Source: Deltaproteobacteria bacterium HGW-Deltaproteobacteria-13 (GTDB taxonomy: Bacteria; Desulfobacterota; Syntrophia; Syntrophales; Smithellaceae). From it: DNA of 64,000 bases. Of the stretch, positions 1 to 64,000 are shown piece after piece. Both the position numbers and the translations under genes were made by a program. The notes under the pieces were generated by a model. The model searched no databases, was not told the origin of the DNA, and saw only the letters and a list, made by a program, of their open reading frames with translations. The stretch covers positions 95,634 through 159,633 of the forward strand of contig PHBJ01000005.1 of the NCBI GenBank assembly GCA_002840555.1, read 5' to 3'. Positions within the stretch are counted from its first letter, which is position 1; the number at the start of each line of letters is the position of its first letter.

Positions 1-69
1 ATACCAGGTCACATGAAAAACAACGACAATCAGAACGACGGCCAGAATGATTTTTTTTATCATAACCAT
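1..69 (-). CDS. N-terminus of a membrane or exported protein (cut by window edge)
   Basis: Only the first 21-23 codons are visible. They encode a short Lys-containing start followed by an unbroken hydrophobic run (about residues 6-19), so this is a signal peptide or an N-terminal membrane anchor. A GGAGG ribosome site precedes it. Two starts are possible, ATG at 69 or ATG at 63; the second gives a 4-base ATGA overlap with the stop of the nitroreductase gene, implying translational coupling. The product cannot be named. Confidence 0.6.
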   Translation of the reverse strand, partial: MVMIKKIILAVVLIVVVFHVTWY

Positions 70-911
70 TGCACCTCCGGATTCTTTTTCGATACTGTAT
101 TTGCGTAACGATACGCGGGATACCCCATAACCAGACTGGCATAAATCCGTCGGTTTTCAGGAACGCCAAGTTTTTTTCTCAGCTTTCCGCTGTATTGCAA
201 AGCCATCGTCATAAAGCCGATATAACAAGTTCCCAGACCAAGAGCATGCGCATAATTGATTATTGTCGTCGCGGCAATATTGCAGTTATCGGATGCAAAT
301 GCCGTTCTTTTCGGGGCGTGAATCAGAATCAGAACCGGCGCGTTGTGCAAAATAAAATCCCTGCCGTTTTGGGTATTCTGCTCCTGGGCGTAATCCATTA
401 CCTTAAGATAACGGTTATTGACCAAACCGGTCATATTAACCAGCAGCCGGCCGATTCCATTTTTCGTTTTGTTATATAGAAATTTCCCCAGCCCGAATAT
501 CTTACCTGCTGTTTCTTCGATCAGACGCTTGTCCGTAATGACAATGTAACCGACGTTTTGATTATTGCTGGCGGTGGGAGCGTACCTCGCCAGATCAAGA
601 ATCCGCTCAATCATTTCTCTGGGTACCGGTTGATTTTTGAATTGTCTGGTGCTTCTCCGGCTGCTGACGATGTCGCGGTACACATCCGGATTAAGATTTA
701 TTCTGTTCACCACGGAGATTTGTTCTTTTTTCAGGTGATCATGGCTTATGGCATCGCAGGGACATACGGCAATACAGTGGCTGCAGCAGTTGCACAAATC
801 AATATCCTCGGGTGTTGATTTACCGTCGACGACGCGCCACACCCCCATGACGCAGTCACGGACGCAAAGCATGCATTCGCTGCATTTGTCCTCATTTTTT
901 TCAATGCGCAT
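60..911 (-). CDS. Ferredoxin-nitroreductase fusion flavoprotein
   Basis: The 283-residue protein has two [4Fe-4S] motifs at the N-terminus (Cys10, 13, 16, 20 and Cys40, 43, 46, 50-Pro), followed by an FMN-dependent nitroreductase fold from about residue 80 (the SRRSTRQF opening and PTASNNQ segment are typical). This architecture is common in anaerobes. Electrons would pass from a ferredoxin or the built-in clusters to FMN and then to a nitro compound, quinone or similar acceptor; the true substrate is unknown. It is cytoplasmic, with no signal peptide. It overlaps the downstream membrane-protein start by 4-10 bases. Confidence 0.9.
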   Translation of the reverse strand: MRIEKNEDKCSECMLCVRDCVMGVWRVVDGKSTPEDIDLCNCCSHCIAVCPCDAISHDHLKKEQISVVNRINLNPDVYRDIVSSRRSTRQFKNQPVPREMIERILDLARYAPTASNNQNVGYIVITDKRLIEETAGKIFGLGKFLYNKTKNGIGRLLVNMTGLVNNRYLKVMDYAQEQNTQNGRDFILHNAPVLILIHAPKRTAFASDNCNIAATTIINYAHALGLGTCYIGFMTMALQYSGKLRKKLGVPENRRIYASLVMGYPAYRYANTVSKKNPEVQWL

Positions 912-1114
912 TAAATTATTCCGCGGGGGAAGCCGTTTTTTATGAAATTATTTTTATGTATAGTGGATATATAAAGAAGCGTCCGTTATGTCAATAAGAT
1001 ATTGGCCTTATCATACCGGACTCAATTTGATTGTACCTTTATCTATCGGGACGGCCTTCAAAATCAGCCGTCCCGATCGTTTCAGAATAGTTCCCGAAGT
1101 TGATTTCTGAAGTC

Positions 1115-1324
1115 TTAATCAGGCAGGTACTTGAACGACACTCTCAGTTTCACCCGGTATTCGACAACCTTACCGTCTTCGACTCTCATATCCATTTCCT
1201 TGACTTCCGCAATCCTGATTTCCTTCAAACTTTTCGCGGTCAGTTCGACAGCTTTTTTAGCGGCATCTTCCCACGATTTTTCACTTCCCCCGATAATTTC
1301 GATAACTTTATAAACGCTGCTCAT
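1115..1324 (-). CDS. Dodecin family flavin-binding protein
   Basis: A 69-residue protein of exactly the dodecin size, starting MSSVYKVIEIIGGSEKSWED. Dodecins form hollow dodecamers that bind riboflavin or FMN (or CoA) as a storage or scavenging device. The conserved pattern (VYK-EIIG-S--SWEDA, VEDGKV-EYRV-L-VSF) is present. The start at 1324 is chosen over upstream in-frame ATGs because a GGAGGGG ribosome site lies just before it and the upstream extension is unlike the family. It stands as a single gene between A+T-rich stretches. Confidence 0.93.
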   Translation of the reverse strand: MSSVYKVIEIIGGSEKSWEDAAKKAVELTAKSLKEIRIAEVKEMDMRVEDGKVVEYRVKLRVSFKYLPD

Positions 1325-1754
1325 TTTTCCCCTCCTTTTCTTCTTAAAGGTTAGAAAACATATAGACGTTAACAACGGATTTTTAGCCGTTAATAATAAT
1401 GAATCACGAACCGTAAGAGCCGGTGCGAAAAGACTGGAAAACATTTTTCTGAAAAACTATTTGGAAATCGGATAACGAGGTGGAGAATCAGGATAAACAA
1501 TTAAAGAAGCTATTACAAGGAAGAAGAAAAACATACACCTTTTAACAGAATTATACTTCTTTTTCCAGAAACGTCAAATATAAAATATTATTATTAACTA
1601 CTTAAATTATTTAACATTATATCCATGTTTTTATTGAATTTTATAAAAAAATATCTTAGACTGCCGACCAAATATTAGAAGTCGGTATATTTTCTTTAAG
1701 AAATCCGCCCGAAATCATATTTCCCGCGCGAATATTAAATAAGGAGTATTTTTT
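1325..1754. other. Intergenic A+T-rich region between divergent dodecin and ligase genes
   Basis: A 430-base divergent promoter region with no convincing gene. A short inverted repeat, CCGAC at 1664-1668 and GTCGG at 1681-1685, lies 70-90 bases upstream of the acyl-CoA ligase start and could be a repressor site. An AGGAG ribosome site sits just before 1755. Nothing else recognisable was seen. Confidence 0.4.
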
Positions 1755-3554
1755 ATGAGTAAATTTACATTGGACAAGCCCGACAATCTGGTTGATTGGT
1801 GGGCCCAAAGCGTAACCAAATTTGCCGACAGAAAGCTTTTCGGCGCAAGAAACAAAAGCGGTGTTTACGAATGGGTAACTTATAAAGAAATCGGCAGCCG
1901 TATTGACAATTTACGTGCGGGACTGGCCCAACTGGGAATCGGCAAAGATGATGTCGTCGGCATCATTGCCAATAACCGTCCGGAGTGGCCGATTGTCGGT
2001 TTTGCCACCTGGGGATGCCTTGCCCGTTTTGTTCCCATGTATGAAGCGGAACTGGTCCAAGTATGGAAATACATCATTGCCGACAGCGGGATAAAAGTCC
2101 TCTTCGTTTCCAAGCCGGAAATATACGAAAAAATAAAAGATTTTCCAAAAGATATTCCGACGCTTAAACATATTTTTATCATCGACGCCGATGGTGAGAA
2201 TTCGATGGCCGCTCTCGAAAACAAAGGTGCAAAGAAACCCGTTGCTCCGAAGAGTCCGAAGGCCGAAGATGTGGCCGAACTTATCTATACATCGGGCACG
2301 ACCGGCAACCCCAAAGGCGTTTTACTAATGCACATGAATTTCACCAGCAACGCGCATGCCGGCCTCAAGTTGTATCCCGAACTCCTTGAAAATGAAGTTG
2401 TGACTCTGACCATTTTGCCCTGGGCTCATACTTTCGGCCAGTCCGCCGAGTTATTTGCGATCATCCGTCTGGGCGGCGCGATGGGCCTGATCGAAAGCAC
2501 CAAAACCATTATCAATGATATCGTTGAAGTCCGGCCCACCTTTTTAGTTGCCGTTCCCACCGTCTTCAACCGGATTTATGACGGTCTGTGGAACAAAATG
2601 AATAAGGACGGAGGGCTGCCTAAAGCTCTCTTTGTTATGGGTGTGGAAGCGGCCAAGAAAAAACGAGAACTCGCTGAAAAAGGACAATCCGATTTCATGA
2701 CCAATTTCAAATTCAAGCTCGCGGATAAAATTGTCTTTAAGAAAATTAAAGAACGTATGGGAGGCAGATTGATCGGCGCCATGACCGGCAGCGCGGCCAT
2801 GAATATTGAGATATCAAAGTTCTTCTTCGACATCGGCATTCCTATTTACGACTGTTACGGGCTCACGGAAACATCGCCGGGCGCCACGATGAACGGCTCT
2901 CTGGCCTACCGGCTGGGCAGCGTCGGCAAAGCCATCGAAAAGGTCAAAATCGTCATCGACAATTCCGTGGTTGAAGACGGTGCAACGGACGGCGAAATCA
3001 TTATTTACGGGCCCAATGTCATGAAAGGCTATCATAACCGGCCGGAAGATACCAAAGCCGCCCTGACACCGGACGGAGGTTTCCGCACCGGAGACCGCGG
3101 ACGTCTGGATAAGGACGGATACCTTTTCATCACCGGCCGCATCAAGGAACAGTATAAACTGGAAAACGGCAAATTCTGTTTCCCTGTGTCGCTGGAAGAA
3201 AATATCTGTCTGGCTTCTTTTGTTCAGCAGGCTGTGGTTTATGGAACGGGCCGTCCGTACAATATCTGCATCATCGTTCCTGATTTTGATGTTCTGCTGC
3301 ACCACGCCGAAGAAAAGGGACTGCCGACGGATATCAAAACACTGGTCGCACGTCAGGATATCATCGATATGGTTGGCGAAGCCGTTACCAAGCAACTGAA
3401 AGGCAAGTTTGGCGGTTATGAAATTCCCAAAAAATTTATACTTCTTCCCGAGGCTTTCAGTCTGGATAATGGCATGTTGACCCAGACGATGAAACTCAAA
3501 CGTAAAGTTGTCATGGAAAAGCTGAATGATCAGATTGAAGCTCTTTACAAATAG
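1755..3554 (+). CDS. AMP-forming long-chain acyl-CoA ligase
   Basis: This 599-residue enzyme activates a carboxylic acid with ATP and CoA through an acyl-adenylate. The P-loop signature YTSGTTGNPKG lies near residue 177, the YGLTETSPG adenylate motif near 366, the GYLFITGR hinge near 455, and the C-terminal QTMKLKRK segment carries the expected catalytic lysine. Length and the ENGKF region resemble the eukaryotic-type/FadD15 long-chain ligase branch rather than acetyl-CoA synthetase. It is preceded by AAGGAG and followed by a strong palindromic terminator, so it is probably monocistronic. Chain-length preference cannot be read from the sequence. Confidence 0.92.
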   Translation: MSKFTLDKPDNLVDWWAQSVTKFADRKLFGARNKSGVYEWVTYKEIGSRIDNLRAGLAQLGIGKDDVVGIIANNRPEWPIVGFATWGCLARFVPMYEAELVQVWKYIIADSGIKVLFVSKPEIYEKIKDFPKDIPTLKHIFIIDADGENSMAALENKGAKKPVAPKSPKAEDVAELIYTSGTTGNPKGVLLMHMNFTSNAHAGLKLYPELLENEVVTLTILPWAHTFGQSAELFAIIRLGGAMGLIESTKTIINDIVEVRPTFLVAVPTVFNRIYDGLWNKMNKDGGLPKALFVMGVEAAKKKRELAEKGQSDFMTNFKFKLADKIVFKKIKERMGGRLIGAMTGSAAMNIEISKFFFDIGIPIYDCYGLTETSPGATMNGSLAYRLGSVGKAIEKVKIVIDNSVVEDGATDGEIIIYGPNVMKGYHNRPEDTKAALTPDGGFRTGDRGRLDKDGYLFITGRIKEQYKLENGKFCFPVSLEENICLASFVQQAVVYGTGRPYNICIIVPDFDVLLHHAEEKGLPTDIKTLVARQDIIDMVGEAVTKQLKGKFGGYEIPKKFILLPEAFSLDNGMLTQTMKLKRKVVMEKLNDQIEALYK

Positions 3555-3587
3555 TTCCAGATTTTTTTAACAGAAGATTTAATGCGA

Positions 3588-3621
3588 TTATGGACGTGAA
3601 TGAATTCATTCACGTCCATAA
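3588..3621. terminator. Perfect 34-base palindrome, bidirectional terminator
   Basis: A perfect self-complementary sequence (arms TTATGGACGTGAATGAA and its complement) 33 bases after the ligase stop, followed by a T-run. It would end ligase transcription and could also stop leftward transcription from the cytochrome gene. Confidence 0.85.
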
Positions 3622-3649
3622 TTTTTCTACTGTTTCGTCATTTTCTTTT

Positions 3650-3750
3650 TGAAAAATACTTTCCATGGGTGGACGGCAAGAACGGTGGTTGCACCTTCGG
3701 TCACGAATATAAAATAATTTTCCGGAATATCCGGTTTGAGTCAGGAAACC
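3650..3750 (-). pseudogene. Decayed remnant resembling the 3' end of the torD-like gene
   Basis: Read on the minus strand, about 3665-3715 aligns by eye with the last codons of the TorD-like gene at 4395-4440; for example 19 of 26 bases match around ACCGTTCTT/GCCGTTCTT. It follows the ligase terminator just as the intact torD end follows a decayed copy of that terminator. It has no open frame of its own. Interpreted as one half of an old tandem duplication. Confidence 0.45.
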
Positions 3751-3777
3751 TGCTCCTTTTCGAATATCACCCTTATA

Positions 3778-4086
3778 TTAAAGAATGTGACAAACCGAGC
3801 ATTCCAGCTTTGTCTTTTCGCCCTGGTGGACTTTGTGAACGTCCGTTGAAAACTTTGTCGGCTCATTCTTAGCCGGATCTGTGGTATGGCAGGTCAAGCA
3901 GGCTGTCCCTTTGGCCGGACCGACATCCGGATGTTTTTGAGGCATGATCTTGCTATAGTCCTGATGGCAAGCCCCGCATGTATTATCCTTTAACGGACTT
4001 CCGGCTGCCATAACGGCCATGCTGAATACGGCACATATCAATGGTATTCCGCAAGTATAAATGGTCATCTTTTTCCAAATATTCAT
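3778..4086 (-). CDS. Small periplasmic triheme c-type cytochrome
   Basis: A 102-residue protein with a signal peptide (basic start, hydrophobic residues 8-28, AAG cleavage region) and three CxxCH haem-attachment motifs: CGACH at 37-41, CLTCH at 63-67 and CSVCH at 96-100. Extra histidines (52, 84, 87) could be the second axial ligands, as in small c3/c7-like multihaem proteins. The last haem motif is only two residues from the C-terminus. It lies downstream of, and co-oriented with, the molybdoenzyme operon, so it could be that enzyme's electron partner, though a 308-base gap separates it from torD. Confidence 0.9.
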   Translation of the reverse strand: MNIWKKMTIYTCGIPLICAVFSMAVMAAGSPLKDNTCGACHQDYSKIMPQKHPDVGPAKGTACLTCHTTDPAKNEPTKFSTDVHKVHQGEKTKLECSVCHIL

Positions 4087-4205
4087 GTTAGTTGTTCCTC
4101 TTTGTTATGGTTAATTCTGTATCCGAATATCAACCGCTTCATAGTATCCGATCCCTGTTTAAACACCTCATTCATCAATGCCCTGTCCCAAAAACGTCAT
4201 ACTGC

Positions 4206-4280
4206 CCCAGACGATGAAACTAAAAAAGTAAGGTTCTTCCGGACAGATTAAAGGATCAGATCGAAGCGTTTACAAATAAG
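4206..4280 (+). pseudogene. Decayed copy of the 3' end of the acyl-CoA ligase gene
   Basis: Starting with 16 identical bases (CCCAGACGATGAAACT), this stretch aligns along its length with the last 74 bases of the ligase gene (3481-3554), but stop codons interrupt the frame. The sequence after it (to about 4380) also resembles the ligase terminator region in mutated form. The rest of the 4087-4394 gap contains nothing else recognisable. Confidence 0.65.
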
Positions 4281-4394
4281 CCCTGTTTTTATAGAGGCTT
4301 AAAATTCCTGCAACACAGACGCAAATAGTTTTCGGATGAATCATTTACGTTCATAGCATTTCTTCGTTATTTCCTCATACCTTTTTTCAGCTTT

Positions 4395-5048
4395 CTACCG
4401 GTTACCCGAAAGAACGGCAATTGCAATTCCGGCCATAAATTTATAGAATTCTGTTCCGGCGTTCATCGTCACTTTTTGCGCAAAGGCCAGTCCGAAGGTA
4501 ACCAGATGTTTTTCCAAAACTTCTTTCCGCAAATTTCGTGCATAATCTTCATTTTCACGATTGCCTTTTTTGACGGCTGCTATCTCGTTGAAATACAGAT
4601 ATGACATGAATTCAAATTCCACGGCAATATGGTCCGGTGGCAGTTTGAAATCATCGACCAGATTAAGGCCCGCGTCATAGTAAAGTCTGGCAATTTCGAA
4701 TGTCGAATCCTGAAGAAGTTTCCCTTCTTTATAAACCGATTCGAACAAATAGACCAGACGCGGTTTTGAAGAAAAGAACATGTGCGTATAGTCCTTTTCC
4801 ATTTCCAAAAGGAGTGTCTCCTTCACTTTACCGGAACCTGAATAAATCTTTTCGAGGTCTGCTAATTGCGAAAGCAGAGAGCCGGTGAAGTTCAGGTTTC
4901 CCGAGGCCTCGCGCAACACCCTGGTAAAATCTCCCGCGCACAGGCTTTCGATCAGGTCTGTGTCCGGATAGTTGAAGGCCTGAGCCAGAAGATTGAAAAT
5001 GGCCGCGTTGGACTGCAGTTCGGTAATGCGTTTATTTCCATTATCCAT
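4395..5048 (-). CDS. TorD/DmsD-family molybdoenzyme maturation chaperone
   Basis: A 217-residue, mostly helical cytoplasmic protein. The DHIAVEFEFMSYL segment (about residues 139-151) matches the conserved DH-x-E-xEFM-xL signature of TorD-type chaperones, which bind the Tat signal of a partner molybdoenzyme and hold it for cofactor insertion. The partner is evidently the catalytic subunit two genes upstream. An AAGGA ribosome site precedes the ATG. A hairpin separates it from the Fe-S subunit gene. Confidence 0.88.
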   Translation of the reverse strand: MDNGNKRITELQSNAAIFNLLAQAFNYPDTDLIESLCAGDFTRVLREASGNLNFTGSLLSQLADLEKIYSGSGKVKETLLLEMEKDYTHMFFSSKPRLVYLFESVYKEGKLLQDSTFEIARLYYDAGLNLVDDFKLPPDHIAVEFEFMSYLYFNEIAAVKKGNRENEDYARNLRKEVLEKHLVTFGLAFAQKVTMNAGTEFYKFMAGIAIAVLSGNR

Positions 5049-5118
5049 GAATTTTCCTTTGTCGTTTGTAATTTAATTTTCCGGGAATTACACGTATTTT
5101 TTCTCGGATGAAAAGTTT

Positions 5119-5155
5119 GTGCACCGGGCAAAGTCTTCCGACTCTGCCCGGCACA
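5119..5155. repeat. Intercistronic hairpin between Fe-S subunit and chaperone genes
   Basis: Arms GTGCACCGGGCA (5119-5130) and TGCCCGGCAC (5145-5154) form a G+C-rich stem with a 14-base loop. On the transcribed strand it lacks a clean U-tract, so it more likely protects or attenuates the mRNA, lowering torD relative to the enzyme subunits. Confidence 0.6.
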
Positions 5156-5171
5156 CGATTCCCTGTTTAAA

Positions 5172-5876
5172 TTATTCTTTGTTTTTCTTCTCCTCCGCTT
5201 CTATGCGGGATCTTCTCTCACTGAATTTTTTAAATCCTACAACGGTCAGTGCCGCGATGGCCGGTATGCCAAGATCTCCATCGAAAGCGGCTTTCTTCTT
5301 GAGATCTTTCTTCGCTACCTTCGGATAGCCAAACTTCACAGGATCTTCCTCGGCGAGAACGAACACATGAGTTCCGCCGTTTTCCTGAAGGCCGTAGAGG
5401 TTCAGCTTTTTCTTTTTAGCCATGTCGCGAGCTTCGGCCATAATCGCTTTGTACTCTCCAAATTGGAGGGCATAGGTGGGACAAGCCTCCACACAGGCAG
5501 GCTCCTTTCCTTCCGATACCCGATGGGCGCAAAGGCTGCACTTGGTTATCTTTTTGGTTGTGGCATCGTACTGGGGAATATGAAACGGGCATACACGAAC
5601 ACAGGTCTGGCAACCGATGCAGGTATCAATTTTGTAAAGCACCGGTCCGTAGGCTGACTTGGTCAGGGCAGAGACCGGGCAGTTCTTCACGCATTGGGGT
5701 TCGAGACAATGCATGCAACGCCGATGGTAAAGGCCCTCATCGTTGATCTGGACGAAGGTCCGGAAATTACCGCGGCTAGCACCGTCGTGATACTGAAACT
5801 CCTGAATGCACCGGTATGCGCAGGAGTTGCATCCCGTGCAGTTGGTGCTGTCTAATAGAATTGCATATTCTTTCAT
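5172..5876 (-). CDS. Four-cluster [4Fe-4S] electron-transfer subunit of the molybdoenzyme
   Basis: A 234-residue DmsB/FdoH-type protein. Four cysteine groups are visible: CTGCNSCAYRC at the N-terminus, CMHCLEPQCVKNCP, CIGCQTCVRVCP, and CSLCAHRV with CVEACP. The GGTHVFVLAEED segment resembles the formate-dehydrogenase beta-subunit style. Near the C-terminus, GIPAIAALTVVGF could be a single membrane anchor, followed by a charged tail. It has no Tat signal and would be co-exported with the catalytic subunit. The gene lies 15 bases downstream of that subunit. No NrfD- or cytochrome-b-type membrane subunit is present, so the next electron carrier is uncertain. Confidence 0.9.
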   Translation of the reverse strand: MKEYAILLDSTNCTGCNSCAYRCIQEFQYHDGASRGNFRTFVQINDEGLYHRRCMHCLEPQCVKNCPVSALTKSAYGPVLYKIDTCIGCQTCVRVCPFHIPQYDATTKKITKCSLCAHRVSEGKEPACVEACPTYALQFGEYKAIMAEARDMAKKKKLNLYGLQENGGTHVFVLAEEDPVKFGYPKVAKKDLKKKAAFDGDLGIPAIAALTVVGFKKFSERRSRIEAEEKKNKE

Positions 5877-5891
5877 TGTTATTCACCTCTC

Positions 5892-8468
5892 TTAAGCTTT
5901 CCTGATACTGACATGAACGTCTTCAACCCAGCCCATGCCCATGGGGTCATTCTTTTTCAGCAATTTAGGATCCTTCTGGGGAATTAAATCGCCATCCCGG
6001 TAACCAAAATTGGCGGCTACTTTCAGGTTCTTGGCCCGATGGCCAATACCGTGGAACAACAGGACGCAGTCCTTTCTAGCCACACGCTTCGTCAGATGCA
6101 CTTTGGCTTTCACCGGCCTCGGAAGATCTTTCATGTAGTCCGGATTGTTTTCGAGGATGGCCAAGTCGCCCTCGGCGATACCCAGATCCTTACCGGCTTC
6201 CGGATGAATCCAGACGCAGTCCATGAAGTTCTTTTCCGTGACTTGCTTCAGGACCGGGTTGTTGATAAAGTTCGGGTCGGCGTGCATGTGCCACGCTGCC
6301 CTGGTAATGAGCAGAGAAAACTTAAACTTGCCCTCGGAACCTTGCCAACGAGCGGCCCACTTGGGCAGAGGATCGAAGCCCACCTCGATGAATTCGTGGA
6401 TGTAGAGCCGGACCCTGCCATTCGGACGGCCGTAGCCGATCTCCTGGAGTTGTTTGTAATCCACATAGGGTTTGTTGTCGATCCAGAATCCGCCTTTTTT
6501 TATAAACTCGGCGCTATTCTGCGCAGCGCCCGCTTGTTGGACGGCCACATCACTCAAGTTCATGGGGATCAATTTCTTTGGATCGCCGCTTCCGTCAGTG
6601 GTCCAGTACTTGGGCGCTAATGCCAGACCGATCTTGGAGGCAAAACTGCCCCAGCCGATCTGATCACTGGGAGATTTCTGAACGGGAACACCTCCGACAA
6701 GACAGGGGTTTTTCGGATAGTAGAGGCGCAGGTCCAGCTTTGCCTCCTCGTACTGATGGGGTGCCGGGATGACATAATCGCACCAGTAGCCCACATCGTC
6801 CAAGTAGAGGTTCCAGTCCACGACAAGGCCCATCTTCTCCAAAGCCGCTTCCGCCATTTGGGGCTGAATCATGGACAGCAGGCCCCGGTGGGGATTGCGG
6901 AAGAAGACCGCCTTAGCCCGGTTAGTCTTGTACATGCCGAAACCGACCATCCCGTAGTGTCCCGGCGCCGAGAAATCCTTCTTCCGATAGATGTTGTCGG
7001 TAATCGGAAACTCATTGCGAAAATCGACGGGTTCTGCCGGTTGTTCGGGGTATGGCTCGCGGATGGGGGCGATATCGTCGAGCCAGGGAATCTTGACACC
7101 GTGATGGAGGAGAATGCCGCCATCATGATCGATAGCTCCGGTTAAGCTGTTAAGAATGTTGATGGCATGTCTCAAGCGCCAGCTGTTGGAGTAGTTGGGA
7201 CCGGCAGCATCGCGTTTGAGGGTCGGGATGAAAGAGCGAGGCGCGGCGGCGGCGAATTCAAGAGCGATCCGCTTGATGTCCTTTGCCGGCACATCGCATA
7301 GCGGTGCGGCCCAGGCGGGTGTGTACGTCGTTGTGTCTTCGCGAAGCAGCTGGAAGACCGTCTTGACCTTCACTTGTTCCCCGTTGAATTCACCCTGGAA
7401 AGCCCCTTCGAGGGCCGGTGCGTGACACTCGTCAATGGGCTCCACCTTCTTGTCCTTCGTGCACCAGGCCTGAAAATTGCCATTGGCATCTTTCAGGGGC
7501 ATCTTTGTGTCCAAATTAACCAAGGCAGTGGCATCAGAGTATTTTTTCAGAAAATCCACATTATACTTTTTACCGGCCATTATGGTCTGAATCATGGCAA
7601 GGGACACGGCGAGATCCGTTCCCGGTTTGATGGCATGGAATTCCTTGGCATAGCCATCAGCCATAGGCGTCCGGACCGGGTTGAACATGACAATCTTGCA
7701 GCCGTTCTTCTTCCCTCGGGCTATATGGTTGAGGGCGCCGGCCTTCCCGCACTTCGAGAAGGAGTCGAAGCCAAACCAAACCTGATACTTGGCGTTGTCG
7801 TAGTCATAACCGACGATCTGATGACTCGGCGTGTATGTGCTGGAATAGAACTTGTTGGGCGGGTTCGTGATGGCCAGGCAGTTCGTATAGTAGTGTGTGC
7901 CAAAGCACTCTGTCCGCTGATCGGACCGGGTGGCACCGATAGACTGGCATAAACGGTTCGTGTAGGGATCACCGGGAGAGCAAAAGAGAATCTCCTGAGG
8001 CTTGAAGGTTTTCAGGCGTTCAATAACCTCATTTACCGCATCGCTTGTCTTCATGACGACCCAGCCGGGATCGCTGTCGGTACCCTTTTTCGCGTTGGTC
8101 CGCTTCAGGGAAACCATCAACCGGTCGGGGTTGTACATGGCATCGACAAATCCCATAGCTTTGATGCAGAATTTTCCGTGAGAAATAGGATCCTCGGGTC
8201 GGCCTTCAATGGTCAGCGCCCTTTCGAGCCCCGTCGCCGGATCCACGCCTACAACTACCTTGTAGGCGCAGTCGATCTCACAGGCCCGTGCGCAGACCTG
8301 AAGTACTTTCTTGTTAATTTGATAGGGTGGCTTCTCCTGGGGATGATCCCCGAAGGCCCAGGCTGCCTGCATATTTCTGAAGGGAAATGCCGTCATAGCC
8401 GTGGCAATTCCCGTAGCGCCTGCCAGTTTTAAAAAACTTCGTCTGGGTATTTTAAACTTTTCTTCCAT
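5892..8468 (-). CDS. Tat-exported molybdopterin oxidoreductase, catalytic subunit (DMSO reductase family)
   Basis: A protein of about 858 residues with a twin-arginine signal (PRRSFLKLAGATG) and a [4Fe-4S] motif of the form C-x3-C-x3-C followed by a fourth Cys in GKFCIKA, then the bis-MGD domains and a C-terminal dinucleotide-binding domain (ENNPDY, GIGHRA). It acts in the periplasm with the adjacent Fe-S subunit. Family members reduce or oxidise sulfur, arsenic, selenium, nitrogen or carbon compounds; the substrate here cannot be assigned. A GTG 24 bases upstream is a possible start, but it overlaps the AAGGAGGT ribosome site, so ATG at 8468 is preferred although its spacing is long. ModE-like and TorD-like neighbours fit the assignment. 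Confidence 0.9.
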   Translation of the reverse strand: MEEKFKIPRRSFLKLAGATGIATAMTAFPFRNMQAAWAFGDHPQEKPPYQINKKVLQVCARACEIDCAYKVVVGVDPATGLERALTIEGRPEDPISHGKFCIKAMGFVDAMYNPDRLMVSLKRTNAKKGTDSDPGWVVMKTSDAVNEVIERLKTFKPQEILFCSPGDPYTNRLCQSIGATRSDQRTECFGTHYYTNCLAITNPPNKFYSSTYTPSHQIVGYDYDNAKYQVWFGFDSFSKCGKAGALNHIARGKKNGCKIVMFNPVRTPMADGYAKEFHAIKPGTDLAVSLAMIQTIMAGKKYNVDFLKKYSDATALVNLDTKMPLKDANGNFQAWCTKDKKVEPIDECHAPALEGAFQGEFNGEQVKVKTVFQLLREDTTTYTPAWAAPLCDVPAKDIKRIALEFAAAAPRSFIPTLKRDAAGPNYSNSWRLRHAINILNSLTGAIDHDGGILLHHGVKIPWLDDIAPIREPYPEQPAEPVDFRNEFPITDNIYRKKDFSAPGHYGMVGFGMYKTNRAKAVFFRNPHRGLLSMIQPQMAEAALEKMGLVVDWNLYLDDVGYWCDYVIPAPHQYEEAKLDLRLYYPKNPCLVGGVPVQKSPSDQIGWGSFASKIGLALAPKYWTTDGSGDPKKLIPMNLSDVAVQQAGAAQNSAEFIKKGGFWIDNKPYVDYKQLQEIGYGRPNGRVRLYIHEFIEVGFDPLPKWAARWQGSEGKFKFSLLITRAAWHMHADPNFINNPVLKQVTEKNFMDCVWIHPEAGKDLGIAEGDLAILENNPDYMKDLPRPVKAKVHLTKRVARKDCVLLFHGIGHRAKNLKVAANFGYRDGDLIPQKDPKLLKKNDPMGMGWVEDVHVSIRKA

Positions 8469-9066
8469 ATGATTAATGATTACCTCCTTCACATATGTTT
8501 ACCAACAAAAGATACATTTTCTAAAGTCGTCGAATCGGTCAGATGTCCTGATCAAAATCCAGCGCTCAGACCCTTGAGGAATACGACCCTCTATCCGGTT
8601 TGTGAATTACAAAACAAACCGGATGTTTTATTTAACATAAACTTTTTCCGGGGAAAGTCAACACATTTATTTAATTATTTCAAGTAGTTATGTAATTTAA
8701 AGCATATGCAATTTGAAGCATATACTCTTGGAAAGGATCAATTTGCGGATTAAGTATTTATTCTTTCTTAACTTCTTGAACTTTTATTTCGTCTGAAATA
8801 GCAAACCCAAATAATGGCCGATGAAACAAAAAAAGCAGACGGAGTGTATTTCGTCTGCTTTTTTGAAACCTTTTTTGGGTCATTATTCTTTATTTTTTAT
8901 TCTTCTATTTTATACCGGACATCATACAAACTCCTTCATTGCTGTTTTGCGGTGATCTGATTACTTTATACAGTCGTGACAGTCTCAACCACCAATTATA
9001 CGCACTATAAAATATACGTTAAACAAACACCCCGTCAGACACAGAAGAAAATGTTTCACTACATAT
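8469..9066. promoter_or_regulatory. Leader and intergenic region upstream of the molybdoenzyme operon
   Basis: A 598-base gene-free region. It holds an inverted repeat 125-155 bases upstream of the start (ATCCGGTTTGT at 8593-8603, ACAAACCGGAT at 8614-8624), either an operator or a leader hairpin, and the terminator at 8828-8864. No consensus promoter was convincing. The ModE-like gene immediately upstream is a candidate regulator. Confidence 0.5.
8828..8864. terminator. Rho-independent terminator (bidirectional)
   Basis: AAAAAAAGCAGACG (8828-8841), a 10-base loop, then CGTCTGCTTTTTT (8852-8864). It lies downstream of the ModE-like gene and would isolate it from the molybdoenzyme operon. Confidence 0.88.
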
Positions 9067-9420
9067 TTATTCTTTGTCAACTTCTTGAGATTTTGCTTGA
9101 TCAGAGGTGATAAACTGAGAGCGGCGTTGATGGAGAAATGAATTGATGTCTTCCTCCAGTTTGTCAAAGGCGTCAAGATACCTTCTTGCATCTTTTGTGA
9201 GATGCATTTTTTTATCGTCGCCAACTTCGACGATTTTCTGTCCCAGGCGTTTTTCCGTAATCCTGATCATGCCCCAGGCCGCCCGGTATGACATTTTTAA
9301 TTTTTTAGCGGCACCGTAAAGTCCGTGGCATTCATCAATGGTTTTTAAAAGCAGATCTCTTCCTTCACCGAAAATAACGTGACCGTCTTTTTCCACCCAG
9401 ACTTTAAACTTGATCTCCAT
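9067..9420 (-). CDS. ModE-type winged-helix regulator without molybdate-binding domain
   Basis: 117 residues: the LysR-like HTH typical of ModE N-terminal domains (IDECHGLYGAAKKLKMSYRAAWGMI) with no C-terminal molybdate-binding (MOP) domain. Stand-alone ModE-N proteins often regulate molybdenum-related genes. Its position directly upstream of, and co-oriented with, the molybdoenzyme operon suggests that operon as target, but a terminator lies between them. The charged C-terminus looks like a short coiled coil. Direct molybdate sensing is unlikely because the binding domain is absent. Confidence 0.87.
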   Translation of the reverse strand: MEIKFKVWVEKDGHVIFGEGRDLLLKTIDECHGLYGAAKKLKMSYRAAWGMIRITEKRLGQKIVEVGDDKKMHLTKDARRYLDAFDKLEEDINSFLHQRRSQFITSDQAKSQEVDKE

Positions 9421-9640
9421 AATCTACCCTTTCAATATTCTCAGAAATTAAGCCCGTGCCGATGATTCAGATGAAGGATGAGTTCAGATCAACGATTAAA
9501 TGGCATAGATGAGAGCAAAACGGAGGACGAATTCAACATACTATTTTTGTTATTATTCAGTTTATTATAATTGAAATCAAGTCTTTTTTGATATAAAAAT
9601 TTTAAAATATTCAGGAGTGTCTGCATGAAACGGTTAGATT

Positions 9641-10462
9641 TCAGGTTATCCGGTCCGGTCTTTTACCGGAAAGGATGCTGTCGATTGTGTTCTGCTTGGA
9701 GTAATGACCTCCCGTGATCAGATTCCAAGAGTCTTCACTTCCCAAAATTTCCTGCCGGACGCGTTTCGGCGATAATCCTTTATCCCGCAGTTTCAGCACA
9801 TCATCTCGCAACTGTTCCATTTTGGAAATTTTTTTCAGCAAAGCCTCCTTGCCATTCTTTACCGCACCTTTAAGGTTACAGAATACAGTCTCGATTTCAA
9901 ATTGAGATAGTTTTTTCAACGTATCCAGAATCTGCGAATAATTTTCATCTTTCCTGAGATATATAAAAGTTGTCCCGCAAAAAAGGTCTCCGGTGAAAAG
10001 CCATTTTTTATCCGGTTCATACAAACAGATATGATCGTCGGTATGTCCCGGCGAATTGATGACTTCAAAATGATGACTACCGGCGTCAATACCGGAGGCG
10101 ATGGCCGTCCCTTTTGACTTCTTTGGCCAGTCCCAGACAACCCTCTGATAGAAACGCAAATCATTCAGACGCGGATTCTCCAGATAGGGCAAAGCGGACG
10201 AATGGGCGTATATCGGAATTTTGAACAGTTCTTGAATATCCCCGTTGTTGCCGATGTGATCCTCATGATGATGGGTGTTGACAATTTTTGTTATTTTCCT
10301 GCCCGTCAACGCTGACAGAAACTCTTTGCCTGCGCGATTGGTGCCGGTATCAATTAACGTATCGCCGACTAAAAAAGCGTAAACAGGATACAAAAGAAAT
10401 CCCAGAGGCGAGCGCCCCATGTAAAAAAGAGTCACGGACTCATGATCTCTTATATCCAGCAT
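9641..10462 (-). CDS. Metallo-beta-lactamase-fold hydrolase
   Basis: A 273-residue cytoplasmic protein with the metal-binding motif THHHEDHIGN, the SPGHTDDH segment and the TGDLF aspartate of the MBL fold. This places it with glyoxalase II/quinolinase-like hydrolases; the substrate cannot be told. A GGGGGA ribosome site precedes the ATG. It follows the usher gene by 74 bases on the same strand, so it may be transcribed with the pilus operon, but there is no functional reason to link them. Confidence 0.85.
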   Translation of the reverse strand: MLDIRDHESVTLFYMGRSPLGFLLYPVYAFLVGDTLIDTGTNRAGKEFLSALTGRKITKIVNTHHHEDHIGNNGDIQELFKIPIYAHSSALPYLENPRLNDLRFYQRVVWDWPKKSKGTAIASGIDAGSHHFEVINSPGHTDDHICLYEPDKKWLFTGDLFCGTTFIYLRKDENYSQILDTLKKLSQFEIETVFCNLKGAVKNGKEALLKKISKMEQLRDDVLKLRDKGLSPKRVRQEILGSEDSWNLITGGHYSKQNTIDSILSGKRPDRIT

Positions 10463-10536
10463 AACTTAATCCCCCGTTTTAACCACCGGAAAACTTTTTG
10501 TGGAACGTCAGCATAATTTAACTCAACGTTACCATA

Positions 10537-13500
10537 TTATTTTATCTGAAGGCCTTCAAGGACAACCTCAATTCTGTTGTTTTTCTTTCGTCCTTCCTTT
10601 GTCTTATTGCTGGCGACCGGTTGATTAGGGCCATATCCTAAAGCATTGATACGGGAAGCGTTAATCCCAAATTTCTTTACAAGGTATCGCTTTACACTAT
10701 CAGCGCGGTTTTGAGATAATATCATGTTGAAACCTTCTTTGCCGGCATTGTCAGTGTGCCCTATTATTTCAATGCTGATTTCAGGATGTGCTTTCATGAA
10801 ATCGGCTAATTTCCTGACGCTTTCATGATATTTCTTATTGATAACTATCTTCGTGTTATTGAATTGAACATTAAGTATAATAGAGACTTTCTCCGGCTTT
10901 TTTTCAACAACGGCGGGCATAATATTTTTTGTCGCCGGCAATGGCTCCGGGATAACCGGCAACTGGGCTGCCGCCTCGTCTTCTTCATAATGTAACTTGC
11001 CTTTCAGTAACGAAGACGCCAAAACAGGTGATGATGCCGGTACAATATTCTTTGGAGCAGACAACGGCGTCTTGGCAGACGAAGCATCTTTGGCCGTTGT
11101 TGCTGTTACCGGGACAAACGACGGGGATGTCTGTGAAGCATTGCACTGAATTTCTCCGATATCCGTAATAGCTTCTTTTGTTTCCGGAAAGGTTACATCA
11201 AATTCGCATTTGCCGTCTTCATATTCCACTTTAGCCTTGTATGTTCCCGGCGGAATGGCATTGCCGCCGGATTTTATTTTCCGGGCAATCGCTTGACAGC
11301 TCATTTGATCTGCCGCGGTTTCCGTGCTCTGATCTGTGGGCAGGCTGTTTTCCATGTAAAATTCCCCGCCTTTTCCCGTGGGAAAGGGTAAATTCTTTTC
11401 ACCGACTTTAACGGATATTTCGACAAATTCCAGCGGTGTTTTCTTGCCTTCTTTTTGCGCGACCAGTGTCCCCGTAAGCGCGCGCATCTCCTGCGCATCG
11501 AAGTAAACACAGGAACCGCTCCATAACGAGGGAGAAATTGTCTTATTAACGTCGGATATCGTGTAATCAATCGGAATATTTTTCGTATCAAGCGTGATCT
11601 TGTTTTGTCCATAGGATGAAAGGGTCGGCACAACCATTGAGCCGAAATAACCGGTCTTGCCGATTTCCTGGCCGTTGTTGAGCACTGCTGCGCCGGGAAC
11701 TTCTTTATTGAGCACCACGATGCCAAAACTGTCGCTGACCGGCCTTGATAATCCGAAAAATCCACCCGCATATACGAGCGAACCGGCGGCGGATAAATTA
11801 TACAATTCGGATGTTTTCCCCGAAGAGATCCCTTGTATGATAGCATCAATGGAATAAATGCCGTATTTGGCGTTATACTGCACATAAGGATTTAAGGATG
11901 TTGCCGTACTGGAAGCCGTCTCTGTACGATTCATGGAAGCGCGATAACCGATACCTTCCCCGACAGGGGTGTCTTTCTGCAATTGCAGAGTTTCCGTATT
12001 CACGTCACCACTGCCGGCGCTTGCCTGTGCCGAACCGCGAACACCCTTGCCAATATCGAAATTAAGACCGACAAAACAACTATACGTTGTATCATCAATG
12101 CGGGTGGCCGAAGCGGTTGTAAAGAGACTTACGGATTTATAGAGCGTTCGGGAGTAGTTGAGAGAAAGTACACGCGTATCAATACCCTTGAATGTTGCTG
12201 TTTCCGCATAATTAACGGAAAAGCTTCCCAGAGGATCCAGCAAAAAACCCATTCCGAAATTCATTTCCAGCTGGTTGCCGTCCGCCGTTTGCGCTTTAGC
12301 GGCAGCAGTAGAGTAGTCACGGGTAAATCCGCGCAGAAGCAGATTTGTATTGAAACTGCCGCTTTGAAAAGAATGCTGTAAAGATAAAGCACCGCCCAAA
12401 TCGTTGCCGCTTGCGGAACTCCCGGCAAGAAAAAGCGTGAATTGGCCGATACGGGGAACTGCGACGGCTGCGGACACTCCACCGTTATAAGTGCCGTCGG
12501 AACCTTCCACCCTGGCTCCGATGTTAAGGGAATTCGTCACGCCGTAACGGTGGAACGCGGAAAAGGCGGTTTTACCGTATTGATCGCTTTCCACACCGTA
12601 ATTTTCCCGCAGGAATCCGGCATTATAGCTGTATTCATGCAAACCTTGCCGCAGCATCTGCGAGCTGAAATACGCCAGATAGGAAATCTTCTGCACATTT
12701 CCGAACGGGTCCTTGAGCAAAACCTCAACGTTGTGAGAGCCGGTGTAGGAATAAAGATTTTTCAAATCGAACGACCCGGGTGTAATGGTTTGTTTACCTA
12801 TCAATACGCCATCCAGATAGATTTCCGCCTGAGTGGGAAAAATGACGGAACCCTTGAGATCCATGACCGGCTGGGTGATGAAATAGGGATCTATTCTGTA
12901 AACCTTGGAAAAACCTATTCCACCCAGATTTACAGTGCTTCCCAGATTTCCGGAATTTGCGTACTGGTCGCCCACCACAAGCCATTGGAGATCTCCCCGA
13001 CGTTCGTACGTGGCGCTGCTCTGAAGACGCACGAAATTATCACTGGTTTCCGTTTTGGTGTACAGCGAGTCGGATGTAAAAAAAACATCTCCGGCTCTCA
13101 GGCCCAGTTTGTTCGTAATGGCAAAAGATTGAAATCCGTCGGTGTTCGTATAGGAATAAGCCAGTCCATAATTAAGAAAGGCGCTTGTTTCCCGCGGGAA
13201 GTAGATGTTTTTAGCCGCAGCCTGAAGTGCAAAAAGATCGGTGGCGGTCCTCCCCGATTCCGTTGTTTTACCGATTACCGCAACAGTGAGTTTCTTTTCA
13301 TCGAAAGTATATGTAACATCAAGCAGAGCGCTCAGGGGAACGTATTGTTCGTCTCCCCGGAGAATGACAACCTTATTCTCGGCATATTGCAACTTCAGGG
13401 TTTTGACATCTTCTATGCGTATGAATAAATTCTGCTCGTTGTCCAATTCGGCGAAAAAATCACCTTTCGGCTCCGTGTTAACAATGAAATTTACAACTAT

Positions 13501-13701
13501 TTGCGTTGTGTCTTTTGCAGATGCGGGAATCGTTGAGCCGTTTGAGGGCTTGCTTTTAACCGGCAAGGATACAGTAGGAACCGTAATCGGCTCAGCGGCT
13601 TTTTCTTCAGCTGAAAATGCGACGGAGGTTAAAAAGGAACCCAACAGGATTACAACGGGAATAAAAAATAATGTCTTTTTGTACGATGGGATCAAAGACA
13701 T
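10537..13701 (-). CDS. Chaperone-usher pathway outer-membrane usher with C-terminal OmpA domain
   Basis: About 1054 residues from the preferred start MSLIPSYKK, which gives a clean signal peptide ending SVAFSAEE; an in-frame ATG at 13806 would add 35 residues and overlap the chaperone stop. The bulk is an archaic (Csu-type) FimD usher: N-terminal periplasmic domain, then a long beta-barrel with the plug region (AEIYLDGVLIG, TGSHNVEVLLKDPFG). After a Pro/Ala/Thr-rich linker, the last 115 or so residues are an OmpA-like peptidoglycan-binding domain (IEIIGHTDNAG, NMILSQNRADSV, KKNNRIEVVL). Such a fusion is unusual for ushers and would tie the pilus assembly pore to the cell wall. Confidence 0.9.
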   Translation of the reverse strand: MSLIPSYKKTLFFIPVVILLGSFLTSVAFSAEEKAAEPITVPTVSLPVKSKPSNGSTIPASAKDTTQIVVNFIVNTEPKGDFFAELDNEQNLFIRIEDVKTLKLQYAENKVVILRGDEQYVPLSALLDVTYTFDEKKLTVAVIGKTTESGRTATDLFALQAAAKNIYFPRETSAFLNYGLAYSYTNTDGFQSFAITNKLGLRAGDVFFTSDSLYTKTETSDNFVRLQSSATYERRGDLQWLVVGDQYANSGNLGSTVNLGGIGFSKVYRIDPYFITQPVMDLKGSVIFPTQAEIYLDGVLIGKQTITPGSFDLKNLYSYTGSHNVEVLLKDPFGNVQKISYLAYFSSQMLRQGLHEYSYNAGFLRENYGVESDQYGKTAFSAFHRYGVTNSLNIGARVEGSDGTYNGGVSAAVAVPRIGQFTLFLAGSSASGNDLGGALSLQHSFQSGSFNTNLLLRGFTRDYSTAAAKAQTADGNQLEMNFGMGFLLDPLGSFSVNYAETATFKGIDTRVLSLNYSRTLYKSVSLFTTASATRIDDTTYSCFVGLNFDIGKGVRGSAQASAGSGDVNTETLQLQKDTPVGEGIGYRASMNRTETASSTATSLNPYVQYNAKYGIYSIDAIIQGISSGKTSELYNLSAAGSLVYAGGFFGLSRPVSDSFGIVVLNKEVPGAAVLNNGQEIGKTGYFGSMVVPTLSSYGQNKITLDTKNIPIDYTISDVNKTISPSLWSGSCVYFDAQEMRALTGTLVAQKEGKKTPLEFVEISVKVGEKNLPFPTGKGGEFYMENSLPTDQSTETAADQMSCQAIARKIKSGGNAIPPGTYKAKVEYEDGKCEFDVTFPETKEAITDIGEIQCNASQTSPSFVPVTATTAKDASSAKTPLSAPKNIVPASSPVLASSLLKGKLHYEEDEAAAQLPVIPEPLPATKNIMPAVVEKKPEKVSIILNVQFNNTKIVINKKYHESVRKLADFMKAHPEISIEIIGHTDNAGKEGFNMILSQNRADSVKRYLVKKFGINASRINALGYGPNQPVASNKTKEGRKKNNRIEVVLEGLQIK

Positions 13702-13777
13702 TTTGCCATAATTAATTTTCCCGTTATTATGTTTTTTGCGTATCTCCCTGAATAATTTTTCAACTTTTCGCCAAAGA

Positions 13778-14584
13778 TTATTGTACGCACATATTCTTTT
13801 GAACATTCATTGTACCGTTGACATTGCCGGTTTCCGTTTGAGCGCTTACATCGATCGTCGTCAGCTTTCCGCAGACATCTTGCGGGACGTCTCCTTCATA
13901 AGCAAGGGACAAACCGCTTAAGATATACCAGCCGGCAACTTCCTTGGCGTACAACTCTTTCCCATCGGCAGTTTTTCCGCTGAATTTCACAGCGCGCAAT
14001 TTAACATGAACATTTCCCTTATTCTTGACAATGGTCTTTACTGCGCCCTTGGACATTTCGATCTTGTCAATAACATAATTCTCCTGCGGCTTCAAAGGTT
14101 TGACAAAAATCGGCATTGCGAACCGAAAGGCTATCGTGACGCCGGCCTTTACCTTTCCTTCGATCTTCACATCCGGTGCTTTTTTCGGTGAGGGAATCTC
14201 TTCCACGAAAAGGCGATAAGTCTTTTCCCTGACGGAGGGCGGCGTCCTGATTCCGATTCTGACAGCCCGCTGTTCGTTAGCCTCCACGGTCATGACATTG
14301 GGGAAAAACACAATCTCTTTCGTATCCGCATATACGTCCTTGCCTTTTTCGTCCTGGTTCCACTCTTTAACCGATATTTGAAAATTGATTTTTTCTTTAC
14401 TATTGTTGATCACGGAGAATACGCCGCTTTTTACATTGCCGCCCAGATCCATCGTCGTCGGCTGCACCTGAAAGTCCGCCGCCCAGGCCGGAGAAATCAG
14501 AATGGCCGCAAAAAATAAACCGGCCGTTAATCCTGCGTATTTTTTGACTGACGCCTCAAATCCTTTAAAGAAAATTTTCCTCAT
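13778..14584 (-). CDS. Periplasmic pilus chaperone (PapD-like)
   Basis: 268 residues with a signal peptide ending AWAADF. It has two immunoglobulin-like domains: the first contains the VFSVINNS, INFQISVKEW and NEQRAVRIGI strands, the second begins near FAMPIFVKP. It would donate a strand to pilin subunits and deliver them to the usher. The start at 14584 has a CGGAG ribosome site; an ATG 48 bases upstream is less likely. It sits between the two-domain tip-like subunit and the usher, the usual order for Csu-type operons. Confidence 0.92.
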   Translation of the reverse strand: MRKIFFKGFEASVKKYAGLTAGLFFAAILISPAWAADFQVQPTTMDLGGNVKSGVFSVINNSKEKINFQISVKEWNQDEKGKDVYADTKEIVFFPNVMTVEANEQRAVRIGIRTPPSVREKTYRLFVEEIPSPKKAPDVKIEGKVKAGVTIAFRFAMPIFVKPLKPQENYVIDKIEMSKGAVKTIVKNKGNVHVKLRAVKFSGKTADGKELYAKEVAGWYILSGLSLAYEGDVPQDVCGKLTTIDVSAQTETGNVNGTMNVQKNMCVQ

Positions 14585-14764
14585 GCCACGTCTCCGTCTT
14601 TTGATTGAGATTTTTCTCCAGCATTTAAACAACTAAACAACTTTATTTAAAACTCAGAATAACAGATTATGAATAATGCTTTTTCAGTATACTTGCCAGT
14701 CAACGCCTTGTCAAGGACTCCTCTTCCATTATTTTTTACGAATTACGGTAACGGCCTGTCCTGT

Positions 14765-15646
14765 TTAATAAGTTATCGTGACGGTAATGGTATCGGTATG
14801 GGCGCCGGCCTGCGCATCCTGATACGCCGCCTGGGCAATTGTTAATCCGACAGGAATCGATGTTGCGGTAGAAAATCCGCTACCGGTTATGGAATTTGAT
14901 GATCCACAGGTTGTCACCGTGTAGGCAATCGGATCGGTCGCACCGTCATTGCCGATACTCAGATTGCCATGTAAAGCCGAACAGGAAACTGCATGCGTTG
15001 AATTTTTTGTGCACTTTATTGAAGGCGAAGTGTTGCCCGAATCGGTCGTTGTCGGCGTAAGCGCTCCCGAACCAGACGGATCGATATTGAAAGACATCGT
15101 TCCGCTTGCTGTTGAACCACATGTGTTTATAATAGTTGCTTTAACATCCGAAGCAACTGCCAGGATCGGATAAATTGCACCGCCGTCGCCAGTAATAGTA
15201 AATGTGACTACAGAGCTATTGGTATAATTACCTGCAGGCGCGTCTTGATAATCCGTCTGCTGTATTGTGGAAGTATTCGTCAGCAAGGTTTCTGTGGTGC
15301 CCCTGCATGACGATGATGCGGTGTAGCCTATCGTATAAGCGATTGAGCCTCCAACCGGACCGGTCAATGTCAATGAGGCGGGGGTGTATGAAGCGTTCCA
15401 GGTCCTGTTACCACCACAAGTGAAATACTGATTGGTCGTTATTGTGGCCATTTTATTGCCAGTCGAAGACGGATCAATACTGCCGAAATCCAATACTCCT
15501 CTCGAACAATATCCTCCCCCGGTCCACCAACAAGTATTATCGGAGCAACAATTGATCGCAGCATGAGCCCCTTGCGGTGTGCAAATCAGCGCAACCGATA
15601 ATAAGATTAAAATTATACATCCTGTTTTCAAGCTCATTCGCTTCAT
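14765..15646 (-). CDS. Two-domain spore-coat-U-type pilus protein, probable tip subunit
   Basis: 293 residues with a signal peptide (cleavage near AHAA) and two consecutive SCPU-type beta-sandwich domains (about 30-160 and 165-293). Two-domain architecture before the chaperone and usher genes matches the tip adhesin of Csu-type pili. The N-terminal domain is Cys-rich (CCSDNTC). The C-terminal domain is nearly the same as the small pilin at 16322-16795, sharing CTKNS-HAVSCS, GNDGATDPIAYT and AAYQDAQAGAH, which indicates recent duplication or gene conversion. An AAGGTG ribosome site precedes the ATG. Confidence 0.85.
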   Translation of the reverse strand: MKRMSLKTGCIILILLSVALICTPQGAHAAINCCSDNTCWWTGGGYCSRGVLDFGSIDPSSTGNKMATITTNQYFTCGGNRTWNASYTPASLTLTGPVGGSIAYTIGYTASSSCRGTTETLLTNTSTIQQTDYQDAPAGNYTNSSVVTFTITGDGGAIYPILAVASDVKATIINTCGSTASGTMSFNIDPSGSGALTPTTTDSGNTSPSIKCTKNSTHAVSCSALHGNLSIGNDGATDPIAYTVTTCGSSNSITGSGFSTATSIPVGLTIAQAAYQDAQAGAHTDTITVTITY

Positions 15647-15753
15647 AACTGAACACCTTATGAATTTTATAATAAAAAACGCCGCCTAATGCAATGATCC
15701 TTTTCAGGCAAACAGGCTGCGTTTCAATAATCGGGACACCGGTTATCCTTTCT

Positions 15754-16287
15754 CTAATAGGAGAGAGTCAGCGTCACCGTATCCGAATAGTCGGCATGAG
15801 CAAAGGCCGTCTGCGCGTTGGCCTGCAAAACCTTTATACTGATGCCGAGGGCTTTCGATGTGTTGTATCCAGCCCCGGTAAAATGACCGGCGCCGTCGGT
15901 GTCACCCGCGCACATAAAAACATATTCGACCATGTCTGCAGGCCAGCTGGCGGATTTAAGAACCATGCCGCTTACGCCGCCCGAAGTGCAGGTCTGGCCC
16001 ACGGCGGTCCCGTTGGCGCTGGATACTTTAACTGTAAAGACCATGCCATTGGAGCATCTGACCAGTTCATCGGCGCTCGGCGCAAAGGTCTGGTCGGTTG
16101 CCGTCTGCGTATCGATCGTAAGCGGATTAGGAAATGCCCCATGCTGGGCTTCCTCGCATGTGCCCAGAACTTGAGCATTCACCACAATGTTCGTGGAAGA
16201 AAGCTCCGCCGATCCTGCCGCTTTTATCTCACCTCCCACGACCGTGACAATGACCATCACGACCGCAGTTAAAAGTATCTTTTTCAT
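15754..16287 (-). CDS. Spore-coat-U-domain pilin subunit
   Basis: 177 residues with a signal peptide (MKKILLTAVV, cleavage near IKAAGSA) and one SCPU domain ending in the YSDTVTLTLSY donor-like strand. It would be exported and polymerised by donor-strand exchange through the chaperone and usher. It is the most divergent of the pilins here, with a longer Cys-containing middle region (CSNGMVF, QTCTSGG, FMCAGDTDG). Probably a minor or adaptor subunit. Confidence 0.85.
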   Translation of the reverse strand: MKKILLTAVVMVIVTVVGGEIKAAGSAELSSTNIVVNAQVLGTCEEAQHGAFPNPLTIDTQTATDQTFAPSADELVRCSNGMVFTVKVSSANGTAVGQTCTSGGVSGMVLKSASWPADMVEYVFMCAGDTDGAGHFTGAGYNTSKALGISIKVLQANAQTAFAHADYSDTVTLTLSY

Positions 16288-16321
16288 AGAAACTTCCCGG
16301 TTTCTTAATCTTAATGAACGA

Positions 16322-16795
16322 CTAATACGTGATCGTTACCGTAATGGTATCGGCATGAGCGCCGGCCTGCGCATCCTGATAGGCCGCCTGGGTAATCGTA
16401 ATTCCCACCGGAATCGACGTTGTCGTCGAAAAACCGCTTCCGGTTAGCGAGCCGGACGCTCCACAGGTCGTTATTGTATAGGCGATCGGATCGGTCGCAC
16501 CGTCATTACCGATGGTCAGTTGATTGCTGTGCGCCGACGAGCAGGAAACGGCATGCGATGAATTCTTCGTGCACTTTATCGACGGCGAAGAATTGCCGGC
16601 ATCAGTTGTTGCCGGCGTGAGCGACCCCGTACCTGACGGATCAATCGCAAAAGCGAGAGTTCCGCTTGTTGTCGACGTGCAGGTGTTGCTTACAGTGCCC
16701 GTCGGAGTTACTGTCGTGCTTCCCGATGCCCATACGGTATTTGCCACAAAAACTAATATCGCCATTACAGCCAACAATGTCATAAATCTTTTCAT
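16322..16795 (-). CDS. Small spore-coat-U-domain pilin subunit
   Basis: 157 residues: signal peptide (MKRFMTLLAVMAIL, cleavage after VWA) and one SCPU domain ending DTITVTITY. Very similar in protein and DNA to the C-terminal domain of the two-domain protein at 14765-15646. Follows the first pilin gene after a G+C-rich hairpin that probably separates the expression levels of major and minor subunits. Confidence 0.87.
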   Translation of the reverse strand: MKRFMTLLAVMAILVFVANTVWASGSTTVTPTGTVSNTCTSTTSGTLAFAIDPSGTGSLTPATTDAGNSSPSIKCTKNSSHAVSCSSAHSNQLTIGNDGATDPIAYTITTCGASGSLTGSGFSTTTSIPVGITITQAAYQDAQAGAHADTITVTITY

Positions 16796-16839
16796 AATTG
16801 CAACCTTAAGTTATTCAGTTGATTGTTTTCATTTATCTC

Positions 16840-16864
16840 CCGGCAGGGGGAACTCCCCTGCCGG
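16840..16864. repeat. Intercistronic hairpin after the first pilin gene
   Basis: Arms CCGGCAGGGG (16840-16849) and CCCCTGCCGG (16855-16864) form a 10-bp G+C stem with a five-base loop. There is no U-run on the transcribed strand, so partial termination or 3'-end protection of the pilin mRNA is more likely than full termination. This is a common device to make a major pilin abundant. Confidence 0.75.
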
Positions 16865-16891
16865 TGATTTTCATTTACTGTATTTTAAAGA

Positions 16892-17389
16892 CTAATATGA
16901 AATTGTCAGTGTAACTGTATCTTGATATGTTCCCGCCTGTGAAGCCTGTGCAGCTGCTGCTGTGACAGACGCTGCGGTCGCTGCAACAAGTTCTGTCGGG
17001 GTAGCACTCCCGAAACCCGCACCTGTAAAACTGGTTGTAAAAGCTAAAGTGTAAGGAATATTGCTATTAGATCCAACTGTATCTTTCAGAGCTCCGGTGA
17101 GTGGGCTTGTTCCAGTTGCCCCACCCACACCGTTTAGACTATCAGCTGTCACTGTGAACGGTGTAGTCCTTGTGCATTGTACCGTGGCTGCAGTACCTGT
17201 AGAGGCCACGGCACTCGTGGTCGAGGGATCAATAGCCAGATCCAACGGACCGCCTGCGATATCGTTACATTTCACGCTGACAGAAGCATTAACTGCTACA
17301 TCTCCTGATTTTGCATCAGCTGCAAACACCCCGCCTACCATTGCAATAACCAAAGCCATTGCCGCCAAAATTACTAAACTTTTTTTCAT
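16892..17389 (-). CDS. Probable major spore-coat-U-type pilin
   Basis: 165 residues from the ATG at 17389, which has a strong AGGAGG site; the upstream in-frame ATG at 17449 lacks one. The signal peptide ends VFAADAKSGD and one SCPU domain ends YQDTVTLTISY. It is first in the pilus operon, closest to the sigma-54-type promoter, and followed by a hairpin, all typical of the major shaft subunit. Rich in Ala, Thr and Ser with only two cysteines, which fits a polymerised pilin. Confidence 0.88.
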   Translation of the reverse strand: MKKSLVILAAMALVIAMVGGVFAADAKSGDVAVNASVSVKCNDIAGGPLDLAIDPSTTSAVASTGTAATVQCTRTTPFTVTADSLNGVGGATGTSPLTGALKDTVGSNSNIPYTLAFTTSFTGAGFGSATPTELVAATAASVTAAAAQASQAGTYQDTVTLTISY

Positions 17390-18161
17390 AACTTCCTCCT
17401 TTTGTCTGTGTAACACTAAACTTTTTTTACGATCATTCAGTTTCAGCACTTTTGTTCGTAAAATTTAATTTGTATAAAATAATAACCTTATTATCTTGTA
17501 CTCTAATCACCAGGTTATTCCAACAATGCCTATTGCAACTAAAGCAAGAGATATGCCATTACTATGCACATTGATAATATTTTCGTTCTTTAGCCCATAT
17601 CCTTCCAATGTGTTTATTTAAGTTAACTTTTTTGTTATCAGTCATAATCTTTTGCGAGAGAACTTTTTCTCGACTAACCGGAAAACTGCAAATGTTGGTG
17701 CCCTATCTACAATTATTGTAGGTAATTTTCGGTCAAATTTTAGAACTTTTAAACTTTCTTTAATTAAATTTACAGCGTCTTTTACTTCAAATAATCACCT
17801 ATGTTTTAAGATGATTAAGATTCATTACTTCTTCTAAATTTTTTTCAAATTAGACTTTTGTCAGAAACGTGCTGAACAGAACGAGAAACAACATACCGAT
17901 TGAAGAGTCGCGCGACTTTATTAAATGAATATTGTCTTGTCAAGTAAATTAAGGAGTCATTTATATTTAGAATGAGTTCTTATCTATAAAATAATTAAGT
18001 GACATAGATAATATGGATGTTTAAAAGAATTAATTTTCAGGTCGATACGGAAGGAATCAACCTAACCTATTGAAAAGAATAGACTTGAAAGAAAAGATTC
18101 GACTGACGGTAGGGGAAACAAAGATGCATCATTACAGGTTTATGCAGTTTTGAATAACTCT
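17390..18161. other. A+T-rich regulatory region upstream of the pilus operon
   Basis: A 772-base, strongly A+T-rich gap with no credible gene. It contains the sigma-54-type promoter (17543-17558) and, further upstream, an inverted repeat CTACAAT-T-ATTGTAG at 17707-17721, about 150 bases before the promoter. That is a suitable distance for an enhancer-binding activator, but the assignment is speculative. No c-di-GMP riboswitch pattern was seen. Confidence 0.45.
17543..17558 (-). promoter_or_regulatory. Sigma-54 (-24/-12) promoter of the pilus operon
   Basis: On the minus strand the sequence TGGCATATCTCTTGCT fits the consensus TGGCAYRNNNNTTGCW at every defined position, with the invariant GG and GC ten bases apart. 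Transcription would begin near 17531, about 140 bases before the major pilin start. Sigma-54 promoters need an NtrC-type activator; one such gene lies at the far right of the window, though no link is shown. Confidence 0.75.
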
Positions 18162-19277
18162 CTATTCCACGGGGCTCACAGAAAGTAAAAGAGGCCACGC
18201 ATACGTTCCTGCCTGTGACGACTTATCAAAAATAAAACGATAGTTAAGCGCCACGATAGACGTGCCGGTAATATGATGGGTGATAATTCCGCCATTAGGC
18301 CCCAGCGACACTTCTCTACCGATACCACTTACCAGGGCTTCCTTAAACGGCAAACCGCGGGTCTCGAAAGTCATAAATATTCCTGCTCTGCTGTTATTCT
18401 TTATTTCAACAAGAGAACCTGCATTCACATCCAGATAACCACGCCGAATGTCGGCATCCGTGACCACAAGTTCTGCCGGTTGCCGCAGCACTTGCATGCT
18501 CGCCCGCGCCAGCACCCTCGCGGTCACCTGGATCTGCGTGCTCATCGCTTGCGTGGATGACTGCGTCGCCGTTGCTTCTGAGACCGGCGCCAGAGACAGG
18601 GCGGCAATCAGAGCCGCGGCAACAAGTTTTTCCTGAATCCGGAGACCATGCTCGATATGGTTTTGTTGTGCATGTCCCGCCTCAACAAGCACCTCGCCGA
18701 GTTTCTTATTGCTTCCGCGCTGACGATACAGAGCGTCGTTAAGATGTTCAAGTGTGATATATCCGGCGGAAACAAGCAATTCTCCCAGCGACAGGCAGGA
18801 AGGCCCCCGCCCTTCACCCAGACGGGACTGGAAGGACAAAGTAATATCGAGTTCACGTTGATTGAGAAAACCAAGGCGAACCAGCACCTCGCCCAACTTT
18901 TCACCAGATTTCTTCTGCTCATCGAGGGCGGTATTAAGTTGACTCTGCGTGATACGACGCGCCGACATCAGTAATTCTCCCAGCATGCGGCGAACACCCG
19001 CAGCCGTATGGACGGCATCCTCGATTGTTGAAAAATCACGCTGAACCATCAGCACGGCGTCAAGCTCCACCCGATCGATCGCGCCGATATCAAGAAGGAT
19101 ATCGCCCAGCAGTTTGTTTGTTCGCATTTGCTCCGTGAGTGCAGCATCGAGAGCTTTGGAGTCAATAAACGCACCATCTATCAGGATGCGGCCAAGAGCA
19201 CGCTTAACAGGGAGAGCATAATGAATTTTCTCTTGTTCTTCTTGCTTACTCACATTCTTATGCATTTTTTTTACCAC
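18162..19277 (-). CDS. Triple MshEN-like module protein with transmembrane helix and exported pilin-like domain
   Basis: About 371 residues. Three tandem modules (about 27-80, 97-151, 162-216) each contain two copies of the pattern LGxxLhxxGxh-xxxL-xxL-xxQ, as in the GspE/MshE N-terminal (MshEN) fold, several of which bind cyclic di-GMP. One hydrophobic helix follows (about 217-236), then a beta-rich C-terminal domain ending SSQAGTYAWPLLLSV, which echoes the AGTYQDTVTLT end of the nearby pilins. Inferred topology is cytoplasmic sensor, membrane helix, periplasmic pilin- or chaperone-like domain. Not an ATPase: no Walker motifs. The start is ambiguous (GTG 19277 or TTG 19280) with an AGGAG site. 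It lies upstream of the pilus operon, same strand. Confidence 0.75.
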   Translation of the reverse strand: MVKKMHKNVSKQEEQEKIHYALPVKRALGRILIDGAFIDSKALDAALTEQMRTNKLLGDILLDIGAIDRVELDAVLMVQRDFSTIEDAVHTAAGVRRMLGELLMSARRITQSQLNTALDEQKKSGEKLGEVLVRLGFLNQRELDITLSFQSRLGEGRGPSCLSLGELLVSAGYITLEHLNDALYRQRGSNKKLGEVLVEAGHAQQNHIEHGLRIQEKLVAAALIAALSLAPVSEATATQSSTQAMSTQIQVTARVLARASMQVLRQPAELVVTDADIRRGYLDVNAGSLVEIKNNSRAGIFMTFETRGLPFKEALVSGIGREVSLGPNGGIITHHITGTSIVALNYRFIFDKSSQAGTYAWPLLLSVSPVE

Positions 19278-19690
19278 CAAATCTTCTCCTTAGTCTTCAA
19301 CACACCATCGAAGGTGCCGTCATCCAAAACTGATGACTTTAATTTACAGGCTATAACGAATTACCTTCTCAACTAAGATGGTAACTCCGCAATTTCGTAA
19401 TGTCAAGGAATTGTTGTAATAATGATAAACGGATTAACTTAATTTTGCGGACGACATTATTAATAATTTAATATTATTATATTTTAATTTAACAACTCAC
19501 ATCTTTCTTTTATTCTTGATCCTCAGTTATGAACATAGTTATTCACAGAGTTATCAACCGGTTTGTATTAACTGTTCATATCATCTGTATTGCCGCTTGA
19601 GTCCCTCCTAATTTCTTATCCAAAGACGTCTCACACTCACCCCAAATAAATTATTCCGGGCATACCTTTGGGGCAAGCCAAAACATCTCT
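19278..19690. other. Divergent intergenic region with A+T-rich tract and DnaA-box-like repeats
   Basis: No gene seen. A very A+T-rich stretch (about 19430-19500) is followed by three 12-base-spaced repeats at 19526, 19538 and 19550 (TTATGAACA, TTATTCACA, TTATCAACC); the middle one fits the DnaA-box consensus TTATNCACA. It could be a DnaA-responsive promoter element or chance; no dnaA or other replication gene is near. Confidence 0.35.
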
Positions 19691-19719
19691 TGACTTTTTA
19701 AAATAACACTGTTATCTTA
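19691..19719 (+). promoter_or_regulatory. Sigma-70 promoter with overlapping palindromic operator for the TetR gene
   Basis: TTGACT (19691-19696), a 17-base spacer, then TATCTT (19714-19719). The palindrome ATAACA-C-TGTTAT (19704-19716) overlaps the spacer and the -10 element, and TAACACTG recurs 14 bases later. The layout suggests autorepression by the TetR-family protein. Confidence 0.65.
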
Positions 19720-19750
19720 ACACTGATATTTTAAAGATGCGGGGTCTCTG

Positions 19751-20422
19751 ATGCCGAAAGCACCCATGACAAAACAAGAGATTGAAAAAACCCGGGGACG
19801 GATTTTAGACACAGCTCTCGAGATCATTATCAAAGAAGGATTTAACAATCTCAGCGTCCGTAAAATAGCCTCCCGTTTAGGCATTACTGCCACCACTATT
19901 TATAATTATTATACCAATAAGGATGAAATCAATCTGATGATCCGGATCAGAGGATTTGAGAAGCTTTACGATCTGCTGACAAAACGCTCAGCCCCCTTAA
20001 AAAAAATTGAAGACAGGATTAAAGCCATGATTCACGCTTATATAGAATTTGGTCTGAACAATCCCAGTTACTATGATATCATGTTCAATCTGCACACACC
20101 CAAATACCTGGATTACGTGGGTACGGAAATGGAACCCCTTGCCTACAGTGAAAAACAAATTTCTATAAGAATCTTCACTCTCTTTTTCGAACCCATCAGT
20201 ACCTATATGAACGTAACGGGAAAGAACAAGGATCAATTCCTGACTTATCAGCTTGGTAAATTCTGGTCCGATATGCACGGCCTTATCACACTGCATAACA
20301 GCCGTTTATACCATGAAGTGCTGGACGATGTGGAAACCTTTATAGAGAAACGAACCGCTAACCTGATAGAAGACATGCTGCGTATGAAAGAGCGTTTGGA
20401 TCGGGGAAAAGGTCTGTTTTAA
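19751..20422 (+). CDS. TetR-family transcriptional regulator
   Basis: 223 residues: an N-terminal TetR HTH (RILDTALEIIIKEGFNNLSVRKIASRLGITATTIYNYYTNKDE, about 16-58) and a divergent ligand-binding domain. It probably binds the palindrome in its own promoter and controls the co-oriented glycyl radical enzyme cluster, whose first gene starts 44 bases after its stop. The ligand is likely a substrate or product of that pathway, unknown here. Confidence 0.9.
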   Translation: MPKAPMTKQEIEKTRGRILDTALEIIIKEGFNNLSVRKIASRLGITATTIYNYYTNKDEINLMIRIRGFEKLYDLLTKRSAPLKKIEDRIKAMIHAYIEFGLNNPSYYDIMFNLHTPKYLDYVGTEMEPLAYSEKQISIRIFTLFFEPISTYMNVTGKNKDQFLTYQLGKFWSDMHGLITLHNSRLYHEVLDDVETFIEKRTANLIEDMLRMKERLDRGKGLF

Positions 20423-20466
20423 CTCAGAGAGAAACATGAAGGAACATTATTACATGGAGGCAAATC

Positions 20467-23442
20467 ATGCAAACATCACAGCAAAGCGCCCAAAAAAGTT
20501 TTATGAACACCCTGGCCGGTCTTTTTTTCAAATTTTTTGCCTTTAATTTCAATACGCGGCCGTCATTAAACAAATACCTCAAGTGCGATGACGGCTGGAT
20601 AAATTTTACCTTCGGTATAAAAACAGAAAACGGCAGTGTGGAACAGGCGATGGCGTTTGAAAACGGAAAGGTCCGTGTCTTAAATAACATTCCGGAAAAA
20701 CCGGACGCCCAGCTTATCTTTGCGGATGAAGACGCTGTCAAAGATGCGGCCACCCTGCCTCCCAACCGATTGATGCTGGCCCTGATGGAAAACAGAATCG
20801 TTACCCGCGGCAACCTCGGTTATCTTCAATTAATCAACTTTTACCTTTCGCTTCTTTTAAAACACATCCATATTGCCAAGCTGAAAAAAGAAACTAAAAC
20901 GGAGAAGCGAAAGTATGATTCGGCAAAAGCGGCAAAAAACAGCATCGAGGGAAGATCGCTGCGGCAACTTAAGGCCGCCGCCGTCGATCCGGGCGTTAAG
21001 TTTTTACCCGACCCCTATCTCGCGGAATATTCCTTGAATGACTTTCCGAGAGTAAAGGACTTTCTGGACATCCATTTAAAAACCCGTGCGGCCATCTGTC
21101 ATGAGCGGCCGGAGCTTCTGACCCGATACTACAGAGAAAACGGTTTTGAAACCGACAAAAACGGCAAGGCCCTGGTTCCCGAACTGCGTCAGGCGCAGGC
21201 GTTCAAATATCTGATGGAAAATAAAATACCCCTGATCAGAAAAAACGATCTTATTGCCGGAACCAATACCACCAAGGAAATAGGCGTCATCATCTACCCG
21301 GACGCGCACGGCACAATGATCTGGCCGGAACTGATTACCGCGCCTTACAGGCCGCTGAACCCCTATGATGTCGATCCTGAAACCATGGATGTGCTTCACA
21401 ACAAAGTTTTTCCTTTCTGGATCGGGCGCAATTTTCGCGAATGGGTAAGAGATCATAAAGGATATCCTACCTGCCAGAAACTCGATGAGCGTTTTGCCGC
21501 CTGTTTCCTGTGGAAAACCGTTGCGCTGTCTCACACCATCCTGAATTATCCTGAAATATTAAAACTGGGAACAAACGGCATCATAGCGAAGATAGATAAG
21601 GAACTAAGCGAAACGCCAAAATCCGAACAGCAAAAGCTCGATACGCTCCGGGCAATGAAAATCAGCCTCGAGGGAATCAATGCCTATGCGAAAAATCTTT
21701 CGGGAGAAGCCGAACGGCTCGTCAGGCAGGAAACGGAACCCGTTCGCAAAAACGAATTGCTTCATCTTGCCGGCATCTGCGGACGCGTTCCGCAAAATCC
21801 CTGCACAACGTTCGATGAAGCTGTCAATGCCATGTGGATTATGTGGATCGGGGTGCATATGGAAAACACCAACGCCGGATTTTCTCTGGGACGCCTCGAT
21901 CAATGGCTGCAGCCTTATTTTACGGCTGACATGGAAAAACTAAAAAACGAAAGGGATAAACAGCAATATATAAAACACGCCATCGAACTGATCGGCTGCT
22001 TTTATATGCGCTGCACAGATCACCTGCCTCTCATACCGGATATCGGGAACTATCTGTTCGGCGGCTCATCCTCCGATCAGGCCATTACTCTCGGCGGCGT
22101 GACGCCGGAAGGCGAGGACGCGGTCAATGATATGACCTACATCTTTTTGAAAGTCACGGAAATGCTCTCCATTCGCGATCCCAACGTTAACGCCCGCTAC
22201 AACAGGAGTAAAAACAGCACGGCCTATCTAAAACGTCTTTGCGAGGTCAATTTAAATACCACCGCGACGCCTTCGATTCACAATGATGAGGCTGTCATGG
22301 CGTCGCTCGCGGAATTTAATTATCCGGCCGAACATCTGCGCGACTGGTCGGCAACCGGCTGCGTGGAACCAACGCTTTCCGGCCGCCATATCGGCCATAC
22401 CAACTGTATGATGTTTAATATGGTGGCGGCCTTCGAAATGGCGCTCAATAACGGCAGGCATCCTTTGATGCGCTGGGATCTGGGTCCCAAAACCGGAGAC
22501 ATCAAGGCCGGAGACTTTAAGGACTATGAATCGTTCTTTAATGCTTTTGCGACACAACTTCGTTTCCTGGCGGATCAAACGTGCGAATACAACAATTTTC
22601 TGGGCGAGGCTCATCAGGCTATCCGCCCGACCCCTTTTATTTCCGCCCTGATAGAAGGTTCTCTGAAAAGCGGGAAAGACGTTACCAAAGGCGGCGCTCT
22701 TTACAACTCATCAGGAACCGCCTGCATCGGTCTTGCCGATATTACCGATTCACTGATGGTGATCAAGAAACTCGTCTTTGAAGAGAAAAAAATAGCTTTC
22801 GGACAACTGCTGGATGCCGTTAACACAAACTTTAAAAATGATCCTGCTTTGCTCGCTTTGATAAAAAACAAGATTACACTTTTCGGCTCGGGGAACGAAG
22901 AAGCACTGGCGACCGCCAACCGCGTAACGAAGCTTGCCCACGATATTTTCATAGAACATACAAATTATCGCGGCGGCAAATATACAGCGGGTTTCTGGTC
23001 CATGTCCAACCATGTGGCGTTCGGTACCCTGACCGGGGCACTTCCTTCGGGAAGACTGGCCGGCAAAGCATTTACTCCCGGACTGACGCCCGAACCGCAC
23101 GCCTCGAAAAGTATTCTGGATAACATCCGCGATGTTGCCAAATTAAAACCGGAAAACATGAACAACAATATCGCTTTTAATGTAAAGGTCGTGCCCAGCG
23201 CCGAAGAGTCTCATCAAAAAACCGTGGATAACATTTATTCATACGTAAAAACATACAGCGATCTTGGCGGCATGCAGATCCAGTTGAATGTCGTGTCGTC
23301 AAAGACACTCCGGGACGCCATGGAGCATCCTGAGAACTATCAGAATCTGCTGGTCCGCATATCCGGTTACAACGCCTATTTTGTGACCCTCAACAGGGAC
23401 ATGCAGATCGAGCTGATTGAGAGGGCCGAATTCGGCATATAA
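20467..23442 (+). CDS. Glycyl radical enzyme with SCP2-like N-terminal domain, function unknown
   Basis: 991 residues. From about residue 150 it is a pyruvate-formate-lyase-like glycyl radical enzyme: the thiyl cysteine is Cys632 in ATGCVEPTLSG, with Glu634 as in GRE dehydratases and lyases, and the glycyl radical is Gly967 in VRISGYNAYFVTL. The first 130 residues are extra. They look like an SCP2 lipid-binding domain (DAQLIFADEDAVKDA, NRIVTRGNLGYLQLINFYL). Typical GREs have about 780-850 residues, so the size fits a fusion. It is oxygen-sensitive and cytoplasmic, activated by the next gene. The GCVEP motif argues against pyruvate formate-lyase, but the substrate is not assignable; the SCP2-like part hints at a hydrophobic one. 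Confidence 0.9.
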   Translation: MQTSQQSAQKSFMNTLAGLFFKFFAFNFNTRPSLNKYLKCDDGWINFTFGIKTENGSVEQAMAFENGKVRVLNNIPEKPDAQLIFADEDAVKDAATLPPNRLMLALMENRIVTRGNLGYLQLINFYLSLLLKHIHIAKLKKETKTEKRKYDSAKAAKNSIEGRSLRQLKAAAVDPGVKFLPDPYLAEYSLNDFPRVKDFLDIHLKTRAAICHERPELLTRYYRENGFETDKNGKALVPELRQAQAFKYLMENKIPLIRKNDLIAGTNTTKEIGVIIYPDAHGTMIWPELITAPYRPLNPYDVDPETMDVLHNKVFPFWIGRNFREWVRDHKGYPTCQKLDERFAACFLWKTVALSHTILNYPEILKLGTNGIIAKIDKELSETPKSEQQKLDTLRAMKISLEGINAYAKNLSGEAERLVRQETEPVRKNELLHLAGICGRVPQNPCTTFDEAVNAMWIMWIGVHMENTNAGFSLGRLDQWLQPYFTADMEKLKNERDKQQYIKHAIELIGCFYMRCTDHLPLIPDIGNYLFGGSSSDQAITLGGVTPEGEDAVNDMTYIFLKVTEMLSIRDPNVNARYNRSKNSTAYLKRLCEVNLNTTATPSIHNDEAVMASLAEFNYPAEHLRDWSATGCVEPTLSGRHIGHTNCMMFNMVAAFEMALNNGRHPLMRWDLGPKTGDIKAGDFKDYESFFNAFATQLRFLADQTCEYNNFLGEAHQAIRPTPFISALIEGSLKSGKDVTKGGALYNSSGTACIGLADITDSLMVIKKLVFEEKKIAFGQLLDAVNTNFKNDPALLALIKNKITLFGSGNEEALATANRVTKLAHDIFIEHTNYRGGKYTAGFWSMSNHVAFGTLTGALPSGRLAGKAFTPGLTPEPHASKSILDNIRDVAKLKPENMNNNIAFNVKVVPSAEESHQKTVDNIYSYVKTYSDLGGMQIQLNVVSSKTLRDAMEHPENYQNLLVRISGYNAYFVTLNRDMQIELIERAEFGI

Positions 23443-23457
23443 TTTTATCAAGCCGCC

Positions 23458-23582
23458 TACCGGTTCTAAATCAAAGATGATATTGCGGCGGCTAGGCGGA
23501 GACGACGAGGCGTATTGTGTACATACGTTGAGGAAGCCGACAACGACGCCAACAAAAATAGCGCTTTGATTTAGAATTGGTA
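23458..23582. repeat. Dispersed palindromic repeat element, copy 1
   Basis: Imperfect terminal inverted arms (TACCGGTTCTAAATCAAAG at 23458-23476, and 23564-23582 which is complementary at 17 of 19 positions) enclose a core with GAGGCGTA-n-TACGTTGA, a signature shared with copy 2 at 56752. It sits between the glycyl radical enzyme and its activase and ends six bases before the activase ATG. Confidence 0.7.
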
Positions 23583-23588
23583 TTATTT

Positions 23589-24518
23589 ATGGCAAAAAAT
23601 GAAATGAAGACCCCTTTAATTCTGGAAATCAAAGGCAACAGCCTTGATGACGGGCCGGGCATTCGCTCCGTCGTATTCTATAAAGGATGTCCTCTCTCCT
23701 GCGTTTGGTGTCACAATCCGGAAAGTAAAAAATCTTCTGTCGAAATAGCATTTGACGGCAAGGTGTGCGTAAACTGCGGCGCCTGCCGCGATGTGTGTCC
23801 GGAAAAAGCACTCTCCCCGGACAATAAATATTATATCGACCGGAGCAGGTGCAATCTCTGTTTTTTATGCGTTGACGCATGCCCATCCGGCGCGCTCGAC
23901 AAAGTCGGGAAAAAAATGTCCGTTGAAAATATTATGAAAAAGATTCTTCCCGACAAACCGTTTTTCGATACATCGGGCGGCGGTGTAACCCTTTCGGGAG
24001 GCGAACCCACCCTGTATATGGAATTTACCTCCCAAATTTTGAGGGCGCTCAAACAGCATAATATTCACACACTGCTGGAAACCTGCGGTTTATTTGACAT
24101 GAAAAGATTCATGGACATGCTTTATCCGTATCTGGATATTATTTATTTTGACATAAAAATAATCGACAGCATGGCTCATGAAAAATACTGCGGTGTATCC
24201 AATGAGAAGATACTGGATAATTTCATGCAGCTTTCTAAAAAGGCTGCCAACGACGGAAAGATTCTTCTTCCGCGAACACCCCTTATTCCTGATATGACTG
24301 ACTCTGAAAGCAATATTCGGGGAATCGCTGCTTTTCTAAAAAGCCTGAATATTACCGAAGCGGCCCTGCTTGCGTATAATCCGCTATGGCATGAAAAAAG
24401 CGATAAAGTAGGCGTTGACGATCCTTATAAAAACGTTAAAATCATGACCTCTTTCCGCGACAATACCGTTTTGGAAAGATGTAAAGCTATATTCGCGGAT
24501 ACCGGGATAAACAGCTAA
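23589..24518 (+). CDS. Glycyl radical enzyme activating enzyme (radical SAM)
   Basis: 309 residues. It generates the glycyl radical on the upstream enzyme using S-adenosylmethionine. The radical-SAM motif C-x3-C-x2-C is visible in KGCPLSCVWCHNPE, followed by a ferredoxin insert with two clusters (CVNCGACRDVCP and CNLCFLCVDACP), as in activases of GRE dehydratases and lyases, then the GGGVTLSGGEPT motif. ATG at 23589 is the most likely start, but no clear ribosome site exists; the repeat just upstream may have displaced it. TTG at 23577 is also open. Confidence 0.93.
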   Translation: MAKNEMKTPLILEIKGNSLDDGPGIRSVVFYKGCPLSCVWCHNPESKKSSVEIAFDGKVCVNCGACRDVCPEKALSPDNKYYIDRSRCNLCFLCVDACPSGALDKVGKKMSVENIMKKILPDKPFFDTSGGGVTLSGGEPTLYMEFTSQILRALKQHNIHTLLETCGLFDMKRFMDMLYPYLDIIYFDIKIIDSMAHEKYCGVSNEKILDNFMQLSKKAANDGKILLPRTPLIPDMTDSESNIRGIAAFLKSLNITEAALLAYNPLWHEKSDKVGVDDPYKNVKIMTSFRDNTVLERCKAIFADTGINS

Positions 24519-24659
24519 TCAGTTATTAATAGGACAAGAGAAATCGAGCAACAAGCGCTCAGGGGAAAATGGTCCAACCGGTTTGGGTAACCGGTGAAAC
24601 AGGAACTTCGCTTGCCCATCTGAGTTTCATAAAATTTGGAATTCATCAGGAGGAATATG

Positions 24660-25493
24660 ATGGCTTACTTTTCCAACAAACTCGCCTTCATTACCGGCGG
24701 GTCCAGCGGCATCGGACTGGCAACGGCAAATTTACTGGCATCACAAGGATGCAGTCTGGTTCTTATGGCCAGAGGGAAGCCTTCGCTGGACAAGGCATGC
24801 AAATATATTGAAGCACGTATCGACAAAACATTACAGAGCGTTAACACCCTATCCATGGATGTCGCGGACAACAATGATGTGCAGGAAAAGATCAAACTCG
24901 CCGTCGAAAAATTCGGTATCCCCGGCATACTGATAAACAGCGCGGGTGTCGGATCGGGAGATTATTTTGAAAATATTTCCTATGAGCAATTCGACAGAGC
25001 AATGAAAATAAATGTGTATGGTACCCGAAACACCGTCAGCGCCATACTCCCTTTTATGAAACAGAAAGGCGGCGGCCATATCGTCAATATTTCTTCCGTG
25101 GCCGGACTGATCGGCATGTTCGGCTATAGTTTATACAGCACGACCAAATATGCTCTTGTCGGTTTTTCCGAATGTCTGCGCAGCGAACTGAAACGTTTTA
25201 ATATTACCGTTACGCTGGTCTGTCCGCCCGAAGTCAAAACACCTTTTATTGAAGAAGAAGCTAAAACACTTCCACCTGAGGCACGCATCGTGAAAAACCT
25301 TGCCGGTTTGTTGACGCCGGAGCAGGCGGCGCAAGCTATCGTCCGCGGCATCAAAAGGAAAAAGTTTCTCGTTGTACCGGGCATTATGGCTAAATCTTTG
25401 CTATTCTGGCACCGCGTCAGCAATGGTTTGCTTACACGTCTGCCGTCAGATATCATTATTAAATTTGCTTCCCGGATATCGATTAAAAAATAA
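24660..25493 (+). CDS. Short-chain dehydrogenase/reductase (3-ketosphinganine-reductase-like)
   Basis: 277 residues with the cofactor motif TGGSSGIG near the N-terminus, NSAG, catalytic Ser in NISSVAG and Tyr-x3-Lys in YSTTK. The RG following the second strand suggests NADPH. The C-terminus (LLFWHRVSNGLL) is hydrophobic and may associate with membrane, as in the 3-ketodihydrosphingosine reductase branch it most resembles. AGGAGG precedes two adjacent ATGs; 24660 has the better spacing. Position in the GRE cluster suggests reduction or oxidation of a keto or hydroxyl group in the same, perhaps lipid-like, pathway. A small hairpin (ACCGGTT/AACCGGT, 24577-24595) lies in the gap upstream. Confidence 0.87.
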   Translation: MAYFSNKLAFITGGSSGIGLATANLLASQGCSLVLMARGKPSLDKACKYIEARIDKTLQSVNTLSMDVADNNDVQEKIKLAVEKFGIPGILINSAGVGSGDYFENISYEQFDRAMKINVYGTRNTVSAILPFMKQKGGGHIVNISSVAGLIGMFGYSLYSTTKYALVGFSECLRSELKRFNITVTLVCPPEVKTPFIEEEAKTLPPEARIVKNLAGLLTPEQAAQAIVRGIKRKKFLVVPGIMAKSLLFWHRVSNGLLTRLPSDIIIKFASRISIKK

Positions 25494-25511
25494 CTAAAGG
25501 AGATTTCGGAA

Positions 25512-26339
25512 ATGAATACTATTGAAGAATACAAAGCCTGCGGTGAAAAATTGTATCATCAACTTCATTTATCGACCTACCCCGTAGCGATCAAATATAT
25601 TAAAAATATGGATGAGATCCCCGCAAATGCGGCAAGGCCTTCCGCTTTCGGACAGAAACTGGCCTTATGTCAGGCATTCAGCCAGTCACGGCACTGGGGA
25701 ATGACCGTAGCCATGACGGCACAAGACAATTTCTGCACTCCGTCAACCGGCATGCACAGATGGCTGCCGGTTGAGCTTGATGATCTAATCGAAAGTCAGG
25801 TAAAGCAAGGCTGGCATAAAGATATTGACGCGGAAAAAAGAAGATTCGGCGCGCTGACGGAACTTCTTGGAGAAGACTATTTTTCCAAACCTGTTGAGTA
25901 TTGCGGCTTTGTTTGTGCGCCTGTAATGAAAACATCCTTTATACCCGATTCAATTTTAATCTACGGTAACGGACTTCAGATAACCCACATTATCCAGGCC
26001 CTGAGTTATGAACACAAATACACGCCGATGTCTAAATTTGAAGGATTCGAAGAATCCTGCGTCAAGGGAGGTCTTTTGCCTTATCTTACACAAAAGCCGG
26101 AGGTAGTGATACCCGGCGCCGGAGACCGGTCTTTCGGCGCTGTATCAGAGGACGAGATTGCCGTCGGGTTGCCCGCGAATCTTATTTTCTACATCATGGA
26201 AAATCTGTTCAAAACCGGCGGCGTTATGAACATTGGATATCCGATGAAACAAATACTGCCGATGAACCTGACGGAAAAACTGACACCCGGATTTAAATAC
26301 CTGTGGGATAAAATGTTTCACGAAAATGATAAAAAATAA
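25512..26339 (+). CDS. DUF169 family protein
   Basis: 275 residues resembling the DUF169 family (COG2043), whose biochemical role is not established. Family traits seen: LSTYPVAIKY near the N-terminus, several conserved cysteines (LCQAFSQS, NFCTP, YCGFVCAP, ESCVKGG) and a late VVIPGAGDR-FGAVSEDE. The gene starts 18 bases after the SDR stop with an AAAGGAG site, so it is the last gene of the GRE cluster. It could be a metal- or cofactor-binding accessory protein; this is inference. Confidence 0.82.
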   Translation: MNTIEEYKACGEKLYHQLHLSTYPVAIKYIKNMDEIPANAARPSAFGQKLALCQAFSQSRHWGMTVAMTAQDNFCTPSTGMHRWLPVELDDLIESQVKQGWHKDIDAEKRRFGALTELLGEDYFSKPVEYCGFVCAPVMKTSFIPDSILIYGNGLQITHIIQALSYEHKYTPMSKFEGFEESCVKGGLLPYLTQKPEVVIPGAGDRSFGAVSEDEIAVGLPANLIFYIMENLFKTGGVMNIGYPMKQILPMNLTEKLTPGFKYLWDKMFHENDKK

Positions 26340-26435
26340 TCAGTAAGCATAATGGAGTTGTATTGATTTCCAGCATCTTCGTTTTCTTGCATTGTGACTC
26401 TCCCTGAATAACGGCGGCGCCTTTGTTCCGGCTGA

Positions 26436-27362
26436 TTATTGCCGATCTCCTTCTTTTACAGGAATGCGCCGGGAACAGGGAACGCCGCTCTGGCATAATC
26501 CGCACCCCGCGTACTTCCCGATATATCCCTGCCCGTGGGCGCCTTCCATCCATGGCTTTTGCTTTTCAAACAGTACCGCAAAGCACTTGAGTTTATCATG
26601 CCCCTTTTCACTGATTGCGCCGCCGGGACAACGGTTGATACATTGACCGCACTTTCCCGTGGCATAAAAAAGACAGTTCGCCTGATGGTTGGCATAGGGT
26701 CTTACCGATGGTTTCAGTTTCAGATTCGTAACCACACTCGCGCAGCGCATGGCCAGGCCTTTGGCGGTAATAAAACCATCATTGAGGCTGAAGGTTCCCA
26801 GGCCTGCGGCGTAAGCCGCATGCCGTTCCGACCAGTTGGAAGCAAAGCCGGCCGGCAACAAATGAATCTTAAAGAAAGGCGATAACTCCGGCGCAACAGC
26901 GCAAACACCCATTGTCTCCAGAATGGATACCAGATGCAGGGATAACTCTTTGATTAAATCCTGCCCCTTCCAGCGCGTGTGATTCCAGCGCAGAGACGGC
27001 CCTTCTTTTTCCCGGGCATTAGCCTTCAGGGTTTCTCTGTTGATCGGGAAAACACAAGAAATAACACTGACGCTTTCCAGATCAGGGGCTTGTGATCTTG
27101 GTTTTTCGTCAAGGTGAAGTCCGAGAATTTCACGCGGCAGGAGATAACTTTCGTGAACAACTCTCTTATATTCATGAAACAGCGGATCATCGCCGTCGGC
27201 AAATCCCACCAGCGGTTTTTCGAATATCGGTTCTCCGCCAAAAGAATCCAGACGGTTTGCGGGACTTGTGCGCACAAACTCCGTGATCGCGTGTTCTATA
27301 AAGTGCTCCGGTTGAGTATCAAGCAACGCTTCTGCGCGTTTATGAATGCTGAAAGTTTTCAT
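26436..27362 (-). CDS. QueG-like [4Fe-4S] protein (epoxyqueuosine reductase-related)
   Basis: 308 residues with a C-terminal pair of cluster motifs (CLFYATGKCGQCINRCP and CAGCGLCQSGVPC) after a region resembling the corrinoid-binding part of epoxyqueuosine reductase (RHAAYAAGLGTFSLNDGFITAKGLAMR). True QueG proteins act in tRNA queuosine synthesis, but many anaerobe paralogues have unknown roles, often near corrinoid or redox enzymes. The gene is convergent with the GRE cluster and probably a separate unit. Confidence 0.8.
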   Translation of the reverse strand: MKTFSIHKRAEALLDTQPEHFIEHAITEFVRTSPANRLDSFGGEPIFEKPLVGFADGDDPLFHEYKRVVHESYLLPREILGLHLDEKPRSQAPDLESVSVISCVFPINRETLKANAREKEGPSLRWNHTRWKGQDLIKELSLHLVSILETMGVCAVAPELSPFFKIHLLPAGFASNWSERHAAYAAGLGTFSLNDGFITAKGLAMRCASVVTNLKLKPSVRPYANHQANCLFYATGKCGQCINRCPGGAISEKGHDKLKCFAVLFEKQKPWMEGAHGQGYIGKYAGCGLCQSGVPCSRRIPVKEGDRQ

Positions 27363-27420
27363 GAGCTTTTAGTCTCCTTACGAAGATATTTGTCATTCTT
27401 AACAACGATAACAGGCCTAT

Positions 27421-27981
27421 TTAAGCTTTCTTCATATCTTCAATTAATTGCCTCAAAAGCTTTAGCTGTTCCTCCTGAATGGAAATCAGTTCCTTCCATT
27501 GCCTCTCTCTGAGGGAATCAATTTTATCATGCAGCCCTATTATTTCCAGTTCCGACTTTAAGTTGACTTCATAATCGTGTTCCGCTGTCAGCCTGTCCTT
27601 ATCGGCCTGCCGGTTTTGAGACATCAGAATAATCGGAGCCTGAATGGCGGCAAGCATGGATAAAACCAGATTAAGCAGAATGTACGGATACGGATCAAAC
27701 GAGCTGTTAAGCCTGATCAGGATAAACGAATTCAGGACAATCCATATTACCAGCACAACCATAAATATTGAGATAAAGAGCCAGGAACCGCCGAAAGAAG
27801 CAACCTTGTCAGCCATCTTCTGGCCAAAAGTAAGTTGCCCGGAAAGATCCTGAATGATATTTGTCGAAATCGGGGTTCTTTCGGTGATATGATGAGCAAC
27901 ATGCTTTTCCTGTTTCGTCAGCTCTTCGTATTTAGAGCTGAAAAGTTTTTCGGCGGTATCGCGTACTTTTTTATCATTCAT
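27421..27981 (-). CDS. DUF1003 membrane protein
   Basis: 186 residues: a soluble N-terminus, two membrane helices (about 75-98 and 107-130, around SWLFISIFMVVLVIWIV and YILLNLVLSMLAAIQAPIIL), and a charged coiled-coil C-terminus. This is the DUF1003 layout; function unknown. The ATG at 27981 is chosen because GAGGAG lies 7 bases upstream; an in-frame ATG at 28008 is less supported. Confidence 0.85.
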   Translation of the reverse strand: MNDKKVRDTAEKLFSSKYEELTKQEKHVAHHITERTPISTNIIQDLSGQLTFGQKMADKVASFGGSWLFISIFMVVLVIWIVLNSFILIRLNSSFDPYPYILLNLVLSMLAAIQAPIILMSQNRQADKDRLTAEHDYEVNLKSELEIIGLHDKIDSLRERQWKELISIQEEQLKLLRQLIEDMKKA

Positions 27982-28077
27982 TGTGCTGCTCCTCTCCTGA
28001 TCATGCATGTGCGCATTCTTTATGGCAATGAAAATTTAACTATTCCGGTTGGGCAAATAATGATCACCGGATCGAAA

Positions 28078-28773
28078 TCACGCCCAGCCTTCAGCCGCCA
28101 GCGCGTCGTGCAGTTCATCAGGATGGTGGCGGGACTGGAATTCAAGGCGGCTGGACTCGTTGTGTGCTTTGCTGTAAGGCAAACCTTCCGCCATGCGATT
28201 GCGTTCATGCAACTCGTGCAACAGCACAAATCCCCTTTCCTTCTCCTCTATATCATTGTCGATCCAGACCTCCCCTTTCGGAACAAATTCGTAAACGTGG
28301 TCGTGACCTCCAGCCGTGAAATCAATATCGAATACGCTTCGCACCAGGCGGCCATTCACAATCCATACACTGACGCCATTCTCCAATTTTTTCCATAGGC
28401 TTTCATGCACCGCCTTGGCATCAGGCAGCTCTCTTCCGTTATGCGTCACCTTGCGGACGTCTCCGGCCCGTCGCCTTATTCTGCGTTCAGCCAGATCTGC
28501 CTTTGTGATTGCATCATCATAGGAGACACCTTTCGCCATGAGATCATGTTCCACTAATAAATGTTCGATGAAGAACAAATGTTCATCGGGCTTTGCTTCC
28601 TGATCAATCCAGAACTCATTCTTTGGTATGTAGTGATACCTGTAGTGTTGGCCGAAGTTCGTGAACTCCTCATCAATGTGACCGCGTATGTATGCGCCAT
28701 CGACTATCCAGACCTGGTAGTCACCCCGCGTTTCGTCCTTTTTCAAATAGGGTGGTTTGAGCTTCTCTGCCAT
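28078..28773 (-). CDS. Unknown protein made of two tandem copies of one domain
   Basis: 231 residues with no family I can name. Residues of about 20-100 and 135-215 are clearly repeats: VWIVDGAYIRGHIDEEFT aligns with VWIVNGRLVRSVFDIDFT, YHYIPKNEFWID with YEFVPKGEVWID, and EHLLVEHDLMAKGVSYDDA with HELHERNRMAEGLPYSKA. The His/Glu-rich helix in each copy (HLLVEHD, HELHERN) could bind a metal, but no canonical HExxH is formed. Cytoplasmic, no signal peptide. Confidence 0.75.
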   Translation of the reverse strand: MAEKLKPPYLKKDETRGDYQVWIVDGAYIRGHIDEEFTNFGQHYRYHYIPKNEFWIDQEAKPDEHLFFIEHLLVEHDLMAKGVSYDDAITKADLAERRIRRRAGDVRKVTHNGRELPDAKAVHESLWKKLENGVSVWIVNGRLVRSVFDIDFTAGGHDHVYEFVPKGEVWIDNDIEEKERGFVLLHELHERNRMAEGLPYSKAHNESSRLEFQSRHHPDELHDALAAEGWA

Positions 28774-28877
28774 AGAATGTTCTCCCTGTCATAAAGATTT
28801 AGGCTATGCCGTGCCGCTTTTTAGAGCCCGCGTAAGCAGGATTTTATATTTTATTTTCTGATTGAGTAATTTGCGCT

Positions 28878-29330
28878 TCATCGTCTTACGACAAGAACAG
28901 GTATTTTTTTCTCCGTGTGCATTACTCCAATTGCCACACTGCCGAGAAGCGCAGCCTTTAATGCGCTTTTCCCATGAGAACCCAATACGATAAGATCCAC
29001 TTTCAAAGCCCCTGCTGTCTTGATGATCTCTTCCACCGGATGTCCTGCCTTAACAATCTTGCGTGACTCAACTCCTTTAGATTTGCATATTTTTTCAGCC
29101 TTGGAAACATAAGCCTCGGCGGTCTGCATAAGATAATCTTCCAGATTTTCCTGCAGATGTGTCGGAGTTGATTTAGAGGGGATAATCGGTTCGCCATAAA
29201 AAGGGCTTTTATCGATCACACTCAGCAATACAATTGGCGCTCCTGTCTGCTTTGCAAGATCTACCGCGTATTCCAAAGCTTTCTGTGCAGTTTTGGAACC
29301 ATCAATGGGTACCAGTATTTTTTTGATCAT
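28878..29330 (-). CDS. Universal stress protein (UspA family)
   Basis: 150 residues, single Usp domain. Starts KKILVPIDGS and has the ATP-binding pattern G-x2-G-x9-GS (GSHGKSALKAALLGS), so it is of the ATP-binding MJ0577 type. Usually induced by stress or growth arrest. Stands alone with its own ribosome site (GGAGG) upstream. Confidence 0.93.
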   Translation of the reverse strand: MIKKILVPIDGSKTAQKALEYAVDLAKQTGAPIVLLSVIDKSPFYGEPIIPSKSTPTHLQENLEDYLMQTAEAYVSKAEKICKSKGVESRKIVKAGHPVEEIIKTAGALKVDLIVLGSHGKSALKAALLGSVAIGVMHTEKKIPVLVVRR

Positions 29331-29517
29331 GACTCCTCCATAATGATTTTTTAATCTGACTTTTAATTATATCACAGGACAGGCATTCTATGAAGCTTGT
29401 ACTTGCCCCAATGTAACGGTGAAGATATGCGGGGGGATTGGTAACGATGAAGCGCAGATATTTTACCACACTCCTACGTACACAAAGAAGGGATATCCGG
29501 TTTTGCTATTGCTTTTT

Positions 29518-29751
29518 TTATTCACTGACTTTTTTGACGTAAACCTTAATTTCCTCGCCTTTATCTTCAATGGCCAGACATTCATTGCCGGTTGTTTTGC
29601 ACCAAGCCGGCATATCCTGTTTGATGCCCTTATCCGTCGCAACAACCTCCAGCACCTGGCCGACCTTCATCCTCTTAACCGTTTGGGCAGTTTTTATAAT
29701 CGGCATCGGACACATCAATCCAAAACAATCTATCGATTCATCAGCTTTCAT
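29518..29751 (-). CDS. TusA-family sulfur carrier protein
   Basis: 77 residues with the CPMPI motif (FGLMCPMPIIKTAQ) that carries a persulfide in TusA/SirA proteins, and a second cysteine pair near PAWCKTTGNEC. It lies last in a gene run with a DsrE-like protein, a scaffold and a cysteine desulfurase, consistent with relay of sulfane sulfur from cysteine. The motif cysteine is encoded as Cys here. Confidence 0.9.
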   Translation of the reverse strand: MKADESIDCFGLMCPMPIIKTAQTVKRMKVGQVLEVVATDKGIKQDMPAWCKTTGNECLAIEDKGEEIKVYVKKVSE

Positions 29752-29769
29752 ATTTCTCTCCCGATTTCA

Positions 29770-30252
29770 TCAAATAAACAGAGTTGTCTTCGACTCTCTG
29801 GCCTGGGCCAGAAAAAAAGCGGCGCCGGCCTGACTCATCACGCCATCGGTAAACGCGTCATCCGGCAGTCCCAGAATTCCGCATGAAGTCGAACAGGGCA
29901 CCATCTTAATGCCCATATCTTTCGCCATCTCAATAAATTCATCAATGGAAGGATATTTGGATTCTTTCATCAGCTTTTTCATCATCCATGTGCCCATTCC
30001 CAGCATGTTAAATTTGGATAACTTCAAACGGCTGGCTCCACCCCGGTTCAGGATATTCAGCATCTTACGCATAATGCCCTTGCTCCTGATCGGGCCCTCG
30101 TTGCGTTTGATGACATTCAAGCCCCAGAAAGTGAAAAACATAGTCACTTCCATGCCCATACTGGCGGCTGTGGTAGCCAGAATAAAGGCTGCCAGGGCTT
30201 TATCCAGATCTCCGCTGAACAATACCAGAGTAAATTTTTCTTTTTCCGGCAT
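29770..30252 (-). CDS. DsrE/DsrF-like sulfur-relay protein
   Basis: 160 residues from the ATG at 30252, which has an AAGGAGG site. The protein matches the DsrE/F/H-like (peroxiredoxin-family) fold: TLVLFSGDLDKALAAFILATTAASMG-EVTMFFTFWG and the C-terminal MVPCSTSCGILG motif with two cysteines suited to persulfide transfer. Partner of the adjacent TusA-like protein; the pair is common in anaerobes. Two hydrophobic segments are moderate, so it may be peripheral at the membrane. Confidence 0.87.
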   Translation of the reverse strand: MPEKEKFTLVLFSGDLDKALAAFILATTAASMGMEVTMFFTFWGLNVIKRNEGPIRSKGIMRKMLNILNRGGASRLKLSKFNMLGMGTWMMKKLMKESKYPSIDEFIEMAKDMGIKMVPCSTSCGILGLPDDAFTDGVMSQAGAAFFLAQARESKTTLFI

Positions 30253-30309
30253 AACTTTTCCTCCTTCAGGCAATACAAATCCTTTTCGGGGGTAATTCTA
30301 TAATGTTCA

Positions 30310-30798
30310 TCAGGATGTTTTTGCCTCAGAAATATTGACCTGACAACCTTGTTGACAGACCGGATCATTTTCACGGTCTTCATGATCACAGAACGGACAG
30401 CATTTACTGTCATCCGCCTTGAGTTTTCCGGTTTTGATCAAATAATCGTCAATCGCTTTATTTAAAGCCTGGGCGCCCAGATTCGAGCAATGGAATTTCT
30501 GTTTGGGCAGACCTTCCAGCATCTTGGCGACCGATTCAGGAGTGATTTTTTGAGCTTCTTCAATCGTCGCGCCCTTGGCCATTTCACTCACCATGCTGGA
30601 AACCGCAATGGCCGCGCCGCAGCCGAAAGTCTTATACTTCACATCCTCCAGACGGCCGTCTTTGACTTTGATGTAAAAAGTCATCATATCTCCGCAGACC
30701 GGGTTGCCGACTTCTCCAACGCCGTCGGCATTCTCGATCTCACCCACGTTGCGCGGATGCATAAAATGATCCATTACTTTTTCACTATATACCGGCAT
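30310..30798 (-). CDS. IscU/NifU-type Fe-S scaffold protein with Cys-rich tail
   Basis: 162 residues. The scaffold cysteines are at GNPVCGD, FGCGAA and KFHCSNLG, as in IscU/NifU-N, which assemble clusters from sulfur supplied by the desulfurase encoded immediately upstream (one base between stop and start). The last 35 residues add a Cys-rich tail (CCPFCDHED, VCQQGCQ) not present in classical IscU and able to bind zinc or a further cluster. Such tails occur in some anaerobe NifU-like proteins. Confidence 0.92.
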   Translation of the reverse strand: MPVYSEKVMDHFMHPRNVGEIENADGVGEVGNPVCGDMMTFYIKVKDGRLEDVKYKTFGCGAAIAVSSMVSEMAKGATIEEAQKITPESVAKMLEGLPKQKFHCSNLGAQALNKAIDDYLIKTGKLKADDSKCCPFCDHEDRENDPVCQQGCQVNISEAKTS

Positions 30799-30799
30799 C

Positions 30800-31990
30800 T
30801 CACTGGCCTCCTTTATTGGCTTTTATAAATTTGGAATAAACGGGCGACATCTCTCTGAGCCGCTCCACGATAGGCGGCATCACATTCAGAACATGATCGA
30901 TGTCCTCCGGTTTATTCTGAATTCCCATTGTAAATAACAACGAACCTTGCGCTATTTCATGATTGTAACCCATCGCCAGAAGAACATGCGATGCTTTTAG
31001 CGCTCTGGAAGTGCAGGACGATCCGCTGGAAACAGCCACTCCCTGGCTGTTCAACATCATCAGCATTGCTTCTCCTTCAATAAATTCAACACAGAAACTG
31101 GCATGTCCCGGCAGTCTTTTCACCAGATCGCCGGTCACGACCACATGTGGAATCTTCGCCGGAAGTCCGTTAATCAATTGATCTCTGATCTGGGTTAATT
31201 TCTGTCCTCTCTCCACGAGATCGCGTGCCGCTATTTGGGCCGCTTTTCCCATTCCGATGATTGCGGCAATGTCCTCTGTCCCGGCTCTGCGTCCACCTTC
31301 CTGAATTCCACCGTCCATCAGCGGCAGTATCCGCACACCGCGTCTGACCCACAATGCGGCGCTGCCTTTCGGCCCGTAAAACGGATTCCCCGCCAAACTC
31401 AAAGCGTCCACTCCCAGTTCTTTAACACTAACCGGAATGGCGCCGCACGTGGCCACGGCGTCGGTATGCAATACGACTTTCTTCTCTTTTGTAATTTTAG
31501 ATATCTCAGCTAACGGCTGGATCGTTCCAACCTCGCCGTTGGCATGCATAATCGAAACCAGGACGGTATCCGGACGAATTGCTTTTCCGACGTTTTCCGG
31601 ATCAACCAGACCGTTTTTGTCAACCGGCACCTCGCTGACTTCATATCCCAGTTTTTCCATGAATTTCGCCGAATTCATTACGGAAAAATGTTCAATCGCC
31701 GAGATGACAATATGCTTGCCTTTATTTTGTTGGGCTAAAGCCAGTCCTTTAATGGCAAAGTTATTGCTCTCCGTTCCGCTGGCGGTGAAAATTACTTCCT
31801 CGGGATTTGCCGCCCCGATTAACGCCGCAACCTGAACGCGCGCCTCTTCAAGGGCATCCCGGGGAGCATCGCCCCAATCATGCAAAGATAAAGGATTGCC
31901 AAAATCCATGCCCAGATACGGCATCATGGCTTCTCTGACTTCCGGTAAAAGGGGAGCTGCGGCAGAATGGTCCAGATAAACTTTTGTCAT
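30800..31990 (-). CDS. Cysteine desulfurase (NifS/IscS family)
   Basis: 396 residues, PLP-dependent. It has the [11 protein letters not shown] opening, the HTDAVAT segment and the catalytic-loop cysteine in [16 protein letters not shown]. The PLP lysine is not obvious: the usual SxHK position reads [13 protein letters not shown], so the Schiff-base lysine should be checked by alignment. It mobilises sulfur from cysteine for the adjacent scaffold and possibly the DsrE/TusA relay. ATG 31990 (after GAGAGG) is preferred over TTG 31996. Confidence 0.88.
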
Positions 31991-32133
31991 CTTCAAGGCC
32001 TCTCTTTTAATTTTGATACAAATAAATGATTCTCATATTTAATGAGAAAAAACCCGGTTATTCCCGTCCATAATAATCTAAATATGAATTGATATTTGTC
32101 AACCGGGGGCTTTATCCTTGACCTCAAGGATAA
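31991..32133. promoter_or_regulatory. Promoter region of the sulfur-trafficking operon, with Fur-like site and a palindrome
   Basis: On the minus strand a TTGACA box lies about 110 bases before the desulfurase start with a weak A+T-rich -10. Near 32024-32040 the sequence AAATGATTCTCATATTT resembles a Fur-type iron box. A palindrome, TTATCCTTGA-CC-TCAAGGATAA (32112-32133), overlaps the stop of the ferredoxin gene and may be its mRNA end. Confidence 0.4.
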
Positions 32134-32333
32134 ATCTGCTCACCCTGATCATCCTGAAGGATAATCGCGTCAAGCGGGCAGCTTTCAGCCGCTTCCATGA
32201 TTTTTTCATGACTTACGGATTCGATATTGGTTGCAACCGCTTTATTCTGCTTATCCAGGTTGAATACTCCCGGGGCTATCGCTACACAGTTCCCGATACC
32301 TTCACATAAATCACGGTCAATAATTACTTTCAT
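32124..32333 (-). CDS. Small ferredoxin, probably [3Fe-4S] type
   Basis: 69 residues with a single cluster motif, C-E-G-I-G-N-C plus a later SCPLDAI. The usual second ligand position holds isoleucine instead of cysteine, as in [3Fe-4S] ferredoxins that serve P450s and similar oxidoreductases. Acidic, soluble and cytoplasmic. Partner unknown; the divergent ArsR/FadL genes and the desulfurase operon are its neighbours. Confidence 0.87.
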   Translation of the reverse strand: MKVIIDRDLCEGIGNCVAIAPGVFNLDKQNKAVATNIESVSHEKIMEAAESCPLDAIILQDDQGEQIYP

Positions 32334-32824
32334 AGATTTGACCTCTGCCTGTTAGCTGACTGTTTTTAACACACAGTTAACGCTTTGAAAGCCTTTGATC
32401 TGACATGGTGAACCTTTACTTTGATGATCATTTCCTCAAAAGTGTATATTCTTTTTACAGAGAGATCCATTTGGCGTGGGAGAGATTTTTCCGGCAATGC
32501 GTCCTTTTCTCTACCAGAGAATATAGGGAAATTACGCATTGATGTCAATTATTTTTATCTGCATGATTTTGTGTTGTCATGCGGCGGACAGGAACATGAC
32601 GCTTCCGAAAAGCGTATCATAAATAAGCAACCCGCTGATATTACAGATAGACAGATCACCTCTTTACCCTCAATACTTTCACCGGATAAAATTTATGTTG
32701 ACATCTATAAAAATATAAATTACATAGTTTGCAAATATATTAACTAGCAAACTATCGACGGGCTGAAGCCTACGATCGCAACGCTGTTATGATGGACAAT
32801 CTTTTGAACAGGGATGGAGGAATG
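32334..32824. promoter_or_regulatory. Divergent region with ArsR-type operator
   Basis: A perfect 9-base inverted repeat, ATAGTTTGC (32724-32732) and GCAAACTAT (32747-32755), lies 70-100 bases before the ArsR start. It overlaps the -10 of a plausible promoter (TTGACA 32698-32703, 17 bases, TACATA 32721-32726), which suggests autorepression. The remaining part (32334-32690) shows nothing I can support. Confidence 0.55.
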
Positions 32825-33205
32825 ATGAAAAGTATTTTTAAACTTCAGGCCGATATTTGTAAAATTTTTGCCAATGAAAAACGTCTGGAAATTATTAACT
32901 TGATCAAAGACAAAGAAATGTCCAACCGCGACATTATGCATGAGACGGGCTTAAGCAAGGTCAGCATGACGCAGCATATGAATGTATTGAAGTCAAAAGG
33001 GGTTATCGAATCCCGGCGTGAAGGTCAGCAGTTGTTTTATTCGATTGCCAATCCCAAAATCATTCAGGCCTGTACTTTAATGCGGGAAGTATTGGTGGAA
33101 CAGCATGTGGAAAGAGAAAGGGTTGTTTCCCGTTTGGTGAAAGCATCCAATGATATGCAAGGCAATAAATCGATAAAACGCAAAACCACCGGAAACAAGA
33201 AATGA
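32825..33205 (+). CDS. ArsR-family winged-helix regulator
   Basis: 126 residues: a winged HTH (EKRLEIINLIKDKEMSNRDIMHETGLSKVSMTQHMNVLKSKGVIESRREGQQLFYSI) and a basic tail. No clear metal-binding CxC is seen, so its signal may not be a metal. GGAGG precedes two close ATGs; 32825 has workable spacing. It probably represses from the inverted repeat upstream and could control the FadL and oxidoreductase genes that follow. Confidence 0.9.
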   Translation: MKSIFKLQADICKIFANEKRLEIINLIKDKEMSNRDIMHETGLSKVSMTQHMNVLKSKGVIESRREGQQLFYSIANPKIIQACTLMREVLVEQHVERERVVSRLVKASNDMQGNKSIKRKTTGNKK

Positions 33206-33351
33206 ATTTTGTCATCATTATTCTCATGAAGAAGGCATGCCAAGACAGCCTGTAATTTTTTATAAGAGGGGGGTGTTGGAGACCTTCATACCACAATGCC
33301 CCATATAATAAATCGGAAACCTTAAAGGAAGGAAGAGAGAAAGGAGCGGTT

Positions 33352-34557
33352 ATGAAAAAAATTATTACATTTTCATTAATGAGTGTCATTGCCGTAGTAT
33401 TGATGACAAGCAGCGCTTACGCGACCAACGGTATGCGGATGATTGGATTAGGTCCCGTTCAGGATTCCATGGGCGGTGTCAGTGTGGGCGTTCCTCTGGA
33501 CGCGGCCTCGGTTTTGACAAATCCCGCGGGAATGAGTTTCCTGCCCGGCAGAATTGATTTCGGCGCTTCATATTTCAAGCCGTCGGTAAAATACAAAGCA
33601 ACCGGCGCCGGTCCGGGGGTGGTCATAAATAATGACGTCTCAATAGATTCCGATCGCGGAGGATCACCGGTTCCGGCCTTCGGTCTTATCATTCCCATCA
33701 ATGATAGTTTAAGATTCGGCATCGGAGCATACGGTGTCGCGGGAATGGGTGTGGATTATAAAAGTAATCTTTACAGCGGCGTCACCTATACTTCCTATTC
33801 ACAGATGCGTTTTGCGCCGGGATTATCCTACAAAATTAACGACATCATATCCGTCGGTGCCGCAGTCAACATTATGTATGGGACGATGGAATTTAATGCC
33901 GGGGGGCCTACACAGCAACCGCATATGGGAGCATCGTCTTTCGGCTATGGAGCAACATTCGGCGTGCTGGTAAAACCTGTCGACTTTCTGCAAATCGGAT
34001 TGGCCTACGAAACAAAAAGCTTTTTTGAAGATTATAAATTTAATACCGCCACCGGTGAGGAAAAACTGGAGTTTAACCAGCCGCAGAGCGCAACCATCGG
34101 CTTCGGTATAAAACCCATCAAGGATCTGGTGATCGGCTTCGACGTTCAATGGATAGACTGGTCGCAAACAGTCGGAGGAAATCTTCCCGAATACAAGGCT
34201 AGAACCGGTATGACCATGCCCTGGAATATGGACTGGAGCGATCAGGTTGTCTATAAAGTCGGCATTCAATATGCGGTTCACCCGATGGTAACCCTGCGAG
34301 CCGGCTACAACTATGGGAAAATGCCGCTCAATAGTGATCGTGCTTTTGAGAATATGGCTTTCCCCGCCGTATCCGAGCATCATTTTACCGCAGGTCTTGG
34401 CCTCAACTTAACCAAGAATATGACTCTCAACATCGGTGGCATGTATTCTCCGCCGGCGAAAATCAGCGGCTCCAACATGATGGAGCAGGGTATCGTGTCC
34501 TATGAAACAGAAATGTCTCAGTTCGCTGTCGATATGGGAATCGCATACACTTTTTAA
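33352..34557 (+). CDS. FadL/OmpP1-family outer-membrane transporter
   Basis: 401 residues: signal peptide (cleavage near AYATNG) and a 14-strand-type FadL barrel. Features include the N-terminal hatch motif NGMRMIGLG, DAASVLTNPAGMSFL and a C-terminal aromatic residue (VDMGIAYTF) for outer-membrane assembly. The family passes long-chain fatty acids or other hydrophobic compounds, including aromatics and alkanes. Together with the oxidoreductase just downstream it forms a plausible uptake and oxidation unit. Confidence 0.92.
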   Translation: MKKIITFSLMSVIAVVLMTSSAYATNGMRMIGLGPVQDSMGGVSVGVPLDAASVLTNPAGMSFLPGRIDFGASYFKPSVKYKATGAGPGVVINNDVSIDSDRGGSPVPAFGLIIPINDSLRFGIGAYGVAGMGVDYKSNLYSGVTYTSYSQMRFAPGLSYKINDIISVGAAVNIMYGTMEFNAGGPTQQPHMGASSFGYGATFGVLVKPVDFLQIGLAYETKSFFEDYKFNTATGEEKLEFNQPQSATIGFGIKPIKDLVIGFDVQWIDWSQTVGGNLPEYKARTGMTMPWNMDWSDQVVYKVGIQYAVHPMVTLRAGYNYGKMPLNSDRAFENMAFPAVSEHHFTAGLGLNLTKNMTLNIGGMYSPPAKISGSNMMEQGIVSYETEMSQFAVDMGIAYTF

Positions 34558-34625
34558 ATTTTGTTAGCCGCATCTGTATTTGAAATTAAACGACCTGATA
34601 AAAACAAAAAACAGGGGGGAATCCA

Positions 34626-37600
34626 ATGGACGGAATGCAAAAAGAATTTCTGGAAAAAAGATTTGGGAATCGCGTTAATTTTAGTGAAATGGAACGCGTA
34701 TTGTATAGCCATGATATCGCGGCAATACCGTCCTTGATTGCTCCTCTGATCGGCAATACTGTTCCGGATGCAATTGTTCAGCCGCAAAACGAACAGGAAC
34801 TGGTTGATCTGGTGAACTGGGCGCGGCAGAATGATATTGCCCTCACGCCGCGTGCAAAAGCATCTTCCGGTTATGGCGGAGTTTTACCGGTCAAGCAAGG
34901 TGTCGTTGTAGATTTTTTCCGGATGAATCGCATCTTGACCATTGATAAACAGGCCCAAACGGTTACTTGTCAGGCGGGTGCAGTGTGGGAAAAAGTCGAT
35001 GCAACCCTGGCCCCAGAAGGGCTAACCGTCAATCTTTATCCGTCCAGCTATCCCGGGTCAACGGTAGGCGGCTGGCTGGCGCAAGGCGGCGCCGGTTTCG
35101 GATCTTATCAATACGGCTGGTTCCGTGAAAACGTCGTTTCCGCCCGTGTGGTCATGCCGGATGGTACGGTTCGTGTTTTTAGCGGTCCAGATCTGGATTT
35201 AATTGCCGATGCCGAAGGCACGACCGGTTTTATCATCGATTTGACGATGAAGGTCCAGCGTAACGAAGATCTGGAGATTATTGCCATCGGGTGTCCGGAC
35301 GCTGACGACCTTCAAAGAATAATAGAAGACATCGTTAAAGCCGACCTGCCTTTATGGTCTTTGGTGTTCATTAATCCCAGAATGGCGGAGATGAAAAACC
35401 GTTCACCATTGATGGAACACAATGGACATCCGGTAGAGGAAAGGGTTCTGCTTCCAGCCTCTTACATTGCTACTCTGGCTTTTTGGAAAAAAGACAAACC
35501 ACAAATTATGCAAAAAATGACGGAGATATTGCGCCGTTGCCAGGGAGAAATACTCAGCGAACGCATTGCGGAACACGAGTGGAAAAACCGTTTCAAGATC
35601 ATGGTCGTAAAGAGGCTTGGGCCCAGTCTGGTACCGGCTGAAGTTGTTATACCTTTATCGAAGCTGGGCCGTTTCATGACGGAAATTGAATATAAAATCA
35701 ATCAGCCGATCGTTAAGGAAGGAACCATTATCCGCAAGGGAAAAGACGGGAATCCGGAAGTCGTTATTCTGGGTTTTATTCCCGCCGATCAGCGCAAATT
35801 CAGCTATAATCTTGTGTTCAGCCTTTCTTTGTCCGTCATGAAAATTGCCGAGAAAAACGGAGGACGAGCTTACTCCACGGGATTATACTTCAAATCAAAG
35901 GCAGAAAAAGTACTGGGGAAAGACCGGTTGTCCAGACTGAAAAACTTCAAGAATCAGATAGACCGCAAGGGCATCTTCAATCCCGGGAAGGTAATGGGCT
36001 ACAGCTTGATGGACAGCGCCATGAGCGCAGGTTCCGCACTGGAACCGTTGATCAGGCCTTTCGGCAATTACGTCATCACGCATATCGGTGAGAGAAAGAG
36101 TTATCCTTTGAGCGACATTCCGGCGGATGTTGTCTGGTATGCGTACAGCTGTTCGCAGTGCGGCTACTGCGTGGAAGAGTGTGATCAGTTTTACGGACGC
36201 GGCTGGGAAAGCCAGAGCCCGCGCGGCAAATGGTACTGGCTGCGGGAATATCTGGAAGGAAGAGCGAAATGGACGCAGGAACAAGTAGATACTTTTCTGG
36301 TTTGTACGACCTGCGAGCTTTGCAATCTACGTTGTTCGGCGGCTCTGCCTATCGAACCTTCGTGGATGAAGCTCCGAGGCAAATTGATTAATCAGGAAAA
36401 GCGGATGACCTTCCCGCCGTTTGAAATGATGGCTGAAGCACTGCGAAATGAAGGAAATATCTGGGCCGGATACCGGAAAAACAGGGCAGACTGGTTTCCG
36501 GAAGATCTAAAGGAAAAACATGGCCCTGGCCGTAAAGCACCTGCGGTATATTTTGCCGGATGTACGGTAAGTTATGTGGAGCATGATATCGGCATGGCAA
36601 CCGTGAGATTGCTCGACAAAGCCGGTGTGGATTTTACCTATGCCGGTAAACCGGAAAATTGTTGCGGTACACCGATGCTGGTGGCCGGCAAATGGGATCT
36701 TTTCGAGGATATCATGCGCAAAAATATCGAAGTGGTAAAACATGCCGGCGCGGATACCGTAATCGCATCCTGTCCGGCCTGCGATATGATGTGGCGAACG
36801 GTTTATCCCGAATGGACGAAGAAATTGGGCATTGAATATAATATTAAGACCAAACATTATTCGGAAATTATCGCTGAGAAAATCAAATCCGGCGAATTTG
36901 TATTTCCAGCCAACGATATGAAACCGGTAACAGTCACCTGGCATGATTCCTGTCATATCGGGCGGGCCTCCGGCGTGTACGAACCACCGCGCGACATGAT
37001 TAAGGCGATTCCCAATGTCAATTTTGTGGAAATGCAACATAACCGGGAAAAAGGGCATTGCTGCGGCAGCGTGCTCACCCTGATTAAAGATCCGCCCATC
37101 GCCGCCGATATTGGTAAAACGAGGCTCGATGATGCAATAGAAAATGGAGCGCAAAAAGTGTTGGCTCTTTGTCCTTGCTGTGAGGTGCAATTGCGCGTCA
37201 CGGCAAAAAAGAAAAATATGCCTCTGGAAATTGTCGATCTGGCGCATTTTGCCGGTAATGCCCTCGGTTATGATTTCCCCGATCCCAATCCGGATGTGCA
37301 TAGCCAGTGGGGTGTCTTTGATGCCTTCATATCGTTGATGACGCCTCAAGGATTTGCCAATCTCATGGGAACCATGTGGCCGCAGTTGATTGACGCCATG
37401 CCTTTCGGTATGGGGCCTATGATGAGAGCCATGGGGAAAATACCCGGTGCTCTGACCTTGATGAAACCCATGTTTCCAATTCTGTTTCCGAGGCTCTTGC
37501 CGATGATGATGCCAAAGGTCATGCCGGTGATGCTGGAACGGGTTTCCGCACTAATTGCCATGCCTGATTATATGAAAGAACAGATGCCCGAGTTGATGCC

Positions 37601-37697
37601 GAAAGTGATGGACAACCTGATGCCGCATATGATTGGCGATGTTGTGCCGCTGGTCACGCAACCCATGATTGATTATTTGACTGGCAACACAAAGTAG
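34626..37697 (+). CDS. FAD-linked oxidase fused to ferredoxin and two CCG domains, with Met/Pro-rich tail
   Basis: 1023 residues. Order: FAD-binding PCMH/GlcD-type domain (about 45-215), FAD-oxidase C domain (to about 460), two [4Fe-4S] groups (CSQCGYCVEEC near 507 and CTTCELCNLRC near 560), then two CCG (HdrB/GlpC-type) domains (YFAGCTVSY...NCCG near 640-690, HDSCHIG...HCCG near 770-815). It resembles D-lactate, glycolate or 2-hydroxyacid dehydrogenases that feed electrons to quinone or a disulfide. The last 100 or so residues carry repeated MP units (LMPKVM, MMPKVM), an unusual amphipathic tail. AGGGGGG precedes the ATG. Confidence 0.88.
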   Translation: MDGMQKEFLEKRFGNRVNFSEMERVLYSHDIAAIPSLIAPLIGNTVPDAIVQPQNEQELVDLVNWARQNDIALTPRAKASSGYGGVLPVKQGVVVDFFRMNRILTIDKQAQTVTCQAGAVWEKVDATLAPEGLTVNLYPSSYPGSTVGGWLAQGGAGFGSYQYGWFRENVVSARVVMPDGTVRVFSGPDLDLIADAEGTTGFIIDLTMKVQRNEDLEIIAIGCPDADDLQRIIEDIVKADLPLWSLVFINPRMAEMKNRSPLMEHNGHPVEERVLLPASYIATLAFWKKDKPQIMQKMTEILRRCQGEILSERIAEHEWKNRFKIMVVKRLGPSLVPAEVVIPLSKLGRFMTEIEYKINQPIVKEGTIIRKGKDGNPEVVILGFIPADQRKFSYNLVFSLSLSVMKIAEKNGGRAYSTGLYFKSKAEKVLGKDRLSRLKNFKNQIDRKGIFNPGKVMGYSLMDSAMSAGSALEPLIRPFGNYVITHIGERKSYPLSDIPADVVWYAYSCSQCGYCVEECDQFYGRGWESQSPRGKWYWLREYLEGRAKWTQEQVDTFLVCTTCELCNLRCSAALPIEPSWMKLRGKLINQEKRMTFPPFEMMAEALRNEGNIWAGYRKNRADWFPEDLKEKHGPGRKAPAVYFAGCTVSYVEHDIGMATVRLLDKAGVDFTYAGKPENCCGTPMLVAGKWDLFEDIMRKNIEVVKHAGADTVIASCPACDMMWRTVYPEWTKKLGIEYNIKTKHYSEIIAEKIKSGEFVFPANDMKPVTVTWHDSCHIGRASGVYEPPRDMIKAIPNVNFVEMQHNREKGHCCGSVLTLIKDPPIAADIGKTRLDDAIENGAQKVLALCPCCEVQLRVTAKKKNMPLEIVDLAHFAGNALGYDFPDPNPDVHSQWGVFDAFISLMTPQGFANLMGTMWPQLIDAMPFGMGPMMRAMGKIPGALTLMKPMFPILFPRLLPMMMPKVMPVMLERVSALIAMPDYMKEQMPELMPKVMDNLMPHMIGDVVPLVTQPMIDYLTGNTK

Positions 37698-37741
37698 ATG
37701 CTGTAACCGGAAATAATTTATTTACAGTTGACGCCCCCTTC

Positions 37742-37811
37742 ATAGCTTTGCGAACCAATCCCAAAGCTATTCTTAAAGTGAGGCTCTTCGCGTTGATCGC
37801 GTAGAGCCTCA
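37742..37811. terminator. Two adjacent hairpins between convergent genes
   Basis: Hairpin 1: ATAGCTTTG (37742-37750) and CAAAGCTAT (37762-37770). Hairpin 2: TGAGGCTCTTCGCG (37779-37792) and CGCGTAGAGCCTCA (37798-37811), near perfect. They end transcription from both the oxidoreductase and the CDF transporter, whose stop lies inside the second stem. Confidence 0.8.
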
Positions 37812-38798
37812 TTTCTTATGTTCGCTATGATCCGATCTTCGTAAGGCTGCTGTTCTTTCATTACATTGAAATATTTCAATCGTTACATGCGCTAATTCAT
37901 GAACTTTCGTCAGGCGCTTTTTATAGTCTGCGATGGCATAATTTTTTGATGTTACCAGAGACACGATACAGGCGTATTTGTTTTGAGCGACTTTCCAGAT
38001 ATGCAGGTCGCTGATGATGGAATCTCCATCCGATTCGATTTCATGCTTGATTTCATTAACGATCGGATTACCAATGTCGCGTTGCAGCAGAATGTCACCG
38101 GTTTCTTTTAATAATAAAAATGACCAGTGAATAATTAAACCCGCGCCTACAATTCCCATAAACGGGTCGAGCCAAATGAAATTAAAATATTTTGCACCGA
38201 GCAACGCGGCAATGGCCAGTATGGACGTTAAAGCATCAGCCACAACATGCAAATAGGCCGATTTCAAATTTAAATCTTCATGATGATGGGTAGAGGAAGC
38301 ATGTTCGTCCTCTTCATGATGGTGCGTATGTTCATGAGAATGACCGCCGCTATTGAGTATCACCGCACAGACAACATTTACCGCTAAACCGATGAACGCT
38401 ATCAACAACGCCTGATTATAGTAAATATTCAGAGGATGAATAATCCTTTTAACAGAAGAAAAAATCATAATCAGGCCGACAAGACCCAGAACAATAGCGC
38501 TTGTGTAAGCGCCCAAAATTTCAATTTTCCATGTTCCAAATGTAAAACTTTGATCCTTCGCGTATTTTCTGGCCATAACGTAAGCAACCAGAGATATTCC
38601 CAGGGCGAAGGCGTGCGTTCCCATGTGCCAGCCGTCAGCCAGCAGGGCCATCGAATTGGAAATCCAGCCGAACATAATTTCAGCAATCATTGTGATAAAG
38701 GTAATGATCACAACGATGAACGTGCTTTTTTCAATTGATTTTTTTTCGGCGTTAAAAAGATGGTGATGCTGCCATAATTCTATTTGTTCGTTATGCAT
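37809..38798 (-). CDS. Cation diffusion facilitator (CzcD-like)
   Basis: 329 residues, six predicted membrane helices, and a His-rich cytoplasmic loop between helices 4 and 5 (HSHEHTHHHEEDEHASSTHHHE). It exports divalent metals such as Zn, Co or Cd against the proton gradient. The metal-site motifs ALLADGWHMGTH (helix 2) and HVVADALTS (helix 5) contain the His/Asp pairs of zinc-type CDFs. Last gene of the leftward run that includes the RND pump. Confidence 0.93.
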   Translation of the reverse strand: MHNEQIELWQHHHLFNAEKKSIEKSTFIVVIITFITMIAEIMFGWISNSMALLADGWHMGTHAFALGISLVAYVMARKYAKDQSFTFGTWKIEILGAYTSAIVLGLVGLIMIFSSVKRIIHPLNIYYNQALLIAFIGLAVNVVCAVILNSGGHSHEHTHHHEEDEHASSTHHHEDLNLKSAYLHVVADALTSILAIAALLGAKYFNFIWLDPFMGIVGAGLIIHWSFLLLKETGDILLQRDIGNPIVNEIKHEIESDGDSIISDLHIWKVAQNKYACIVSLVTSKNYAIADYKKRLTKVHELAHVTIEIFQCNERTAALRRSDHSEHKK

Positions 38799-38877
38799 TC
38801 GCTTCTGCCTATTTCAAACTGAGAAACCCATCGAGAGTTTTCCGGAATTCTATTAATTATTTGTTCATTTTCTTTTA

Positions 38878-40209
38878 TTATATTGACCGCCTAAGCGATT
38901 GAGCCGCGTTATGAATGATGTCCCAGGCCGCGCTGAAGGGAGGAGCATAGGCCAGATCCAGATAACCTATCTGATCGAGATCCAGTCCCGCCCAAAGTGC
39001 GACGGAGAGCGTGTTGATCCTCCCCACTACGCCGGCCACGCCAACGGCCTGCGCCCCTAGTAATTTACCTGATGATTTGTCGGCAATCAGCTTCATGCCA
39101 ATTTTGCTCATGCCCATTGGCGGCGCCATGGCGTTGCCCCAGGTCATGTTGCTAACCGGAGAATAGCCGCTCTCAACGGCTTCTTTTTCCGAAAGTCCCG
39201 TGGCCGCGCATTCCAGATTGAACAGCCGGAAAGACTGCGCACCGACGATGCCGTCAAAAGTAAGCGGTTTGCCGCCGATATTGCGTCCGGCAACACGTCC
39301 CTGTTTGTTGGCGATGTCGCCCAGCGGAATATTCACCCAGCGGCGGCTGACTTTGTGAAACGATTCACAGCAATCCCCCGCGGCATATACATTTTCCAGA
39401 GAGGTCTGCTGAGAAAAGTTGACGGCGATCGCGCCGGTTTTGCCTATGTTGAGGCCAAGAGATTTCGCCAGCCGCGCGTCGGGCCTCACGCCGATGGACA
39501 AAAGCACTAGATCGCCTTCCCACGCACCCTTATCCGTTGTTACTCTCAGTTGCGCGTTCGCTCCTTTTTCTATCGCTTGCGCTTCGGCCTTCGCGACAAA
39601 TTCCACACCGCTTAGCTGAAGTTCTTCAAGCATTACGGCCGAAAGGGCCGCGTCCCAGCGATTGGCCGGCAGAGCGTCTTTGTGGATAATGGTTGTAGCA
39701 ATTCCTGCGGAATGCAGCGCCTCGCTCATTTCCAATCCGATGAAGCCCCCGCCGATAATGACGACACGCCTCGCGTTTTTCTCCCTCAGCCAGGTCTTGA
39801 TATGAACAGCGTCTTCCAGATTTCTTAATGAAAAAACACCGGGCAGATCCACCCCCGGCATATTTGGCACGATCGCGGATGTGCCGGTGGCCATCGCCAG
39901 AAGGTCATAAGGTACTTTGCCGCCATCCTGAAGCTCCACGGTACTTTGAAGGCGATCGATGTTGATGACCTCCGTGTTGATTTGAACGTCAATGCCGCCT
40001 TCGCGGAACTTCTCCGGTGTACGCGCGATCAGTTTATTTTCGTCTTTAATTATATCACCGATATAATAAGGGGTCGGTCATGATGCGTAAGAGACGTACT
40101 TACCCTTCTGCAACAGGGTGACATTCAAAGAAGGATTATTGCGCTTGGCTTCTGCAGCGGCAGACGCCCCGCCTGCTCCGCCGCCGACAATGACCAGATT
40201 CTTGCCCAT
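38878..40209 (-). CDS. Probable selenoprotein: NADH oxidase/CoA-disulfide-reductase-like flavoenzyme, UGA at the redox cysteine
   Basis: 443 residues if the in-frame TGA at 40078-40080 is read as selenocysteine (residue 44). The frame runs from MGKNLVIVGGGAGGASAAA (FAD-binding) through YVSYAS-U-PTPYYIGD to the NAD- and dimerisation domains without another stop, and its length is normal for the family. In the paralogue at 49034-50734 the same position is Cys (SMASCGYPYYIGG), the redox-active residue. A hairpin with loop CGGUG lies 17 nt after the UGA. A sequencing error or nonsense mutation would be unlikely to fall exactly on this codon. The ATG at 40209 has an AGGAGG site and lies 51 bases after the RND gene. 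Confidence 0.82.
40049..40067 (-). promoter_or_regulatory. Candidate bacterial SECIS element 1
   Basis: On the transcribed strand, ATTATAT (40067-40061) pairs with ATATAAT (40055-40049) around the five-base loop CGGTG. The loop begins 17 nt after the UGA, within the 16-37 nt window known for bacterial SECIS hairpins, and has G at the second loop position. The stem is A+T only, so it is weak. Confidence 0.6.
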
Positions 40210-40260
40210 AGAACCTCCTGCGTTATTTCGTTTAAAATCTAAATTGCTTTCACCAAAAAA

Positions 40261-43200
40261 TTATGGCGATGTCCGTCCATCATGGGTTTCATTTTTCTTC
40301 TTCGTTTCGTCAGGACATGGTTTGTTTTTATAAAACTCAAAATAGAGCAATGGCACAACGATCAGAGTAAGGAGCGTTGAGGCTACAGCGCCGAACATCA
40401 TGGAGATGGCCAACCCCTGGAAAATTGGGTCAAATAGCATAACGAAAGATCCGACGACAACAGCCGCCGCCGTAAGCACGATAGGCCGGAAACGGACAGC
40501 CCCTGCCCGAATCAATGCCATACGCAATTCGCCTTTTTCGCGCCATTCCATCTGAATAAAATCGACAAGCAAAATGGAATTACGCACAACAATGCCCGCA
40601 AGGGCAATGAAGCCTATCATGGAAGTTGCTGTGAAAAAAGCGCCGAACAGCCAGTGCCCCGGCAGTATTCCCACAAGCGTGAGAGGAATAGGCGCCATGA
40701 TGACAAGCGGGGTAACAAAGCTGCGGAACCACGCTACAACTAAAATATAGATAATGACCAGCACCGCGGCAAAGGCGACGCCAAGGTCGCGGAAGACTTC
40801 GTAGGTAATATGCCATTCTCCATCCCACTTCATGGCATAACGGTTCTCCATCCATGGCTGAACAGACGAATACTGCTTCAATTCATAACCTTCTGTAAGC
40901 TTCAAATTGGCGATGGCATCTTTCATTTTTAAAATGGCGTAGACGGGGCTTTCCTGTTTTCCCGCAACGTCGCCGATCACGTAGGTCACTTTTTTCAGAT
41001 TCTTATGGTAGATCGTTTTTTCCTCCACCCCTTCCTGAATCTTTACCAACTCGGCGAGAGAAACAAGCCGGCCGGATGACGAGGGAATCATGAGCGTTTG
41101 CAGAGCATTGATGTCTGCTCTCTGCGACAGAGGCATCCGCAGAAAGATCTCCACAGGTTCTTTTTCACTGTCCATGTGCACGAGCCCTGCGACACTGCCA
41201 CCCAAGGCGATCTGAACACTCTGCGCAATGGCTTGTGTGGTAATTCCGCTGGCAGCCGCTTTTCCCCTGTCCACGGCAAACGTAATTTTACGCTGATCAT
41301 CTTCAACAAACCAATCTACATCGACAACACCATCGGTTCTTTCAAAGATACCACGAACCGATTTGGCGATTTCAATTTGCCGGGAAGTATCCGGCCCGTA
41401 AATTTCCGCTACCAGCGTACTCAAAACCGGTGGGCCGGGTGGAAGTTCCGCGATCTTGATTCTGGCTCCGTAACGGTCTCCGATACGTTTCAACTCCGGT
41501 CGCAGACGCTTGGCAATATCATGACTTTGCGCCTTGCGGTCTGCCTTGGCTACAAAATTAACCTGAATATCGGCGAGATTGCTGCCTGAGCGCAGGAAGT
41601 AATGGCGGACAAGACCGTTGAAATTGTAAGGCGCGGCCGTTCCCACATACGCCTGATAATCGGTTACTTCCGGAACCGTTTTCAAATATTCCGAAAGCTC
41701 CCGGGTTGCGGCAGCGGTTTCTTCCAGCGTTTTACCTGCGGGCATATCGATGATGACCTGCAATTCACTTTTGTTGTCGAAGGGCAGCATCTTCATGGTT
41801 ACCTGCTTGAGCGGCACCAGCACAATAGCCAGCAAAAGCAATCCGAAGACAACAGCAAAAGCCATAAACCGCTTTTTGCGCGCATCGATCAGAGGACCGA
41901 GTATTTTTTCATAGACATGTGTAAATTTTTCCTCTCCATGTTCATCGTCATCTTTACGGCGGACATTTTTCAACACAATATAGGCCAACCACGGGCTGAC
42001 GATAAAAGCAACAAGCAGGGAAAACAGCATGGCGGCCGATGCTCCCACAGGTATCGGCCGCATATAAGGCCCCATGAGGCCGGAAACAAAAGCCATCGGC
42101 AACAAGGCCGCGATAACGGTAAAAGTTGCCAGGATCGTGGGATTGCCGACTTCGTCCACGGCCAGCACAGCCGTGAGCGGTTCAATCTTGTGCATCCGGA
42201 AATGACGATTGATATTTTCGACAACGACGATGGCGTCATCGACAAGAATACCAATTGAAAAGATCAGCGCAAAGAGCGTCACACGGTTGAGTGTATAGCC
42301 ATAGAGGTAGTTGATCAGTAACGTAAGCGAAAGGGTTACGGGCACAGCCACGGCAACAACAATGGATTCCCGCCATCCCAGAAACAATGCAATGAGGATA
42401 ATCACGGAAATCGTGGCAATGAGCATATGATCCAAGAGCTCATCGGATTTATCCCTGGCCGTTTCTCCATAATTTCGTGTTACGGTCACCTGCACATCCG
42501 ATGGAATCAATTGACCCTTCAGCGCCTCGACTTTTTTCAGCGCCTCCTGGGCCACCATACTGGCATTGGCCCCCTTTTGTTTAGCAATGGCAATGGTGAC
42601 GGCCTCCGACTGCGAGGCGGGATCACCTTTTAATTCTTTTTTAGCGGCGGCAGGCCCCAGTCCCATAAACACATAGTCGGCGGCTTCAGCCGGTCCATCC
42701 AAAATCTGAGCCACATCCCGAAGATAAACGGGTCGGCCGTTAGCCACATGCACGACAAGTTCGCCAACATCCCGGGCATCCTTTAAAAAGCTGCCCGTTT
42801 CTACGACAGTCTCCATGTTTCCCGCAGGAAACGAACCGGAAGGAATAATCACATTGGCCTGTGAAAGGCTGTTCATGATCTGAAACGCCGATAGATTGTA
42901 GGCCTGCAAGCGCTGAGGGTCCAGCGTCAGGCGCACCTGACGTTTTTGGCCGCCAATAACTGAAAATTCAGAAACATTGGCGTCTTTCTTCAACTCTCCG
43001 CAAAGCTCCATCGCAATGCGACGCAGTTCATAGCCGGAATAACGAGACTGATTGCTCCAGAGTGTTAGGGTCAGGATGGGCACATCGTCAATAGATTTGG
43101 GCTTGACCATGGGCTGGGAAACGCCCGGGGGAATAATGTTATAATTGGACATCAGCTTATTGTAAAGCTTGACCAGAGAGTCTTCCATCTTCTCGCCAAC

Positions 43201-43506
43201 GTAGAAGCGGACAATCGTAATATTATAGCCGGGCTTGACAATCGAATAGACATACTCAACCCCTTTGATCTCCCAGAGAAGCTTCTCCATCGGGATGGTT
43301 ACTCTCTGTTCAACTTCTTTGGGTGTCGCTCCAGGATAGCTGACATAAACATCCACCATGGGAACGACAATCTGCGGCTCTTCTTCCCGTGGCGTAACAA
43401 AGACGGCAAAGATTCCCATCAGAAAGGCGGCGATCACCAACAGGGGCGTCAGCTTTGATCGGATGAAGGCCTTGGCTATTTTTCCGGATATGCCTATGCC
43501 TGTCAT
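40261..43506 (-). CDS. RND efflux transporter (HAE/AcrB-like)
   Basis: 1081 residues with the two-fold RND layout: helix 1 ([19 protein letters not shown]), a large periplasmic loop, the helix-4 motif [16 protein letters not shown] with its proton-relay aspartates, a second periplasmic loop and the final helices ([13 protein letters not shown]). The inner-membrane pump of a tripartite exporter of organic compounds. Its start overlaps the adaptor stop by 4 bases. No metal-type CusA motifs, unlike the second RND gene at 53403. Confidence 0.92.
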
Positions 43507-44600
43507 TGTGCCGCACCTCCAGTGATGATGCCACCGTCTTTCGCCCGCTCAATGCCTTTGGTAATCACCCGGTCCCGTAGCGCGAGTCCGGAGATAATTT
43601 CCGTGCCGCTGGCGTAAGCCGCTCCCGTGCGGATCAAACGATAAGTGACGACACCGCGATCATCAACCACATAGACTCCCGTTAATTGTCCCTTTTGAAC
43701 AATCGCGTTTTCGGGAACTAAGATGGTTTCTTTTTTACCGACGGGAATCCTGACGCGGACGAAAAGACCATTACGAGATTGCGCACCCTTAAGATCAATT
43801 TTAACTACAAACGTTCGGGAAAGAGAATCAATAGAGGGCAGAACCTGCCGAATGGTTCCGCGCTGCGACTGGCTGGAACTATCTACAAGAACCTCCGCAT
43901 CCATGCCTGTTTTAATTTTATTTCTTAATCTCTCGTCCACTGCCACTTCCACATAGGAACTACCGTTCTCTTCGATGGACAGCAAAGGTATTCCAGGATT
44001 GGCCATAGAGCCCACATCAATATACTTTTGCGATATCCTGCCGGAGACAGGCGCTTTCACCCGCGTAAAGGATTGATAAGTACGGGCCTCATCAGCCATT
44101 GCCATTGCCCCTTCATATTCTGATTGGGTCACTTTCTTCTGTGTCTCGATCTGATCCATTTCCTGGCGTGAAAGCGCCTTTTGATCGTAGAGATTTTTGT
44201 ATCGCTGCCAGGTTGTCTCGGAGAGCATTTTGTTTTGTTTAGCCGACTCTGCAGCCATATTGGCGGCCCGCAATCGCTGGGCAGCATCACGGTCGTCCAT
44301 GGTCAGGAGCAATTGGCCGGCTTTGACGATGTCTCCTTCCTGCACAAGCAGTGATGTAACAACACCCATCGCCCGGCTTGCCACCTGACTTGTGTGGTCA
44401 GACCGGACAGTGCCTGTGGTCTCGTAGACTTCATCAACAATGGAGGGCGTGATGTTGATAATCGTTACCTGATCGACAACCGGCCGTTTTACGGTTTCAT
44501 CCTGAGCCTTTCCCTTACAGGCAGTTATCAGACCGATTAATGCCACCATTAAGATCAGCAGACAAAAAACCATAAATCTACGACTATTTATATTTCCCAT
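43503..44600 (-). CDS. RND periplasmic adaptor lipoprotein
   Basis: 365 residues from the ATG at 44600 (TGGAGA upstream). The signal ends in a lipobox (LITAC), so it is probably anchored in the inner membrane. HlyD-like adaptor with barrel, lipoyl ([21 protein letters not shown]), alpha-hairpin and membrane-proximal domains. Links the pump to the TolC-like channel encoded just upstream. Translationally coupled to the pump gene. Confidence 0.92.
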
Positions 44601-44613
44601 TATTATTTCTCCA

Positions 44614-45996
44614 TCAACGGATTTTCTTATCAATATTCAAGTCATGAAAAATTGTTCCACTCTCTAAGCTCAGGGCGGCCAGTGCCACTTTATAAGCATT
44701 CGAACGCTCCACCACACCGGCACGTGCCTGCTCCAGAGAAGTCTGGGTATTTAAAAGATCACTCAATGATGAAAAACCATTCTCATAGCGCAACTTTAAA
44801 AGTCTGGCGCCTTCTTCGGATGTTTTCAGTGCTTCGCACGCCAGTTCAATATTTTGTCGGGCCTCCTCCACGTTCATATAGGCTTCGTAAATTTTGAAAG
44901 ATATTCCTTTCTTTACAGCGGAAAGATATTCCCGAGACTGAGATTCCAGATGTTTGGCCTTCGCCCATTCATATTCACGCTTCGTTCCGTCAAAAATTTC
45001 CCAGCGCAGGAACGCCATAACCTGCCAGCTTTTACCTTCGGAACCGAATGGCTGGTCGTGGTCATTGAGTTGATATGTCCCGCCGATACCGATATATGGG
45101 AAATAGCCGGCCTGGGCCATGCGGATATTCTGTGCGGCATTTTCACCGCGTAATTCAACCGCGCGCAAGTCACTGCGCGCATCCGCATTTTTTGTATAAA
45201 AAGACAATTCTTTCAAGGTCAGGTCAAAAGCAGAATCGTCTACATCCAGTGAGTCCGTCGTTGCCAGCAGCAGCCCCAGTCCACGCTTGGCCAGTCTTAA
45301 ATTTTTTTGGGCGATATTGAGTTTCTGCCGGGCTTCCGTTAATGCTGTGTTGGCGCGTAAAGAGTCGGCGTATTGGCCCAGGTCATTTTTGTAACGAAGT
45401 TCGGCTACCCGCAGGTGTTCCTGTGCATCTGTCACGCCGAGCGTGGCTACGCGCACGTATTCTTTTGCGCTCATAATGGTAAGGCAGGCATTGACGACCT
45501 GGAAAGCTATCTCCTCCTGCTTTCGCTTCAACTCTTCATTTTTTGCCAATGATTCATTACGGGACATCTCCAAGCCGACAAAAGCTTTTTTTGCAAAGAT
45601 TGGCTGTTCAATGTTAACGGAGGATTGATAATCATTTATTGCATCAGGATGATTCAGGGTGTTGGGATTGAAATCTAGTGTTTCAATCCTCTCCTGATTG
45701 AGCTTGGACATAAAAGAGTAACCGGGATTGTTCGTCCTCAGATATCTTTCTTCAATAGATATTTTGGGCAGCAGATAACTACGGGCAATGCCGATATCCT
45801 GCTCTTGGGCCGCGTATGCGCTTTGCATGGCTTTGATCTCATGATTGTCTTCCAGGGCTATTAGTACAGCTTCAACGATAGTCAATCGCTTTTCGATCAT
45901 TTGTTCGTCAGCCCATGAAAAGGCAACTAAGACATAAAAAATAGCTGCAATGGGTATAAAAACCATCCATCGGAAAGATTGAACAGGCAAAGCCAT
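44614..45996 (-). CDS. TolC-like outer-membrane efflux channel
   Basis: 460 residues with an N-terminal signal (FIPIAAIFYVLVAFSWADEQ) and two outer-membrane-efflux-protein repeats of long helices (for example LRYKNDLGQYADSLRANTALTEAR and LRYENGFSSLSDLLNTQTSLEQA). First gene of the TolC-adaptor-pump operon; its promoter should lie in 45997-46130, which is otherwise gene-free. Confidence 0.92.
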   Translation of the reverse strand: MALPVQSFRWMVFIPIAAIFYVLVAFSWADEQMIEKRLTIVEAVLIALEDNHEIKAMQSAYAAQEQDIGIARSYLLPKISIEERYLRTNNPGYSFMSKLNQERIETLDFNPNTLNHPDAINDYQSSVNIEQPIFAKKAFVGLEMSRNESLAKNEELKRKQEEIAFQVVNACLTIMSAKEYVRVATLGVTDAQEHLRVAELRYKNDLGQYADSLRANTALTEARQKLNIAQKNLRLAKRGLGLLLATTDSLDVDDSAFDLTLKELSFYTKNADARSDLRAVELRGENAAQNIRMAQAGYFPYIGIGGTYQLNDHDQPFGSEGKSWQVMAFLRWEIFDGTKREYEWAKAKHLESQSREYLSAVKKGISFKIYEAYMNVEEARQNIELACEALKTSEEGARLLKLRYENGFSSLSDLLNTQTSLEQARAGVVERSNAYKVALAALSLESGTIFHDLNIDKKIR

Positions 45997-46133
45997 TTTA
46001 AGAATTCCCCCTTTACAGTATAGATCAAAACAAACGCAGCCGCATTGGCACTAATGGACTACATTACCCTCACATCGTTATTCCTGAATTTTGATGATGT
46101 AAATTTGTATAAATCGTTTCTATTGCTATGATG

Positions 46134-46337
46134 TCACTTTTTCCCGATGGTGGAAATTTTAAAGGGAAAATACAGCGGGCAGAAACCTATTGCACTTGTC
46201 AAAATAAATACGACCGCCAGTATGCCGAGGATAATCGCTGCCGTGCCGGAAAGGTTATCCGTCATGTAAAGAATACCAACAACGATGGCCAATAATACTC
46301 TGATAGTCCTGTCGATTATTCCCATATTCTTTTGCAT
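46134..46337 (-). CDS. DUF2892 small membrane protein (YgaP-like C-terminal region)
   Basis: 67 residues with two membrane helices and the family motifs NMGIIDRTIRVLLAI and GFCPLYFPF. In other bacteria this domain occurs alone or behind a rhodanese. ATG 46337 is favoured over 46343 because the AAGGAG site would touch the latter. It follows thioredoxin and a small candidate selenoprotein on the same strand, implying a thiol or sulfur role. Confidence 0.9.
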   Translation of the reverse strand: MQKNMGIIDRTIRVLLAIVVGILYMTDNLSGTAAIILGILAVVFILTSAIGFCPLYFPFKISTIGKK

Positions 46338-46382
46338 ATGCATCTCCTTTCATCTGATAAAACAAATAATTTTTGCTAAAAG

Positions 46383-46544
46383 TTACTCATCTTTTCTGGA
46401 GTCCGGCAATGCTTTTCCCTGCTTCCTGTCCTCGACCGGACAGGCAGGTTTCACTCAGGTGGAAACTCCCAGCCTGGGTAAAAGCCATACCTGCAGGAAA
46501 AGCCATGCTAATATTATAATAATAAAAATCAGAAAGTCACTCAT
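46383..46544 (-). CDS. Small membrane selenoprotein candidate downstream of thioredoxin
   Basis: 53 residues if TGA at 46455-46457 is selenocysteine 30. The sequence is a strong N-terminal membrane helix (DFLIFIIIILAWLFLQVWLL, residues 3-22), then PRLGVST-U-VKPACPV, then a charged tail ending in TAA. Sec30 and Cys35 could form a selenenylsulfide at the membrane face. The ATG has an AAGGTGA site and lies 20 bases after the thioredoxin stop. A stable hairpin with loop GGUCGA begins 17 nt from the UGA. Without recoding, a 29-residue membrane peptide would result. Function unknown; thioredoxin is the natural reductant. Confidence 0.78.
46418..46448 (-). promoter_or_regulatory. Candidate bacterial SECIS element 2
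   Basis: Transcribed strand: a lower stem CCTG/CAGG, an AAG bulge, and an upper 7-bp stem CCTGTCC/GGACAGG (46444-46438 with 46431-46425) closing the loop GGTCGA (46437-46432). The loop starts with GG and lies 17 nt after the UGA; GGUC also occurs in the E. coli fdhF SECIS loop. This is the most convincing of the three hairpins. Confidence 0.75.
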
Positions 46545-46564
46545 TTTTATTCACCTTATACCGG

Positions 46565-46900
46565 CTAATTCAGGTTACGATTAATAAGATCGGCTAATTG
46601 ATTTTTTGATGCCATGCCAACCGTGGTATCCTTTACCGTTCCATCTTTCATGATCAGCAGCGTAGGAATACTTCTAACGCCGTATTGAGCTGATATTTTA
46701 GGATTATCATCGACATTAACCTTCACGACATTAACTTGATCGCCATAAGCTCCAGCAAGCTCCTCCAGAATTGGACCGATTGCACGGCAAGGACCGCACC
46801 ACGGAGCCCAGAAATCTACCAGAACGAGTTTATTAGCCCTCAAAACCATTGTTTCAAAATTACTGTCATCCGCATGTTTAACCAATTCCTGTTTACTCAT
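46565..46900 (-). CDS. trxA: Thioredoxin
   Basis: 111 residues with the WCGPC active site (VDFWAPWCGPCRAIGP) and the cis-proline VRSIPTLLI. Cytoplasmic dithiol reductant. A GGAGGAAAG site precedes the ATG. It heads a small operon with the membrane selenoprotein candidate and the DUF2892 protein. An FNR-type palindrome about 100 bases upstream is shared with the divergent Crp/Fnr gene. Confidence 0.96.
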   Translation of the reverse strand: MSKQELVKHADDSNFETMVLRANKLVLVDFWAPWCGPCRAIGPILEELAGAYGDQVNVVKVNVDDNPKISAQYGVRSIPTLLIMKDGTVKDTTVGMASKNQLADLINRNLN

Positions 46901-47002
46901 TTTTCTTTCCTCCTGATATAAAATTGTTTTATTTCTCTTTTATTTGTGTTAATTTTTCCCCGCTTTTGATTCCTTGACTACACCTTATTTTTCAAGGCGT
47001 CA

Positions 47003-47016
47003 TTGATCTAGATCAA
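47003..47016. promoter_or_regulatory. FNR-type palindrome between thioredoxin operon and Crp/Fnr gene
   Basis: TTGATCTAGATCAA matches the FNR consensus TTGAT-N4-ATCAA exactly. It lies 22 bases before the ATG of the Crp/Fnr gene, a position suited to autorepression, and is placed to act as an activator site for the leftward thioredoxin operon, although the -10 there (TAGTCA) is poor. Confidence 0.75.
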
Positions 47017-47037
47017 TGCTTAAAAGAAATATTTGCT

Positions 47038-47718
47038 ATGGATATTATCAAACAAATACAAGATATTGCCCTGTTTAGAGGCGTGTCGGCAGAAAATTTA
47101 AAACTGTTGGCCTCTCAGGCGATATATAAAAAATTTAAGTCTGGTGATTTAGTAATTGGTGAGACAGATCAGATCCGGTCATTCTATGTGGTGATCGCCG
47201 GCCAGTTAAAACTCTACAAGAGTTCTGCTGAAGGAAGGGAGCAGACTTTATCGCTTTTGAGTCCGGGTGATCCCTTTGGTTTGTGCACAGCCTTTGCCAC
47301 GGATTCATTTCCCGCCAGTGCCATGGCCATTGAAGAAAGCTCTGTCTTGATCATTCCCGGCGAATTAATGGAAGCTATCGCCAAAAAAGAACCCACGCTG
47401 CTTCTTAACATTATCCAGATACTTTCCCAGCGACTCAAGGACGCAATGACACTTATAGAATCTCTGGCCCTGAAGGAAATACCTGAAAGGCTTTCAGCTT
47501 TCCTTCTCCATGCTCTTTCCAAGGATGCGGATGAAAAGAAAAATAAATTGGAATTGACTATCTCTCACAGGGAGCTTTCCAAGATTCTTGGATCAACACC
47601 CGAAGCTCTTTCCCGTGCATTAAGAAAAATGAGCAACGACAGAATCCTTGTTGTGGAGGGTCGTACAATCACAATTCTAGATAGACAAGCGTTAGAAGAA
47701 CTTGCGCAGGGAGAATAA
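47038..47718 (+). CDS. Crp/Fnr-family transcriptional regulator
   Basis: 226 residues: cyclic-nucleotide-type sensor domain (about 10-125), dimer helix and C-terminal HTH (LTISHRELSKILGSTPEALSRALRKMSNDRIL). The SHRELSKILGSTPEALSR recognition region fits a protein that reads FNR-like sites. The N-terminal cysteine cluster of FNR is absent, so it is not an oxygen sensor of the classical type; haem- or redox-sensing (DNR-like) or a small ligand is possible. The matching box just upstream and before 50734 suggests a local regulon. Confidence 0.9.
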   Translation: MDIIKQIQDIALFRGVSAENLKLLASQAIYKKFKSGDLVIGETDQIRSFYVVIAGQLKLYKSSAEGREQTLSLLSPGDPFGLCTAFATDSFPASAMAIEESSVLIIPGELMEAIAKKEPTLLLNIIQILSQRLKDAMTLIESLALKEIPERLSAFLLHALSKDADEKKNKLELTISHRELSKILGSTPEALSRALRKMSNDRILVVEGRTITILDRQALEELAQGE

Positions 47719-47822
47719 CAGGAATATTTTAACCGGACGAAAGAAGATTTGGAACAGCACCGGTGCGGTATAAATTCATTTTGTTTGTCTTCGATACCTG
47801 ATATTGCCAAGTGATATTTACT

Positions 47823-48389
47823 TTATTGATTCTTCTGATTTTTTTTGCAATTATGCAGAATTACTATTGCAGAAAAAGACGCCCCTACTAAAATTACCGA
47901 CCTCATAGCGGCAAAGAAGATAGTATAAGTTAAAGCGGTGTAGATCGCCGACTCAAGATGTTTTATAGACGGTTGCAACACTGCTATCCAAATCATAACC
48001 TGAAAGAATATAAAGATAACAACGGGCAAGATTGACTGTGTCCAAAATAATCCCTTGAATTGGACCCGGTCTTCAAAGGTCATGATTCGAAGCCAGTATA
48101 ATTCTTTATAGAGAGAGATAATAAGAAAAATGGTAATGGATATAACGATTCCCTCGATGGCAGGAATCCAGGTCTCGTCCTCCATCAATCGGAAAGAAAT
48201 AAGAAAACAGCAGGAAAAATAAAGGAAACAGGAAAACCCTGCCGCCCATACCCAGGAAGCAAAATGTGAAAAATCGCCAATACTTTCTATTCTTGAAATA
48301 GCAGTAGTGTAGGCAAAAACAAGAGCCACCAGGACAAGTCCGAAAAGAGTAGCAGCGACTCCTGCTAAAGAGGCAAAACCTGATTCCAT
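47823..48389 (-). CDS. Integral membrane protein of unknown function
   Basis: 188 residues with about five hydrophobic helices (around 5-25, 45-65, 80-100, 120-140, 150-175), ending in a short Lys/Asn-rich cytoplasmic tail. No motif recognised. An AAGGA site precedes the ATG. Last gene of a leftward series after TauE/SafE. Confidence 0.75.
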   Translation of the reverse strand: MESGFASLAGVAATLFGLVLVALVFAYTTAISRIESIGDFSHFASWVWAAGFSCFLYFSCCFLISFRLMEDETWIPAIEGIVISITIFLIISLYKELYWLRIMTFEDRVQFKGLFWTQSILPVVIFIFFQVMIWIAVLQPSIKHLESAIYTALTYTIFFAAMRSVILVGASFSAIVILHNCKKNQKNQ

Positions 48390-48465
48390 ATTAAATCCTT
48401 CTTAGAATGAAAAATGCAACATCTTTTTTAATCTATTTGTCAGCTAACAATATTTTTATTAATCT

Positions 48466-48834
48466 TTACTTCGCGAAAATCATTTTTATTGAGATAATCA
48501 ATAATGCTATCCCGAATATTCTTTCCAATACCTGATTAGATAAATTAACAGCAAATTTTGCGCCAATTAAACCGCCAAATATGAATCCAAGACAAATTAA
48601 AGCAGCGACCGGAAAATCAACATACCCCTGTTTATAGTATGTCCATGCGGCAAGTAAGCCTATGGGCGGAACCAATAAAGCCAGTGTTGTTCCTTGCGCC
48701 ATCTTTTGAGAAAAGCCGAAAACAAATAAGAGAATAGGAACAATAATAGTTCCGCCGCCAATCCCGATAAGACCGCTTAATAATCCGGCCAGTAATCCCG
48801 TGGTAATATACAAGAAAGCATTGCCGTATTCCAT
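48466..48834 (-). CDS. Half-size TauE/SafE-family transporter
   Basis: 122 residues, four hydrophobic segments, with the family pattern AGLLSGLIGIGGGTIIVPILLF at the N-terminus. Full TauE/SafE proteins are about 250 residues; half-size forms that presumably dimerise are common. The family moves sulfite, sulfonates, sulfide or related anions. The location downstream of a CoA-disulfide-reductase/rhodanese gene fits export or uptake of a sulfur anion. Confidence 0.88.
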   Translation of the reverse strand: MEYGNAFLYITTGLLAGLLSGLIGIGGGTIIVPILLFVFGFSQKMAQGTTLALLVPPIGLLAAWTYYKQGYVDFPVAALICLGFIFGGLIGAKFAVNLSNQVLERIFGIALLIISIKMIFAK

Positions 48835-48892
48835 TTCTCCCTCCTTCTTACTGAAAAATAAAAAATGCTGGTGATCATAACACGAAATCGCT

Positions 48893-49009
48893 TTATTGTT
48901 CTTCAGGTTTTTCCTGCTCGGGTGGCAACGGCCTTGCGCACCTATATGAAATCGTAAGGAGTCAGTCGGTTGAATACCTCGCGTTTTTTACCTGCTGGAA
49001 CAAAATCAC
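48893..49009 (-). CDS. Possible very small selenoprotein downstream of the CoA-disulfide reductase
   Basis: 38 residues if TGA at 48962-48964 is selenocysteine 16: the frame reads FQQVKNARYSTD-U-LLTISYRCARPLPPE and ends TAA after a Pro/Glu tail. The start is uncertain (GTG 49009 or TTG 49003; an AGGA lies upstream at long spacing). A hairpin with loop GGCCG lies 28 nt after the UGA. It sits in the gap between two co-oriented genes. The peptide looks protein-like, but it is short and the opposite strand also has an open stretch, so this is only a candidate. Confidence 0.45.
48921..48942 (-). promoter_or_regulatory. Candidate bacterial SECIS element 3
   Basis: Transcribed strand: GGTG (48942-48939), bulged C, GCAA (48937-48934), loop GGCCG (48933-48929), TTGC (48928-48925), CACC (48924-48921). 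Eight pairs with one bulge; the loop begins with GG, 28 nt after the UGA, within the accepted range. Confidence 0.45.
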
Positions 49010-49033
49010 TTTAATGCAATTGTTCCTGAACGG

Positions 49034-50734
49034 TTATTTTTCTCTCGGATATGGCCAGGCCATGATACCGCCTTCCATGACCTTCACATTTTTACATCCG
49101 TTGCCTTCAAGCACCAAAGCCGCCTCATAGCCGCGCAGCGAGATTTTGCAGTAACAGATAATCTCTTTATTTTTATCTTCTGGCAGTTCCTTGATGCGTT
49201 TGCGTATTGCTCCCAGTGGAATGAGCGTCTCGCCGATTCCCAGTCGCATTTCTTCGAATTCCTCCGGCCCTCTCGTGTCGATGATAAAAGGTTTTTCACC
49301 GGCTGATAATTTTTCTTTGACTTCTTTGCAACTGATGCCCTTAAGCCTGCCTTTCATCTTGTTCTGCATAATATGCGCCGTGGCGATGAAATGATCGATC
49401 GGCAATGAAAAAGGCGGCGCATACGGCAGATCGGCGTTGATGATATCCTCAACAGTCAGTTTACCATGAATCGCCATGGCCCACTGGGCAATTTGTTTGC
49501 TGACATCACCGGGGCCAATACACTGCGCGCCCAGAATCCGGCCTGTTTTTTTATCGGCGATGAGTTTGGTCACCAACAGTTTGCCTGTCATATAACCCGG
49601 TTTATCGGGGCTCGCGTTGATTACCGTGATGATATCCGCATAGCCTTGCTTTTTAGCCGCTTTTTCGGAAAGCCCGGTGGAGCCAGCCGCGTAATCGAAT
49701 ACTTTGCAGATGCCGGTCTGAATAGTTCCGGAGAAAGTTACGCAGTTTTCTGATGCGGCGTTTTCTCCCGCCACGCGTCCCTGTAGATTGGCCAGATCAC
49801 CGTAAGGCGCCAGCACTTTTTTGCCGGTAATCCTGTTGACTGTTTCCACGCAATCGCCCACCGCGTAAATGTCAGGATCCGATGTCTGCATATATTCATT
49901 GACATCAATGCCGCCCAGTTCCCCGATTTTCAGGCCTGAGGCTTGTGCCAGCTTGACGTTGGGACGCACACCTACTGCCACAACGGCCAATTCACAGGGC
50001 AATTCCGTACCGTTTTGCAGTTTGACCGCATTGAGTTTTCCGTTCTCACCTAAAAAAGCGGCGATGCCGTTATCCGTGATGACATTGGCTCCTTTACTAC
50101 GGACATGGTTTTCTACAAGCTTGGACAGTTCCCAGTCCAGAAATGTCAGCAGTTGCGGCAAAAGTTCAATCACCGTGATTTCAATTCCCGCCAGCTGCAA
50201 CGCTTCGCAGGTTTCAATACCGATCAAGCCCCCGCCGATAACAACGGCTTTTTTAATCTTATTTTCATCACGCACTTTGCGCAGAAAATCGGCGTCTTTC
50301 ATGGATTGCAGGGTTGTAATGCCTTCGAGTTCCAGCCCGGCAACCGGCGGCATTTGGGGATAGGAACCTGTGGCGATTACAAGCTTGTCGTAATTCAACG
50401 TGCCGGTTTCGCCTGTGGTGATATTTTTAAATGAAATGGAATGGCTTTTAGTATCAATGGCTGTGACTTCCGTGCTTACTTTTGCCTCGATATCCTTGGC
50501 GTTAAGATAGAACATCGGTGTTCTTACAATGCCTGCGGGAGTGCAAAGCAGCATGTTGCGATCATTGAAATATCCGCCGATGTAATAGGGATATCCGCAG
50601 GAGGCCATCGAAAGATCGGCGTCTTTTTGCAGGATAACGACTTCGGCGTTGTTATCTATTCTTCTGGCCTTCGCCGCAGCCTTTGGGCCTGCGGCCGATC
50701 CACCAATGACTACAATTCTCTTTCTTTTTGTCAT
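49034..50734 (-). CDS. CoA-disulfide reductase-type flavoenzyme with C-terminal rhodanese domain
   Basis: 566 residues. The first 450 are an FAD/NAD(P)H oxidoreductase with VVIGGSAAGPKAAAKA, the redox-active Cys46 in SMASCGYPYYIGG, a second nucleotide fold (AVVIGGGLIGIETCEAL) and the dimer domain. The last 100 are a rhodanese (FIIDTRGPEEF, active-site loop CYCKISLRGYEA). Such fusions reduce CoA-persulfide, polysulfide or CoA disulfide. An FNR-type box lies 110 bases upstream with a -10-like TAACTT placed as in class II FNR promoters. Paralogous to the UGA-containing gene at 38878. Confidence 0.93.
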   Translation of the reverse strand: MTKRKRIVVIGGSAAGPKAAAKARRIDNNAEVVILQKDADLSMASCGYPYYIGGYFNDRNMLLCTPAGIVRTPMFYLNAKDIEAKVSTEVTAIDTKSHSISFKNITTGETGTLNYDKLVIATGSYPQMPPVAGLELEGITTLQSMKDADFLRKVRDENKIKKAVVIGGGLIGIETCEALQLAGIEITVIELLPQLLTFLDWELSKLVENHVRSKGANVITDNGIAAFLGENGKLNAVKLQNGTELPCELAVVAVGVRPNVKLAQASGLKIGELGGIDVNEYMQTSDPDIYAVGDCVETVNRITGKKVLAPYGDLANLQGRVAGENAASENCVTFSGTIQTGICKVFDYAAGSTGLSEKAAKKQGYADIITVINASPDKPGYMTGKLLVTKLIADKKTGRILGAQCIGPGDVSKQIAQWAMAIHGKLTVEDIINADLPYAPPFSLPIDHFIATAHIMQNKMKGRLKGISCKEVKEKLSAGEKPFIIDTRGPEEFEEMRLGIGETLIPLGAIRKRIKELPEDKNKEIICYCKISLRGYEAALVLEGNGCKNVKVMEGGIMAWPYPREK

Positions 50735-50815
50735 AATTTTCTCCTCCAGTTTTAAAAAAGGATACGAAAATTCTTTAGAGGTTCACTCCTCAGGATTTGC
50801 TCCTTCTTAGGTGAC

Positions 50816-50857
50816 AAGTTAGCAACTGTTGCATGCGATTGCATTGATCTAAATCAA
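50816..50857 (-). promoter_or_regulatory. FNR-type site and promoter of the CoA-disulfide-reductase operon
   Basis: TTGATCTAAATCAA (50844-50857) fits the FNR consensus. On the minus strand TAACTT (50821-50816) lies about 30 bases from its centre, where the -10 of a class II (-41.5) activated promoter would be. The same box occurs at 47003-47016. Confidence 0.7.
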
Positions 50858-50887
50858 CGTAATCCATCTTTTCGTCAGTCTATCTTT

Positions 50888-51841
50888 TTAAGTGAAAGTG
50901 AGTTTCGTTCCCGACATATTTAAAATAAACTTATCCGGCATTTGTTTTTCCATTGTCATAATTGCTTTGTGGCCCGTACAGTGTGTCGGAACCACATAGG
51001 CCGGATGAAATTTCTGAAGTTCCTGCGTTGTGCGGTCAATAATAGGTTCGAAAAAAGGCCCCGTCAGATGGAATCCGCCCATAACCGCATGCACCTGATC
51101 GATACCGGTTACGTCCACTGCGTAACTCACTGTATTGACAATACCGGCATGGGCACAACCGGAAAGAATGACCAGCCCTTTATTTTTTAGATTCATGACG
51201 ATGGATGTATCATCTTCAATGGCATCCCAGACTTCTTGGCCGTCTCTTTGGCAATGGGCAATGGGGAAGCCTTTTTCAAAGTCGGTTAAGCGTGGAATCT
51301 CGCCAAGAAATAAAACCGTGTTGTCGAGAAGAGGGTAAGGCTTCTCCGCTTCGATGATGGCAAGGCCTGCGGATTGAACCATCTCGCGCGTAAATTTCGG
51401 GAAGTATATATTGAATTCTTCACCGAACTTCAGATAACGAGTCGACTTAAATACGGATGGGTGCGCAACAAAGGGAATGTTTTTCTTGCCAATCAATGCA
51501 GTCATCTTTCCCATTCCACCCGTATGATCGCTGTGTCCGTGTGAAAGCACCACAGCTTCTATTGCGGTCATATCGACGCCGAGAGTTTTGGCGTTTTGTG
51601 CTGCTCCATCTTCCGAGAATCCAAAATCAAACAACACGGTATTCGTCTTGTCGCCGGTTGTTGTCTTTACAATAGCTGAAAACCCGTGCTCAGCACCGAT
51701 GGACACCTTGATCTGACCGTCTTTGATGGGCATCGCCCGAGTGACGACAGCGTTGTTGTCCATAGCAGTAATATCAATGTAATTGTCCTGCAACGTCAGA
51801 ATTTCGACTTTGTCTACAACATTTAATATCGTTGACGTCAT
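50888..51841 (-). CDS. MBL-fold hydrolase of the COG1237 type
   Basis: 317 residues with the metal motif LSHGHSDHTGG, the GCAHAGI segment and the PTHCTGH C-terminal histidine typical of COG1237 (7,8-dihydropterin-related methanopterin-like and other hydrolases). The N-terminus (VDKVEILTLQDNYID) is family-like. Substrate unknown. Leftward, followed by the FNR-type promoter of the CoA-disulfide reductase; the methyltransferase gene ends 16 bases before its start region. Confidence 0.87.
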   Translation of the reverse strand: MTSTILNVVDKVEILTLQDNYIDITAMDNNAVVTRAMPIKDGQIKVSIGAEHGFSAIVKTTTGDKTNTVLFDFGFSEDGAAQNAKTLGVDMTAIEAVVLSHGHSDHTGGMGKMTALIGKKNIPFVAHPSVFKSTRYLKFGEEFNIYFPKFTREMVQSAGLAIIEAEKPYPLLDNTVLFLGEIPRLTDFEKGFPIAHCQRDGQEVWDAIEDDTSIVMNLKNKGLVILSGCAHAGIVNTVSYAVDVTGIDQVHAVMGGFHLTGPFFEPIIDRTTQELQKFHPAYVVPTHCTGHKAIMTMEKQMPDKFILNMSGTKLTFT

Positions 51842-51856
51842 AATTTCGACTCTCCT

Positions 51857-52486
51857 TCATGGACAAGCTGTAATGAGAAATATCGTGAATTCTCTGGTGT
51901 TCCCGCCTTGAACCGGTTTTGTTACTTTAGCGGCTGTCTGACATTTGATATTACGGAATCCTGCTTCCCATAAAATATTGCTTAACCTTTCCCGGTCAAA
52001 ACCGGCATGGAAAACACCATCGCTGTTTTCGTGAAACTGACCGTCATCAACATCCAGATCGGCAATGCAAAGACAATATCCGGGAAGTAAAATATTGTAG
52101 AATTGATCCAGAACAGGCCGGATGTTCTTAATGTGATGAAAAGTCATGCTGCTGGTGATCAGATGGTAACGGCCTTCCAAAACCCCGCCTTGATCAATAT
52201 CCAGATAACGAGTCATTACATTTGTCAGCTTCTGATCTTTGACCTTCGCATTGAGGACGTCCAGCATTCCTTGAGAGCTATCCACACCTGTGATGGAATG
52301 AACAAACGGCTGCAACCGCATGGTTAGCAGACCTGTGCCGCAGCCAAAGTCCAGAACATCCATCGACGGAGTCAACTTTATTTCCCCTGTGATTGTCTGA
52401 GCGATATCGTTAACTAACCTGATACGCTCCGGTTTATCATCCCAGGTGGCAGCATCTTTATTAAAATCACGTTTTGCATCACTCAT
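51857..52486 (-). CDS. SAM-dependent class I methyltransferase
   Basis: About 209 residues. The SAM motif VLDFGCGTGLLTMRL is near residue 45, with a second acidic motif ITGVDSS and the post-motif YHLITSSMTFHHI. Similar to UbiE/arsenite-methyltransferase-like small enzymes, but without the cysteine set of arsenite methyltransferases. Substrate unknown. In the same leftward run as the NifX-like and MBL genes. Confidence 0.87.
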   Translation of the reverse strand: MSDAKRDFNKDAATWDDKPERIRLVNDIAQTITGEIKLTPSMDVLDFGCGTGLLTMRLQPFVHSITGVDSSQGMLDVLNAKVKDQKLTNVMTRYLDIDQGGVLEGRYHLITSSMTFHHIKNIRPVLDQFYNILLPGYCLCIADLDVDDGQFHENSDGVFHAGFDRERLSNILWEAGFRNIKCQTAAKVTKPVQGGNTREFTIFLITACP

Positions 52487-52522
52487 TATCAATATCCCGT
52501 ATGATTTGTTTAAATACTGAAA

Positions 52523-52885
52523 TTAGTCTTCATGACAAGCGTGCGCATGCTGAGAGCAGGAAATGCCGGAATCATTGAGATTGCCCGCAAGCCAGCTTTC
52601 CGTAACATCTTTAACATTGCCGGAACATCCACGCAGGACGTCAATGCCCTGATTGTTCAGGACGTTTACGGCTCCCTGCCCCATGTTTCCCGCCAGCATC
52701 ATTTTTACGCCCATCTGAGCCAAAGTAGAGGCGATATTGGACTTGCAGCCGCATCCGGCGGGGGAGGCAATCTTTTCCTCCGAGAGGATATTTTTCTGTT
52801 CGTCAATAGTGAATACGGTGAAATATTCACAGTGTCCGAAATGTTCATCAATCTGATTCTGATTTGACGGTAATGCGATTTTCAT
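52523..52885 (-). CDS. NifX/NifB-C-like (dinitrogenase iron-molybdenum cofactor family) protein
   Basis: 120 residues: starts MKIALPSNQNQIDEHFGHCEYFTVF, the hallmark of the NifX/NafY-type fold, with PAGCGCKSNIASTLAQMGV and a Cys/His-rich end (CSQHAHACHED). Away from nitrogenase genes these proteins accompany DUF134 proteins and are thought to handle Fe-S or Mo-Fe clusters. Directly downstream of the DUF134 gene, as usual. Confidence 0.9.
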   Translation of the reverse strand: MKIALPSNQNQIDEHFGHCEYFTVFTIDEQKNILSEEKIASPAGCGCKSNIASTLAQMGVKMMLAGNMGQGAVNVLNNQGIDVLRGCSGNVKDVTESWLAGNLNDSGISCSQHAHACHED

Positions 52886-52905
52886 AAACTTCTCCTTTTA
52901 AAAAA

Positions 52906-53250
52906 TTATGTGTTATTTCCTGCCTTGCGCCTTTTTGCCTTGCAGCAAGATTTTGTTTCATCAAAAGCAACTTCTCCGCCTTCAATCTTCAGCGCTTTCC
53001 CATTCATTAGAACATCGGCTATCTTTTTATGTGCCGCTTCAACGATCCTCCCAAACGTTTGTCGGGATATATTCATTCGAGCCGCCGCTTCTTCCTGATA
53101 AAGTTGTTCGTAATCAGCCAGACGAATAGCTTCGAATTCATCCAGATTCAGGACAACCTCTTCCAGATCAACAGTGGGTATACCACGTGGCTTAAAATAA
53201 TTTTTATCAGGTATTCCGCAAACATTACGGCGACATTTAGGTCGGGGCAT
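52906..53250 (-). CDS. DUF134 DNA-binding protein
   Basis: 114 residues. MPRPKCRRNVCGIP start, VVLNLDEFEAIRLADYEQLYQEEAAARMNISRQTFGRIVEAAHKKIADVLMNGKAL (sigma-like HTH) and a Cys/Lys-rich end, all typical of DUF134. Probably a regulator paired with the NifX-like protein. Preceded by a consensus promoter that contains a GCATATGC palindrome, so autoregulation is likely. Confidence 0.92.
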   Translation of the reverse strand: MPRPKCRRNVCGIPDKNYFKPRGIPTVDLEEVVLNLDEFEAIRLADYEQLYQEEAAARMNISRQTFGRIVEAAHKKIADVLMNGKALKIEGGEVAFDETKSCCKAKRRKAGNNT

Positions 53251-53276
53251 TTACTTTTATTACTCCTTTTGTAGCT

Positions 53277-53305
53277 ATTATAAGCATATGCCCATAACTT
53301 GTCAA
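53277..53305 (-). promoter_or_regulatory. Consensus sigma-70 promoter of the DUF134 operon
   Basis: On the minus strand TTGACA (53305-53300), exactly 17 bases, then TATAAT (53282-53277): both boxes perfect. The spacer holds GCATATGC, a palindrome that could be an operator. The leader to the ATG is about 20 bases. Confidence 0.88.
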
Positions 53306-53324
53306 GCGGTTATTTAAAATCATC

Positions 53325-53395
53325 GAAAAGGTGTGTCGGGATAGCCACCTGCGCGGGTATGACCATCTTGTCGCCACTTTATTTTGCTGATGATA
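53325..53395. repeat. Degenerate intergenic repeat
   Basis: The minus strand (CATACCCGCGCAGGTGG and flanks) resembles the short palindromic CCCGCGnAnGCGGG repeats scattered through many proteobacterial genomes, here mutated. It lies between the DUF134 promoter and the end of the cusA-like gene. Confidence 0.35.
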
Positions 53396-53402
53396 TTTGC
53401 TT

Positions 53403-56400
53403 TTATTTCTGTAGACTGCGGCTGCGCCAGATCATGTAGATCGCGGGATAAATGATGAGTTCCAGGAGGGTGGAGGAAATCACGCCGCCCACCATCGGCG
53501 CGGCAATGCGTTTCATGATGTCGGCGCCTGCACCGTGGCTGAACATGATCGGAATCAAGCCGGCCAGAATGACACTCACCGTCATGATCTTGGGCCGAAT
53601 TCGTTTGACGGCTCCGAACATGACGGCATGATGCAAATCGTTTTCGGTTTTCAGCAAACCCTCTTTCTTCCACTTCTCATAAGCAAGATCAAGGTACAGG
53701 AGCATGATCACGCCTGTTTCGGCATCGAGGCCCGCCAGAGCAATGATCCCAACCCATACGGCAATACTCATATTGTAATTGAGCAAATACAAAAACCAGA
53801 AAGATCCGACCAGCGAAAAAGGCACCGCGAGAAAAACGATTATCGTTTTGGTCACAGAGCGCGTGTTGAAATAAAGCAGAATAAAAATAATCAGCAGTGT
53901 AAATGGAATAATCACTTTGAGACGCTCGTGCGTTTTGAGGATGTATTCATACTCGCCGCTCCAGGCCAGCCGGTAGCCTTCAGGCATTTTGACGATTGCC
54001 GCTTTTTTTTGCGCCTCCTGCACATAGCTGCCGACATCGCGTCCGGCAATATCAATATAGACGTAAGCGGTCAAAAGTCCTTCTTCGCTTTTGACGGCCG
54101 TGGGACCTCTTAAAATATTAAAGTCGGCAAGCTCGCCCATGGGCACTTGCAGGATACCCCCTGAAGAGGCCATGCCGGCGGCGCTGACACCGGCATTGAC
54201 AGGCGTCATCACCGGCACAAGAATGCGTTTGAGTTTTTCCACGTCATTGCGTAATTCCCGCGGATAGCGGATATTCACGGGATAACGCGCCCGGCCTTCG
54301 ACGGTTGTGGTCAGATTCATTCCGCCGATAGCGGTCTGGATTATTTCGTTGACGTCATCCACGGCCAGGCCATATCTGGCGATGGCGTCTCTTTTGATGA
54401 CAATATCCAGGAAATAGCCGGTTGCCACTCTTTCCGCGTAAACACTGCGTGTGCCCGGAATATCGCGCAGCTGCTGCTCGAGCTGCATACCGATTTTTTC
54501 AATGACTTCCAGATTAGGGCCAAGGATTTTTATGCCGACGGGCGTGCGGATGCCCGTGGCCAGCATGTCGATGCGCGCTTTGATCGGCATGGTAAAGGAA
54601 TTGGCCACACCGGGAATGTTGAGCGCGTCGTTCATTTCATCTTTGATTTTTTCAGCGGTCATGCCGGCGCGCCATTGGTTTTCCGGTTTCAGGTTGATAA
54701 CCGTTTCAAACATTTCCAGGGGCGCGGGGTCCGTCGCCGTTTCGGCACGGCCGGCTTTTCCGAAGACCTGCTGCACTTCGGGAATCTTCATCAATAATTC
54801 ATCCTGCATTTGCAGCAGTTTGGCCGCCTCCGACACGGACGCGCCCGGCATGGTCACCGGCATGTAAAAAAGCGAGCCTTCGTAAAGAGGCGGCATAAAT
54901 TCCGTGCCGAGTTTCATAAAGGGATAAACGGTCACAGCCATAATAATGAGGGCAATGACAATGACGGTCTTGCGGAAACGCAAAGCCAGATGCGCTACCG
55001 GTTCATAAATTTTGTGAAGAACAAGGCTCACCGGATTTTTTTCTTCCGGACGGATTTTCCCCCGGATAAATAACGTCATCAGCACCGGTGTCAGCGTGAT
55101 CGCGAGAAACGATGAAAAGAGCATGGCAAAAGTTTTGGTATAGGCCAGCGGCTTGAAAAGCCTTCCGGCCTGAGCCTGAAGTGTAAACACCGGTAAAAAC
55201 GCAACGGTAATCACTAAAAGCGAAAAGAAAAGCGAAGGCCCTACTTCACGGGCAGCTTCTATAATCACATCCGCTCTGCTGCCGGGACTGCCCTGGTTAG
55301 CCCAGTCTTCGAGCTTCTTATGAGCGTTTTCCACCATAATGATGGCGGCATCCACCATCGCGCCGATGGCAATGGCAATGCCGGAAAGGCTCATGATGTT
55401 CGAGGTCACGCCCAGATAATACATGCTGATAAAGGCCATGAGAATGGCGATGGGCAGCGTCAGGATCACGACAAAAGCACTCGGCAGATGAAACAGGAAA
55501 ATCAGACAGACAATACTCACGGCCAGGGCAAGCTTGATGATTTCATCTTTGAGCGTGGCAATCGAACGGTTGATCAGATCGGAGCGATCATAGGTGGTGA
55601 CGATTTTCACGCCTTTGGGAAGACTGGGCGCGATGTCCTTATTGATTTTATCCTTGACCCGTTCAATGACATTGAGAACGTTTTCACCGAAACGGACAAT
55701 AACGATCCCTCCGGCGACCTCGCCCTTACCGTCGAGTTCCGCCAGTCCCCGGCGGATTTCCGGTCCGAGCTGGACGCGGGCGACATCTTTCAAATAAACG
55801 GGCGTGCCTGTTGCACTATTGCTCACGGCAATGTCTTCCAGATCCTTGACGGCTTTGATATAGCCGCGCCCCCGCACCATGTATTCCGTGCCGGAAAAAT
55901 CAAGCACCCGGCCTTCCACGTCGCGGTTGCTCTTGCGGACGGCTTCCATAACTTTCGTGATGGGAACATTATAAGCGCTCAGGCGGTTGGGATCGACTGT
56001 AATCTGGTATTGATTGACAAAACCGCCGACGCTGGCCACTTGCGCCACGCCTTGCACACTCTCCAATCCCAGTTTGACAACATAATCCTGCAGGGAACGA
56101 AGCTGGGCAAGATCAAGCTGTTTGCCTTCATCCACAATGGCGTAAGAAAATCCCCAGCCGAGGCTGGTGGCATCGGGACCCAAAACCGGATTGACGTCAG
56201 CGGGAATTTTGTTTTTGACCGCCTGAAGGTATTCCAGAATGCGGCTTCGGGCCCAATAGATATCGGTTCCTTCTTCAAAAATAACATAAATGAAGGAGCT
56301 TCCAAGATAGGAAAAACCGCGGACCGCCTGTACGTGCGGCGCCGCAAGCAGTGTGGACGTGATGGGATAAGTAATCTGGTCTTCCACCAGATCGGGACTG

Positions 56401-56567
56401 CGCCCCGCCCATTCCGTGTAAATGATGACCTGTGTGTCGCTCAAATCGGGCAGGGCGTCGAGCGGTTGATGTTTTATTGTCCAGATACCCCAGGCAATAG
56501 CAAAAAACAAAACAAGGAACACGAGAAATTTATTGCGGGCACTGAATTCGATGATTTTAGCGATCAT
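53403..56567 (-). CDS. cusA: CusA/CzcA-type heavy-metal RND efflux pump
   Basis: 1054 residues. The N-terminus ([56 protein letters not shown]) follows CusA closely. Helix 4 carries [23 protein letters not shown] with the HME-type acidic residues. Exports Cu(I)/Ag(I), possibly other metals, from periplasm or cytoplasm across the outer membrane with CusB and CusC. Two repeats fill the 309-base gap from the adaptor gene. The specific metal is inferred. Confidence 0.92.
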   Translation of the reverse strand: [1054 protein letters not shown]

Positions 56568-56597
56568 GATAATACTCTCTTACACAATCTAGAAAAA

Positions 56598-56713
56598 TCC
56601 CCCGCCCCTTGCGGGAGGGGATTGAGGGGAGGGGTATAGCCCTTATTTTCTTCGCAAGCCGACATAAATCGGTCTTCACCCTCACCCTACCCCTCTCCCC
56701 TCAAGGGAGAGGG
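56598..56713. repeat. G+C-rich palindromic intergenic repeat
   Basis: Contains CCCTCTCCC (56691-56699) and GGGAGAGGG (56705-56713), a perfect 9-bp stem, plus related G/C-rich tracts (GGGAGGGG, GGGGAGGGG) 60-90 bases to the left that could pair with it. Located between the adaptor and pump genes of the Cus operon. Such elements are usually dispersed repeats. Confidence 0.6.
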
Positions 56714-56751
56714 AATAAAAATAATTTCTTTCATTATTACTCCTAAGTCAT

Positions 56752-56874
56752 AGCGGCTTCATAAAAAGCTCCAGAGGCAAGGCGCGCAAGGCCTGGATCG
56801 TGAGGCGTACTTTTGGTACGTTGAACGACACAGGCTGCAGCGCAACGCCGCATATGGACTTTTTATGAAGTCGC
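56752..56874. repeat. Dispersed palindromic repeat element, copy 2
   Basis: Outer arms GCGGCTTCATAAAAAGCTCC and (56856-56874) its near complement; core GAGGCGTACTTTTGGTACGTTGA. Shares GAGGCGTA-n-TACGTTGA with copy 1 and CAAGGCGCGC with copies 3 and 4. Ends two bases from the stop of the adaptor gene. Confidence 0.75.
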
Positions 56875-56876
56875 AT

Positions 56877-58106
56877 CTATTTCGAAGGCAGGGGTTTGAT
56901 CCCCTTCAACTGTGCCTCCGAATCAACCAGGAAATTAGCCGCTGCCACAACTTTTTCTCCGCTTTTCAAACCACGAAGGACTTCGACATATCCTTCCGTC
57001 CTGATGCCTGTTTTGATTTCGCGCGGCTCAAACGCATCATTACCGAGATCAACATAGACGACCATCGCCTTACCGGTATCGATCATAGCGGATTCCGGGA
57101 TCACCAGTTTGCGGCCCAGATTGATTTTAATCTCCACATTGGTAAACATCTGCGGTTTTAATTGACGGTGGCTATTGGCTAGTTTCAGGCGGACTTTAGC
57201 CGTGCGCGTCTGAGCGTTGATGTCAGGATAAATGTAATCGATTTGCGACATCAGCTCCACACCGGGAAGATAGGCCAGTGTGATCGCCGCCTGATTTCCG
57301 ACTTTGATCAGCGGCAATTCATATTCATAAATATCGGCGATAACCCAGAGACCGGAGAGATCGGCTATGTCAAACATCTTTTCACCCGGCATCACCTTCA
57401 TTCCGGCAACCACCATTTTTTGCATGACATAACCGCTGACAGGCGCATACAGCGTCAGCGTCCGTATCGGTTTTCCCGTTTCTTCAATTTGCTTGATTTG
57501 GACCTCCGAGACATCCCACCAACGCAGTCGCTGGCGCGCCGCATCCAGCGTGGCTGCGGCATCCTGGGCCAGCATTTTATTTAATTCGGATGCTGTGGTC
57601 TTATCCGCGCCTGTATCGTTTGCGGCCGCATCCCTGCTCCACTTCAGAGCCGTTAAAAATTCCTGCTGTGTCGCCACAAGTTCCGGGCTGTAAATTTCGG
57701 CGAGTTTCGCGCCTTTGGTGACATAACTGCCTGTCGTGTCCACATAGAGCTTTTCAATCCATCCCTCGACTTTCGCGTTAACGGTCGCCTGTCGGCTTTC
57801 ATCAACTTCAATTCTGCCCACTGTACGGATCACTTTCTTCATCGGCATGAATGCCGCTTTTACCGTTTTCACGCCGATTAATTTTTGTTGATCTGATGAA
57901 ATTTCCACCTGCGGCACATCCTGATCGGATTCAACGACCGGTTCTTTGGGTTGAGACGCGGAGGGTTTTACTTTACCGGCCGCACCGGCCTTGCCGGAAT
58001 GCTGCGAATGATCCTGAGCCGCAACCGGCGCAGCGATGATCAGCGCCAAACAGCCCACGATAAAAAGGCTCGGTAATTTCGTCAGATGGACGCCTATCCT
58101 TTTCAT
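56877..58106 (-). CDS. cusB: CusB-type RND periplasmic adaptor
   Basis: 409 residues with a signal peptide (ALIIAAPVAAQDH) and a His-containing N-terminal segment (DHSQHSGKAG). The adaptor core has GRIEVDESRQATVNAKVEGWIEKLYVDTTGSYVTKGAKLAEIYSPELVATQQEFLTAL, as in CusB, and a C-terminal membrane-proximal domain. Links CusA to the channel. Starts inside the cusC stop (ATGA overlap). The N-terminal Met-binding triad of E. coli CusB is not evident. Confidence 0.9.
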   Translation of the reverse strand: MKRIGVHLTKLPSLFIVGCLALIIAAPVAAQDHSQHSGKAGAAGKVKPSASQPKEPVVESDQDVPQVEISSDQQKLIGVKTVKAAFMPMKKVIRTVGRIEVDESRQATVNAKVEGWIEKLYVDTTGSYVTKGAKLAEIYSPELVATQQEFLTALKWSRDAAANDTGADKTTASELNKMLAQDAAATLDAARQRLRWWDVSEVQIKQIEETGKPIRTLTLYAPVSGYVMQKMVVAGMKVMPGEKMFDIADLSGLWVIADIYEYELPLIKVGNQAAITLAYLPGVELMSQIDYIYPDINAQTRTAKVRLKLANSHRQLKPQMFTNVEIKINLGRKLVIPESAMIDTGKAMVVYVDLGNDAFEPREIKTGIRTEGYVEVLRGLKSGEKVVAAANFLVDSEAQLKGIKPLPSK

Positions 58107-59377
58107 TTCTTTTCCCCTCCATCTCTCAGTCCGGTCGCAATAGCGTGCAACCGGGCAATAGCTTTTTCTCTTTCCACCCGCTGGCCCCAGTATAAGGACT
58201 CGTAATCCAGCAAGGTCTTTAAACGGGAGATAATATTTACGGCCTCTCCGCTTCCCGTGGAATAACCCGTCAACGCCTGTTCAATATCCTGTCTGCTTTT
58301 GAGAAGAAGCCCTTTTTGATAGATGTCCATCAACTTTTCCGACGAGCGCAGCATGGAATAGTTATCACGCAGCGCCGCTTCAATCATCAATCGGGTTGCA
58401 TCCAGTTCCTGATTGGCCTGACTAATATTTGCCTTTGCTTCCATCACGGCCGGTTTTTGTTTCGATTGAAAATAAACAGGGATGTTAATGGTTACCGTGG
58501 CGGCCCACATATCGGGAAAATCACGCGCCCGGTTGTAATAGGTGCCGCCGAGCGCGAAATCGGGATAATATTCCTTTTGCGCCATCGCCAATCTGGTGTT
58601 GGCGGCCTCAATCATCTTATTGCGCGATTTTAATTCCGGAGAATGCTGCATCGCCATATCAACGGCCGCGTTTATATCCATTGAGAATGGCTGATACACG
58701 GGTTCTAAAGGCTTCGGCAACGCGGATCCTCTATGCCGGCCGATTGCGGCCGAAAGCATGGCTTCCAGAGACAGGATTTTCTGCTTCAGCATTTCTTCTT
58801 TTTCCAGCAGCATGTATTTTTCTGTTTGCGCCATAATAACATCCTGCTGCATGGCTTTTCCGGCGGCATATCGCTCCAGAGTCAATCCCTCAATGCGGAC
58901 AATCAATTCCCGTTTATCTTTCAATAGATCAATATTTTTGTGGGCAAGAAAAATGTCAAAATAGAGTTCCTTAACCCTGGCAACTGTTTTTAATTTCAAC
59001 AGTTCATGCATGGCCTCCAGACTTTCGGCGTCACGTTCGGTCATTTCTTCCTTGAGTCTTCGTTTGCCGGGAAAAAGAAACTGCTGCGTTGCCGAAAACA
59101 TCCACTGGGAGCCCTGCATCTCGCCATAAGTATAACGATCAAAGCCCTCATTTTGATAACCGGCCATGAGCATGGGATCGGGTAAGCTGCCGGCCTGAGG
59201 AATTCTTAAGCGGGCAGCCTCGATCCTGGCCTCGGAGGCTTTTATTTCAGGACTGTTTTTCAGCGCTTCATCGATCAAGCCATCCAGCACCGGATCACTG
59301 TGAACCGGCGCCGCGGCAATCAGAAAAACGCCAAAAAACAAAAAGAATAATTTGAATATTCTACTTGATATCGACAT
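58103..59377 (-). CDS. cusC: CusC/TolC-like outer-membrane channel
   Basis: 424 residues with a signal sequence and two OEP repeats of long helices (IDEALKNSPEIKASEARIEAARLRIPQAGSLPDP and VDMAMQHSPELKSRNKMIEAANTRLAMAQKEYYPDFALGG). The outer-membrane partner of the CusA/CusB proteins. Its start overlaps the end of the YtkA-like gene by 17 bases. Confidence 0.9.
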   Translation of the reverse strand: MSISSRIFKLFFLFFGVFLIAAAPVHSDPVLDGLIDEALKNSPEIKASEARIEAARLRIPQAGSLPDPMLMAGYQNEGFDRYTYGEMQGSQWMFSATQQFLFPGKRRLKEEMTERDAESLEAMHELLKLKTVARVKELYFDIFLAHKNIDLLKDKRELIVRIEGLTLERYAAGKAMQQDVIMAQTEKYMLLEKEEMLKQKILSLEAMLSAAIGRHRGSALPKPLEPVYQPFSMDINAAVDMAMQHSPELKSRNKMIEAANTRLAMAQKEYYPDFALGGTYYNRARDFPDMWAATVTINIPVYFQSKQKPAVMEAKANISQANQELDATRLMIEAALRDNYSMLRSSEKLMDIYQKGLLLKSRQDIEQALTGYSTGSGEAVNIISRLKTLLDYESLYWGQRVEREKAIARLHAIATGLRDGGEKK

Positions 59378-59756
59378 TTAATTTTACCGCTTGAGTTTTA
59401 CCGCCACGGTTAATTTTAATGTTTACAGACCAGGGACCGGCCATGGAAAAATTAAGGTTTGCCAGATAATGACCGCCTTTCAGACTTGCCTTTGCCTTAT
59501 AATTCATCGCGCCCATGCCCGGCATCGGGGGCATTGTGTAATCAATGGAAACCGCCGCATCGGTGACATCTTTTCCCGCCGCATCTTTAATGGCAATATC
59601 CATCTTGTTGATTCCGGTCACGGGAGGATTCTTATCAATTTTGACAATAACAGCCAGGTTTCCGGCTTTCTTCGTGATTTCATAATCTTTTGCCTGAGCC
59701 ATTCCGATATTAAACGCGAAAACCATCGCCAACACGATTAAAATTATTTTCTTCAT
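59361..59756 (-). CDS. YtkA-like exported protein at head of the Cus operon
   Basis: 131 residues from the ATG at 59756 (GGGAGGG site). Signal peptide ending GMAQAKDY, then a single beta-sandwich of the YtkA type with VDYTMPPMPGMGAM-like MPPMPGMG, a Met-rich loop suited to copper binding. Such proteins often precede CusCBA genes. It probably binds periplasmic copper and is translationally coupled to the channel gene. Metal binding is inferred. Confidence 0.83.
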   Translation of the reverse strand: MKKIILIVLAMVFAFNIGMAQAKDYEITKKAGNLAVIVKIDKNPPVTGINKMDIAIKDAAGKDVTDAAVSIDYTMPPMPGMGAMNYKAKASLKGGHYLANLNFSMAGPWSVNIKINRGGKTQAVKLNVDIK

Positions 59757-59929
59757 TTTTCCCTCCCTTTTAATATTTAATTTTTCCCTTTTAATATAAT
59801 CATTCATTGCGGCATGAAAAGGCTGATTGTGTAAAAATATTAACCTTGACCATTTCTAATTGCTAGTTATTTAATAGTAATTACTCTGCCGTGTTTGTCA
59901 AGATGATTTTCCTCGGCGTAAGATATTTA

Positions 59930-60097
59930 TTATAAGGAGTATTCAAGGGATTTATTATTGAATATACGAGGAGAGTCATTCGACCCGCCGTCGTCAACAA
60001 GGATTAGTTCTTCAACAAATTTTTGCCGGCAATACGAATCAAGAACCTGAGAGAGGGTGTATCCGCGCTTGAACGTAGGAATGACAATGTTGATCAT
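59930..60097 (-). pseudogene. Truncated glycosyltransferase family 2 remnant
   Basis: 55 codons starting MINIVIPTFKRGYTLSQVL and reaching LILVDDGGSND, the first nucleotide-sugar motif of GT2 enzymes, after which the frame ends at TAA. Real GT2 enzymes have at least 230 residues, so this is a 5' fragment left by deletion, beside repeat copy 3. The rest of the gap (59757-59929) shows nothing. Confidence 0.7.
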
Positions 60098-60114
60098 GAG
60101 ATTATGAATAACCT

Positions 60115-60238
60115 GGGCTGTTGAAAACCGTGCATCTGTTGCGTTGCGCTCCGTTCGCGTCGCTGCGACCTACGACAAAGTAGGCCTCACTCCACAATAC
60201 TCGCGCGCCTTGCATCTGAACATTTTTGAACAACCCTG
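60115..60238 (-). repeat. Dispersed palindromic repeat element, copy 3
   Basis: Read on the minus strand it starts GGGTTGTTCAAAAATG and contains ATGCAAGGCGCGCGAGTAT and GTGAGGCCTAC-n-GTAGGTCGCAGCGACGC, almost the same as copy 4 on the plus strand at 62591. Imperfect outer arms (GGGCTGTTGAAAA/TTTTTGAACAACCC). Confidence 0.8.
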
Positions 60239-60294
60239 CTGCTTCTCATTTCCTGTTCGCATTTAGTCTCTTTTATTTATTCTCATAATAATTT

Positions 60295-60759
60295 TTAATC
60301 ATACTTTTTTAGTCTTATCAATGTATCATGCATTTCGCGGCTTTGTTCGATAATTTTATCACATGCCTCAATTTTCTTGTTTTCATCCGGTAATGTATTT
60401 AGATAATCGAAAAAAACATCTATAATCCCATTCAGACTTTCTATCGGTTTATAATCCCCAGTTTTATATCGATTTACTATTCTTTTAACCTCGTCACTCA
60501 ACCCTTCATATGAAACTATGTCCTCAACCATTTTTTTATTCTGGGATAACCATAGGTTGACTTTTTTTCTTAGGTCTTCTTCGTATTTTTTCTCTCTTTC
60601 GATTATTTTTTCCTCTGTTTGTTTGAGGAATATTTTAAGCTCTTCTGGCAAAAGTGATTGATTTGTTAATTTACAAAAATAATCATTAAACTCCTCTGAA
60701 GAGAGATAACACCTCATTCTTCTTAATGCTCTAGCTTCAGGACTATTAGGATTTTCCAT
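60295..60759 (-). CDS. Hypothetical helical protein in A+T-rich island
   Basis: 154 residues, no family recognised. Mostly charged and helical, with a likely coiled coil (about 42-78, EELKIFLKQTEEKIIEREKK and on). Starts MENPNSPEARALRRMRCYLSSEEF; no signal or membrane segment. Base and codon use are much richer in A and T than neighbours at 53-59 kb and 62.6 kb onward, suggesting acquisition. The ribosome site is weak. Confidence 0.65.
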   Translation of the reverse strand: MENPNSPEARALRRMRCYLSSEEFNDYFCKLTNQSLLPEELKIFLKQTEEKIIEREKKYEEDLRKKVNLWLSQNKKMVEDIVSYEGLSDEVKRIVNRYKTGDYKPIESLNGIIDVFFDYLNTLPDENKKIEACDKIIEQSREMHDTLIRLKKYD

Positions 60760-60851
60760 AAATAACTGCCTTTCTTTTTTATTCTTACTTTTTCTTCTGT
60801 GACTATACTTTCTATGTCTTCATTTATAATTCTTAGCGACTATCTTTTCTT

Positions 60852-61397
60852 TTACGATATCTTTTTATCGCCAGTTCTTCCTATATAGCACTTCTCACAA
60901 GTCATCAGATTTAAATAAACATCACATCCATTCTCATTTCCCACGTACTTAAGGTTTTTATCTTCTTGACCAGAAGGAACGAAGCCGTATTGATTACTCA
61001 ATGAACTTTCAAAAAACCAGTCGTCTGGCGTGTATAGATCTTTGGTATCATCCCCTACTGTCTGGCAAGCAGTTACTCTCTTCTTTTGGTCATTATCAAT
61101 AGAAAAATAGAAGATTTCCAACCAATTACATTTTACGCACAATCCTCGAATCTGATCAACTACAACTATATCTATCGCATATCCATTTTCCATATGTTGA
61201 AAACCATAACCTTCAAGTTGTGTGATATATTCTCCCACATCGAGCGGCGTCATAAACCCTACCCTAGCAATATAGTCATCCTCACAGAGTGTCTTATTAG
61301 GGACATCCTCGACAAATCCATCCCATCCTCCAGGATATTTTTTATCAATAGCGTCTCGTTTAATTATTACCGATATCCCCTCAACTAAAAGTGGCAT
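60852..61397 (-). CDS. Hypothetical protein in A+T-rich island
   Basis: 181 residues, soluble. The first 100 residues (PLLVEGISVIIKRDAIDKKY, GGWDGFVEDVPNKTLCEDD, RVGFMTPLDVGEYITQLE) look like a conserved bacterial family I cannot name. Cys pairs near the end (CVKC; NLMTCEKCYIGR) could bind zinc. Same strand as its neighbours; probably one transcript with 60295. A+T-rich codon use. Confidence 0.65.
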   Translation of the reverse strand: MPLLVEGISVIIKRDAIDKKYPGGWDGFVEDVPNKTLCEDDYIARVGFMTPLDVGEYITQLEGYGFQHMENGYAIDIVVVDQIRGLCVKCNWLEIFYFSIDNDQKKRVTACQTVGDDTKDLYTPDDWFFESSLSNQYGFVPSGQEDKNLKYVGNENGCDVYLNLMTCEKCYIGRTGDKKIS

Positions 61398-61450
61398 GAC
61401 ACAACACCTTGATATTCATTTAACGCCGTCGTTTATTTATGTGTTTTAAG

Positions 61451-62251
61451 TTATTTTATAAATAATGTATTTATTTCTTCATCATTAAAATTAAAATCTG
61501 TTTTGAATCGTTTAATTAGTTCAGCATTATAAATATCTATCGGAAAAATCACTTTTAACAATGGTTTTAAAGGAATAGTGATATCTGTCAAAAGTTGCTT
61601 TTTTATAACCTTTAAATAGTTAGCTCCGTATACAAAAGGTGAACTAGATGATGCTCTTTTCCAAATTACCCCGTTTCTTAAATCACATTTGTTCTGAATT
61701 TTTTCATCATTTTCAGGATGATACTTACATTCAGATATTGCATTGCAGTTTTCTTTAATGTCTTTGCCACCCCAGCACCCAAATTTTCTTGTCTGTCTAA
61801 AATGCTCTATAGTGCGTTGACAACTTATGAAACCGTTTTTCTCGCCAGTATAGGATGTTTTCATCCAAGGATTCCTAAATGACCCATCAGACAATTGCAA
61901 ATTTGCTATTTTCATAAAAGCTACGATATCGGATGTTTTATAGTTTCCTTTTGTATTATTATATTTATCCATTAAAAAAGTAAGAAATGCAGGATGCGTC
62001 TTTAATGAGGCAAATCTAAGTTCATTAATATTATTAACCATGGATGAACTTAGTTGAGGTTTTAATAAAGTATCATTATATTCTTTTTGGGGTATCTTGT
62101 TGTTCACAATTCTTGTCTGGCAATTGGTGCTTTTTGCTTGCGGCAAATTCAGCAATCGACGAATTACCATGTTAGGATTTATTTCTTTGAAAGGTATTGC
62201 TATTTGCCCTAATTTTTCAACTACATCATCATCTATTTCAATTTTTACCAT
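61451..62251 (-). CDS. Unknown protein with ribbon-helix-helix-like N-terminus
   Basis: 266 residues from the ATG at 62251 with a strong AAGGAGG site. Residues 1-40 (VKIEIDDDVVEKLGQIAIPF, NPNMVIRRLLNL) resemble the short strand plus two helices of RHH DNA-binding or SeqA-N-like domains seen at the start of some restriction- or phage-related proteins. The middle holds a possible zinc site (CWGG, C, C-K-Y-H, C between about 160 and 195). C-terminal half helical. Very A+T-rich. Repeated TACTGTA sites just upstream suggest autoregulation. Function unknown. Confidence 0.6.
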   Translation of the reverse strand: MVKIEIDDDVVEKLGQIAIPFKEINPNMVIRRLLNLPQAKSTNCQTRIVNNKIPQKEYNDTLLKPQLSSSMVNNINELRFASLKTHPAFLTFLMDKYNNTKGNYKTSDIVAFMKIANLQLSDGSFRNPWMKTSYTGEKNGFISCQRTIEHFRQTRKFGCWGGKDIKENCNAISECKYHPENDEKIQNKCDLRNGVIWKRASSSSPFVYGANYLKVIKKQLLTDITIPLKPLLKVIFPIDIYNAELIKRFKTDFNFNDEEINTLFIK

Positions 62252-62590
62252 ACTAAACCTCCTTTTTCTTATCTTCAGATTTCTCATTACTGTATTTTAC
62301 TGTACAGTACAATATATTTACTGTAAAGTCAAGTGGTGATTTAGTGGAATGATTTTATAAATTCTTTAATGAGGTTAGACGATACTAAACTAATAATTAA
62401 TGATTGATTTTAAATGATAATTTAACAATAAGCCAAGATCACTTAAAATTAAAATATTTTGTCATGGCTTGTAAAAAGTGCTCATGCATAAATATTTAAT
62501 CTTTACAGTTGAATACTTTTGGGGAAACAGCGAACTATTTTTTTAAGATTTCTTCATATTCCCAGTCGATGATGAGAATGACAACTTTTA
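62252..62590. other. A+T-rich intergenic region with TACTGTA repeats
   Basis: TACTGTA occurs at 62288, 62298 and 62319 (spacings 10 and 21 bases). Two sites form palindromes, TACTGTACAGTA (62298-62309) and TTTACTGTAAA (62317-62327). They lie 35-75 bases upstream of the 62251 start, where promoter elements should be. The remainder (62330-62590) shows no gene. Confidence 0.55.
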
Positions 62591-62673
62591 GGGGCTGTTC
62601 AAAAATGCTTAGATGCAAGGCGCGCGAGTATCGCGGAGTGAGGCCTACTTTTTCGTAGGTCGCAGCGACGCCC
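62591..62673 (+). repeat. Dispersed palindromic repeat element, copy 4, overlapping a gene end
   Basis: GGGGCTGTTCAAAAATG, ATGCAAGGCGCGCGAGTAT and GTGAGGCCTACTTTTTCGTAGGTCGCAGCGACGC match copy 3 nearly base for base but lack the far arm. Its right part supplies the last codons and stop of the NtrC-family gene. Oriented opposite to copy 3, with the A+T-rich island between them. Confidence 0.8.
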
Positions 62674-64000
62674 GTTCAAACGTCGGCCGGGAAATTCCCA
62701 ATATCTCGCAAATTTCACCTTTGTTCTTATCTGTCTCTTTAATAACTTTTCTGATGTAGCGCTCTTCTACTTCGTCCAGGGTTAAAAGCTTACCGGGTTC
62801 CGGTGATTTAAATAAATCCGCGGAGGCGTCCGGCGCCAACTTAGAAGCATCTTCCTTGCCCAGTTCCGGAAAATCGCTCACTCCCAGCACCTGTCCTTTG
62901 GCCACAACGCAGGCGCGCACCAGCAGATTTTCCAGTTCCCGGACATTGCCCGGCCAGTTATATTTCATGAATATTTCCATCATCTCGTTGGAAACCCCGA
63001 TAATTTTCTTGTGCAGATCCAGATTAATTTTGGCCAGCAGGTAATCTATCAATTGCGGAAGATCCTGAATGCGGGCGCGAAGCGGAGGCAGAGTGATAGA
63101 GACGATATTCAGACGATAATACAAATCATCGCGAAATTTTCCTTCCTTCACAAGCGTCTTTAAATCTTTATTGGTCGCGGTCATGATCCGCGCGTTCACT
63201 TTCACCCTATCCTTGCCGCCGACACGTTCAAATTCCATTTCCTGCAAAACACGCAAAAGCTTGGCTTGCAGGTTGATCGACATTTCGCTGATTTCATCCA
63301 GAAAAACAGTGCCGTAACGCGCGAGTTCAAACTTGCCGAGTTTTCTGGCAATGGCGCCGGTGAAAGATCCTTTTTCATGACCGAACAATTCAGATTCCAG
63401 CAGGGTTTCGACAATGGCGGAACAGTTCACTGCGACAAAGGGTTCATCGGGCGACGTATTACTGTGAATGACTTTGGCAATCAATTCTTTGCCCGTTCCG
63501 CTCTCTCCCTGAATCAGCACGGTGGTGTGGCTCTGGGAAACAGTGCCGATGGTTTTAAATATTTCCTTCATTTCATTGCCGGTGCCAATGATATCCCCGA
63601 CACGGAAACTCCGCGACGGCTCCATGAGAAGGCCGTCAATTTTTTTCTCCATTTCCAGAGATTTCAGAGCTTTCTTAATTGCCAGATCCAGTTCATCGAC
63701 GTTGACCGGTTTATGAATATAATCAAACGCGCCGCATTTCATCGCGTTGATGGTTGTTTCCATATCGTGAAAAGCGGTGATCATGATGACTTTAACGTTT
63801 TCGTTTTCCTCCTTGAGATCTTCCAGAACGGTGAATCCGTCAATATCGGGCAGACGAATGTCCAGAATGACAACATCCGATTGTTCCTGCACGTACTTAT
63901 TCAAACCTTCCGTACCGGTCAGCGCGGTACGAACTTTGTACCCTTCTTCAGTCAGATACAGATCCAGCGTCTCCGCAATCGAAGCATCATCATCAATAAC
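62645..64000 (-). CDS. NtrC-family sigma-54-dependent response regulator (5' end beyond window)
   Basis: The gene continues to the right window edge; 451 codons are visible. A receiver domain (VIDDDASIAETL to about 115) carries the phosphoacceptor Asp in VVILDIRLPDIDG. The AAA+ sigma-54 domain has Walker A GESGTGKE, the loop GSFTGA (a GAFTGA variant) and Walker B TVFLDEI. The Fis-type HTH ends ICEILGISRPTFERASLRPTKK; the last eight residues come from repeat copy 4, so the natural C-terminus seems replaced. It activates sigma-54 promoters; a target in this window could be the pilus promoter, but this is unproven. Confidence 0.93.
   Translation of the reverse strand, partial: VIDDDASIAETLDLYLTEEGYKVRTALTGTEGLNKYVQEQSDVVILDIRLPDIDGFTVLEDLKEENENVKVIMITAFHDMETTINAMKCGAFDYIHKPVNVDELDLAIKKALKSLEMEKKIDGLLMEPSRSFRVGDIIGTGNEMKEIFKTIGTVSQSHTTVLIQGESGTGKELIAKVIHSNTSPDEPFVAVNCSAIVETLLESELFGHEKGSFTGAIARKLGKFELARYGTVFLDEISEMSINLQAKLLRVLQEMEFERVGGKDRVKVNARIMTATNKDLKTLVKEGKFRDDLYYRLNIVSITLPPLRARIQDLPQLIDYLLAKINLDLHKKIIGVSNEMMEIFMKYNWPGNVRELENLLVRACVVAKGQVLGVSDFPELGKEDASKLAPDASADLFKSPEPGKLLTLDEVEERYIRKVIKETDKNKGEICEILGISRPTFERASLRPTKK

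Follow-up and report, generated by a model that had tools for sequence, protein, structure and literature searches.

A protein with MshEN modules, a membrane helix and an exported domain as a candidate c-di-GMP switch beside a chaperone-usher pilus operon

In a 64,000-nucleotide stretch of DNA from Deltaproteobacteria bacterium HGW-Deltaproteobacteria-13 (the window) we analyzed a gene encoding a 367-aa protein that consists, in this order, of three MshEN modules, one membrane helix and a C-terminal domain (CTD) of about 127 aa, and that lies next to a chaperone-usher pilus operon. This protein is probably a single-pass inner-membrane receptor that reads cytoplasmic c-di-GMP and, through its CTD, relays the state to the periplasm, where the neighbouring chaperone-usher pilus is assembled. 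Sequence analysis shows three MshEN modules with the ligand-contact core, a signal-anchor-like helix and an exported CTD, and further to a conserved coupling to chaperone-usher operons and an exchange of the input domain. At this level the transmembrane switch proposed in an earlier sequence-only reading of the same DNA is supported. Because relatives in more than 20 species have pilus genes of this kind as neighbours, the protein probably links an internal signal directly to the building of pili beyond the inner membrane.

The open frame extends from 18162 to 19280 on the minus strand, with an ATG start at 19265 and the stop codon at 18162-18164, and the gene (18162..19265) was delimited from the open frame, the match to NCBIfam NF053729 and hydrophobicity. 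A Shine-Dalgarno-like AAGGAG is found upstream of this ATG; a TTG 15 bases upstream of the ATG is also possible as the start. Comparison with genus-level relatives gave dN/dS values of 0.06-0.20 for the parts encoding the modules and the CTD, which indicates that the gene is under selection, and these values together with its presence in 22 species rule out a spurious frame. The gene suspected within 18162-19277 is thus real, and it can now be given a strand. An arrangement of two genes, the second starting internally just before a signal peptide, is not favoured because no suitable start codon is available: the only in-frame starts between residues 171 and 245 are a GTG at 192 and an ATG at 241, the latter beyond the helix. 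No relatives of the protein were found on plasmids and viral contigs, and no c-di-GMP riboswitch or other known RNA was found between positions 9000 and 21000 of the window.

Judged by score and motif, the sensor part belongs to the MshEN family. NF053729 ('c-di-GMP_motif', the MshE-related c-di-GMP-binding motif; curated cut-off 38 bits) matches the protein in three stretches with an E value of 1.3e-40 and 137 bits, and it is matched by all 11 aligned full-length members (best E 3.8e-50). The best matches among solved structures are PilF (6f8l, E 9.7e-13) and MshE (5htl, E 4.8e-6). Each module is made of two 24-residue half-motifs separated by a spacer of exactly 5 residues, and the tandem array of paired half-motifs described by the sequence-only reading is thereby borne out. 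Module 1 covers residues 23-75 (19041..19199, minus strand) and module 2, which aligns with the V. cholerae MshE structure, residues 94-146 (18828..18986, minus strand). Module 3 was placed at residues 159-211 (18633..18791, minus strand) with the contact-position alignment over 11 species. Searches of the 367 aa with Pfam and NCBIfam profiles revealed no ATPase domain, and no Walker-type ATPase follows the MshEN modules, in agreement with the claim that none is present.

The published contact residues of MshEN are R1, L2, G3, L17, L21 and Q24 (PMC5013675), and this motif served as reference for counting contact positions in the alignment of 11 species. L2, G3, L21 and Q24 are kept in at least 9 of the 11 species in all six half-motifs, except for L2 in half-motifs 2b and 3b, where a conservative Ile is found; position 17 is Leu or Ile in the half-motifs of this protein. 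The stacking Arg of position 1 is only partly kept, the residue here being A, L, M, S or a conservative K. In this protein the Arg is missing from 1a, 1b and 2a and is a Ser in 3a, and module 1, with Ala or Leu in its place, is the least canonical of the three. Across the 11 species position 1 is hydrophobic, Gln or Pro in 1a, 1b and most of 2a, whereas it is Lys in 11/11 in the second half of module 2, which reads K-L-G...L...L..Q, Lys or Arg in 11/11 in 3b, and Arg in 7/11 in 3a, where members of this genus have Ser or Met. The likeness to the published motif, a comparison suggested by the sequence-only reading, therefore holds for the L2/G3/L21/Q24 core, present in all three modules, but only in part for the position-1 Arg. 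In MshE, changes of this Arg cost less than fivefold affinity, and single changes at conserved hydrophobic residues more than tenfold (PMC5013675). Since the core is kept and loss of the Arg is mild in MshE, modules 2 and 3 plausibly bind c-di-GMP, judging from the sequence, and for module 1 this is less plausible. There are 19 GGDEF matches in the genome, so c-di-GMP is surely made in this organism.

The membrane helix or signal-peptide-like segment LVAAALIAALSLAPV (residues 214-228; 18582..18626, minus strand) is the single hydrophobic segment of the protein, as had been read before, and lies two residues after Q211. Exactly two residues separate the last MshEN contact residue, a Gln (His in one member), from the hydrophobic helix in all MshEN members that span the membrane, as in LRIQEKLVAAAL, LKLQHKLVTAAL and LNLQSMLITATL. 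The full-length AlphaFold2 model, of low confidence (single sequence, no alignment; pLDDT 41), has one continuous helix from residue 201 to 224 across the junction. This invariant junction is the strongest hint at a mechanism, as the ligand-touching helix runs into the membrane. Downstream of the helix lies A-T-A (residues 231-233; 18567..18575, minus strand), a possible signal peptidase I motif and putative cleavage site, and an A-x-A or small residues are retained here in most relatives. Given the short h-region followed by A-x-A, signal peptidase might cut the helix, and such a cut would break the coupling across the membrane.

The CTD is a beta-rich domain of 127 residues (residues 241-367; 18165..18545, minus strand) with the signature YRF-x(n)-G-x-Y-x-W-P, ending in SQAGTYAWPLLLSVSPVE. 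Its sequence relatives include genes in which it stands behind an ordinary N-terminal signal peptide, which shows that it is an exported domain, as the sequence-only reading had it; the lone CTD that looks cytoplasmic, in genome G554, has no helix before it and lies far from ushers. No sequence relatives of the CTD were found in Pfam, NCBIfam and the PDB, and it is a new, previously unnamed domain family, whose members our profile A3 now makes it possible to recognise. An AlphaFold2 model of the CTD alone is all-beta (single sequence, pLDDT 52). With it Foldseek gave no match at E <= 0.001, and comparison with several pilus subunits gave Z values of 5-7, within the range of common arrangements. 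Weak VIA matches of the model were to the CanA cannula, the FmlH lectin domain, the PapG pilin domain, FimG and archaeal threads; these are what any beta-sandwich would give and we do not count them as evidence. The CTD could have a pilin-like fold. The resemblance of its end to the neighbouring pilins is literal and short, a SQAGTY string being common to both, but it does not extend to homology: none of 20 CTDs matched PF05229 (SCPU), and profile-profile comparison (hhalign) of 22 CTDs with SCPU pilins detected no homology (probability 1.2%). The CTD as a plain SCPU pilin is consequently not supported, and the likeness amounts to the shared string.

The pilin, chaperone and usher genes are on the same strand as the receptor gene, and Pfam confirms the SCPU pilins, PapD chaperone and usher named by the sequence-only reading. 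On the minus strand are two SCPU pilins (16892..17449, PF05229 E 1.3e-7; 16322..16795, PF05229 E 8.7e-5), a third, pilin-like subunit with a signal peptide and a pilin-like end (15754..16287, no Pfam match above cut-off), a two-domain tip or adhesin-like subunit (14765..15646, weak DUF4402 and SCPU matches, both below cut-off), a PapD-type chaperone (13778..14632, PF00345 E 5.7e-17) and an usher with a C-terminal OmpA-like domain (10537..13806, PF00577 E 7e-17 and PF00691 E 1.2e-22).

Several further features of these loci were noted. The OmpA-like domain after the usher barrel is of the peptidoglycan-binding type; such a fusion is suggested also in G586, G207 and G566 and is absent from the closest congeners, and a wall-anchored usher would be unusual. 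Two congeners have a PilZ gene between the receptor gene and the pilins (L022:8652-9137 and L023:8633-9118). The PilZ proteins (PF07238, E 5e-9 and 7e-7), whose N-terminus may be of the ribbon-helix-helix kind, are a possible second c-di-GMP receptor at the same locus and speak for the receptor reading; the corresponding interval of the window is a gap of 700 bases. The interval from the receptor gene to the pilins is occupied in G004 and G019 by a sigma-54 activator and a Fur-family regulator (L024:7144-9357 and L025:208-2423), and sigma-54 activators are found near the operon in G207 and G248 too. On the plus strand of the window, at 20467-24518, are a 991-aa pyruvate-formate-lyase-like glycyl radical enzyme, whose N-terminal ~200 residues are outside the PFL domain, and its radical-SAM activase; next come a gene resembling short-chain dehydrogenases and a DUF169 protein.

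Within the genus, the complete layout is preserved in three full-length relatives that are 66-75% identical. A search that used the CTD alone brought up two distant members, from two other families of the order, encoding one MshEN module, the helix and the CTD, and both sit exactly between chaperone and usher. Profile searches, with A1 first and then A3, found the CTD in 16 of 395 genomes sampled across the phylum, with further members in three classes. The intact three-module form is present in 22 species of the phylum; in 21 of them a chaperone and/or usher lies within a few kilobases, and in the 22nd (G368) the gene adjoins pilin genes. An usher (PF00577) was found in 21 of the 395 genomes, and 14 of the 16 genomes with a CTD have both (Fisher p = 7e-19, and 2e-13 at genus level, values that are only a guide because the genomes are not independent). 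This overlap covers 11 genera and many families, and the co-occurrence with chaperone-usher pilus genes anticipated by the sequence-only reading is therefore well founded. The two exceptions are G248, where a chaperone is adjacent and the gene is at a contig end, and G196, which has a signal-peptide CTD and no usher match. Split copies were also seen in such operons, one of the one-module form (G502, L064:9749-10900) and one of the three-module form (G615, L115); in both the MshEN part is spread over two reading frames and the helix and CTD are intact, pointing to an assembly error or a true frameshift.

Comparison of what precedes the CTD revealed four classes: three MshEN modules and the helix, in the 22 species; one MshEN module and the helix (G068 and G146); a receiver domain (PF00072, E 2e-20) and a helix (G450, G484 and G558, the last running off its contig); and a plain signal peptide (G163 with two copies, G207, G196, G566 and G578). 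The first three classes show that different cytoplasmic signal domains have been joined to the CTD and that the input is exchangeable. The starts of the receiver-CTD genes (L057:8942-9832, L054:9265-10158 and L103:5207-6103) overlap the 3' end of a PAS histidine-kinase gene, away from ushers, and their products would be response regulators with a periplasmic output. One further gene, in G554 (L105:2511-3221), joins an MshEN module to the CTD with no hydrophobic helix and adjoins an HD-domain gene (HD_5), with no usher nearby; by its sequence this CTD may be cytoplasmic.

For the receptor that we favour, the N-terminus would be cytoplasmic and the C-terminus periplasmic. Binding of c-di-GMP to modules 2 and 3 would shift the last MshEN helix, which is joined to the membrane helix at the fixed two-residue spacing, and the resulting shift of the membrane helix would move or dimerise the CTD. 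The CTD would then hold or release a partner in the periplasm. The chaperone, alone or in complex with pilins, is the most likely candidate, as a short inner-membrane tether would hardly reach the outer-membrane usher. As to the sign, general c-di-GMP biology leads us to guess that high c-di-GMP promotes pili.

The main rival, to which we give a small but real chance, is regulated export. Here the helix would be a cleavable signal peptide, the MshEN array (or the receiver) would gate entry of the CTD into the Sec channel, and cleavage at the A-x-A would free the CTD into the periplasm, as a soluble accessory protein or a minor subunit of the pilus, leaving an MshEN stub behind. In favour of this, the h-region is short, almost every member has A-x-A or small residues after it, and other CTDs carry ordinary signal peptides; however, cutting off 220 residues of folded receptor before a signal peptide would be costly, and the constant spacing between Gln and helix fits rigid helical coupling better.

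That the MshEN modules do not bind ligand and serve as an oligomerisation or docking scaffold, with the CTD tethered to the membrane as a factor in pilus assembly or as the base subunit, we consider improbable. The position-1 Arg is lost in half of the half-motifs, and XpsE/GspE of Xanthomonas, an MshEN domain with several altered contact residues, does not bind (PMC5013675), but XpsE has many replacements, whereas here the Leu-Gly-Leu-Gln core is kept in 6/6 half-motifs over many families and substitution of the Arg alone is the change with the mild, less than fivefold effect in MshE (PMC5013675). We regard it as very unlikely that the protein stands outside the pilus system, with the CTD binding another envelope target such as cell wall, glycan or a protease and the neighbourhood reflecting co-regulation. 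The receiver-CTD genes next to histidine kinases and the usher-less G196 would agree with this, but the position of the gene inside the operon, in the chaperone-usher or pilin-chaperone interval, in many families and the presence of an usher in nearly all CTD genomes (14/16) argue against it.

LapD senses c-di-GMP through degenerate GGDEF-EAL domains. Pfam and NCBIfam detected no such part in the 367-aa protein, which is thus not a member of the LapD family. It would nevertheless work like LapD of the inside-out LapD-LapG system of Pseudomonas fluorescens (PMC3032545, PMC3032553) in joining a cytoplasmic c-di-GMP module, here the putatively binding MshEN, through a membrane helix to a periplasmic output domain; LapD acts on the protease LapG and a large adhesin, and here the periplasmic domain is another one and the target would be a chaperone-usher pilus. 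The LapD analogue DvhD of Desulfovibrio vulgaris is likewise a c-di-GMP-dependent transmembrane switch acting on a periplasmic attachment factor (PMC13090378), which is what we propose from sequence here, but it has HD-GYP and a periplasmic dCache domain, without MshEN and without an usher, and our protein is not a DvhD member. MshEN receptors occur on ATPases and glycosyltransferases, namely MshE, PilB/PilF and NfrB (PMC5013675, PMC8669469). These share the sensory module family (NF053729), but there MshEN regulates the protein's own cytoplasmic catalytic domain, whereas here nothing catalytic follows it, but a membrane helix and then the exported CTD. The adjacent operon, with its SCPU pilins, PapD chaperone and usher, is of the type that encodes archaic (SCPU/Csu/CupE-type) pili (CupE, PMC10104325). 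The titles and abstracts found on archaic chaperone-usher systems and c-di-GMP, and on MshEN and ushers, report no second-messenger receptor as a component of such an operon, and the literature searched contains no description of the MshEN-helix-CTD arrangement.

To our knowledge, the regulation of chaperone-usher pili acts on gene expression. Their assembly is located in the periplasm and outer membrane and is not known to be under direct command from the cytoplasm. We see an even chance that the proteins described here form a new, modular class of one-protein transmitters, in which swappable inputs (three MshEN modules, one MshEN module or a phosphorylatable receiver) are linked by a helix to a new exported domain and which would give chaperone-usher pili a post-translational on/off control by c-di-GMP. 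The occurrence of MshEN or a two-component receiver before the same CTD offers a natural domain-swap experiment on single-pass signal transfer across the membrane. If our reading is true, a c-di-GMP receptor encoded in the operon and with an exported half would put adhesion under immediate post-translational control by the main biofilm signal.

What the first reader, a model, noticed from the sequence alone, without database searches (positions are those of the whole stretch)
46383..46544. Unannotated 53-residue membrane selenoprotein in a thioredoxin operon
Between thioredoxin and a DUF2892 gene lies a frame with a good ribosome site, one membrane helix and the motif GVST-U-VKPAC, with UGA at residue 30 and a TAA after a charged tail. 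An 11-bp two-part stem with loop GGUCGA starts its loop 17 nt from the UGA, a textbook bacterial SECIS. The Sec-x4-Cys pair facing a thioredoxin partner suggests a membrane redox relay. I do not recognise the family.
Basis: partly seen in the sequence, partly recalled or inferred. Interest (0 to 1): 0.88.

Follow-up and report, generated by a model that had tools for sequence, protein, structure and literature searches.

The report
Hidden membrane mini-selenoprotein family
A 53-residue gene that ordinary annotation reads as stopping at residue 29 is very probably a real selenium-containing membrane protein: it belongs to a previously uncatalogued family found in about 42% of the genomes sampled from its phylum, always with selenocysteine and never with cysteine in its place.

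Summary
On the minus strand at 46383-46544 lies MSDFLIFIIIILAWLFLQVWLLPRLGVST-U-VKPACPVEDRKQGKALPDSRKDE, between thioredoxin and a YgaP-like/DUF2892 gene, with a bacterial SECIS 17 nt after the UGA. The genome has SelA, SelB and tRNA-Sec. Profile searches find homologues in 165 of 395 genomes sampled across the phylum (109 of 246 genera). Nearly all matches contain exactly one in-frame TGA; the few reported stop-free were read where sampled, and end just before the TGA. No Cys-for-Sec form was found. The stem-loop is maintained beyond what the protein sequence requires (84 loci, mean z -1.74 against synonymous recodings) while its position and sequence change. Some members carry two UGAs. No Pfam, NCBIfam, PHROGs or PDB match exists, and a 2026 inventory of 119 prokaryotic selenoprotein families lists nothing like it. 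The crp/trx setting holds only in the home family and one other; elsewhere the neighbours vary. Best reading: a bitopic protein, probably N-out/C-in, holding a selenol at the cytoplasmic membrane face, re-reduced by thioredoxin. A trans-membrane relay is unsupported, and the Cys partner is not universal. The selenoprotein claim is strong; the reaction is unknown.

The parts
46383..46544 (-). 53-residue selenoprotein gene: ATG 46544, TAA 46385-46383; MSDFLIFIIIILAWLFLQVWLLPRLGVSTUVKPACPVEDRKQGKALPDSRKDE
   Evidence: homologues
46455..46457 (-). Sec-UGA codon (residue 30), TGA in 86 of 86 aligned members
46418..46448 (-). bacterial SECIS hairpin, 6+5 bp, AAG bulge, loop GGUCGA at 46437-46432, 17 nt after UGA
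46552..46557 (-). Shine-Dalgarno-like AAGGTG, 7 nt before ATG
   Evidence: 79 of 86 members have an SD-like motif
46470..46541 (-). single transmembrane helix, residues 2-25, with conserved W14 and Q/N18 and the LP[RK]xG interface motif
   Evidence: AF2 helix 2-25 with pLDDT about 91 over residues 1-20; column statistics
46565..46900 (-). thioredoxin (WCGPC), directly upstream, likely same transcript and plausible reductant
   Evidence: Pfam PF00085; conserved adjacency in home family
46134..46343 (-). YgaP-like TM / DUF2892 protein, downstream in 11 of 32 home-family loci
47038..47718 (+). CRP/FNR-type regulator, divergent from trx, conserved in most home-family loci
   Evidence: sequence recognised by eye; positions

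Best explanation
A genuine selenoprotein gene whose UGA is decoded as Sec by SelB, tRNA-Sec and an in-frame SECIS (well supported, about 0.97). The product is a bitopic mini-protein: a short N-terminus outside, one helix (residues 2-25), and an LP[RK]xG[VI]xT-U loop plus a Lys/Arg-rich tail on the cytoplasmic face (inferred, about 0.8). It holds a selenol at the inner membrane surface. In the usual form Sec30 attacks an oxidised substrate at or in the membrane (a peroxide, persulfide/polysulfide, quinone or another protein's disulfide), is resolved as a selenenylsulfide with Cys35 (U-x4-C), and is re-reduced by cytoplasmic thioredoxin, whose gene precedes it here next to a divergent CRP/FNR-type regulator (inferred, about 0.45). 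Forms without that Cys must be resolved by another thiol. The conserved polar Q/N18 and W14 on one helix face suggest docking to a partner or self-association (inferred).
For: Sec: TGA in 86 of 86 aligned members across many genera, also in the edge-of-family hits read; Cys at +5 in 79 of 79 gap-free members with both TGC and TGT used. SECIS kept beyond coding need: 84 loci, mean z -1.74, 95% below expectation; 67 of 84 loops contain GG, with several pair types at many stem positions; a second hairpin follows the second UGA in double-Sec members. Machinery: SelB, SelA 620 bits, tRNA-Sec. No terminator-like site. Topology: mean net charge -0.5 at the N-terminus against +2.4 on the C side, C above N in 77 of 86. 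Thioredoxin directly upstream in 21 of 32 home-family loci and 3 of 3 f52 loci.
Against: No experiment shows translation or Se. Trx adjacency is absent in 50 of 50 loci outside the two GTDB families, so thioredoxin as dedicated partner is not general. Some members lack any Cys, so the U-x4-C cycle is not universal. Topology rests on charge bias only. Substrate unknown. SelB is nearly universal in the phylum (353 of 395 over cut-off), so co-occurrence is weak evidence: 157 of 353 against 8 of 42, Fisher p 0.0015 (counts made by hand), and eight draft genomes have the gene without a full SelB match.
Confidence: 0.6

Rival explanations
1. Redox sensor or regulatory subunit rather than an enzyme: the helix docks on a larger membrane protein (W14 and Q/N18 face) and Sec30 acts as a sensitive switch that changes that partner's activity.
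For: Small bitopic bacterial proteins often act this way (general knowledge); helix positions W14 (97%) and Q/N18 (98%) are as conserved as the active-site motif; no fixed enzyme partner in the neighbourhood.
Against: No constant membrane partner gene found. Complete absence of Cys forms argues for demanding chemistry rather than simple sensing.
Confidence: 0.25
2. Selenolate as metal or metalloid ligand, e.g. capture or delivery of a soft metal or of selenium itself at the membrane.
For: Sec invariant while the Cys partner varies; some loci next to MerR- or ArsR-type regulators (L168, L160).
Against: Only a minority of loci have such neighbours; no CxxC-like metal site; the usual U-x4-C spacing and Trx neighbour fit redox better.
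Confidence: 0.12
3. The UGA is a true stop: a conserved 29-residue membrane peptide followed by a structured RNA (terminator or regulatory hairpin).
For: The peptide up to the TGA is the better conserved part; codon-position signal after codon +5 is blurred.
Against: Cys at +5 with silent TGC/TGT changes and a basic tail in many genera; hairpin has no T-run and no terminator call; always TGA, never TAA or TAG, at this codon; second UGA with its own hairpin; Sec machinery present.
Confidence: 0.03
4. Trans-membrane thiol/selenol relay passing electrons from cytoplasmic thioredoxin to the periplasm.
For: Trx neighbour in the home family; CcdA- and Trx-like genes within about 1.4 kb, convergent, in L153, L161, L170.
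Against: One helix with a single redox cluster on one side; no Cys in the helix or N-terminus of the window protein; Trx linkage not general.
Confidence: 0.04

Closest known systems
Known bacterial selenoproteins with a bacterial SECIS (119 families/subfamilies inventoried in PMC13188914)
   Same: In-frame UGA followed by a hairpin with GG-containing loop about 16-25 nt downstream; SelA/SelB/tRNA-Sec genome
   Different: None in the table has this motif (TU-x4-C with LP[RK]xG) and no NCBIfam model of June 2026 matches; most known families have Cys homologues, this one shows none
SELENOK / SELENOS of animals (from general knowledge)
   Same: Small single-helix membrane proteins with Sec in a cytosolic tail
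   Different: No sequence relationship tested or expected; different SECIS system; Sec near the C-terminus of a longer tail; a likeness of architecture only
TsoA/B/C/X/Y and SaoC-type selenoproteins (NCBIfam NF045695 and others)
   Same: Recently recognised, uncharacterised bacterial selenoproteins
   Different: No hit of our family to their models; the full text of Haft and Tolstoy 2025 (Tso) was not available here
YgaP-like TM / DUF2892 (PF11127)
   Same: Small membrane protein adjacent in 11 of 32 home-family loci
   Different: Separate gene, separate Pfam family, no Sec

Membership tests
Bacterial selenoprotein (SelB/SECIS-decoded) | In-frame UGA conserved among orthologues with conserved coding sequence after it | tested here: met
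   86 of 86 TGA; Cys+5 in 79 of 79 gap-free
Bacterial selenoprotein (SelB/SECIS-decoded) | Hairpin with G-containing apical loop shortly after the UGA | tested here: met
   67 of 84 loops contain GG, 78 of 84 contain GG or start with G
Bacterial selenoprotein (SelB/SECIS-decoded) | SelA, SelB and tRNA-Sec in the genome | tested here: met
   SelD not tested
Bacterial selenoprotein (SelB/SECIS-decoded) | Selenium in the expressed protein | not testable with these tools
   needs 75Se labelling or mass spectrometry
Any catalogued family (NCBIfam release 20, Pfam-A, PHROGs) | Match to the family's profile | tested here: not met
   no significant match:
Typical Sec/Cys-interchangeable selenoprotein | Cys-containing homologues exist | tested here: not met
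   none seen; a scan of 84,980 genomes with a Cys pattern gave only a chance Sphingomonas hit
Thioredoxin-operon component | Conserved adjacency to trx across the family | tested here: not met
   21 of 32 in home family, 3 of 3 in f52, 0 of 50 elsewhere

The most novel reading that the evidence does not exclude
A large, apparently Sec-exclusive family of membrane mini-selenoproteins: an old function of this phylum at the inner membrane's cytoplasmic face that needs selenium so strictly that no Cys substitution survives in over a hundred genera, overlooked because discovery methods rely on Cys/Sec pairs and on longer reading frames.
Probability: 0.6. Interest if true: 0.88.

Novelty: new variant of a known kind. 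Interest (0 to 1): 0.8.

Why it matters
A selenoprotein present in about two genomes in five of a large phylum, yet absent from all curated libraries tested, shows how much of the bacterial selenoproteome small size plus UGA can hide. Its apparently strict Sec requirement makes the question 'why selenium and not sulfur' directly testable on a 53-residue protein. It also points to unrecognised selenium-dependent redox chemistry at the membrane surface, and gives an annotation target (LP[RK]xG[VI]xTU) that can be applied at once.

Tried and rejected
Translating the plus strand: wrong strand. First extraction script failed because loci are contig-oriented. Genome-contig scan: its pattern back-translated Sec as Cys codons, so it could not find the TGA form; kept as a Cys-form search, whose only hit is a chance match inside an unrelated 263-aa Sphingomonas frame. 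Hits reported without stops looked like Sec-less forms; reading the DNA shows that the match simply ends before the TGA, which is there; one further stop-free hit, in G114:C81 (L185), is a weak chance-like match (15 bits). Intrinsic terminator: none. UGA as Trp: not needed, as Sec machinery and SECIS are present. SelB co-occurrence: SelB nearly universal, so weak. Plasmids and phages: no homologues. Literature search by motif gave only unrelated words; the Zhang and Gladyshev 2007 and Haft and Tolstoy 2025 texts are not held. Rfam search of the window: nothing. AF2 from a single sequence gives a helix and a disordered tail, so no fold search was made.

Full report
Observation. The gene is on the minus strand. 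Reading 46544 to 46383 with TGA as Sec gives MSDFLIFIIIILAWLFLQVWLLPRLGVSTUVKPACPVEDRKQGKALPDSRKDE and a TAA. AAGGTG lies 7 nt upstream of the ATG. Thioredoxin ends 20 nt before it and a YgaP-like/DUF2892 gene starts about 39 nt after it. From the minus strand the hairpin folds as 6+5 bp with an AAG bulge and loop GGUCGA, 17 nt after the UGA, -19 kcal/mol, z -2.66. No terminator-like site was found nearby.

Machinery. The window's genome (3.5 Mb, 29 contigs) has SelB (over the curated cut-off), SelA at 620 bits and two tRNA-Sec-like genes with anticodon TCA. SelD was not tested.

Relatives. A protein search of 99 relatives found 49 with the gene, every match holding an in-frame TGA. A 28-row profile found it in 78 of 155 genomes of the class and 165 of 395 drawn across the phylum, 109 of 246 genera. 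A broader 49-row profile gave the same total at a stricter threshold, so the count is stable. A sample of 299 genomes from another phylum (reached through a Sphingomonas genome, so presumably Pseudomonadota) gave none; that search had no positive control of its own. Plasmid and phage collections gave none.

What is conserved. Among 85 distinct cores, counted from Sec at 0: W-16 97%, Q or N at -12 98%, L-8 97%, P-7 100%, R/K-6 98%, G-4 100%, I/V-3 99%, T-1 97%, U 100%, Cys+5 95%. The Cys codon is TGT in 47 and TGC in 35 members, a silent change expected of coding sequence. Codon positions 1, 2 and 3 differ at 0.35/0.15/0.53 before the UGA and 0.40/0.27/0.50 in the five codons after it; beyond that the signal blurs where the SECIS and a variable charged tail overlap.

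SECIS. For 84 loci the stretch from the UGA to +42 nt was compared with 200 synonymous recodings using local codon usage: mean z -1.74, 95% of loci below zero, half at p 0.05 or less. Loci are related, so the t-test p of 1e-24 overstates certainty; the consistency across hairpin geometries is the stronger point. Three main geometries occur (6-nt loop 17 nt after the UGA; 4-nt AGGU-type loop at 16 nt; 3-nt GGA loop at 23 nt), with several pair types at many positions; 67 of 84 loops contain GG. The hairpin picker maximises pairing, so pair counts alone are not a test.

Variants. Distant members: f97/g196 genomes have two in-frame UGAs (G[IL]PSUGAP... and PTUDG[PQ][ST]C), each followed by a hairpin; f60/g202 has U-x7-C; f49 members end in late Cys; order-level subfamilies have Sec with Cys at +2 or later, or no Cys at all (L174, L178-L180), and some genomes hold such a copy beside a canonical one (G131, G137, G141). 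No Cys-for-Sec form was seen. Because Cys is the letter used for U in the profiles, a Cys form would score at least as well as the TGA form, so its absence in the searched genomes is informative. The genome-contig scan, which used Cys codons, supports this within its narrow pattern.

Context. crp, divergent from trx, then the gene and sometimes DUF2892: trx is within 160 nt upstream in 21 of 32 home-family loci and in the three sampled f52 loci, and in none of 50 others (counts made by hand from that table, duplicates removed). Other neighbours include MobB, HD, Usp, ArsR, MerR, 3D-domain, ferredoxin, sigma factor and cytochrome genes. The gene therefore behaves as an independent unit.

Topology and structure. 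AF2 on the single sequence gives one helix, residues 2-25 (pLDDT about 91 over residues 1-20), and a low-confidence tail. Net charge averages -0.5 on the N-terminal six residues and +2.4 on the Sec side; C exceeds N in 77 of 86. By the positive-inside rule the Sec tail is cytoplasmic, the compartment of thioredoxin.

Mechanism. Shown: conserved Sec codon, SECIS, Trx adjacency in part of the family; predicted: one helix. Inferred: cytoplasmic tail, selenol redox chemistry, Trx as reductant, partner docking through W14 and Q/N18. Not shown: substrate. A relay across the membrane has no structural support.

Novelty. No Pfam, NCBIfam, PHROGs or PDB match (a few weak matches at E 0.01-0.1, to one to three members each, are not significant). 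The 2026 review table of 119 families lists none with this motif (PMC13188914). The same review says nearly all selenoproteins have Cys homologues and that the main homology-based discovery methods depend on Cys/Sec pairs, which would explain the omission. Two key papers could not be read, so a prior mention cannot be fully excluded.

Verdict. A real and widespread selenoprotein family: high confidence. Function: open, with a membrane-surface selenol redox role the leading reading.

Noticed in passing
window genome G000:C22:49388-49481 and C20:108148-108241 (L079, L080): Two tRNA-Sec-like genes in one genome (75 and 51 bits; both ARAGORN tRNA-SeC, anticodon TCA). The second lies on the contig that carries SelA and may be a divergent or alternative tRNA-Sec.
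   Followed up: partly
G000:C23:54410-54475 (L040 about 6400-6540): A 5'-truncated remnant copy of the family (WLLPHMGVST-U-VRQACPVDKEN...), without start codon or full helix.
   Followed up: partly
L193-L196: Double-UGA members of the family in GTDB family f97, with a hairpin after the second UGA as well.
   Followed up: partly
L174, L178-L180; L175-L177, L181: Order-level subfamilies with Sec but without Cys at +5 (U[ML]VQ.. with no Cys at all; U[IML]CPDGKDS with Cys at +2), sometimes beside a canonical copy in the same genome.
   Followed up: partly
L153, L161, L170: The gene faces a convergent cluster with a CcdA/DsbD_TM-type gene and a thioredoxin-like gene within about 1.4 kb in three distant families.
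   Followed up: no
G000:C21:23437-23550 (L041): A 114-nt tRNA-like Rfam hit (37 bits) that ARAGORN does not call.
   Followed up: no
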